This document shows positions 1-31,197 of a stretch of DNA of 31,197 bases, piece by piece; the first letter of the stretch is position 1, and every line of letters starts with the position of its first letter. Position numbers and translations under genes: made by a program. The DNA lies in the IMG/VR virus record IMGVR_UViG_3300025131_007715, positions 1 through 31,197 of that record. The stretch is one strand, 5' to 3'. The notes under the pieces are model-generated. The model worked only from the letters and a program-made list of their open reading frames with translations, was not told where the DNA came from and did not search any database. The stretch comes from a virus.

Positions 1-21
1 ACCGAGCCGGGGTCGCACACT

Positions 22-453
22 GTGAACCGTGAGCGGCTGTACTATTGCTTGAAGGCAATCGCCCTCACCGCCCGCGAGCACCTGAGCCGCGTGCAAGTAG
101 ACGCTCGCGACGTGTTCCGAAACCCGGGGCGGGATCGTCGGAGCGGCGCTGCGTGCGTTTCTGGCGGGGAAGGAGTGACCTACGCCCTGCTCGCCGAGCT
201 GGCCACCGAGGGCTTCCACGTCCGATTCCGAGACTTTGGTGGTGTCGAGCTCAGCTACACGCGCCGAGACGGAGGATGGACTCCGAGAGGGGCCTACTGG
301 GCGGCGTGGCCGGCCGAGAACGATCTGTGCGCCTGGCTGGAGGCGGCCCTGCGGGAGGTGCGGCTGCGGAAGCGGTTCGAGCAGGCGCCGAACCACAGCA
401 CACACGACAACCGGTGGTGGCCATGGCTGGCGCGGCATTGGGAGGAGGGGTGA
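22..453 (+). CDS. Hypothetical protein (143 aa), 5' end uncertain
   Basis: I do not recognise a family. The protein is basic at its N-terminus, with a central stretch (about residues 50-85) that reads like a small beta-hairpin region, and a tryptophan-rich C-terminus (WWPWLARHW). The start shown is GTG at 22, but no good Shine-Dalgarno sequence precedes it and the frame stays open to the left edge of the window, so the gene may begin outside and be 5'-truncated here. It is the first of four small genes on the + strand and is followed by a 150-bp non-coding stretch with a promoter-like and operator-like site. Most likely an accessory or early phage gene. Sure that it is coding: moderate. Function: unknown. 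Confidence 0.5.
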   Translation: MNRERLYYCLKAIALTAREHLSRVQVDARDVFRNPGRDRRSGAACVSGGEGVTYALLAELATEGFHVRFRDFGGVELSYTRRDGGWTPRGAYWAAWPAENDLCAWLEAALREVRLRKRFEQAPNHSTHDNRWWPWLARHWEEG

Positions 454-511
454 AGCCGGCACCGGCTGGCCAGCACTTATGCCGTATCCCACAAAAAGAA
501 ATCATTTTTGG

Positions 512-540
512 TTGCAATGTCTCGCCAGAGGTGAGACTAT
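512..540 (+). promoter_or_regulatory. Candidate sigma70-like promoter
   Basis: TTGCAA at 512-517 and GACTAT at 535-540 are 17 nt apart, with TG at 532-533 in the extended -10 position. The match to consensus is partial (4 of 6 and 3 of 6). The support is mainly the exact 17-nt spacing, the AT-rich patch at 491-517 in a GC-rich genome, and the position just ahead of the 62-aa gene leader. This is inference from sequence only. Confidence 0.3.
519..537. promoter_or_regulatory. Operator-like inverted repeat
   Basis: GTCTCGCC-AGA-GGTGAGAC is an 8-bp dyad with one G:T position and a 3-base centre. It fills the spacer and touches the -10 of the candidate promoter at 512-540, where a repressor would block polymerase. 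The ribbon-helix-helix candidate encoded at 1240-1527 is the nearest possible ligand, but nothing in the sequence proves that link. Confidence 0.35.
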
Positions 541-609
541 GTAGATGTCGACGGGCGGTTGGAGCCGCCAGCGCCGACAGAAATCGGCTGAAAAGGAGCC
601 AACCTCATG
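539..609 (+). repeat. 71-bp duplicated leader, copy 1 (two hairpins, RBS and start codon)
   Basis: These 71 bases are identical to 801-871 and end in the ATG of the following gene. The copy contains hairpin 1 (GGCGG 554-558 with CCGCC 565-569), hairpin 2 (GCCGA 573-577 with TCGGC 584-588) and then AAAAGGAG before the ATG at 607. GGCT (586-589) can also pair with AGCC (597-600), which would place the ribosome site in a small stem-loop. It looks like a portable 5' untranslated regulatory cassette. Confidence 0.85.
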
Positions 610-795
610 GAGAGCCACACAGTCAACCTCACTTCTGACGAAATCGAGGACATCCGCTTTGCGCTCGCACGGCTGGCAGACAGCAACGAGGGGTTCTGCG
701 AGGCGAACGTGCTCGCACTCGCAGACCGGACAGCGCTCATCAAACAAGCCAACCGCATGCGGCGCTTGGCACGGAACATCACCAGACAGCGATAG
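607..795 (+). CDS. Small helical protein (62 aa)
   Basis: A compact charged protein predicted to be mainly alpha-helical, with a basic C-terminal helix (RMRRLARNITRQR). No known family was recognised. The ATG at 607 is well set by the SD AAAAGGAG about 8 bases upstream. The gene lies entirely between two identical 71-bp leaders, so recombination between them would remove exactly this gene and put the next one behind the same leader. Similar small proteins are common in phage early/accessory regions, sometimes acting as host-takeover factors or antitermination helpers, but nothing here supports one of those roles specifically. Coding status is likely from the RBS and clean frame; function unknown. 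Confidence 0.65.
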   Translation: MESHTVNLTSDEIEDIRFALARLADSNEGFCEANVLALADRTALIKQANRMRRLARNITRQR

Positions 796-800
796 CGACC

Positions 801-871
801 ATGTAGATGTCGACGGGCGGTTGGAGCCGCCAGCGCCGACAGAAATCGGCTGAAAAGGAGCCAACCTCATG
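801..871 (+). repeat. 71-bp duplicated leader, copy 2
   Basis: Exact copy of 539-609, offset by 262 bases, with hairpins at 816-831 and 835-850, the AAAAGGAG ribosome site and the ATG of the zinc-ribbon gene at 869. The preceding gene ends at 795, so this copy is intergenic. No promoter-like sequence or operator dyad precedes this copy, unlike copy 1. Confidence 0.85.
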
Positions 872-1243
872 ACCACCATTATCACAGTCAGCGATTACCA
901 CGCCGTTCCCAATCCGACAGAGCGGTTCCTTGCGACCGCACGAGCCCGCAGCGTCGATGTCCAGTGCACCGAGCATGAGTACCCCACCGCCCTCGACTTC
1001 ACCGACCTCACCGACAATGAGGCTCACGCTATCGCTCGCGAAGACGCGGGACTGCTCTTCTGGGTGTACCGCTCTTCTGAGCGCGACAACTGCGATCTCT
1101 GCAAGACGCCCCTGAGCGCCGACGACACATGCCCCAACTGCGGCGTGTACCACGGCGACGAGTGCCCCGGATGTGGTCAGCGCGGCTACCACGCCGACCC
1201 GTGCGATCGCATCGAAACGACGGGCAACTCGTCGATCCCTTGA
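869..1243 (+). CDS. Zinc-ribbon protein (124 aa)
   Basis: The C-terminal half carries three CxxC pairs (C75/C78, C88/C91, C99/C102) followed by H108 and C112, enough for two zinc sites of the zinc-ribbon kind. The N-terminal 65 residues are acidic and helical with no known match. Zinc ribbons of this type bind nucleic acid or proteins, so a role as a small regulator or adaptor is plausible but not shown. The ATG at 869 is set by AAAAGGAG in the duplicated leader. The last codons lie in a 24-bp sequence repeated at 1502-1525, and the stop TGA (1241-1243) overlaps the proposed TTG start of the next gene (TTGA), implying coupling. The odd C-terminus (ending NSSIP) is written in a different frame of the repeat and may be a product of a past recombination. 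Confidence 0.7.
   Translation: MTTIITVSDYHAVPNPTERFLATARARSVDVQCTEHEYPTALDFTDLTDNEAHAIAREDAGLLFWVYRSSERDNCDLCKTPLSADDTCPNCGVYHGDECPGCGQRGYHADPCDRIETTGNSSIP
1217..1240 (+). repeat. 24-bp direct repeat, copy 1
   Basis: Identical to 1502-1525. It contains the dyad CGACG (1218-1222) / CGTCG (1230-1234) with a 7-base loop. It overlaps the 3' end of the zinc-ribbon gene and its last base is the first base of the TTG start of the next gene. In the frame of that next gene it reads DGQLVDP, the same residues that end that gene. Confidence 0.9.
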
Positions 1244-1527
1244 GAGACCACACCATCACGATCCGGACCAGCGCCGCCGTAGTGGCGGCGCTGAAGGACC
1301 ACGCGGAGGCCGAGGGTCTCCGCAGCGCGTCCGGCGCAGCCCACGCGCTGCTCGAGTCGTGGACGAACAGCGCAGCCCACATCTACACCGTCGGCCGTCC
1401 CGGCTACGAGCCGTTCGACGAGGTGTGCACCGTGCATCTCGCGCGCGAGTCGGCACGAGAGGCCGGCGCGCAGGGACTGGATGGCGTGGTCATCACGCGC
1501 GACGACGGGCAACTCGTCGATCCCTAG
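1240..1527 (+). CDS. Probable ribbon-helix-helix DNA-binding protein (95 aa)
   Basis: Residues 4-40 fit the Arc/MetJ/CopG ribbon-helix-helix pattern: a short beta-strand (HTITIRTS), then a helix with VVAALKDHAEAEG, then a second helix ending ALLESW. Such proteins dimerise through the strand and use it to read operators, so autoregulation or control of the nearby dyad at 519-537 is a reasonable guess. The start chosen is TTG at 1240, overlapping the TGA of the zinc-ribbon gene; the frame is open further left, but that sequence is the shadow of the zinc-ribbon gene and low in plausibility. The C-terminal half (residues 48-95) has no match. The gene is bounded by exact 24-bp repeats and its stop TAG (1525-1527) overlaps the stop of the converging late operon. 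The RHH call is moderate; the start is uncertain. Confidence 0.5.
   Translation: MRDHTITIRTSAAVVAALKDHAEAEGLRSASGAAHALLESWTNSAAHIYTVGRPGYEPFDEVCTVHLARESAREAGAQGLDGVVITRDDGQLVDP
1502..1525 (+). repeat. 24-bp direct repeat, copy 2
   Basis: Identical to 1217-1240 at an offset of 285 bases, exactly 95 codons. It encodes the last eight residues of the preceding gene. The dyad CGACG (1503-1507) / CGTCG (1515-1519) could form a hairpin between the two converging transcription units; it has no T-run on either strand, so at best a weak terminator. Confidence 0.9.
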
Positions 1528-1712
1528 CCGCAGTCCTCGCGCACGAGGTCTCCGGTCTTCGCGGTGAGCCGCGTCACGGCCAGCCCGGCCACGCCCTGAG
1601 TGATCAGCTCTTTGATCAGGTGCAGGAAGGCGGCGTGGTCATCGTTGTCGAGCAGATCGACCGCGACACCCACCACCGCGTCCAGCACGTCGTTGACGAG
1701 GTCCTCGTTCAT
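1524..1712 (-). CDS. Small acidic protein at end of late operon (62 aa)
   Basis: A 62-aa acidic helical protein with a hydrophobic middle (DVLDAVVGVAVDLL) and a second helix (FLHLIKELITQGVAGLAV). No family recognised. The ATG at 1712 overlaps the TGA of the upstream gene as ATGA, which fixes the start and implies re-initiation by the same ribosomes. The frame is open further upstream, but that part is the antisense-frame shadow of the 99-aa gene. Its stop (CTA on the + strand at 1524-1526) shares bases with the stop of the converging + gene. As the last gene of the lysis block it could be a lysis accessory protein, but there is no direct sign of this. Confidence 0.6.
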   Translation of the reverse strand: MNEDLVNDVLDAVVGVAVDLLDNDDHAAFLHLIKELITQGVAGLAVTRLTAKTGDLVREDCG

Positions 1713-2008
1713 TTCAGGCCCAGGCACTTCGACAGTGCCGGCCCCGGCTTGTCGTATGTGATGCATTGCCGTTCTTTTCCGTCGCAGGTGGCGCAAATGG
1801 TGCGCCCGCCGGCGGCATGGAGCGCGGCGTTCGGATGGCTCTTCACGACGAAGTTTGCGACCTCGCACGTTCCGCACCCCACGCACAGGATGATGATCAG
1901 GCTCGACACCAGGCCCGTGGCAACGGCTTTCCAGAAACCCATCGGCTTGTCCTTCTTCCCCGACTTGCTGTCTTTCAAGACGATCTCCTTAGGCGGTGGG
2001 GCGCTCAC
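1709..2008 (-). CDS. Cysteine-rich single-pass membrane protein (99 aa), lysis block
   Basis: A basic N-terminus (residues 1-23, lysine-rich) precedes a membrane segment at about 24-44 (FWKAVATGLVSSLIIIL), predicting a cytoplasmic N-terminus and exported C-terminus. The segment runs into C42, C45 and C48, followed by C72/C75 (CxxC), C82 and C95. No perfect lipobox is present (position -3 before C45 is Cys rather than Leu), so a spanin-type lipoprotein is not supported. Start is GTG at 2008, overlapping the TGA of the previous gene (GTGA), and its own stop overlaps the next ATG (ATGA). Position beside holin-like and lysin candidates suggests a role in envelope disruption; the cysteine spacing instead suggests disulfide or metal binding. 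Function unproven. Confidence 0.6.
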   Translation of the reverse strand: MSAPPPKEIVLKDSKSGKKDKPMGFWKAVATGLVSSLIIILCVGCGTCEVANFVVKSHPNAALHAAGGRTICATCDGKERQCITYDKPGPALSKCLGLK

Positions 2009-2448
2009 GTGCCCTCACCCGCAGACTCGGCCGGCGCAGGGGGCTCGGGCACGGTGTAGTCCCGCACGAGTTTCATCGTCGATGTGTTCTCTACCAGGGC
2101 CTGTTCGAGCGCGTCCATCCGCGATGTCATCTGGTCGACCTTATCGGGCAGCACGAGCAGCGCCTCGACGGTCGACGCCGCTTTCTGCGCGTAGTAGCCG
2201 CCCGAGGTGAGAGCGAACGCAACGATGACGTACAGGATCCGGTCGATCAGGGCGCCCCGGATCATCGGGGCCCGGGCAACCGGAGGGGACTCCTCGCGAT
2301 CGGCCTGGAGTGCGGAGAGGATTGCTTTTGCGAGGTCTTCTTTCGACACCGGGTCCTCCTGGACAGTGATGCTCGAGTTGCTGGTGTTTCGATCGAGACA
2401 CGACCCGATGGCTTCGTCACTTTCTGAATGTTGTGGAAGATCTCTCAC
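2005..2448 (-). CDS. Holin- or spanin-like membrane protein with possible dual start (147 or 114 aa)
   Basis: One membrane segment at about residues 66-87 (LIDRILYVIVAFALTSGGYYA) is followed by a short coiled-coil stretch (102-125) and an acidic, proline-rich tail (PEPPAPAESAGEGT). A single-pass protein with an outer coiled coil directly after the lysin candidate fits a pinholin/class-III-like holin or an inner-membrane spanin. Two starts are credible. GTG at 2448 overlaps the stop of the lysin candidate and has GAGGG upstream, matching the overlap habit of this operon. GTG at 2349 sits 5 bases after a perfect AGGAGG and gives 114 aa. I list the longer form; the internal site is given separately. 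Coding status is likely, function inferred from place and topology. Confidence 0.6.
   Translation of the reverse strand: MRDLPQHSESDEAIGSCLDRNTSNSSITVQEDPVSKEDLAKAILSALQADREESPPVARAPMIRGALIDRILYVIVAFALTSGGYYAQKAASTVEALLVLPDKVDQMTSRMDALEQALVENTSTMKLVRDYTVPEPPAPAESAGEGT
2347..2360 (-). promoter_or_regulatory. Strong internal ribosome binding site and GTG start
   Basis: On the - strand, AGGAGG (2360-2355) is followed by 5 bases and GTG (2349-2347) in frame with the holin-like gene. It is one of the best Shine-Dalgarno matches in the window and decides between a 114-aa protein only, or a long and a short product from one gene. Confidence 0.55.
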
Positions 2449-3221
2449 GAGTTGGCCCTCACCCAGTCACGAACCCATCGAGTCTTTGCCTCCGATCCGC
2501 GTAGGTGGCGCAGGCTCCAAAATCGCGCGAGCTCGACGCCGATGTCTCTGCACGCGTCGAGCTGCAGCGTCATCGCTCGCTGCGTGCTGTGGCCCCCGGC
2601 GCCCTTCAGTCGGTACGCGGGGACCCCCATCACCCTGCGGCACCTCCGAGCACCGTATCGGGGCTCCCACAGCCGCAGGGCGGTCTTCTGGATCCGACCG
2701 GGGAACAGGTGCTGCCCCTTCCATCGGTTGGTCCCGTAGGCCTGGGCGCAGACGTAGTCCGCGTCAGCAGCCACCAGACCGAACTTGTCGTGCGGGGTGT
2801 AGACGATCGCGTTGGCGCCGCGGGCGAAGTCCCTGCTGTAGGCCCGGTGGGACCGCATGTGGGCGGCGTACTCCTCGCGTGCCCCCTTCGTCCGTGCGCG
2901 GGTCCACGGCTCCTCGATGTCGTCCTCCACCGCCCACACGGGCAGCGCCGCCGCCAGGGGGAAAAGATCGGTCAGCATCCCGTTGGCCCAGCCCAACGAG
3001 GGGACCACCCAGGTCATGAGGCTGACCTCGAGCCCCGCGTCGTGGAACAGCCTCACGGCGGTCTCGATCTTCTTGTGAGGCGCCAGGAGGTGCCAAGACT
3101 TGTTCTTGTAGGCGTTGTTAACAACGCAGCCTAACTCAGATAAGCCACAGGCTAACGCGGCATCGAGGTCCCTGCTTGGGTCCTTGAATACGGAGGACTC
3201 CGCCCAGGCTCCGACCTTCAC
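2445..3221 (-). CDS. TIM-barrel protein, candidate endolysin/glycoside hydrolase (258 aa)
   Basis: Eight strand-like segments spaced as in a (beta/alpha)8 barrel can be read off: KVGAWAE (2-8), GCVVNNAY (31-38), EVSLMTWVV (65-73), LPVWAVEDD (93-101), ANAIVYT (136-142), ADYVCAQAYG (154-163), RRVMGVPAY (195-203) and VELARFWSL (229-237). After strand 4 come E99, D100, D101, E103 and E104, the place where GH18- and GH25-like enzymes keep catalytic acids. No signal peptide is seen, so release would need a holin, in keeping with the neighbouring membrane proteins. It does not look like a textbook lysozyme, amidase or transglycosylase. Start ATG at 3221 overlaps the stop of the LamG gene (ATGA). A muralytic role is inferred from fold, acids and context; another sugar hydrolase role (capsule or O-antigen) is the main alternative. 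Confidence 0.55.
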   Translation of the reverse strand: MKVGAWAESSVFKDPSRDLDAALACGLSELGCVVNNAYKNKSWHLLAPHKKIETAVRLFHDAGLEVSLMTWVVPSLGWANGMLTDLFPLAAALPVWAVEDDIEEPWTRARTKGAREEYAAHMRSHRAYSRDFARGANAIVYTPHDKFGLVAADADYVCAQAYGTNRWKGQHLFPGRIQKTALRLWEPRYGARRCRRVMGVPAYRLKGAGGHSTQRAMTLQLDACRDIGVELARFWSLRHLRGSEAKTRWVRDWVRANS

Positions 3222-3976
3222 ACCAGCGGCCCCCCGATGAACTGCGGGTTGCCGTTCACCGTGACTGCATCGTGCCCGTTCCCGCTGGAATCCCTCACAT
3301 CGCCCGCCGCAACGGCGCCGCTACCCCGCAGCTTCCACCAGGCTCGTTCACCGCCGAGCAGAACATCGCCGGCCGTATACAGCGACAGCACCTCCGCTGC
3401 GCTGAGCACACGATCGAATATTCGGATGCCGCTCACCGGGTTGTCCAGAATCAGGCCGGGGACGCCTCGGTTGCCGATCCGCACGTCCTCGGAGACCACC
3501 GTTGACCCGGCGCCGTATGACGAGGACGGCAGGAATTCCGCCAGCACCTGGGGCGCAGAGTCGAGGTAGCAGCCAAACGCACTCAACGCGTCAGATCCGT
3601 CGCACGTCCACACGACGTGCTGCCACGGCAGAGGCGCGGTAGCAGTACCGACGACCTTCAGCCGGTATCCTCCGGTCGTGCTCCGCGAGTAGAACAGAAG
3701 ATCGGCCGTATTGTGCAGGGCTCCGATCCCCGGGCCGGCCCCGCTGATCCGCGTCCAGATCCCCCCGTCGCCGGAGGTCTTGATTTCGATCCAAAACGAG
3801 ATACTAAACGGATTGCCGTTGAGGTTGAACTCGAGATCCGATGGCTGCCCGAAAAGGATCTCGTCGCTCGTGCCGTCGAAGTCCACCGCCCCGCGCGTGG
3901 GATGGTGCACCCCATCGCGGGCCTGAAGGATCTCTACTCCGGCCAGGCCACTCAGCTTTGACGCACGCGCCAGCAT
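3218..3976 (-). CDS. LamG/concanavalin-like virion protein, candidate adhesin (252 aa)
   Basis: The protein matches the LamG-type jelly-roll pattern: an entry strand with AVDFDGTSDEILF (about 31-43), FSISFWIEI (57-65), WQHVVWTCDG (117-126), a GNRG turn with the ISGIRIFDRVLSA-like strand and helix (about 167-194), ending with VLSLYTAGD. A short tail (DSSGNGHDAVTV, about 229-240) resembles the start of a second LamG unit. These domains bind glycans or proteins, and phages use them in tail fibres and spikes, so this is the best candidate for a host-contact protein here. The ATG at 3976 abuts the previous stop (TGATG). It lies between a beta-rich protein and the lysin candidate, the usual place of adhesin genes. 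Fold confidence is good; the receptor is unknown. Confidence 0.75.
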   Translation of the reverse strand: MLARASKLSGLAGVEILQARDGVHHPTRGAVDFDGTSDEILFGQPSDLEFNLNGNPFSISFWIEIKTSGDGGIWTRISGAGPGIGALHNTADLLFYSRSTTGGYRLKVVGTATAPLPWQHVVWTCDGSDALSAFGCYLDSAPQVLAEFLPSSSYGAGSTVVSEDVRIGNRGVPGLILDNPVSGIRIFDRVLSAAEVLSLYTAGDVLLGGERAWWKLRGSGAVAAGDVRDSSGNGHDAVTVNGNPQFIGGPLV

Positions 3977-4377
3977 CAGACGACCGGAGAGTTGTCGCTG
4001 TAGCTTCCGCTATCGGCGAAGTTGGTCGTGTTCCAGGCCTTCACCTTCACGACGAAGGGGCCCGACGTTCCGAGGACCCCCGCGTCCTCGGTCACGGTGA
4101 TCTTCAGCGTCGGGTTCTTGGAGGTCACCAGCCACTCCTCGTTTTCGGCGCCCTCCACGGTTCGGGGATCGAAGCCGGCCACCGGGACCAGGGTGCCGTC
4201 GACGTCCTCTGACTCGATGGTGATCTCCATGGTGTCGTCCACCTGGTTGTCGAACCGGATCTGCCAGGTGTCGCAGAACTGGTCGGTCGGAGGCGTAAAG
4301 CGGTGGAACTTGCCGGAGTCCCCGAGGAGCCAGGTGCACTTCTCCTTGAAGACCGTGCCATGGTTGAAATTGCGCAT
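3976..4377 (-). CDS. Beta-rich hypothetical virion protein (133 aa)
   Basis: No family recognised. The sequence alternates hydrophobic and polar residues in strand-like stretches (TWQIRFDNQ, TMEITIESED, TLKITVTED, FVVKVKAW), as in an immunoglobulin-like or jelly-roll sandwich, and has no signal peptide or membrane segment. The ATG at 4377 overlaps the preceding TGA by one base, and its own stop does the same to the LamG gene. Sitting between a PG-binding-like protein and the LamG protein, it may be a tail-fibre or head-decoration component. Only the fold class is supported by the sequence; the role is inference from position. Confidence 0.6.
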   Translation of the reverse strand: MRNFNHGTVFKEKCTWLLGDSGKFHRFTPPTDQFCDTWQIRFDNQVDDTMEITIESEDVDGTLVPVAGFDPRTVEGAENEEWLVTSKNPTLKITVTEDAGVLGTSGPFVVKVKAWNTTNFADSGSYSDNSPVV

Positions 4378-4775
4378 CAGGACTCCTTCTTCGTGGGCTT
4401 CTTCTTACCACCGGCCTTGCTTTTCGGCCGCCAGCTTTTCGATGTTTTCGATGTTTTCGATGTTTTCGATGTTTTCGGCTTCGGCTTCGGCTTCGGCTTC
4501 GGCTTCGGCTTCGCCAGCGGAGGCGGGGGCGTCGTCTCGTAGGCCTCGTTCTCCGGCGTGACCGGGTCGTCGGCCACGAACCTGCCCTTCGTGTCGTGAG
4601 CGCGCGGGTACTTCTCGGCCCGCGCCTGCTTCACGGTCTCCTCGCACAGCTTCCCGGTGGGCACGATCCCGTGCGACCGCTGCCACTGCTTCACTGCCTG
4701 CCGATCGGACCACCCGGTGGCCCCGAAGTCAGAGAGCTCGAGTCCCGCCTGTTTGTATTCGGTGCGCCTGCTCAC
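4377..4775 (-). CDS. PG-binding-like N-terminus with basic KP/TSK repeat tail (132 aa)
   Basis: Residues 25-50 (RQAVKQWQRSHG, PTGKLCEETV) resemble a short peptidoglycan-binding domain, where a helix with xVKxxQxxxG is followed by (V/T)G and a second helix. From residue 89 the protein is low complexity: (KP)n to about 101, then KTSK units to about 114, and a lysine-rich end (KAGGKKKPTKKES). The tail is strongly basic and could bind DNA or anionic polymers. The start is GTG at 4775, 4 bases after AGGAGG, which overlaps the stop of the giant gene 8 bases upstream. It could be a virion-associated cell-wall binder or a DNA-condensing protein. The repeat tract invites length variation between relatives. 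Moderate for coding, low for function. Confidence 0.55.
   Translation of the reverse strand: MSRRTEYKQAGLELSDFGATGWSDRQAVKQWQRSHGIVPTGKLCEETVKQARAEKYPRAHDTKGRFVADDPVTPENEAYETTPPPPLAKPKPKPKPKPKPKTSKTSKTSKTSKSWRPKSKAGGKKKPTKKES
4436..4509. repeat. Two abutting coding microsatellites
   Basis: Four copies of the 9-bp unit TTTTCGATG (4436-4471) run into six copies of the 6-bp unit TTCGGC (4474-4509). Both unit lengths are multiples of three, so slippage would change the number of TSK or KP units without breaking the frame of the gene that contains them. Confidence 0.95.
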
Positions 4776-4783
4776 TCTTCCTC

Positions 4784-7700
4784 CTACTCGTCGTCCTCGG
4801 GCACGTACTCGTCGTCCCCGGGCACGTACTCGTCGTCCTTGATGATGACCGATCCCGGTTTTGCCGGCTTCTTGATCTTCGGCCTGTTCGCCTCGCGCAG
4901 GTATTCCTCAGCCGATGGGCCCAGGCCAGACCCTCCGCCGCCCTTCCCGGCTCGCAGCGCCTCCCACTCGTCTCTGAAGCGCTGGACCGATGCCTTGATC
5001 GTCGCCCTGATCTCTTTGATCTGGTACTTCCGCTCGGAGATGTCCGTGTCCAGCGCCTCGATCGCTTCTTTGTCGCCCGTCTCGATGGCGTGCTCGAACT
5101 TCCGTTCGATGATCTTCAGGGCCTGTTTCATGCGGCGGGTCGCGCCGCTGGTGAACGCCCGTGTCAACCCTTTGAAGTAGCGGTCGGCGCCCTTTTGCAC
5201 GTCGACTGGCCTGAACGTGTGCCCGACCATCGCGTGGATCATGACGTCCAGTTCGTTCCGGGCGCCCTCTTCGGAGTTGAGATCTCCCCAGCCCCGACCC
5301 GAGAGGTTGTAACTCAAGGTCCCCGTGGTGGCCTTGTAGCCCAGGGTGGCGCGGATCAATCTCCAGACCGAGCCGGGAAGCATGCCGGGCGCCACCGCCT
5401 TCGTGATGTCCACCGCGTCGGAGTTCTTGTTCCAGCCCTTGTCCTGCATGGCCGCCAGCCAATCGATGGCCACGCCGCCGTCTATCCCTGCGAGCGTGAG
5501 CGCGTCGGCGAGGCGACCTTCGTATCCTGCCTTCGATCGCAGCGCGGCCTCTCTGGCGACCCGAAGTTCGCGGTACAGGCCGGGGTCGTATTCGGGAGTT
5601 CCCCTCCGGTTCAGGCTGGTGAGCAGCGGGTCGTCCTCCAGCCCGCGCTCCTCCAACATTTCCATGTACTCCTCGATGTTGGGGGCCATGGTCGAGTGGT
5701 ATACCGCGCCGAAAAGCCGCATCATGCGCCGGCCCGGATCGAGCACGTCGACAGATCCTATGTCCATGACCTGCATGAGCCCCGGGTTCTCAGTCCATCG
5801 ACGAATCGATGGCCGCACGTCCCTCGGGTTGAACGACACGAGCTCCCTCGCCACGTCGTCGCCCTCCTCTGATTGCAGGATCGCATTGGACGCGTACTTG
5901 CCGACGTTGATCAGTCGAGCCGCCTCCCGCTTCGCCCGGCGAGCGCTGATCGCCGGGGAGTTGGTCTTCTTCATGCCCGTCAGATCGGAAAACAGCCGGG
6001 CCATCAGGCCCTTCGTCGGGTGCACCGCCTTCAGCGTCCACGTCACGAACGGGGACGCCGCCATGACCATCGGCTGGGACTTGATCCAGTTGGTGTAGCG
6101 ACCGACATGGCCGTAGTCGAACAGGATTGCGTTGGCCTCCGAGGCCATGGCGCGCACCTGAATGTCAACCACTTGCTCCGGCGTCAGAGGCTTGACCTCG
6201 GCCCCGCGCTTGATCCCCAACTCTCCGCTTTCCATGCGAACGATTTCGGCGGTGGCGTGCTCCCCGACCTGGTACGTGATGGACTTCCCCTTCTCCAGCA
6301 CCGCCAGGTCGCCACTCTGTGTCTGGAAGCCCCGCCACGCCTTTTGGAGTTTCCCGGTCTGGTCGCCGAGGTTGTAGGCCTTGCCGTGCGTGTCCAGGAT
6401 TTTCTCGCCAAACTTCTCGACTCTCGCCAACCTCTCGATCAGCCAGTGGGTGGACCCCGGGTTGAAAATTGACCCGGGGTTCATGATCTCCATCTCTGCG
6501 GCCAGCAGCGTCGAATCCAACAACCCTGCCTGCTCGACCGATTGCATGAACCTCAACTGCGTGCCGGACAGGTCCCCCGGGCTGTTCTTGAACTTGTCCA
6601 CCATGTCCCAGGCGGCGTATTTCTCCTTGGTCCACATGGCGAACCGACCTTCCTGAATGGCGTAGTGGTAGCCCTCGCCCGTCAGGTTGTTGAGAATGGC
6701 GCTGGGGTTGTGAATCGTGTACTGGCGTTTGATGTAGTTCATCACGCGCTGCACGATCTTCGTCGATGACACGGCCGCGTCGGCGGCTACCTGCCCGAGG
6801 ATCCGGTCGTGGACCTTTCGGCGGATCCACGCGCGCTTGGACAGCCACGGACTGCCGTACCAGTCGGCCACCTTCGCGTCGAATTTCACGTACCCCGGCG
6901 GGGGCTCGGGCGGTGGGCTGCCTTTTGCGACTTCGGGCTGCAGAACGATCGGGGACCCCTCCTTCCCGATCCACTGCGGCAGCATCTCTTTGCGCGCCAT
7001 CTTGGCGGACTCCATCTTGCCCATCGGGTCGTTCGGGTACCGTGCCCGAGCCTCGGCCAGTGCGTCACGCGCAGACTGCACGTCCTTCGCGGCGGTGTCT
7101 CGCTCGCCTTGCCGTTTCCGAGTTCCTTCTTCGGCCTTCAGTCTGGCAGCCTCGACTCTCTCGTTTGCCTTCAGTCTGGCAGCCTCGACCTGGGCCTGGC
7201 TCGTGTAGGCGTCGGTGCGCAGGGCCGAGTCTTCGGCCAACTGCCCCCGTAGATCAGCGTTCCACGCCTCCAGCTCGGCTACGCCCTCACGGTGTACGTC
7301 CCATGTCTCGGAGATCACGTCGCGCTTGCCCTGAGCGGCTTCGATCGCCTCCGGCTTGGGCAGGGCCGCCCGTACGGCCTCTTCCGCCGCCTTCACACGA
7401 GCTTCGGCACGTTTGACGCCCGATCCGACTTTGGCGCCGGGCTCGACGCCTCCGAGTTCTTCGAGGAGCGCCTCCAGTTTCGCCTGCCAACGGGTCAGGC
7501 GGAGCATCTCTTTGATCTGGTTCTTGGGCGTCCCCGTGTCCCTGGCGATCTTCGCAACGCCCTCACCGGGGACCTTCGGCTCACCGGCCACCTCCCGCTT
7601 TACCATCGACCCGACCCGAGCCACCGCTTCGCGCGGCTTCTTCGATCCAGAGTCGATGAGGCTCTTCGCCCTGCGCGGCAGTTCTGCGTTGACCTCGTCC

Positions 7701-10090
7701 AGTGCCTTCTGCGCGAACGCAGGGGAGTCGGTCGGAGGCGTACCTTTCTTCTTGGACCCCAGTGCCTTCTCGACCACGACACCGCGCCGCTCGTGCAGGT
7801 TCTTGCGAGCTGCCGTCGTCGCAACATCGTCCCCTGCTGCCGCGGTCTGTTCGTACGTCTCTTTGGCCTTGTTCAGGTTGTCGAGGGCGTCCTCTCCGAG
7901 GCCTGTGCGGTGAGCCACGTCCTTGTCTCTGCCCGGCGTTCGCCTTGCCTCGTCCATCGCCGCTGTGGCCTCCCTGTGACGCTTCATGGCCGCGCGGGTC
8001 GCCGGGGTATCGCCTGCTTCCAGGGCCGCCAACTCTTTCTCTGCGCGAACCAATTCCTGGCGTACAGCCTTGGCTCGCCATCGAGCACGGGCGAGTTGCT
8101 CGCCCACCGCAGTTTTGCTCGTCAACATTTCTCCGGCGAGCGGATCGGGCTCGGGGATCGCGTCCCGTTTTTCCTGTGCCTTCGCTACTCGCTCTTCGCC
8201 GGCCGCTCGGGTCTTCGTCACACGCTCTTCGCCCGACTTGCGTGACTTTGCAACCCGCTTGTCGGCCCGCTCGAGTCCTCGCCGCTCCTTTTCCAGCGTG
8301 CGCTGGGCTTCTACCTGCTGGGCCGATGGCGTCCCCTTCTCACGGATCTTCGAAGCGCCGTACCGGGAGCCGACCTGTCCCAATTCGTAGGCATATTCCG
8401 GCGACATCCGCTCGGCTTCGACTGCAATGCGACCATCGTCCAGCCTGGTGACCGGGTTCCCGGCTTTCTCTTCCAGCCATCTACCAAACTCCCGCTTCGT
8501 CCCGACGATGAAGTCTTCCAACACCCCGATGCCGTCCGGAGTCTTCTGCAGTTCGCGGCCTGTCTTCGACGGATCCTTCATAGATCGTGGCAGGAGTTTC
8601 TTCACCGCGGCGTCATACGGAGCGAGAACCGACTCGGGGACCCCCGCGGCCCGGGCTGCGCCGCGCATGACGCGGAACATGGGGACCAGGACCATCAGGG
8701 ACTCGATTGGGTGAGTCTCGATCGTGTTCAGGTTGCCGTTGCCGAAGTCTTCGGCAATCAGGCTGAGATGAGAAACGACCGCGGGGACCAGGCCGCGGGT
8801 CACGTCGCCGGCCTCGTTCCACTGTTGGCTGGCCCACTTCCAGAGCCCTTCGAGCTGTTCCATGGTGCCCGCGTCGACGTCGTAGCCCTCTACGTGATCG
8901 GCCGGAGTGTCTCGTGTTCCGATGATGTCGACGCCCATGCCGACCACGGTTTCGGCCACCCGCAATGTGCTGTCGGAGATCCGCTCGAACAGGTTGGCGT
9001 CCTCGCGAATGAGGTCGTCCACACGGTGGCGCATGTGCTCTCTTGCCTCGCCGAAGCGGCCGAGGTTGTACTCCTCGAACTCGCTGGCGGGGATCTCGAC
9101 GCCGAACGGCGACAGCGGCAGGTTCATGAGTCGCCGGCTGCCGCCAAGAGCCACGGCCAGAGGTGGCTTGGCGGAGTCCGCGACCGCCCCAGCCGCCCGG
9201 AACGGTAGCGCCGCGACGGTCTTCGCGATTTCCGCCGCGCCCGCGGCGTCGTCGTGATAAATGGGCATGTAGTCCGTTCCGCGCACCATCGGATCATGAC
9301 TTCTGGTCGCCCGCTCCAGCGGGGTGGCGTTGTGCATGGTTCTTGCTGCCGCAGCCTCCGCGCCAGCGACGTTTTGTGCAGTCGTCTCCCACTCGGTGCC
9401 TGCCGTCTGAGCCTCGCCGGTGGTCGGATCGACGGGGAACGTGCGGGTGCCCTCCTCTCGCCGCCGGGCGTCCTGCTGCTGTTGTCGTTGCTGTTGCTGG
9501 AGGCGCTCACGCCCCCGTGCGGTGCTTGCCTCCTGGAACTGCGCCCGGGCCTCTTCGTACTCTTCGGGCGTTGGTGGTGTCGAGCCGAAAGGCGGGAGTG
9601 ACGATCCCGATGTCTGGAAAGACAGGTCTTTCCACGCCTCCGGGGCCGGGGATCCGGTGGGCCTGTGCTCAGCCGGGGCATCCCACGCGGCCTGGGGATC
9701 ACGGATCCCCAGCCTCTTCATCTCCGCAGCGAAGGTGGCCCAGTCGACCCCCTGCTTTCGCGCTGCCGTCCACGCCTCTCCCACCGTGGGCGGTCGAACG
9801 TCCACGCGACCTCCGGGGCCGGCCATCGTCGGCCTGTGCCAGCCGGCGGGGGCCGCAACGGGAGTCGGGGGGGTGGGTTGCCGAACGACCGGCGCCGTCC
9901 CGGTCGGTGGCGCGCCCATCACCGGCTGTGACCAGTCCACGGTGTTCGCGTCGATCCCGTACTCGTTGCGCAGCGCCGCCTCGAATTCGTCCATGGACCA
10001 TCCGCCGGCCGCTGCCTTCTGCCAGGCTTCGGACACCGAAGAATAGCTTCCGGCGATCGGGCCGTCGCCGATGGTCGGGTCGATGCTCAT
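4784..10090 (-). CDS. Giant internal-virion/ejection-type protein (1768 aa)
   Basis: Layout: two copies of a 35-residue EAW module (about 19-53 and 103-136), proline- and glutamine-rich linkers (to about 230, with a QQQQ run near 198-206), a mostly helical region with two hydrophobic patches (about 289-320 and 460-490), long charged coiled coil with 11-residue repeats (about 590-1015), and a globular C-terminal half (about 1065-1560). The latter includes NPSAILNN (1128-1135) and a segment near 1320-1355 (AILFDYG, PMVMAASPFVTW). That half recalls domains of phage large polyvalent/ejected proteins, though I cannot name a family with certainty. It ends in an acidic DDEYVP repeat. No catalytic motif of a transglycosylase or RNA polymerase was seen. 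Size, coiled coil and place after tail genes fit a protein packed in the head and ejected with DNA. ATG at 10090 overlaps the stop before it (TGATG). Confidence 0.7.
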   Translation of the reverse strand: MSIDPTIGDGPIAGSYSSVSEAWQKAAAGGWSMDEFEAALRNEYGIDANTVDWSQPVMGAPPTGTAPVVRQPTPPTPVAAPAGWHRPTMAGPGGRVDVRPPTVGEAWTAARKQGVDWATFAAEMKRLGIRDPQAAWDAPAEHRPTGSPAPEAWKDLSFQTSGSSLPPFGSTPPTPEEYEEARAQFQEASTARGRERLQQQQRQQQQDARRREEGTRTFPVDPTTGEAQTAGTEWETTAQNVAGAEAAAARTMHNATPLERATRSHDPMVRGTDYMPIYHDDAAGAAEIAKTVAALPFRAAGAVADSAKPPLAVALGGSRRLMNLPLSPFGVEIPASEFEEYNLGRFGEAREHMRHRVDDLIREDANLFERISDSTLRVAETVVGMGVDIIGTRDTPADHVEGYDVDAGTMEQLEGLWKWASQQWNEAGDVTRGLVPAVVSHLSLIAEDFGNGNLNTIETHPIESLMVLVPMFRVMRGAARAAGVPESVLAPYDAAVKKLLPRSMKDPSKTGRELQKTPDGIGVLEDFIVGTKREFGRWLEEKAGNPVTRLDDGRIAVEAERMSPEYAYELGQVGSRYGASKIREKGTPSAQQVEAQRTLEKERRGLERADKRVAKSRKSGEERVTKTRAAGEERVAKAQEKRDAIPEPDPLAGEMLTSKTAVGEQLARARWRAKAVRQELVRAEKELAALEAGDTPATRAAMKRHREATAAMDEARRTPGRDKDVAHRTGLGEDALDNLNKAKETYEQTAAAGDDVATTAARKNLHERRGVVVEKALGSKKKGTPPTDSPAFAQKALDEVNAELPRRAKSLIDSGSKKPREAVARVGSMVKREVAGEPKVPGEGVAKIARDTGTPKNQIKEMLRLTRWQAKLEALLEELGGVEPGAKVGSGVKRAEARVKAAEEAVRAALPKPEAIEAAQGKRDVISETWDVHREGVAELEAWNADLRGQLAEDSALRTDAYTSQAQVEAARLKANERVEAARLKAEEGTRKRQGERDTAAKDVQSARDALAEARARYPNDPMGKMESAKMARKEMLPQWIGKEGSPIVLQPEVAKGSPPPEPPPGYVKFDAKVADWYGSPWLSKRAWIRRKVHDRILGQVAADAAVSSTKIVQRVMNYIKRQYTIHNPSAILNNLTGEGYHYAIQEGRFAMWTKEKYAAWDMVDKFKNSPGDLSGTQLRFMQSVEQAGLLDSTLLAAEMEIMNPGSIFNPGSTHWLIERLARVEKFGEKILDTHGKAYNLGDQTGKLQKAWRGFQTQSGDLAVLEKGKSITYQVGEHATAEIVRMESGELGIKRGAEVKPLTPEQVVDIQVRAMASEANAILFDYGHVGRYTNWIKSQPMVMAASPFVTWTLKAVHPTKGLMARLFSDLTGMKKTNSPAISARRAKREAARLINVGKYASNAILQSEEGDDVARELVSFNPRDVRPSIRRWTENPGLMQVMDIGSVDVLDPGRRMMRLFGAVYHSTMAPNIEEYMEMLEERGLEDDPLLTSLNRRGTPEYDPGLYRELRVAREAALRSKAGYEGRLADALTLAGIDGGVAIDWLAAMQDKGWNKNSDAVDITKAVAPGMLPGSVWRLIRATLGYKATTGTLSYNLSGRGWGDLNSEEGARNELDVMIHAMVGHTFRPVDVQKGADRYFKGLTRAFTSGATRRMKQALKIIERKFEHAIETGDKEAIEALDTDISERKYQIKEIRATIKASVQRFRDEWEALRAGKGGGGSGLGPSAEEYLREANRPKIKKPAKPGSVIIKDDEYVPGDDEYVPEDDE
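7134..7189. repeat. 23-bp coding repeat with 33-bp period
   Basis: An identical 23-base stretch occurs at 7134-7156 and 7167-7189 inside the giant gene, encoding VEAARLKA twice. The 33-bp step is 11 codons, the period of a right-handed (11-residue) coiled coil; near 612-640 of the protein GEERV units also recur every 11 residues. Confidence 0.85.
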
Positions 10091-12348
10091 CAGTCGATGC
10101 CTGTCTTCCCGCGGGCTTTGAGTTCGACGCGCAGCTTGCTGAAAACCGCTTTGTCGACGGCGCCCATGCCAGACGTAAAGGCGTTGAATGCGTCGTCTTC
10201 CATCCCTCCTACGATGTGCAGTCCAACGTCAATCATGTCCTTCTCGCCCAGCGACCCGCTTTCCAGGGCCTCGTATTGCCTCACTGCCGCCTGCGCCTTT
10301 TTCTGCTCACCGACGAGCGCCGCCAACTGCTTCCGTAGCCCCGCCAGGTACTTCGCACGCAACTGGGTTGACGCTGCCACCTTGCCCTCGTTGACGGCAA
10401 TGGCGGTGTCCAATCGTTGCTGGGCAGTATCGATCTGGCCCCGAAGAGCGCGTTCTCGACTGGCCTGCTGAGTGTCGGCGGAACGAGCCCGGTTGGTCGC
10501 CGCGGTACGGGCGCGGGCCAGTTCCCGTCGCCGGGCCGACAGAGCCCTGCTAAGGTCGGCCGGCGACTTGAACGGCGAAGAGGGCGAGCTGTAGGTACTG
10601 GCATCATCCCCGTCCATTGCCTCCAGGGCGGTTACCTGGTCCTGGAGTACGTTGACAGCCACGGCCGAAGCAGCCTGGGGGCCGCGACCCTGGAGATCCT
10701 TCAGTTGCTGACTCAGTGCTTTGACCTTGGCCTGCAACGGAGCGGTGGCCTGCTTTGGGATTGGCCCGCCGCCCTGTGCAGCCGTTACCGCCTGGCGGGC
10801 CGCGGTAATCTTTGCGTCGAAAGCATCCAACGCCGCGCGTGCCTGCGGAAGGCTGCGTACGGCCGAGCCGAACCTGACCTCGGCGGCGGCGGCGCGGCCT
10901 CGCAGGGTTTTGATCAGTTCTTTCGTCTCGTAACGCTCGCCTTTTCCGCGGCCCCTTCCTCGTCCGATGCCACGTCGCATCTTCATCACGATCTTGTTGA
11001 GTCGGCCGCCGAGGTTGGTTGCCCGGTCGATCCCGACCTGTTGCGTGTTGCTGCGGTTCACGTAGTCCGTGAGCAGGCGACTGGCTTTCATCCAGCGGGC
11101 CACCTTCATGTCATGGTCTGATTTCAACCGACGCTGGGCGCGACTGCGGATCAACGAGTACTCGGCCGGCCCCACGGGCTTTGCGGCCTTCGGTCCAATC
11201 TGCATGGCCCGCTGCACCGCAGCATCGGTACCATCGTCTCCACTGATCAGCCCGCGCAGACTCTTTGGACGGATCCCGCTGACCTGACGGCTGGAGACCA
11301 GCCCCATGAGCCACTCCCGCCGCCGCGGGTCTCGCTCGTTCGCGAGTTGGATGTACACTTCGTTGAGCGTTCGCGGCGTGGATTTCGGCGCAGCGTCTTC
11401 CGGCTCCTGCGACTTCTGGTAGGACAGCATCATGCCCTGCAGGTACTCGTCAGCGGTCTTCGCCGGTTTCAACGTGTCCTGAAGCGCCTGCTGCACCAAC
11501 GTGATGTCGGAGTCCTGAAACTTCAGGTGCGTGGCGTGGCGGCGGAATGCCTCGGAGGAGGCCAGTTGCGCAAGGGCCTTCATGTCCCCGGCCTTTGCCG
11601 CTCGTTGGAAGGATGCAGCGAAGTCCGGAACGGTCGCATCTGGAGCCGCAGAAACCGGCGGAGCGGTCGGAGCGACAGCCGGCGGAGGTGCGGCGGTCGG
11701 CGGCACCGGGGCCTGCTGAACGACGATCGGGCGGGGATAGGCCTCGTTCGCAGCAGCGGGCGCAGCGAGCTGGTCTCTCGTTCCAGCCGGCGCCGGTGGT
11801 CTGCGAGACTCCACCAGTTGTCGGGCCAGGTCCGGCCCCAGTTGCCGCAGGGCCTCCTTCATGCCGTCTCGGTCGTTTCTCTGCCGGTAGACATCGTAGC
11901 CCGCCACTGCGGCTTTTTGTGCCGGGGTGAGGCTTCGAAGGGTTCGGAGGGGCAGGCGTTGAAATTGGGGCGCTGGTTCGGTCCATCGCGCCTCGTGCCG
12001 AGGCGAAGCCTCTTCGGGCGGCCGGGGCCCTTCGGGCGGCCGGGGCCCTTCGCCGCCCTTGCCTGCGATCGGCGGCCCCTCGAACGGAGCGGTCGGGTCC
12101 TCCGGCGTCCGGTCCGAGGTCTTCGATCCGAACAGGCCCAGAAGGGCGGGCTCCGCGATCCCCACCAGCCTCTGCCCGGTGTCCAGGATCTCCCCGAACT
12201 CCTGCAGGGACGCGCGCCGCTGATCACGCCGCGACGGCTCGGACAACTCCCGCCGCATCTGCCGCTGCTTCTCGGCCTCTGCACGGGCAATGAGCCGATC
12301 GAACTCGTTGTTGCGCGGTTGGCGGCGTGGGGGTCGAATGAGTGCCAT
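10090..12348 (-). CDS. Internal-virion-type coiled-coil protein (752 aa)
   Basis: The N-terminus is basic and helical (residues 1-50), followed by a proline-rich disordered stretch (85-125) with GPRPPE in tandem, a second proline/alanine-rich linker (180-240), a helical middle (245-450), a basic RGIGRGRGRGKG patch (459-470) and long coiled coil (475-695) with a final conserved-looking globular end (705-745). No enzyme motif was found. It lies between the 238-aa and 1768-aa proteins, the position of the T7 gp15/gp16-type ejection proteins, and shares their helical, alanine/glutamine/arginine-rich composition. The basic glycine-arginine patch could touch DNA. The ATG at 12348 overlaps the preceding stop by one base; a longer frame upstream is shadow. 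Call rests on order and composition rather than on a recognised domain. Confidence 0.6.
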   Translation of the reverse strand: MALIRPPRRQPRNNEFDRLIARAEAEKQRQMRRELSEPSRRDQRRASLQEFGEILDTGQRLVGIAEPALLGLFGSKTSDRTPEDPTAPFEGPPIAGKGGEGPRPPEGPRPPEEASPRHEARWTEPAPQFQRLPLRTLRSLTPAQKAAVAGYDVYRQRNDRDGMKEALRQLGPDLARQLVESRRPPAPAGTRDQLAAPAAANEAYPRPIVVQQAPVPPTAAPPPAVAPTAPPVSAAPDATVPDFAASFQRAAKAGDMKALAQLASSEAFRRHATHLKFQDSDITLVQQALQDTLKPAKTADEYLQGMMLSYQKSQEPEDAAPKSTPRTLNEVYIQLANERDPRRREWLMGLVSSRQVSGIRPKSLRGLISGDDGTDAAVQRAMQIGPKAAKPVGPAEYSLIRSRAQRRLKSDHDMKVARWMKASRLLTDYVNRSNTQQVGIDRATNLGGRLNKIVMKMRRGIGRGRGRGKGERYETKELIKTLRGRAAAAEVRFGSAVRSLPQARAALDAFDAKITAARQAVTAAQGGGPIPKQATAPLQAKVKALSQQLKDLQGRGPQAASAVAVNVLQDQVTALEAMDGDDASTYSSPSSPFKSPADLSRALSARRRELARARTAATNRARSADTQQASRERALRGQIDTAQQRLDTAIAVNEGKVAASTQLRAKYLAGLRKQLAALVGEQKKAQAAVRQYEALESGSLGEKDMIDVGLHIVGGMEDDAFNAFTSGMGAVDKAVFSKLRVELKARGKTGID
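12013..12048. repeat. Tandem 18-bp coding repeat
   Basis: The 18-base unit starting TTCGGGCGG is present twice head to tail (12013-12030 and 12031-12048) in the 752-aa gene, giving GPRPPE twice. GC-rich and in frame, so copy number can change without loss of the protein. Confidence 0.9.
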
Positions 12349-13064
12349 CAGCCGAGCGCCTTTCTGCCCATGCTGAAGGGCACGAACCAGTCGTACCACT
12401 CAGACGAACCGCCCTGCGCATCCCCTCCCCAGTACTCGCCGTACTCGGCCGCCATCTTGCGCTCCCAGTAAGCTTTGATCTCCGGCTCGGTGATCTGGTC
12501 GACGATTCCCCGCATCTCGCTCGCCTGCTTCGCCAGCACGTCCGACTCGAACGTGTACCAGGTGTCCTGGTTGGCGTTCTTGATCGACTGCCATTGCGCC
12601 TGGATCTCCTTGCTGTGCATGGCGATCAGGTCGTCGCTTGACGGGCGGTCCAGACGCGCGGTCGCCAGGTCTCCGGCGAGCTGCTCCACCATCAACTCGG
12701 CCTCGGACCGCGTCAACTTCGCGTTGGCCAGGTCTTCGTCGATCTGAGACATGCGGCTGAGGATCTGCTCTTCTGCCACCATCGCCGCCTGTGTGCCTGC
12801 CATTGCGCCACCAGCGGTCGCTCCCATGCCGCCCGCACCGAACTGCCCGTAGACGGGCGCCAGGGCTCGCGCAGAAGCACCACGGAGCACACCCGGTGTC
12901 GTCTTCTTCGTTTCGGTCAGGTCGGAGATGGCCTCGTCGTAGATCCCAAGGCTGCTCTGGGCCTTCTGGTGCGACCGCTCCTTCGACTTGATCACGTCGT
13001 CGATCGCCGCGAGGTCTTCGTAGTATCGGCCGCTCTTGCCGAGGCCTTCGAATTCTTCAGCCAT
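12348..13064 (-). CDS. Internal-virion-like protein with glycine-rich hydrophobic segment (238 aa)
   Basis: A helical N-terminal region (1-55) is followed by a glycine/alanine-rich hydrophobic segment at about 74-96 (GQFGAGGMGATAGGAMAGTQAAMV) flanked by charged helices, then a coiled coil (about 97-145) and an acidic aromatic-rich end (YWERKMAAEYGEYW, WYDWFVPF). A helix-glycine-helix layout of this kind is common in small ejection proteins that insert in the host envelope, such as the T7 gp14 class, and this is the first of the three ejection-type genes here, as gp14 is. Start ATG at 13064 lies 3 bases after the preceding stop. The assignment is structural analogy plus gene order; no sequence family was recognised. 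Confidence 0.55.
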   Translation of the reverse strand: MAEEFEGLGKSGRYYEDLAAIDDVIKSKERSHQKAQSSLGIYDEAISDLTETKKTTPGVLRGASARALAPVYGQFGAGGMGATAGGAMAGTQAAMVAEEQILSRMSQIDEDLANAKLTRSEAELMVEQLAGDLATARLDRPSSDDLIAMHSKEIQAQWQSIKNANQDTWYTFESDVLAKQASEMRGIVDQITEPEIKAYWERKMAAEYGEYWGGDAQGGSSEWYDWFVPFSMGRKALG

Positions 13065-13067
13065 GTC

Positions 13068-14969
13068 TCATCTCCCGTCCGTCAGGAAGCGTCTTCCGCA
13101 CAGGATAATATACGCGCCCTGATATCCGATGATTGTTTGCGCTGCGGTCAGATTGGTGAAGCCTGCCGCGCCCTGTGCGTATGGGTCGTCGGCGACGATC
13201 CGCCATCTCACCTCCAGCCACTGCTCCCCGCCTGCACATGTGGGGAAGGCACCGGCGGCCGGAAAGCCCGTGCCCAGGTTGCTGCGCGACTGACCCTCGA
13301 TCGGCCAGTTCAACTTTCCGGCCGCCGCGCCCATGCCGCTACCACAGAAAATGGGCTTGCCGCTGTCTTCGCCCCATCCCTCGCCCGTGTCTCCCGCCGG
13401 GTAGACGAGGGGGATCTGGTAAATCTCCCACGACACATTCTCGTCCACGATCCCCCCGTTGAAGGGCACGCCCGTCAATTTCGGCGCGGCGTGGAACGGG
13501 TAGGTCCAGCGGTCGATCAGGCTTTGGCTGACGGGGTTTCCGGGCAGATCGCCCCACTTCTGTACGAACTGGAGCCTTCCGAGCTGGTCGTGGGACAGGT
13601 GGTCTCCCACCATCCCCGAGCCCATGATCAAGCCGATGTCGTGGGACAGGCCCGGCTGTGCGTCCTGCGACGTCATCACGCTCTTCTGCCAGTTGACGCA
13701 GGCGAACGCGTGGTGAATTTCGATCGGGAACGGCAGAGGCACGATCCGGCGACTCATGGCCGGATCGGTGTCTGTGTTGCCCAGAGGCAGAGTGCGTGGG
13801 GCCCCGAAGATCCGGCCGGGGTTCCCGCCCTGCACCCCCACCGAAGGGGTGGCCGCTTTAACGATTCCGTTGTGCGGGTTCTGCCACAACGGAATCGTGA
13901 TCAGCGAGTAGCAGGAGTCGACCTCCAACGCTTCTCGCCCCGGTGGCATGCAGCGACGACTGAGCCCGCCCTTCAGTTTCTCTCGCAGTTTCCGGTCCAG
14001 CGCCGTCATGGCGGTGTTGATCCCGTCTGCCGAGTCGGCGTCGATCGGGGTCCCCGCGGCGGGCTGGGCGATGTTCAGGTCGATCTCGCCGGTCGCGGCC
14101 TCGTTGATCCGGGGCTGGTTCTGCACCGGGTTCGTCGGGACCCGGCGCCGCCAGCCCGTCGACTGAACCTCCGTCCGCATCTTCAGCGCGAGCTGCACGT
14201 TGACCACGGCGTAGTCGTCGCGAGGCCCGATCGCCGGAGTGTCGGAGCCGAGGTTCGGGTAGAGAAGCGCCGTCATGTAGGATTTCTTCGGGTTCAGGCG
14301 CAATCCGATCCCATCTCGGGTGAACGGGTTGCGGCGGCCGTCGCCTACCCCGAACGTCGTGCCATCGATCTCCATCCTGAACACGGCGCGCTCGGGAAAC
14401 CAGTGCGGGTGATAGTTCTCGTGCTGCATGCCCGGGTAGCGCGCGTACAGCGTGGTCTTCGGCGGGATGTCGATCAGCGGGGTCTTCTCCCAGATCACGA
14501 TCTCCACGTCGTACCTCGACAGCGAGTCGAAGTGCATGTGTCCGCTGCGCTCGTCGGCGTCGACCCCTCCAGCCCCCACGTCTTGCCACTTGCCGGCCAG
14601 GACAGCGCCTTCCCGCCGCTGATCGAACGAGTACACGATCTCGTCCAGCACGACGGCTGGCGGATCTTCCGCGTCGAAGTGCTCCTGTAGCGGCGGAAGC
14701 ATCAGTGGCACGCAAACGCCGCCCGGGCTTTCGCTCAGGGTGTAGACCCCGTCGTGGTAGTTGGCGATCTCCGAGTCGATGTAGGGCCACGTGAAGTGTG
14801 CGGTGAATGGCGCGGTGGGGGTTGCCAGGTTGTCGGCGTTCACTTTGCCGTCTTCCAAATCGGCCTCGATCCCCAGCAGCCCTGTTCTGGGCGCGGCGGC
14901 CTGACCGTACACGTGCTCGCGATGAAGCTTCGTGCCGCGCGCCATCTTCGTGCGTGTCACGTCGCTCAT
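13068..14969 (-). CDS. Large hypothetical virion structural protein (633 aa)
   Basis: No family recognised. The sequence is rich in beta-type segments, aromatic residues and prolines, without signal peptide, membrane helix or coiled coil, as expected of a capsid- or tail-associated protein. Paired stretches such as FRMEIDGTTFGVG, EIVIWEKTPLIDIP and AYIILCGRRF suggest several beta-sandwich units. The start chosen is ATG at 14969, overlapping the stop of the 319-aa gene (ATGA); an upstream extension of 27 residues is arginine-rich shadow. It lies between the 319-aa and 238-aa genes, so after the nozzle and before the ejection-type proteins. Possible roles are tail fibre trunk or head/tail appendage. 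Structural nature is fairly safe from context; the exact role is open. Confidence 0.6.
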   Translation of the reverse strand: MSDVTRTKMARGTKLHREHVYGQAAAPRTGLLGIEADLEDGKVNADNLATPTAPFTAHFTWPYIDSEIANYHDGVYTLSESPGGVCVPLMLPPLQEHFDAEDPPAVVLDEIVYSFDQRREGAVLAGKWQDVGAGGVDADERSGHMHFDSLSRYDVEIVIWEKTPLIDIPPKTTLYARYPGMQHENYHPHWFPERAVFRMEIDGTTFGVGDGRRNPFTRDGIGLRLNPKKSYMTALLYPNLGSDTPAIGPRDDYAVVNVQLALKMRTEVQSTGWRRRVPTNPVQNQPRINEAATGEIDLNIAQPAAGTPIDADSADGINTAMTALDRKLREKLKGGLSRRCMPPGREALEVDSCYSLITIPLWQNPHNGIVKAATPSVGVQGGNPGRIFGAPRTLPLGNTDTDPAMSRRIVPLPFPIEIHHAFACVNWQKSVMTSQDAQPGLSHDIGLIMGSGMVGDHLSHDQLGRLQFVQKWGDLPGNPVSQSLIDRWTYPFHAAPKLTGVPFNGGIVDENVSWEIYQIPLVYPAGDTGEGWGEDSGKPIFCGSGMGAAAGKLNWPIEGQSRSNLGTGFPAAGAFPTCAGGEQWLEVRWRIVADDPYAQGAAGFTNLTAAQTIIGYQGAYIILCGRRFLTDGR

Positions 14970-15925
14970 TTGAGAAGCTCCAGCGCGGTGAGGCCCAGGT
15001 GGTACGTCTGGTGCTCCCAGGGGAACTCTTCCCCGGACGCGTCGTTCCAAGCCCCGTCTACGTCCCAGAGTGTCCGATTGTAGAAGGGCAAAATCACCGC
15101 GAACCGAACCTGAGCGAACTCGGGGAGCGGCACGTTCAGATCCGACAGCCGAACGAGCAGCCCGTCCACCGGGCCGTTCAGGGCCTGCGGGTTGGTCAGA
15201 TCGACTCCTGCCATGGCCCTGAACTCCCGCCCGTCTGCCCGCCAGTCGAAGTAGTTGATCTCCAGGTCGTCCAGCGCCGCTTTGTTGCGCCCGAGGTCCG
15301 AGGCAACCTGCATCTGCACCACGATGTCCGAGACCCAGTCCTCGGCGCTGTTCGTGATCTGCGTGGCCGGAGACCGGCTCGACGGTGGCCCCGGAAGATT
15401 GGGGTACTCGAACGAGTTGTCGTAGGGCACGCGACCGCCCGTGCCGGTCTCCAGCACGAGGCAGATCTCATCGATGATCGTCGGGTCACTGAAGCCCAGC
15501 GCGGTGGTCCAGGCATACTGACGTGTCGAGGCTCGGTATGCCGGGTCGATGGCGGTGACGTCGTGCCCCTTCGTCCGCCACGGGTTCTTGCCTTCCTCGT
15601 CGTACGATCCGGTGAGCGTGACCGCGTGGGCCAGCGTGTCCTCGTTGTAGACGTCCACGAAGGGCAGCTTGGTGGAGTACTGGTCTTCTCCCCCCACGGG
15701 GATCGTCAACTCGTCCTTACGCGGAGGCTCGAACCCCAGCACGTACGTCTGAGGCAGCCACCGGGTCGCGACGTCGCCACGGGTGTACGCGCCGTGGCGA
15801 GCGATGTAGTCCTGCATCGTGGAGTCGAGCAGCAATCCGTCGACCGACACCCCATCGGCGTGCTGCTTTTTGGTGTACCTGCGGATCGAAGGTCGGAACT
15901 CGACCGGCGGCGGGTTGAACCCCAT
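14966..15925 (-). CDS. Hypothetical virion structural protein (319 aa)
   Basis: I do not recognise a family. It is a soluble, beta-rich protein with several tryptophans and an ending (FAQVRFAVILPFYNRTLWDV, TYHLGLTALELLK) that looks like a compact beta-sandwich. No export signal or membrane segment. The ATG at 15925 overlaps the stop of the beta-helix gene by one base (TGATG), and its stop overlaps the ATG of the 633-aa gene (ATGA), so the three are one coupled block. Its partner genes on both sides look structural. Composition and style are close to those of the 633-aa neighbour, which suggests they act together, but I found no clear sequence repeat between the two. Likely tail or capsid appendage component. 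Confidence 0.55.
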   Translation of the reverse strand: MGFNPPPVEFRPSIRRYTKKQHADGVSVDGLLLDSTMQDYIARHGAYTRGDVATRWLPQTYVLGFEPPRKDELTIPVGGEDQYSTKLPFVDVYNEDTLAHAVTLTGSYDEEGKNPWRTKGHDVTAIDPAYRASTRQYAWTTALGFSDPTIIDEICLVLETGTGGRVPYDNSFEYPNLPGPPSSRSPATQITNSAEDWVSDIVVQMQVASDLGRNKAALDDLEINYFDWRADGREFRAMAGVDLTNPQALNGPVDGLLVRLSDLNVPLPEFAQVRFAVILPFYNRTLWDVDGAWNDASGEEFPWEHQTYHLGLTALELLK

Positions 15926-16455
15926 CAGGTGGTCTCCCCGGCGCCGACTGTGTAGTTGATGTGGGCCACGCCGCTGCTTCGGTGGCAGGCTGTGATGAAG
16001 GCATCTCCCGCGACTCCCGCGTTGTTCACGTGCGCCGCATCGCGAAAGAGGCACGAGACGAAGTGAGCCTTCGTGCCCGCCACCATGGTGATCTCCTGTT
16101 CGAAGATGCACCGCTCGAACATGGCCGCGCCGTCCGCAGTAGCGGCGATGGCCACGGCAGCGGTGAAGATGAACCCGACGACGAAGCACGGGGCGTCGAT
16201 GGTGGCTCCCGCGATTCGCGCCGGCGGCCGGGCCACCAGGTGAGACCACGGCTTCGTGATCGTGGTCTGCGGGTGGGACTCCCCCTGCCTCGTTTCGGTC
16301 AGGGTGAAGCCGTTGTCGGTCAGGCGGTCCTCGCTCACCGCCTCGGTGGGCTGCACCACCCTCCCGTCCAGCCGGGAGTTGTGATGCCGCGTGCGGCGGT
16401 CCTCCTGCTCCAGCCTTCCGGCTCCGATCGTGTTCGGCTCGACGCGTGGTCTCAT
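15925..16455 (-). CDS. Small protein with beta-helix-like C-terminus (176 aa)
   Basis: The first 60 residues are charged and probably disordered, rich in arginine and histidine. From about 75 onward short strands with a C-x-F-type turn recur about every 20-25 residues: APCFVVGFIF, FERCIFEQEIT, HFVSCLFRDAA and AFITACHRSSG. This is the pattern of a single-stranded right-handed beta-helix seen in tail spikes and pectate-lyase-like proteins. It would be a very short helix, so a trimeric spike fragment or a chaperone-like cap are both possible. Start ATG at 16455 overlaps the stop of the nozzle gene (ATGA). Position directly after the nozzle gene fits a tail-tip component. The fold is inferred by eye and should be treated as tentative. 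Confidence 0.5.
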   Translation of the reverse strand: MRPRVEPNTIGAGRLEQEDRRTRHHNSRLDGRVVQPTEAVSEDRLTDNGFTLTETRQGESHPQTTITKPWSHLVARPPARIAGATIDAPCFVVGFIFTAAVAIAATADGAAMFERCIFEQEITMVAGTKAHFVSCLFRDAAHVNNAGVAGDAFITACHRSSGVAHINYTVGAGETT

Positions 16456-19445
16456 CGGTTACGACCCCGCCGTGTCGTGTTGCCGATCAGTCGAAGCAGG
16501 GCCTTTGCAGACTCGAAAGTGAGTGTCGCGGCGCGGTTCATCATGTGGCCGAACAGGGTCACCCGAACCGTCGATCCCTTCACCGAGGTCGACACGATGT
16601 GCTCGGACACCTCATCGGAGCCGACGAGCTCGTGCGCCACCATGGCCGGATCGGCCGGATCACCCCACACCGGCTCGGTCGTCCCTCCGTAGGCGTTGGG
16701 CTCGTACGATGCGGTCGCGCTGTTCCACAGGCGGGTTCGGACCCCCTCCCTGCTGGGGATCTGACGCACTGCGTCGGGCAGGCTCGGGTCCACGTAGTCG
16801 CTGCCGTCGTAGTCGATGATTTGCGCCATCACGTCTTTGCGATCGGAGCCGAACACGAAGTTGATCAGCCGCGCCGGCCAGGCGGCCCACCCCTGCGTCC
16901 CGCTGTCGAGGTCGACTCCAGCCCCGCGGCTGCGGACCGTCGTTCGGACCCCTCGGAGCTTCAGCTTCTGCGCCCCCTTCGGATCGATCGGGGGGCTGCG
17001 GAAGGCCCAGTCGACGGGCTGCGCCACGTTGTTCTTCCGACGCCGTCCGTTGCCGACGTCGGAATCGAACGGCACCCGGTGGGGCACGTCCTCCAGGTAG
17101 AAGCGGGTGTCGCGTCGGATCATGACGCCCGCCAGTCCCACGGGGACCCGCGCCCCGTTCCAGATCTGAGGGAAGGAGAAGTTGAGGTCCCAGTCGACCA
17201 GGGCGGTCACGTCCTGCGTCGTGACGGCTGATCGCAATCGACGCATCGGGATGTAGAACAGGGTGTTGTGCTGGTAGGGGATCAACCCGAGCCCGGGCTG
17301 GGCGTCCCACGTGCCGCCGGGGATCCCAGGCGCGGACCCGTTGAACTGGATCCGCAGCTCCATCCCGTCCTTGTCCGGAACCACGCCGTCGTAGACCTGG
17401 GCCTCTCGGAAGTTGGCTGCATCGGGCGTCGAGCCCACCCCCATGGCGTATCCGTCGATCGAGTGCAGTCGCTCGGGTGGGAACTCCAGGCAGAGTTCGG
17501 AATCTACTGTCGAGTAGTTTCCTGCCAGCAGCGTTCTGAGCACCGGCTGCCAATGGTCGTTGGCGAAGCGCACGATCAGCTCGAACGACGTGAAGGGCAG
17601 CGACTGCTCCTGGCCGAACTCGGGGACGATCGTGACCGGGAAGAACCAGTCCTCGTACCGTGTGTCGTCGGGCGAGGCCGGGTTGCTCTGCTGATCCGGC
17701 GACATCTGGTAGGTCCAGTTGTCGGGCACCCGGATCGGCGCATGGATGTAGAACCGGGTGCTGTCGTTGTGGTCGGCCAGGTAGTGGACCCACCCCATGC
17801 CCCCGCGGTCGTCCTCGGCGTCGATGCTGCGGTCGAGCGCTCCTCCGCGGCCGTACTCGAGCAGGTAGGCGCTGTGCAACTTCAGATCGGACCAGTCGCG
17901 GTCGATTTGCGTGTCCTGCGACAAATCCTGCGTGTCCAGGCCTCCGACCAGCACGAGGCGATCGTCGGTGGCGGCCAGGCGCGGCTCTGTGATCCGGGCC
18001 TCGATACCGACCCGCGGAGTTCCGCCGCTCACGCTGACCAGCGATTCCCACGACCATACGGACCAGCCTTCGGATCGCACCAGCGCCATGCGCTGCCCGG
18101 GCTGTACCAGCAGCAACAGGTCCAGTTCCGGATAGACCACCAGATGCGCGCCCTTCGGATCGAAGGAGTATTGGTGCTGAGGCTGCTCGGGTGCCGTCAG
18201 ATCGTTGTGGCCGGCGGCTGCGTAGTAGGCGGTCAGCGGGTGATCGATTCGGTACCGGAAGAACTCGTCCACCCCGGGGTCACTGATCTTCTTGATCTGC
18301 AGGTTCCCCATGGTGCTGTATAGCCCGTTTCGATCACACCAGGTCAGCACCTGTCGATCGACGTCCGCGCAGTTCGGGTTGGTGCAGCCCACGGTGTCCG
18401 ACAGCACGACGATCCGCGCCGATGTGATCACGGTGTCGTCGGGCACGTCCACGTACATCGTCCGCGTGTCGGTGAAGACGTACAGGGCCCCGTTGAACTC
18501 CCGCACACAGGTGATCCGCTCGTTCGTGAAGAACGCCAGCTCGTTGGCCTGCATCACCGCGGCCGGGAACCCGACGTCGCTGAACAGCAGGGACCGACCC
18601 ACCACGTAGATCGTGCGGCCCAGCGCTTCGGCGTGGTACGCGAAGTCCACCTGCTGCAGGTTGGCGTTGTCGAGGTACGCGAACCCGTCTTCGAAGGCGC
18701 TGTTGCCTCGGAACGCCATCCGCTTGGCCAGCGACGATTCCCCGTACGGCCGGGAGTAGGCGTTCCGGTTGGCGTTGTCGATCTGTCGGTTCCGCGGCTT
18801 GCCGAACACCGCCGGGCGGTAGAGCCAGGCTCCGATCGCAGGAACTCCGAAGATCATCGACCCCCGGATGGCCGTGAAGAAGGGCTCGTCGCCGGCCGGG
18901 TGATCGACTGCCTCGACCCACTGCTCGTAGTCGTGGATCCCGCCGATACCTCCCCCACCCCGCTCCGCAGTCTCGTGCGTGGCGTGGTGTTTCCACATCG
19001 GAGTCGACTCGGAGTCGACCAGATCGGACGTGTGCAGGTGCAGGGGCTCTTCCCACCGGGCGTCGGTGTCCAGGTCGTACACGCTCAGGACGTACAGACG
19101 ACCCTCGGTGGGCGTCGTGTCCTCCGGAGAGTCGGCGGTCTCCCCGGTGTAGACCCGCGCCTCGAGCAGCGTCAGGTGCTGTGTGTGCCCGAAGTTGGTC
19201 TCCAGCAGCGCGCTGCCGATCACCCGCCTGTAGCCCCACTCGGCGTCGGCCCACGCGTCGGGGCTGCCGTCGTCCACCGGCCGGGCCAGCGTCGTGTCGA
19301 ACTGGGTGACCTGGCCGAACCCACTGCGGACGCACCAGCGGCCTCCGCGCTGATACATGTTGAGCGCGAACCCGTTCGACACGGGACCTTCGGCGACCAG
19401 GCCGGGGGCCTCCCGCAGGAGTTCCACTTCCTCGTATGGGACCAC
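16452..19445 (-). CDS. Tail nozzle / tubular-B-like protein (997 aa)
   Basis: Residues 278-340 carry the series typical of podovirus nozzle and stabilisation proteins: RTIYVVGRSLLFSDVGFP, an ELAFFTNERITCVREFNG turn, and ALYVFTDTRTMYVDV. Then come DRNGLYSTMGNLQIKKISD (371-389) and a large beta-rich remainder with many WxW-type strands, consistent with beta-propeller blades. At 997 aa it is longer than T7 gp12 (about 790), the extra length lying in the C-terminal half. It would cap the tail and guide DNA after the adaptor encoded next to it. GTG at 19445 directly follows the TAG of the adaptor gene. The assignment is based on these motifs plus order next to an adaptor-type gene. Confidence 0.7.
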   Translation of the reverse strand: MVPYEEVELLREAPGLVAEGPVSNGFALNMYQRGGRWCVRSGFGQVTQFDTTLARPVDDGSPDAWADAEWGYRRVIGSALLETNFGHTQHLTLLEARVYTGETADSPEDTTPTEGRLYVLSVYDLDTDARWEEPLHLHTSDLVDSESTPMWKHHATHETAERGGGGIGGIHDYEQWVEAVDHPAGDEPFFTAIRGSMIFGVPAIGAWLYRPAVFGKPRNRQIDNANRNAYSRPYGESSLAKRMAFRGNSAFEDGFAYLDNANLQQVDFAYHAEALGRTIYVVGRSLLFSDVGFPAAVMQANELAFFTNERITCVREFNGALYVFTDTRTMYVDVPDDTVITSARIVVLSDTVGCTNPNCADVDRQVLTWCDRNGLYSTMGNLQIKKISDPGVDEFFRYRIDHPLTAYYAAAGHNDLTAPEQPQHQYSFDPKGAHLVVYPELDLLLLVQPGQRMALVRSEGWSVWSWESLVSVSGGTPRVGIEARITEPRLAATDDRLVLVGGLDTQDLSQDTQIDRDWSDLKLHSAYLLEYGRGGALDRSIDAEDDRGGMGWVHYLADHNDSTRFYIHAPIRVPDNWTYQMSPDQQSNPASPDDTRYEDWFFPVTIVPEFGQEQSLPFTSFELIVRFANDHWQPVLRTLLAGNYSTVDSELCLEFPPERLHSIDGYAMGVGSTPDAANFREAQVYDGVVPDKDGMELRIQFNGSAPGIPGGTWDAQPGLGLIPYQHNTLFYIPMRRLRSAVTTQDVTALVDWDLNFSFPQIWNGARVPVGLAGVMIRRDTRFYLEDVPHRVPFDSDVGNGRRRKNNVAQPVDWAFRSPPIDPKGAQKLKLRGVRTTVRSRGAGVDLDSGTQGWAAWPARLINFVFGSDRKDVMAQIIDYDGSDYVDPSLPDAVRQIPSREGVRTRLWNSATASYEPNAYGGTTEPVWGDPADPAMVAHELVGSDEVSEHIVSTSVKGSTVRVTLFGHMMNRAATLTFESAKALLRLIGNTTRRGRNR

Positions 19446-20195
19446 CTAGTTCCCCCGGCCGCCGGAGGCAGAGGAGGGCACGCGGGCAACATACCTGGGG
19501 CCACTGAAATCGGTCTGCTGCAGGAACTCGCGGAAGCCCGCCATCCGCATCTGCAGCCTGCTGATCAGCGCGGGGTTCTCGGCCACGTCCGTGATGGCGT
19601 AGTTGGAGTACGCGAGCAGGGCGATGATGTCGTGCCACTGCCCCATGTCGTCCAGGAACACGCCGGTCGCGGGCGTCAGTACGCTCACCCACGTGGGATC
19701 GAAAACCGCGCCTCCGATCCCGACGGACTGCTGTTCCGTGTAGTGAAGCCGCATCGTGCCGTCGACCGACTTGGGGAACCACAGCTCGTCCCCTCGCAGG
19801 AAGTAGGCATACCCCCCGTTGCGCAGAGCCTCGAAACTGCTCACGGGCTCGAGGTCGACGCGCGCCGTCACCGTCTCGATGTTGAGCAGTGCCGCCATGC
19901 GAGGTACGGGGGTTCCTGCGTCGTTGGGCTGCTCTCCCATGATCGAGGGGGTGCCGGCGCCCGCGGGAGACACCCCGGCCTGCGTCAGGTCGTACACCTG
20001 GTAGTCGCCGACCAGCGCACTGACGTCGATCTCCCGCGTCGTGGAGTAGTACCAGGGGAGCACCTGATTGACCGTGTTGCGGAACTCCGCGTACGCCTGG
20101 AGCAGATCCAGCGCCACGTCGGCTGCGAGCAGCGCGGTAGCGTCGGGCTCGTCCGTGTAGCGGCGGTACAGCGCGGCGATGGCGTCTGTTTTCAC
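19446..20195 (-). CDS. Head-tail adaptor / tubular-A-like protein (249 aa)
   Basis: An N-terminal helix (DAIAALYRRYTDEP) and a second long helix with LLAADVALDLLQAYAEFRNTV (about 22-45) lead into a beta-rich insertion (50-165) and two further helices (DDMGQWHDIIALLAYSNYAI and ALISRLQMRMAGFREFLQQ). This helix-bundle layout fits the T7 gp11 / P22 gp4 type of ring that docks on the portal. Its pairing with a nozzle-type protein on the 3' side supports the role. The start is GTG at 20195 with the SD GGAGGT five bases upstream; the SD comes after the HNH insertion, so ribosomes must load here afresh rather than by coupling to the portal gene. Confidence moderate: fold and order agree, but no signature motif was seen. 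Confidence 0.6.
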   Translation of the reverse strand: MKTDAIAALYRRYTDEPDATALLAADVALDLLQAYAEFRNTVNQVLPWYYSTTREIDVSALVGDYQVYDLTQAGVSPAGAGTPSIMGEQPNDAGTPVPRMAALLNIETVTARVDLEPVSSFEALRNGGYAYFLRGDELWFPKSVDGTMRLHYTEQQSVGIGGAVFDPTWVSVLTPATGVFLDDMGQWHDIIALLAYSNYAITDVAENPALISRLQMRMAGFREFLQQTDFSGPRYVARVPSSASGGRGN

Positions 20196-20211
20196 TGGAC
20201 ACCTCCCCGCA

Positions 20212-20220
20212 TGCTAGGAT
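20212..20220 (+). promoter_or_regulatory. Candidate extended -10 promoter for the HNH gene
   Basis: TGC-TAGGAT (20212-20220) fits an extended -10 element on the + strand, 70 bases before the HNH start. No -35 is visible at the right distance. It would let the endonuclease gene be expressed on its own, against the late operon. Confidence 0.25.
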
Positions 20221-20229
20221 GGGTACGCG

Positions 20230-20263
20230 CAGCGAAGGGGCTGGCAGGCCCCCGCACGCGCTG
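20230..20263. promoter_or_regulatory. Strong two-part stem-loop in the HNH leader
   Basis: GGGG (20237-20240) pairs with CCCC (20249-20252), extended by C-G and T:G pairs, over a 4-base loop. An outer stem CAGCG (20230-20234) / CGCTG (20259-20263) closes it. No T-run follows on the + strand. On the - strand, the paired DNA lies upstream of the adaptor gene's RBS. It may moderate translation or transcription at the insertion border, or be a remnant of the homing site. Confidence 0.5.
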
Positions 20264-20290
20264 ACCGACCGAACCTAAAAAGGAGGCTCG

Positions 20291-20857
20291 ATGGCTGAGA
20301 TCCAAGATAACACTGAAGCAGAGCGCCAAGCATGGGCTTCTATGAAGAAGCGATGCAACAACCCCCGCGCGCACAACTACCGACATTACGGAGGGAGGGG
20401 CATCCAGATATGCCCCGAGTGGAATGCCAGGGACGGCTTCCAACGGTTCCTGCAAGACATGGGCAAGCGCCCAACTCCTGCCCATTCGTTGGACCGCATC
20501 GACAATGAGGGAAATTACACACCCGATAATTGCCGTTGGGCTACGCCGATCCAGCAAGGTCGAAACCGCCGCAACAACGTCGTTCTGGAACATGAGGGCC
20601 AAGCGGCCACTATGGCGGAGTGGGCCGAACGAACGGGTCTTAGTAAGACCTGCATTCATCACAGACTCAAGAGCGGGTGGTCCGTCGAAGACGCTCTCAC
20701 GAAGCCAGTCGCTAAAACGATCACCGCCAACGGTCACACCCGCACTGTGGCCGAATGGGCTCGTGTCAGCGGGGTGAAGTTGGCTACGATCTACTACCGC
20801 CTGTATGCGGGGTGGAGCCCGGAGGAAATCGTTTCTCCACACGGCCGCAATCACTGA
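20291..20857 (+). CDS. HNH homing-type endonuclease with two repeated HTH-like modules (188 aa)
   Basis: Residues 19-95 fit the phage HNH family with the order KKRCNNP, YGGRGIQICPEW, HSLDRIDNEGNYTPDNCRWAT and QGRNRRNN. H65, D68, N75 and N80 are the likely beta-beta-alpha metal-site and structural residues. Two copies of a 43-residue module follow (about 97-139 and 143-184), each with AEWA.(x)SG, an I..RL helix and GWS-E, resembling NUMOD-type helix-turn-helix DNA readers. It makes a double-strand or single-strand cut that favours spread of the gene. ATG at 20291 has a strong AAGGAGG. It is free-standing, oriented against the operon, and its stop overlaps the portal stop region (convergent ends within 20851-20857). 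No intron was found. Codon-level foreignness was not tested. Confidence 0.9.
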   Translation: MAEIQDNTEAERQAWASMKKRCNNPRAHNYRHYGGRGIQICPEWNARDGFQRFLQDMGKRPTPAHSLDRIDNEGNYTPDNCRWATPIQQGRNRRNNVVLEHEGQAATMAEWAERTGLSKTCIHHRLKSGWSVEDALTKPVAKTITANGHTRTVAEWARVSGVKLATIYYRLYAGWSPEEIVSPHGRNH

Positions 20858-22818
20858 GGGCCTCCACCGAGGCCGTTCAACGCACCCAGCCGAATTCCTC
20901 CGCGTTTGTTCGCCATAGGCTCCTCGTTGAGGAGCGAGGCCGCCCCGGCGGCCTCCTGCCGTTCGCCTGCCATCTGGGCAACAGCCTCTGCTGTTTGCTG
21001 CTCGCCGAGCCTGGATTGAGGCGCGACCGCCGCCGCCGCCATCTGTTGCGGCCCTCCCATGGGGGCCACCGGCCAGACCAGTTGGTCGACCTGCATGCGC
21101 GCCGCCTTTTCGGGGTCACCTCTCGTGATGAGTGCGGCAAAGACATCGCGAACATAATCTTGGCGGTCTTCGGCCAACTTGTAGAAGTCGTCCGATCGGA
21201 GGAATTCGTTGAACACTTCCACGAAGGCTGCGAGATCGTCTGACTCGAACACCTCCACAGTGGTTCCAGGCTTCCCATAAGCAATCGCCTTCAGCACGTC
21301 GTGTGCGTGAGACATCTGAGCCGCATACTTCACGAACTGCGTGCTGGTCTCGTGCGTCTCCAGTCGGCGCAGGGCCTCCTGCGGGGTGATCATCTGCGCC
21401 TGCAGCATGTCGAGCGTCTTCTGGTCCCGGTCCTGGATCTCGTCGCGGAACATGGAGCCCGCTTCGATGTAGACCTCCGGCGTCTGCTGCAGATGCGTCT
21501 TCTGCAGCTCGCGGTACATGACGGAGCCCATCGTGTCCATCATGCGGACCATCATGCTCTCGTCCATGTTCTCGCGCGTCAGGATCACGGCGTCGTTTCC
21601 GGCCTCCTCGACCGCCTTGATGATCCCCTCCTGGGTGAGCTGCAACTGCGACGAGTCGCGGGCCCCCAACGCGCGGATGGCCTCACCGGAGTGAACGCCC
21701 ACCGAGCGCTTGCCCAGGCTCACGGAGTGAACACCGGCGATGTCGTGCATCTCCGACAGCAGCCGCGCCACGGACTCGACGACGTAGCCGGGCAACGGGG
21801 CCGCCTGCAACTGCTTTGGCTCTCTGGCCGCGCCGTTGTAGTAGATCTTCTCGCCGGGGCGGTTGGTGAACGAGCTCGACGGGATCCCCGCGTTCTTCGG
21901 GATGAGCATCTTCGGGTTGCCCATCAGCTCGACGTTCCCTTCGATCTGCGCCCGCGTCCGGTTGTACAGCCACTGGGGCTCGATCAGCGGGTAGATCAGC
22001 GACAGCGGCCACAGGCGCAACGGCATCGGCGTGTAACCGACGATCCGGATCGGGATGTTGCCGCGGTTGGCGGTCGCCTCGATCGGACTCTTGCCCTTCC
22101 ACAGGACCGCGTTCTTCGTGGTCATTGCGTGCGTGCCGTCGCGCCAGTAGGTCTCGAACCACTCGACCCGCTTCAGCGATCCCGACATCGTCGAGTAGGG
22201 CCGTCCGAACATGCGCTTGTCGGTGGGATCGACCTCCACGCAGGCGTCGATGACGTCTTTGTGCTTCGGCCAGGTCTTCTTCAGCGCCGCCTTCGTCGAA
22301 TAGCGACGGATCGTGATCAGGTCGCTTTCGTCCCAGTCCTCACACCCCGACTCCGCGAACAGGTTGAACGGGTCCACCGCCTCGGAGACCGCGCATTTCT
22401 TACCCGGATCCCAGTAGGTGTGAATGCCGCTCAAACCGCACGTCAGCAGCAGCCCCGTCATCTTCTGGACGATGTAGGGCAGGCGGACGTTGAGCCAGTG
22501 GTTGCGCACCACCAGATTCGTCATCTGCGCCTTGATCAGGTCCTCGGTCGACGGGGACGCGGGGATCGAAGACGTGCCGGGGTAGTTCACGATGAACCGG
22601 GACGCGATGTTCCGGTAGATCAGCAACAGGTGGTTGATCGTGACCTGTCGGGTGCGTCCCGCTTCGGCGAGGTATCGCTCCGACGTCGTGTCCCAGCGGA
22701 TGTGCTGGCGGCCCTCGAGGTACAGCAGCGACAGCGCCCACCGCCGCTTGTCGGTGATCTTGGTGTCGTCCGACTCGCTGACGTGGCGGGCGATCCTTCC
22801 GGGGTCTACGGTGGCCAT
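20851..22818 (-). CDS. Portal protein (655 aa)
   Basis: The protein has the layout of podovirus portals: an N-terminal helical clip region with RWALSLLYLEGRQH (25-38), the wing segment with INHLLLIYRNIASRFIVNYPG (61-81), a central stem with long amphipathic helices (LYNRTRAQIEG near 280, then VARLLSEMHDIAGVHSVSLGKRS near 345-370), the QEGIIKAVEEAGNDAVIL helix, and an alanine/glutamine-rich C-terminal barrel-like tail (about 590-645). It forms the dodecameric ring through which DNA is packaged by TerL. The ATG at 22818 follows a TAG directly, with an AGGAGGG site upstream. It sits downstream of the capsid gene, the reverse of the usual portal-scaffold-capsid order. The + strand HNH gene abuts its 3' end. 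High confidence. Confidence 0.85.
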   Translation of the reverse strand: MATVDPGRIARHVSESDDTKITDKRRWALSLLYLEGRQHIRWDTTSERYLAEAGRTRQVTINHLLLIYRNIASRFIVNYPGTSSIPASPSTEDLIKAQMTNLVVRNHWLNVRLPYIVQKMTGLLLTCGLSGIHTYWDPGKKCAVSEAVDPFNLFAESGCEDWDESDLITIRRYSTKAALKKTWPKHKDVIDACVEVDPTDKRMFGRPYSTMSGSLKRVEWFETYWRDGTHAMTTKNAVLWKGKSPIEATANRGNIPIRIVGYTPMPLRLWPLSLIYPLIEPQWLYNRTRAQIEGNVELMGNPKMLIPKNAGIPSSSFTNRPGEKIYYNGAAREPKQLQAAPLPGYVVESVARLLSEMHDIAGVHSVSLGKRSVGVHSGEAIRALGARDSSQLQLTQEGIIKAVEEAGNDAVILTRENMDESMMVRMMDTMGSVMYRELQKTHLQQTPEVYIEAGSMFRDEIQDRDQKTLDMLQAQMITPQEALRRLETHETSTQFVKYAAQMSHAHDVLKAIAYGKPGTTVEVFESDDLAAFVEVFNEFLRSDDFYKLAEDRQDYVRDVFAALITRGDPEKAARMQVDQLVWPVAPMGGPQQMAAAAVAPQSRLGEQQTAEAVAQMAGERQEAAGAASLLNEEPMANKRGGIRLGALNGLGGGPQ

Positions 22819-23424
22819 CTAGCGCGGGCCCTCCTGCGTCGGATCCTGCCACTGGCCGCCGCCCTGTACGGGAGCCTCCCAGCGCTTCGCCATCGGGTTC
22901 CACTTCGGCCGGCCCGTCATGTAGACGCGGCTGCCGCCGGGGCCCGAGGCCACGTGCTCTGAGCGGGGGTCGTCGTCCAGGCGGTTGCGTTGTGGCTCGG
23001 GTGCTGGCGCTGGCGCTGGCAGTGCGGGCTGTCGTTCGTGCGGTGCAACCTCGGGCGGGTTGGTCCTGTACGCGGCGGCGGGCATCTCGGCCCACCAGTT
23101 CTCCGGCTTGGTTGTTCCAGCCTGGTGCAGCATCTGAACGACAGCCGCATACGCTTCTGGCGAAGGGCGAAAGCCCTTGTTCATTGGGGCGTTGTGGAAC
23201 ACCCGGTCGGCCAATGCATCGACGGCCTGGTCACTGCCTGCGTCTACTTTCCCGGTAGCGATGGCGTATTGCATTCGGCGGATGGCCGCTTCCAGCTCGT
23301 CGGGATTGTCCTCGCGTGCCGACACCGCCGGCGGCACCGGCAGCCACGAGCCATCGGGCATCTTGACCAGGTCCCACTCCCCTGCGGGGGTGTCGCCTTC
23401 TGCCGGCACGAGCGGATCGCTCAT
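22819..23424 (-). CDS. Hypothetical virion-region protein (201 aa)
   Basis: No family recognised. The N-terminal 35 residues are acidic with a DGSWLPVPP strand; residues 43-110 form likely helices (DELEAAIRRMQYAIATGK, EAYAAVVQMLHQAGTT), and the C-terminal 90 residues are proline- and arginine-rich with a PAPAPAPEP run (about 136-145) and then glycine- and tryptophan-containing turns. No signal or membrane segment. ATG at 23424 overlaps the stop of the glycine-rich gene (ATGA); its stop is directly followed by the portal ATG. A role in head assembly is suggested only by its place between the capsid block and portal. Function unknown. Confidence 0.55.
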   Translation of the reverse strand: MSDPLVPAEGDTPAGEWDLVKMPDGSWLPVPPAVSAREDNPDELEAAIRRMQYAIATGKVDAGSDQAVDALADRVFHNAPMNKGFRPSPEAYAAVVQMLHQAGTTKPENWWAEMPAAAYRTNPPEVAPHERQPALPAPAPAPEPQRNRLDDDPRSEHVASGPGGSRVYMTGRPKWNPMAKRWEAPVQGGGQWQDPTQEGPR

Positions 23425-23987
23425 CCGCGCAGCCCCGATCCCGGGCGCATCAGCCCCCGCTGGAACGCCGCCTGCAGCCCCGGATCATTCAGCCGGGGCA
23501 TGCGCCCCCCGGCGCCCTGCTGTGGGGCCTTCAGCGGTTTCGGGGTGGGCTTTCGTGCCGCCTTCTTCGTTGCGTTCAGGTACTCGGGATAGGGGTGGGC
23601 GCCTTTCGCGCGGGCGTCGTCCACGTCGCCGCCACCCACCAGGCGGCCGACCGCCGCAGCTACGCCGGGGTCGATGTCCGGGGCCGCGGAACTCAGACCC
23701 CTGCCGAACTCCTCGGAGGGCAGCCCGGCCACGCCCGTGGCGATCCCCATGGCGCCCTCGGTTTCCTTCCCGCTGCCTTCGAGGATGTTGCCGACGCCCG
23801 TGCCGATGGCTCCGCCGGCCGCAGCGCCGGGGGCTCCGCCGTAGATCGAACCAACGACGGAGCCGGCGGCCCCGAGGATCGGAGCCAACCACCCGGCCTC
23901 TTCCGCCTCTGCTCGGCGGATCGCCTCAGCGACTTTCTGCTGTTCCTGAAGGGCTGCCGAACGCGCGCGCCAATTCTCGAAGGCCAT
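23421..23987 (-). CDS. Glycine-zipper-type protein of head region (188 aa)
   Basis: A charged helix (residues 1-31, with coiled-coil-like ALQEQQKVAEAIRRAEAEE) precedes a glycine/alanine-rich hydrophobic run at about 33-68 (LGAAGSVVGSIYGG, GAAAGGAIGTGVGNI) of glycine-zipper type. After it come a disordered acidic stretch and a basic proline-rich tail (KKAARKPTPKPLK, about 141-153). Glycine zippers insert into or span membranes, so this may be a head protein that reaches the membrane on infection, or a minor capsid protein. ATG at 23987 has AGGTGAT 5 bases upstream. It is followed by a coupled gene (ATGA). Its place just after the capsid gene and the small membrane protein gives no firm role. 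The run is clearly visible; function is inference. Confidence 0.55.
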   Translation of the reverse strand: MAFENWRARSAALQEQQKVAEAIRRAEAEEAGWLAPILGAAGSVVGSIYGGAPGAAAGGAIGTGVGNILEGSGKETEGAMGIATGVAGLPSEEFGRGLSSAAPDIDPGVAAAVGRLVGGGDVDDARAKGAHPYPEYLNATKKAARKPTPKPLKAPQQGAGGRMPRLNDPGLQAAFQRGLMRPGSGLRG

Positions 23988-23993
23988 GGGGGA

Positions 23994-24218
23994 TCACCTC
24001 AAGCCGCTCGCGGCGTCCATGATGTCGATTACTTCGGAGGGGGACGGCTCGGCCAGTCCGGAAGCCGCCATCTCCAACATCTCTGCGGGGGAGATCTCCC
24101 GCGCTCTCCGGCTCCACTGCCGCTCGGCGTTCACGCGTGTCCAGGCCCAGAACGCGAACCACACGTTGAGGTTCACGATCGTCAGAGCAGCGCACACACC
24201 GAGCAGCAATGTCACCAC
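23994..24218 (-). CDS. Small single-pass membrane protein (74 aa)
   Basis: A hydrophobic N-terminal segment (about residues 2-26, LLLGVCAALTIVNLNVWFAFWAW) followed by an arginine-rich stop (RVNAERQWSRR) and an amphipathic acidic tail (ISPAEMLEMAASGLAE, PSEVIDIMDAA). It predicts an N-out or N-anchored inner-membrane protein with a cytoplasmic tail. Start taken as GTG at 24218, 6 bases after the capsid stop; a second GTG follows at once. The site has no strong SD and lies in the coupled distance. Membrane proteins of this size beside capsid genes are seldom assigned; it could be a small head protein, an ejection helper or an unplaced lysis factor. Coding is likely, function unknown. Confidence 0.55.
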   Translation of the reverse strand: MVTLLLGVCAALTIVNLNVWFAFWAWTRVNAERQWSRRAREISPAEMLEMAASGLAEPSPSEVIDIMDAASGLR

Positions 24219-24224
24219 GGAGTT

Positions 24225-25628
24225 CTAGATCTCCAGCCCGGCGATCACGCCGTTGCAGTTCGGCGCCACGCACACGAGGTTGTAGTACCACTTGAGCGTG
24301 AACTCGTACGCGTCGCGGTCCTGAACGCGCGACAGCACGGCCCCGTCCTTCTGCATGAAGTGCATGCCCCGGTTGCCGCGCTCGGCGACCCGCCAGGAAT
24401 CCCGCTTCAGGCCGATCCAGTGACCCGAGGCCACATGGCGGGAGACGTACACCGGGGTGCCGCCGAACCCGAGCCCACCGCCGCCCGACATCTGCTTGTT
24501 GCCGTCGATCGCGAACCCCTGGTCCAGCCCACCGGGCTTGCCGCGGTTGGTGAAGTCCGTCTGGATCGTGCCCACCGACAGCGCCACGTACTTCGAGCGC
24601 TGCTTCACCGAGGTGAGCCAGCAGTCGACCTCTTCGCCCGCCTTGTCGAAGATCCGGTCCCGGCACTCCTGGAGGTGATCCGCCAGGTCCAACGGCAGCC
24701 GCACGCCCGCCGGGGCCGCCGGGGCACCCGCCGGGATCGCCAGCGTCGAAAAGCCCGTGGCCTGCATCGACTCGAAACCACCCGCCGTCGCGGCGCTGAT
24801 CCCGAAGGGCGCCACCAGGCCGAGGTTCGAGTAGACACCCAGAGACTCGTGGTTGAGCCCGACCTGGTTCACGTCCGACATCACCACCGCGGGGCCGATG
24901 ATCTCCACGGCGTAGACGTCGCCGGCCTCCAGCGTGGCCGCCGCGCCCCAGTCGCCAGCGCCGACACCGGCGCTGGTGTTGAGCCCTTCGTCCAGGGTGA
25001 TGGTCCCGGCTGCTTTGTCCGCGGCGCTGATCCCCTGGCCGGCCGCCAGCACGGGGCTGGTGGCTCCACCGGGGTGGACCAGCTTGTCCGAGAAGCGGAT
25101 CAGTCGGATCTCCAGCGGGGCGGCGATGGCCAGCAGATCGTTGATCCGATCGAAGTCGCCGTCGAACAGCCAGTCGTCGGGGGCGCCCGCCACCGACAAC
25201 GCATTCTGTTCGTACATGAAGCCGATCACGGTGCCGCCGGAGACCATCGCCCGGTTCGACGCGTTCTTGACGTCCTTCTTCAGCATGTTCATCTCGGCTT
25301 CGGTGTCGTCGATGACCGAGTCATCGTCCCCGAACGCCTCGATGGCCTCGCCGTCGATCTCGCCGCGACCGTACAGCCGCTCCGCGAGCACCTCCATGTG
25401 CTCCCAGCCCTGGACCCCGGCCGTGGGCAGCGTGCCGTTGCCCGAGAAGTGGACCCCGGAGTTACGGGCGACGTGGATGGCGATCCGAACGAGCCGGCCA
25501 CGCCACGAGAACGATCCCTTCTCGAAGAGGCGGAAAACGTCCACCTCGTTGTTCAGAGATTCGATGACCTCGTCGATCACGTGCTCTTTGAGCAGCGCGT
25601 CGAGGGTCGTGAGATTGGCAGTTGCCAT
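24225..25628 (-). CDS. Major capsid protein (467 aa)
   Basis: Called from gene order (after TerL and a scaffold-like gene), size, and an HK97-fold-like sequence. It has an N-terminal arm (1-40), an extended strand region with FSWRGRLVRIAIHVARNSGVHF (40-61), a long acidic helix segment (EAEMNMLKKDVKNASNRAMV, about 109-128), a glycine/alanine-rich inserted domain (about 190-310) and a C-terminal A-domain-like end with VSRHVASGHW and FTLKWYYNLVCVAPNCNGVIAGLEI. The ATG at 25628 has AGGAGG eight bases upstream, the strongest ribosome site in this part of the operon, as expected for a protein made in hundreds of copies. Alternative structural roles are unlikely given the neighbourhood. Confidence 0.85.
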   Translation of the reverse strand: MATANLTTLDALLKEHVIDEVIESLNNEVDVFRLFEKGSFSWRGRLVRIAIHVARNSGVHFSGNGTLPTAGVQGWEHMEVLAERLYGRGEIDGEAIEAFGDDDSVIDDTEAEMNMLKKDVKNASNRAMVSGGTVIGFMYEQNALSVAGAPDDWLFDGDFDRINDLLAIAAPLEIRLIRFSDKLVHPGGATSPVLAAGQGISAADKAAGTITLDEGLNTSAGVGAGDWGAAATLEAGDVYAVEIIGPAVVMSDVNQVGLNHESLGVYSNLGLVAPFGISAATAGGFESMQATGFSTLAIPAGAPAAPAGVRLPLDLADHLQECRDRIFDKAGEEVDCWLTSVKQRSKYVALSVGTIQTDFTNRGKPGGLDQGFAIDGNKQMSGGGGLGFGGTPVYVSRHVASGHWIGLKRDSWRVAERGNRGMHFMQKDGAVLSRVQDRDAYEFTLKWYYNLVCVAPNCNGVIAGLEI

Positions 25629-25669
25629 GGTGGCTTCCTCCTATTTGGAGGGCGCGGCGGAGATCCGTT

Positions 25670-26632
25670 CTACCGGATCATTCCCAATGCCCGGCGCACC
25701 CTGTCGAACCCGGATTCCCCATCGATCCGATCCGGCTTCGCCGCAGTGCTCGGCGCGTTGGCCGAGGTCCGCGGTCGAGGCGGCACGGAAGGATCGGGCT
25801 CGCTGTCCACGGCGGAAGACTTCAGACGGGCGATCTCCGCTTCCAACTCGGCAACTCGGGTCGAGTGCTTCGCGGTGGCGGCTTCGTTCCGTTCGTCTTC
25901 GCGCGCCTGGATTGCGCGTCCGACCTCCATCAGATCCTGATTGGGGTACATGCGGGCCACGGACTGCAGCTGGTCTGCGGTCACGTCGGGAAACTCTTCG
26001 ACGGCACGGGAAATCTGACTCGAGACGGTGTCTTCGCGGCGCATGCCGGTCAGACGCTCCACCTGTTGGGACAGACCCCGAAGCTGCTTCGCCATGGCCA
26101 ACTCGGCCCGGCTCGGCTGGGGCGTCTCGTCGTCCGGGGCATCGCCCAGGATCTCGTTCAGCCACACTTCGTCGGCGTCGATTTCTGTTTCCTCCGGTGT
26201 CGCAGGCTGCTCGCCGCGACCCTTCAGAAGCGCCTCCATCCGGCTGCTGACTTCCCTGCTGACCCGAAGGTCCCGCTCCATTTCCTCGATCCTGGAGTCG
26301 CGTGCTGCGACTCCTTTCTTCAGATCGCGGAACTGATCACGGGTGCGCTTGTAGGTTTTGTAGGGAACTCGGTGGCCTTCTTTCGGCTCCTCGTCCACGA
26401 GCTCGTTGTCGGAGGGGGACGGATCCTCCGGGGTGTCCTGCGAGTCGTCCGGCGCAGGTTCCGGGGTGGGTGCCTCGGGCTCCGGCTCCGGATCGGGCAC
26501 AGCCTCGAACTGCACCCCCTCCTCTTCCGTTGCCTCGGGCGTGGGCGGATCCTCCGGTGTCGGTGCGCCCCTGGAACGTCTCTGCTCCAGTGATGCTTCC
26601 CGTAACGCGTTGAATCCACTCATGGGCGTCAT
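25670..26632 (-). CDS. Scaffold-like protein (320 aa)
   Basis: It is an acidic, low-aromatic, highly charged protein. Residues 22-80 are proline/glutamate-rich and disordered (PEPEPEAPTPEP), 95-140 a coiled coil (KRTRDQFRDLKKGVAARDSRIEEMERDL), 175-205 another helix with QLRGLSQQVERL, 245-275 a third, and the C-terminus is a basic amphipathic helix (GFDRVRRALGMI) of the kind scaffolds use to touch the capsid shell. The order TerL-scaffold-capsid supports it. Start could be ATG 26632 or the third in-frame codon on, ATG 26623; neither has a good SD, which is unusual here. It could also include a protease-processed part, but no protease motif was seen. Confidence 0.7.
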   Translation of the reverse strand: MTPMSGFNALREASLEQRRSRGAPTPEDPPTPEATEEEGVQFEAVPDPEPEPEAPTPEPAPDDSQDTPEDPSPSDNELVDEEPKEGHRVPYKTYKRTRDQFRDLKKGVAARDSRIEEMERDLRVSREVSSRMEALLKGRGEQPATPEETEIDADEVWLNEILGDAPDDETPQPSRAELAMAKQLRGLSQQVERLTGMRREDTVSSQISRAVEEFPDVTADQLQSVARMYPNQDLMEVGRAIQAREDERNEAATAKHSTRVAELEAEIARLKSSAVDSEPDPSVPPRPRTSANAPSTAAKPDRIDGESGFDRVRRALGMIR

Positions 26633-26638
26633 GTTGAA

Positions 26639-26718
26639 GGGGGAACAATTTGATTGTCAAGACACACATGCACGACATGCATGGGGTCATGCACGAAATC
26701 GACAGACTGGGTTCCCCC
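26639..26718. promoter_or_regulatory. Intergenic control region upstream of scaffold and capsid
   Basis: The 92 bases between TerL (26725) and scaffold (26632) are the longest intergenic stretch in the structural operon and AT-richer than the rest. An inverted repeat GGGGGAAC (26639-26646) / GTTCCCCC (26711-26718) encloses direct repeats CATGCACGA at 26667-26675 and 26688-26696, two helical turns (21 bp) apart, with the palindrome CATGCATG (26676-26683) between. On the - strand this lies just upstream of a TTGACA (26660-26655), but a -10 is not recognisable. A regulator binding site is likely; a promoter is only possible. Confidence 0.45.
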
Positions 26719-26724
26719 CAAAGA

Positions 26725-28353
26725 CTACTGCGGTAAACCCGTGACCGGCCCCGGCCGCGGCTTGTCGGCGGCGAAATCCCAGTCTTTCCCCGTTCGGGTC
26801 TCGTACCAGAGCATCTCCTGGAAGGAAGAGGGGACGCCGCCGGGCTGGCCCTGAACCTCGGCGATCACCGCTTCGACCTGGTCCAGGCCCATCACCATCT
26901 GAGCGCCCGCCGTCACCATGTCGTCGTAGTGTCCATCGGAGGCCTCCGGCTTGCCGTCCTCCCGGTACTCGAAGGTCCGCATCTCCCATTTCAGCCGCGG
27001 ATCGACCGGATCGTAGAACCCCTGTGTGAACAGGTCGTTCAGCCGCGCCAGCATCACCGGCCGCGTCTTCCCGTTGGTGTCCCAGCCCAGCTTCTCCACC
27101 AGCTTCTGACCGCGCTTCTCCATCTCGGAGCGGCACCACAGGTGATCGTACTGCTGCTCTTCGAACCACCCCTGTACCGCCAGGCCGTAGCCGCCGGTGA
27201 CTTCGATCACCGCCAGCGCCCGGTAGCGGGACACCAGGGCATACGCCTCGCGCGCGAACTCCAGCGGAGCCATCCCTTCGACCCGAAGGGTTGCCACCGT
27301 TCGGATCCGCTTCGGATCGGTGATGTCGCCAATCACCACCGTCGACCGGTCCAACCTCGAGCCGCTGCCGGTGTCGACCCCCGCCGAGTACACCGCGAAC
27401 TTCTTCGGCTCTTCGAACACCTCGAGCCCGTGCCGGCCGTGATCCCGCGCCGAAGCGATCACCTCCCGAGTGAAGAACAGGTCCCCGGCCGTGATCCACG
27501 CGAGTTCTTCGGTGGTCGGGTATGCCTGGTTGAAGGTGTTCTGGTTGTTCCCACACTTCGTCCGCAGCGTGTGGGCGTACCAGTAGGCGCGGTGCAGCGG
27601 GAGCTTGTGCCGTTTGATGAAGCGCAGCTCGTGATCGAAGAATGCCCGGCCCTTCGGCAGTATCGCCTCGTCGACCCCCACCGGTCGGGGCGGAGGCTCG
27701 GAGCGAACGTACGTAGGCTCGTCCAGCCACGAGATGAAGTGCTTGAAGTAGCCGTTGTCGTCAGTCCAGATCCCATAGGCCCGGTTCTGCCCGATAGAGG
27801 TGGTCTCCGCGACGAAGTATCCGCCGGGCGTCAGCGTCTGCAGCAGCGCCTCGATTGCCTGGTCCATCTTCTTCCAGCGCGCGAACTCGGTGCCGTGGAT
27901 GACGTTCCACGTGGTGCCGGCGCCCATGTCCGATCCCGCAGTCGTCACCCGGATCCGGCCGCCGTGATCGAAGCGGATCTCCCGCAGGTTGGAGCGCACC
28001 AGCTTCCGCTTCAAAAAACTCGGGAGGTGGAAGTAGAAGCGGTCGTAGATCTGAAAGATCTCCTCCGCGGTCTCCCGGTTGTGGGCGATCACCAGCACCC
28101 GCTTCTTCAGAAACAGCGCCATCCAGAAGAACAGCGCCGCCATCCCGGTCGTGATCCCGATCTGCCGGCCCTTGAGGATGTAGACCCAGCGGTGCTTCAG
28201 CACGAGCTGGATGGCCTCGATTTGCTTGTCCTTCAGCGGGAAGCGGAGCAGCCCGTCCTCTTTCGTGAGGATCCACAGCCACCGCCGGCAGAAGTACAAA
28301 AACACCTTCGCGCACTTGACGATCTCGCCGCGGATTTTGGCGGGTAGCGCCAC
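26725..28353 (-). CDS. Terminase large subunit (542 aa)
   Basis: DNA-packaging ATPase and nuclease. The Walker A-like motif is KGRQIGITT (61-69), adjacent to the hydrophobic strand WVYIL. A likely Walker B strand ends at VIHGTEFARW (151-160, E156), and FVAETTS (180-186) fits the ATPase coupling motif. The RNase-H-like nuclease half follows with GVDTG (D327), AVIEVTG (E384) and SDGHYDDMV (D473, D477, D478), the three acid clusters expected. Length is usual for the family. It docks on the portal and cuts concatemers. The ATG at 28353 lies one base after the stop of the TerS candidate. It is preceded by small packaging-proximal genes and followed by the capsid block. High confidence; the subtype (headful, cos or P22-like) cannot be told from this alone. 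Confidence 0.95.
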   Translation of the reverse strand: MALPAKIRGEIVKCAKVFLYFCRRWLWILTKEDGLLRFPLKDKQIEAIQLVLKHRWVYILKGRQIGITTGMAALFFWMALFLKKRVLVIAHNRETAEEIFQIYDRFYFHLPSFLKRKLVRSNLREIRFDHGGRIRVTTAGSDMGAGTTWNVIHGTEFARWKKMDQAIEALLQTLTPGGYFVAETTSIGQNRAYGIWTDDNGYFKHFISWLDEPTYVRSEPPPRPVGVDEAILPKGRAFFDHELRFIKRHKLPLHRAYWYAHTLRTKCGNNQNTFNQAYPTTEELAWITAGDLFFTREVIASARDHGRHGLEVFEEPKKFAVYSAGVDTGSGSRLDRSTVVIGDITDPKRIRTVATLRVEGMAPLEFAREAYALVSRYRALAVIEVTGGYGLAVQGWFEEQQYDHLWCRSEMEKRGQKLVEKLGWDTNGKTRPVMLARLNDLFTQGFYDPVDPRLKWEMRTFEYREDGKPEASDGHYDDMVTAGAQMVMGLDQVEAVIAEVQGQPGGVPSSFQEMLWYETRTGKDWDFAADKPRPGPVTGLPQ

Positions 28354-28354
28354 T

Positions 28355-28648
28355 TCAGCCGTCGTCCACCAGGGTGAGCGGAGACTCGAGGTCGTCGACC
28401 TCGGCGAGGGCGTCGAGCATGTCGTCGCCTTCGTCGCCGGAGTCCTTCATCAACTTGCGCAGCATGTCCAGGCCGTTCAACTTCGCCTGCGCGCGGCTCG
28501 CGTACGGGCCATCGGGATCGTCCGCCGGCGTTTCGTACACCACGTGGAGGATCATGTCCTCCAGATCGCGACACGTGAGGCGCCGCCCTTCCGCTCGGAG
28601 GGTTTCGATCAGTGCGTCGAGGTCTTCGGGTTTGTCGGGTCCTGCCAT
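28355..28648 (-). CDS. Candidate terminase small subunit (97 aa)
   Basis: Small acidic helical protein ending one base before the TerL start. Residues 6-40 form a helical DNA-binding-like region (LDALIETLRAEGRRLTCRDLEDMILHVVYE), then the helix RAQAKLNGLDMLRKLMKD (52-69), then an acidic tail (DEGDDMLDALAEVDDLE). Small terminase subunits have this order: DNA-binding part, oligomerisation helices and acidic terminator, though at 97 aa it is short for a full TerS. The start is ATG 28648, overlapping the previous stop (TGATG); the upstream extension of the frame is arginine-rich shadow of the 198-aa gene. The 198-aa gene upstream is the other TerS candidate. Call is by position and composition. 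Confidence 0.5.
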   Translation of the reverse strand: MAGPDKPEDLDALIETLRAEGRRLTCRDLEDMILHVVYETPADDPDGPYASRAQAKLNGLDMLRKLMKDSGDEGDDMLDALAEVDDLESPLTLVDDG

Positions 28649-29244
28649 CACACTCTCCAGTCGTTGGCTACTTCCAGCATGCGCTCCTGGAACGCGAGCA
28701 CCGCCTTTTTCCACGCCCGCGGCCCGGTTCCGGTGATCGCCAGGGCCTCCCCGATCGACATGTAGCCGATCAGGTACGCGGTGATGATCGGATCTTCTTC
28801 GATCGCCAGCCGGAGCAGCGACCGCGTCACGATCCGTTCGTGTGCGTGTGCTCGACGACAGCCGTGGCGGTTCCAGTCCGATCCACCCCCGAGCGCTGCG
28901 TCGATCCGCATCGCCATCCCCGGGCCCTGCTCGATGAGCACCTCCCGGGCGCGCAGCCGCGCCTGCTTGCTGAGCAGATTCATCGCCTCGTACCGCGCGC
29001 TCTCCGGATTGATCGGGAGGTTGGCCTTCACGAGACGGTGCATCAAATCGGAGATGTACTCGTCCAACAGGCCCAGCGCCTGCATGGTGGCGACGTATTT
29101 CTGCATCTGAGGCATGGCGCAGACGATCCGGGTGACGCAGGCCGGGTGCATGCACGGGCGGCGCTCAGCGGTCTTGTACCGCCACCCGTGATGCTCGCAG
29201 GGCTCTACCCCGTCGATCTGGATGTTGCGGCCGGGCTGCCCCAT
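28648..29244 (-). CDS. Hypothetical packaging-region protein (198 aa), alternative TerS
   Basis: Near the N-terminus C16-x-H18-H19 and C31-x-H33-x-x-C36 form a possible zinc-binding pair. A coil-rich middle (45-110) follows, and residues 130-190 look like a helix-turn-helix (RIVTRSLLRLAIEE, YMSIGEALAITG, PRAWKKAVLAFQERMLE). HTH-type small terminase subunits show such an arrangement. The start is ATG 29244, with no good SD and a 40-base overlap with the upstream gene, longer than the 1-4 base overlaps found elsewhere; a later ATG at 29151 is possible but would remove the zinc-like part. It ends with TGATG into the 97-aa gene. Either a DNA-recognition partner of TerL or an unrelated regulator. 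Confidence 0.5.
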   Translation of the reverse strand: MGQPGRNIQIDGVEPCEHHGWRYKTAERRPCMHPACVTRIVCAMPQMQKYVATMQALGLLDEYISDLMHRLVKANLPINPESARYEAMNLLSKQARLRAREVLIEQGPGMAMRIDAALGGGSDWNRHGCRRAHAHERIVTRSLLRLAIEEDPIITAYLIGYMSIGEALAITGTGPRAWKKAVLAFQERMLEVANDWRV

Positions 29245-29750
29245 TGCACCATGAACCGCTGCAGGGCGGCCTCTCGTTGGGGTTTGCGATGTCCGGCGTG
29301 CAGGGTCTCGTGCAGGGCTCGAAGCGCCGAGTGCACCCCCCGGGCGAACCGCACTGCCATTGGATCGTGTTGGGCGTCGTGATCATCGGGCATCGCGGCC
29401 AGAACCGCGACCGACTCGTGCTCGAGTACCCCGGCCACGAACCCGCCGAACACCGCCCGGGCCGCCGTGTGCCGCACCCCGAGGTGCCTGGCGTGGGCAA
29501 AGTGTCCCTCGAGGGCTATCGCCTCCTGCAGCACAATCCCAACCAACCCCCGGAACGCCTCCCGCTGCGGGTCGGTTCCGCCGCCGTGCTCGTCGGTCAC
29601 CTCGGCAAGCTCGCGCATCTGGTCGCTCACCGAGCCCATGAACTCCACAATCAACTGCTCCATGACCGCGGCGTCTTCGCGGCGCGCGGCGGTACGCTTC
29701 GTCTTCTTCTCCCAGCGCAGCCTCGCCTTCGCCTTCTTCGAGCGCGCCAT
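29205..29750 (-). CDS. Hypothetical protein with basic N-terminus (181 aa)
   Basis: Residues 1-25 are strongly basic (MARSKKAKARLRWEKKTKRTAARR), as in nucleic-acid binding or nucleoid-associated proteins. The rest is helical, with a hydrophobic alanine/valine stretch (AARAVFGGFVAGVLEHESVAVLAAM, about 94-118) and histidines spread through the sequence (HGG, HFAHARHLGVRH). No family recognised. ATG at 29750 overlaps the stop of the upstream gene (TGATG); the longer frame further up is shadow. It sits two genes before TerS, so an effect on DNA packaging is possible but unproven. Confidence 0.55.
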   Translation of the reverse strand: MARSKKAKARLRWEKKTKRTAARREDAAVMEQLIVEFMGSVSDQMRELAEVTDEHGGGTDPQREAFRGLVGIVLQEAIALEGHFAHARHLGVRHTAARAVFGGFVAGVLEHESVAVLAAMPDDHDAQHDPMAVRFARGVHSALRALHETLHAGHRKPQREAALQRFMVQWGSPAATSRSTG

Positions 29751-30205
29751 CAGACTTTCACTAACTGGTGGCGCTTGCGCACCGATCGAATGTTCCCGGC
29801 GATGGGGACGAATCGATAGCCCCGCCGGCTGGCGTCGTCCATCAGCAGCAGTTGGGCTTCGATCACCTGGGCGGGGGTGAGTTTCGCGTAATCGCACACA
29901 TTGGCCAGTGCACGTTGGGCCGAAGGGTGCATGTGAGACGGGTCGATCCCTTCAGCCGGGGCTCGAGGCGCCTCCATCTCGGTTCTGATCCGTTGCAGTT
30001 CGGTCAGCTCGGTGTCGAGGTGCGCCACCTCTGTGGTCGTCAACCACTTCGCCATGGCCACGGCTTGTCGCTTCGGCGGGTAGGCCAGCCACAGGCAACG
30101 ATCGAAGGGCTTTTTGACCTTCAGAAAGTCGTTGATCGGGATCCACACACTACAACGAAACACGATTGCGATCGGGGGCTTTGGGTTCGCCATGCATGAC
30201 AGCAT
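29750..30205 (-). CDS. Hypothetical first gene of the late operon (151 aa)
   Basis: No family recognised. The N-terminal part has aromatic and hydrophobic residues in strand-like order (IAIVFRCSVWIPINDFLKV), and residues 55-78 a charged helix (TEVAHLDTELTELQRIRTEME); the end is a helix plus a basic tail (LLLMDDASRRGYRFVPIAGNIRSVRKRH). Three nested starts are possible: ATG 30205, ATG 30193 (MANPKPP) and ATG 30055 (MAKWLTT), none with a clear SD. A perfect 7-bp inverted repeat spans the first two, which would fold those start codons into a hairpin on the mRNA. As the first gene of the operon it marks the switch to packaging functions. Coding status is fair; start and function uncertain. Confidence 0.45.
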   Translation of the reverse strand: MLSCMANPKPPIAIVFRCSVWIPINDFLKVKKPFDRCLWLAYPPKRQAVAMAKWLTTTEVAHLDTELTELQRIRTEMEAPRAPAEGIDPSHMHPSAQRALANVCDYAKLTPAQVIEAQLLLMDDASRRGYRFVPIAGNIRSVRKRHQLVKV

Positions 30206-30209
30206 GGCA
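30190..30209. promoter_or_regulatory. Perfect palindrome at the head of the late operon
   Basis: GCCATGC-atgaca-GCATGGC is a perfect 7-bp inverted repeat with a 6-base centre, set between the integrase stop (30246) and the first late gene. Upstream on the - strand, TTGACC (30249-30244) could act as a -35, but no fitting -10 was found (AAAACC at 17 nt). In DNA it suits a dimeric regulator; in mRNA it would form a hairpin over the start codons at 30205 and 30193. Confidence 0.5.
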
Positions 30210-30245
30210 CAGGGTCACGGGTTTTGTGAAGGAAACGGCTACAGG

Positions 30246-31169
30246 TCAATCCCAGAGCAGCGCGGCAATCCGCCCCGCGTCGTCGCGCCGTGCGTCGTCA
30301 TAAATGATGGTCGTTTCCGGCTTTGCGTGTCGCGCGAACCGCTGCACTGAGCGGATGTCGCCGCCGGTCAGATCCAGCGCACGCGTCGTTGCCGAATGCC
30401 GAAGAGCATGCGCCCCGCGCGACTTCACCCCGGCCGCAGCACAGGCCCGGCGCACCACCTCGTACACCGCGGCCCCGGACATCGGCCTGCCCTTCCCTGC
30501 GCGATCCAGGCGACAGAACAGCGGCGCAGAGGCACCGATCAGCAGGGGGTGCACGTCGAGCCACGCCTCCACGGCCCCGAGAACGGGCTCAGGGGCCGTC
30601 AGGAGCCGTCTGTCGTCGTCGCCCTTGCCCAGAACGTCTATCCGCCCGTCGCGGACGTCTCCGACCCGTAGAGATGCAACCTCGGCCCGCCTCAGGGCCA
30701 GACCGTACGCGACCCGCACCAGGGCGCTGTCTCTGGCGCCCATCTGATCCGCGGCCGCCACGATCCGCTGTACGTCTGCGGGCGGATACCCGGCCGTATC
30801 CCTGTGCGCCCTGGCCTTCAACCCGCGCACGTCCAGCTGCCAACCGATGATTCCCACGTGGCAGGCCAGCCGGCAGAGGGATCGAAGGGCGGCGAGAGCG
30901 CGGTTGATGGTAGCCGGCGACAGGCCGCGCTCTTTGCTCAGGTGGTCTCGATACGCCAGGACCGTACGACGGGCGGTGAGGTAGCCACCGGCAAAGAGTG
31001 CAGCGGTGGCCGGCCCGGGATCCGATCCGCTCCACTGAGCGAACCGGGCCAGCTCGCCGGAGTAGGCCCGACGCGTGGTCTCCTTCGAGACCGAAGCGAT
31101 CCAGTCACTCGCCAGCCCCGAAGCAGCAACAACCACTGATCCGCTGCGATACACCGTGACGTCGCTCAT
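30246..31169 (-). CDS. int: Tyrosine recombinase / phage integrase (307 aa)
   Basis: Cuts and rejoins DNA by a 3'-phosphotyrosine link. All catalytic positions are visible: R160 in GLALRRAE, K182 in GKGDDD, H254-x-x-R257 in HALRHSATT, H281 in FARHAKPE and nucleophile Y290 in TTIIYDD. The N-terminal SAM-like core-binding domain spans about 20-115 (with SKERGLSPATINRALAALRSLC at 78-99). No long N-terminal arm-binding domain is seen, as in XerC/D-like and some simpler phage integrases. ATG at 31169 with GGAGAT about 7 bases upstream. Indicates a temperate phage, or a dimer-resolution enzyme recruited by the phage. The attP site was not identified in this window. High confidence. Confidence 0.92.
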   Translation of the reverse strand: MSDVTVYRSGSVVVAASGLASDWIASVSKETTRRAYSGELARFAQWSGSDPGPATAALFAGGYLTARRTVLAYRDHLSKERGLSPATINRALAALRSLCRLACHVGIIGWQLDVRGLKARAHRDTAGYPPADVQRIVAAADQMGARDSALVRVAYGLALRRAEVASLRVGDVRDGRIDVLGKGDDDRRLLTAPEPVLGAVEAWLDVHPLLIGASAPLFCRLDRAGKGRPMSGAAVYEVVRRACAAAGVKSRGAHALRHSATTRALDLTGGDIRSVQRFARHAKPETTIIYDDARRDDAGRIAALLWD

Positions 31170-31197
31170 AGTTCCATCTCCCGCAGAAGTCGCGCCC

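Follow-up and report, generated by a model that had tools for sequence, protein, structure and literature searches.

The window, a complete IMG/VR virus record (31,197 bases, 65% GC), carries a leader of 71 bases in two identical copies, and the final base of each copy is also the third base of the start codon of a different gene. The duplicated leader is real and its duplication is probably recent; the mechanism proposed below is one that we infer. We give roughly even chances to the explanation that the repeat serves an early operon as a start-associated expression-control leader, present twice through recent gain or duplication of a segment consisting of the leader and one gene. The two copies and the surrounding features are as follows.

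486 to 520, plus strand: stretch with 31% GC before copy 1, AT-rich and a possible promoter region
535 to 609, plus strand: leader copy 1, 75 bp (the 71 bp from 539 equal copy 2), through the ATG of the gene at 607-795
607 to 795, plus strand: gene for 62 amino acids between the leader copies; no family
797 to 871, plus strand: leader copy 2, ending with the ATG of the gene at 869-1243
869 to 1243, plus strand: gene for 124 amino acids after copy 2, with CxxC pairs and a weak zinc-ribbon resemblance below the cut-off

Positions 539-609 and 801-871 are identical in 71 of 71 bases, RBS and start codon included, just as the sequence-only reading had claimed. When the comparison is extended to 535-609 and 797-871, 74 of 75 bases agree, the sole mismatch being T538 versus C800. 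The 71-bp pair is the longest exact repeat within the record; the chance expectation for an exact repeat of this length is about 7e-32, and the repeat cannot be due to chance. Both copies contain the RBS AAAAGGAG (591-598 and 853-860) and the ATG (607-609 and 869-871), with AGGAGCC ending at 600 before the ATG at 607 and at 862 before the ATG at 869. The right edge of identity is the third base of both start codons, after which copy 1 continues with GAG and copy 2 with ACC. On the left, exact identity starts at ATGTAG. This start-stop opens each copy (539-544 and 801-806), and an SD-like AGAGGTGAG precedes it in copy 1 and is absent before copy 2. A third copy was not found in the record, even when the search was limited to the last 19 bases and tolerated three mismatches. 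A simple assembly artefact is disfavoured because the flanks are unique and the copies differ by one mismatch.

The large late genes supplied the codon usage against which coding potential was scored. The gene at 607-795 scored as coding and the gene at 869-1243 as weakly coding, while the ORF at 545-853, which reads through the leader, and the minus-strand ORF at 502-885 obtained non-coding scores. A leader peptide, encoded either by 545-853 (coding score -29 bits) or by 21 amino acids from 807, was ruled out, and so was a homologous gene pair behind the leaders, as the two products share no alignment. No known family was found for either product. For the 62-amino-acid product a single-sequence model predicted a helical fold with moderate confidence; the quality of structure P0002 was too poor for use. 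Just past their starts both genes share an in-frame CACAGTCA (618-625 and 883-890), a degree of 8-mer sharing seen in 0.8% of random pairs of 30-base stretches; predicted folds would allow it to pair with GAC..TGT at the leader's left edge. The control-leader explanation is favoured because the identity of 71/71 bases lies in non-coding sequence in front of two coding genes, and because it runs up to the third base of both start codons and no further, while the encoded proteins share no alignment.

The placement of the leader in an early operon derives from distant relatives. On the minus strand of the record terminase, portal, capsid and integrase genes are recognisable, the tyrosine integrase being located at the other end (30246-31169). 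The nearest portal proteins are those of Cellulosimicrobium phage DS1 (22.5% identity) and Microbacterium phage Shocker (30%), and the record probably belongs to an actinobacterial virus, as far as the host can be inferred. In DS1 and Shocker early and late genes lie on opposite strands and run towards each other. Because of this convergence, the plus-strand genes at 22-1527 would by analogy form the 3'-terminal part of an early operon, and the record resembles the late module of a tailed phage together with this part. About 14 kb of early genes would then seem to be missing, if the genome has 45 kb.

With two copies only, which are identical, selection and recent duplication are inseparable, a point against the control leader. 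A somewhat unlikely explanation is a neutral recent event, in which a tandem-type duplication or recombination copied the leader when the gene at 607-795 was inserted, so that copy 2 provides no more than an RBS and will decay or be lost. Near-perfect identity over 75 bp, spacers included, is what such an event predicts (95% bounds on divergence, 0.0003-0.07 per site). The region also appears to have a history of recombination, since an exact 24-bp direct repeat (1217-1240 and 1502-1525) stands on either side of the gene at 1240-1527. The first 24-bp copy coincides with the 3' end of the gene at 869-1243, read in another frame; in the frame of 1240-1527 it reads NDGQLVDP, and RDDGQLVDP stands at the end of that gene, which suggests that recombination replaced a gene end. 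Because this gene has its own repeat, gain and loss of one gene through short repeats seems to have happened repeatedly here. The same was proposed for gene 14 of mycobacteriophage Corndog, a single small gene with a 17-bp direct repeat at its flanks (PMC4351075), which gives the neutral event a published precedent. The leader cassette resembles Corndog gene 14 in that one small gene is bounded by a direct repeat and could be gained or lost by recombination; the Corndog indel is visible in relatives with one repeat copy, whereas the leader cassette is without a known relative. Against a purely neutral event stands the neat functional boundary, as a random breakpoint at the last base of a start codon would be rare. 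A functional leader that was recently copied accounts best for the identity of all 71 bases, spacers among them. It had been suggested from the sequence that the identity implies recent duplication or a common control element, a fair reading of which both parts are probably true. The proposal that recombination between the copies could excise one gene also holds geometrically, the excised segment being 262 bp and including the gene at 607-795.

The folding of the leader RNA was analyzed with respect to the following elements.

554 to 569, plus strand: hairpin 1, GGCGG(TTGGAG)CCGCC, in copy 1 (copy 2: 816-831); absent from the minimum-energy fold
557 to 604, plus strand: predicted sequestor, GGUUGG 557-562 with CCAACC 599-604 plus CC 565-566 with the SD GG 595-596 (copy 2: 819-866)
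573 to 588, plus strand: hairpin 2, GCCGA(CAGAAA)TCGGC, in copy 1 (copy 2: 835-850)
586 to 600, plus strand: GGCT(GAAAAGG)AGCC, the SD lying mostly within the 7-base loop (copy 2: 848-862)

Two stable hairpins and a pairing over the SD had been described for each copy. Both hairpins exist, with perfect 5-bp stems and 6-base loops, and GGCT can pair with AGCC. The description was overstated in that the three pairings cannot coexist and that neither the folding energy nor the SD pairing is remarkable. In the minimum-energy fold hairpin 2 is kept and the GGUUGG/CCAACC sequestor takes the place of hairpin 1, which it excludes. An alternative fold, weaker by 0.8 kcal/mol, combines an extended hairpin 1 with the GGCU/AGCC pairing around the SD; the pairing of 586-589 with 597-600 in turn excludes hairpin 2, because GGC at 586-588 belongs to its 3' arm. 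At least two such hairpins were obtained in 1.4% of dinucleotide shuffles and in 4.5% of random windows from this genome. The leader alone has a folding-energy z of -1.95, but 38% of genomic 71-base windows fold as well, and its folding energy is ordinary for a GC-rich genome.

These folds could be read as a bistable RNA switch, in which GGUUGGAGCC/GGAGCCAACC would sequester the SD until the extended hairpin GUCG..GGCGG/CCGCC..CGAC takes the sequestering strand, with a ligand, a protein or upstream translation choosing between the two states. That the two mutually exclusive folds are predicted to be nearly equal (-24.6 and -23.8 kcal/mol) is consistent with this, but we regard the switch, including its chooser, as quite improbable. 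The SD GG is paired at least as strongly as in the native sequence in 20-38% of shuffles, the folding energy does not stand out from the genome, and in the alternative fold a small hairpin still occupies part of the SD. Moreover, no Rfam family scored above the gathering threshold (best RF00043, 24.4 bits, cut-off 55), and identical copies carry no covariation. The predicted fold would thus permit a switch and by itself gives it no support. A broader version, more improbable still, holds that the leader is a new 71-base start-associated RNA element whose two exclusive, near-isoenergetic folds would give many early genes of an undescribed phage group a shared translational switch, its copies being kept identical by recombination that also shuffles single-gene cassettes.

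Alternatively, the 5-6-5 dyads at 554-569 and 573-588 may act at the DNA level and bind a phage or host regulator of the transcription of each gene. The two inverted repeats have the same geometry and lie 19 bp apart from centre to centre, and for the inverted repeats of ESAS elements DNA binding was favoured by Pope et al., as their arms generally do not support RNA pairing (PMC3203893). We nevertheless consider this unlikely: the two dyads differ in sequence, copy 2 sits inside an apparent operon and no promoter-like site was found nearby, a sigma-70 consensus match being absent both from the AT-rich stretch at 486-520 and from the vicinity of the dyads.

The control-leader explanation has precedents in the start-associated repeats of actinophages. 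In cluster K, SAS and ESAS are repeats at the RBS of genes of different families and are confined to non-structural regions; SAS is a 13-bp motif, GGGATAGGAGCCC, present in 11-19 copies and typically located 3-7 bp before a start codon that is mostly ATG, and ESAS is a pair of imperfect 17-bp inverted repeats directly upstream (PMC3203893). The authors left the function of both open; for SAS they considered translation initiation, and for ESAS the binding of DNA (PMC3203893). In Microbacterium cluster EF a SAS/ESAS-like GGGAAAGGACCCC occurs at the RBS in ten copies, its upstream part being weakly conserved (PMC7302621). Similar to cluster K SAS, both leader copies lie at the RBS a few bases before an ATG, within the SAS spacing, and carry AGGAG inside an outer symmetry (GGG..CCC in SAS, GGCT..AGCC in the leader). 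Likewise, the leader has upstream inverted repeats and is one sequence in front of non-homologous genes outside the structural module. It is, however, 71-75 bp long and present in two identical copies, in a record from which most of the early operon seems to be missing. By our own count it differs from the SAS consensus at 4 of 13 bases in the best register: no match to GGGATAGGAGCCC with up to three mismatches was obtained at 586-600 or 848-862 (SAS allows two), and in the whole window such matches remained at chance level in total. Instead of 17-bp ESAS repeats only two separate dyads with 5-bp arms are present. With the cluster EF motifs the leader shares an RBS motif plus a conserved upstream part, but the sequence is different and GGGAAAGGACCCC was not found in it. 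The leader was therefore not filed as SAS, since sequence and length disagree though position and outer symmetry agree. The best reading is that it works like the cluster K and EF repeats with a motif that does not match theirs.

A further case was observed in Shocker (MW507126), in which a SAS-like AGAGATTGGAGA occurs at the RBS of six start-associated sites (886, 2700, 31222, 38702, 41803 and 43755) with up to two differences. Hairpin pairing is kept in some of these sites only, so that the sequence and not the stem appears to be conserved there. These repeats resemble the leader in being repeated at RBS positions in a distant relative, but are shorter and unrelated in sequence. No paper naming Shocker was found in a literature search. 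Together with SAS/ESAS (PMC3203893, PMC7302621) and Corndog gene 14 (PMC4351075), the Shocker sites serve as precedents for a control leader.

Homologues of the leader were not detected by blastn against 50,697 phage records, and against plasmids only 26-base chance matches (E 0.5) were obtained. Exact pattern scans of IMG/VR with a leader 28-mer and with the two sequestor arms gave no hits; these scans used short exact patterns, which detect close relatives only and do not prove the leader to be unique. GGCTGAAAAGGAGCC before ATG was found in 11 IMG/VR stretches, near a rough chance estimate, and on inspection the rest of the leader was absent from them. Neither phage records nor IMG/VR scans yielded relatives of the genes at 607-795 and 869-1243, the IMG/VR scans yielded none of the portal, terminase or capsid, and no relative with a looped-out 607-795 was found. 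Verrucomicrobia loci from an integrase scan of genome contigs were not useful as relatives (33% identity only). The lack of a homologue in these searches, the ordinary fold, the missing SAS consensus and the apparent absence of most of the early operon argue against a control leader.

In the control-leader explanation, a segment of leader and one small gene would have been gained or duplicated recently, probably by recombination, leaving two virtually identical copies. Each copy would supply its gene with the same RBS, start codon and upstream dyads, so that two unrelated genes would share a single control, which most likely acts when translation is initiated. Access to the SD may be modulated by the dyads, either in the form of RNA hairpins or as binding sites for protein, and homologous recombination between the copies could delete the gene at 607-795. 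Actinophages have been known since 2011 to carry start-associated repeats, whose function is still undemonstrated. An exact repeat of this length in front of two unrelated genes would carry the phenomenon to a probable actinophage that is distant from cluster K, and the duplicated leader would offer a natural duplicate for testing such repeats. The shared leader also illustrates how single small genes may be gained or lost while the same control persists. Elsewhere in the record, two short tandem arrays with TTTTCGATG and TTCGGC units were observed at 4436-4520.
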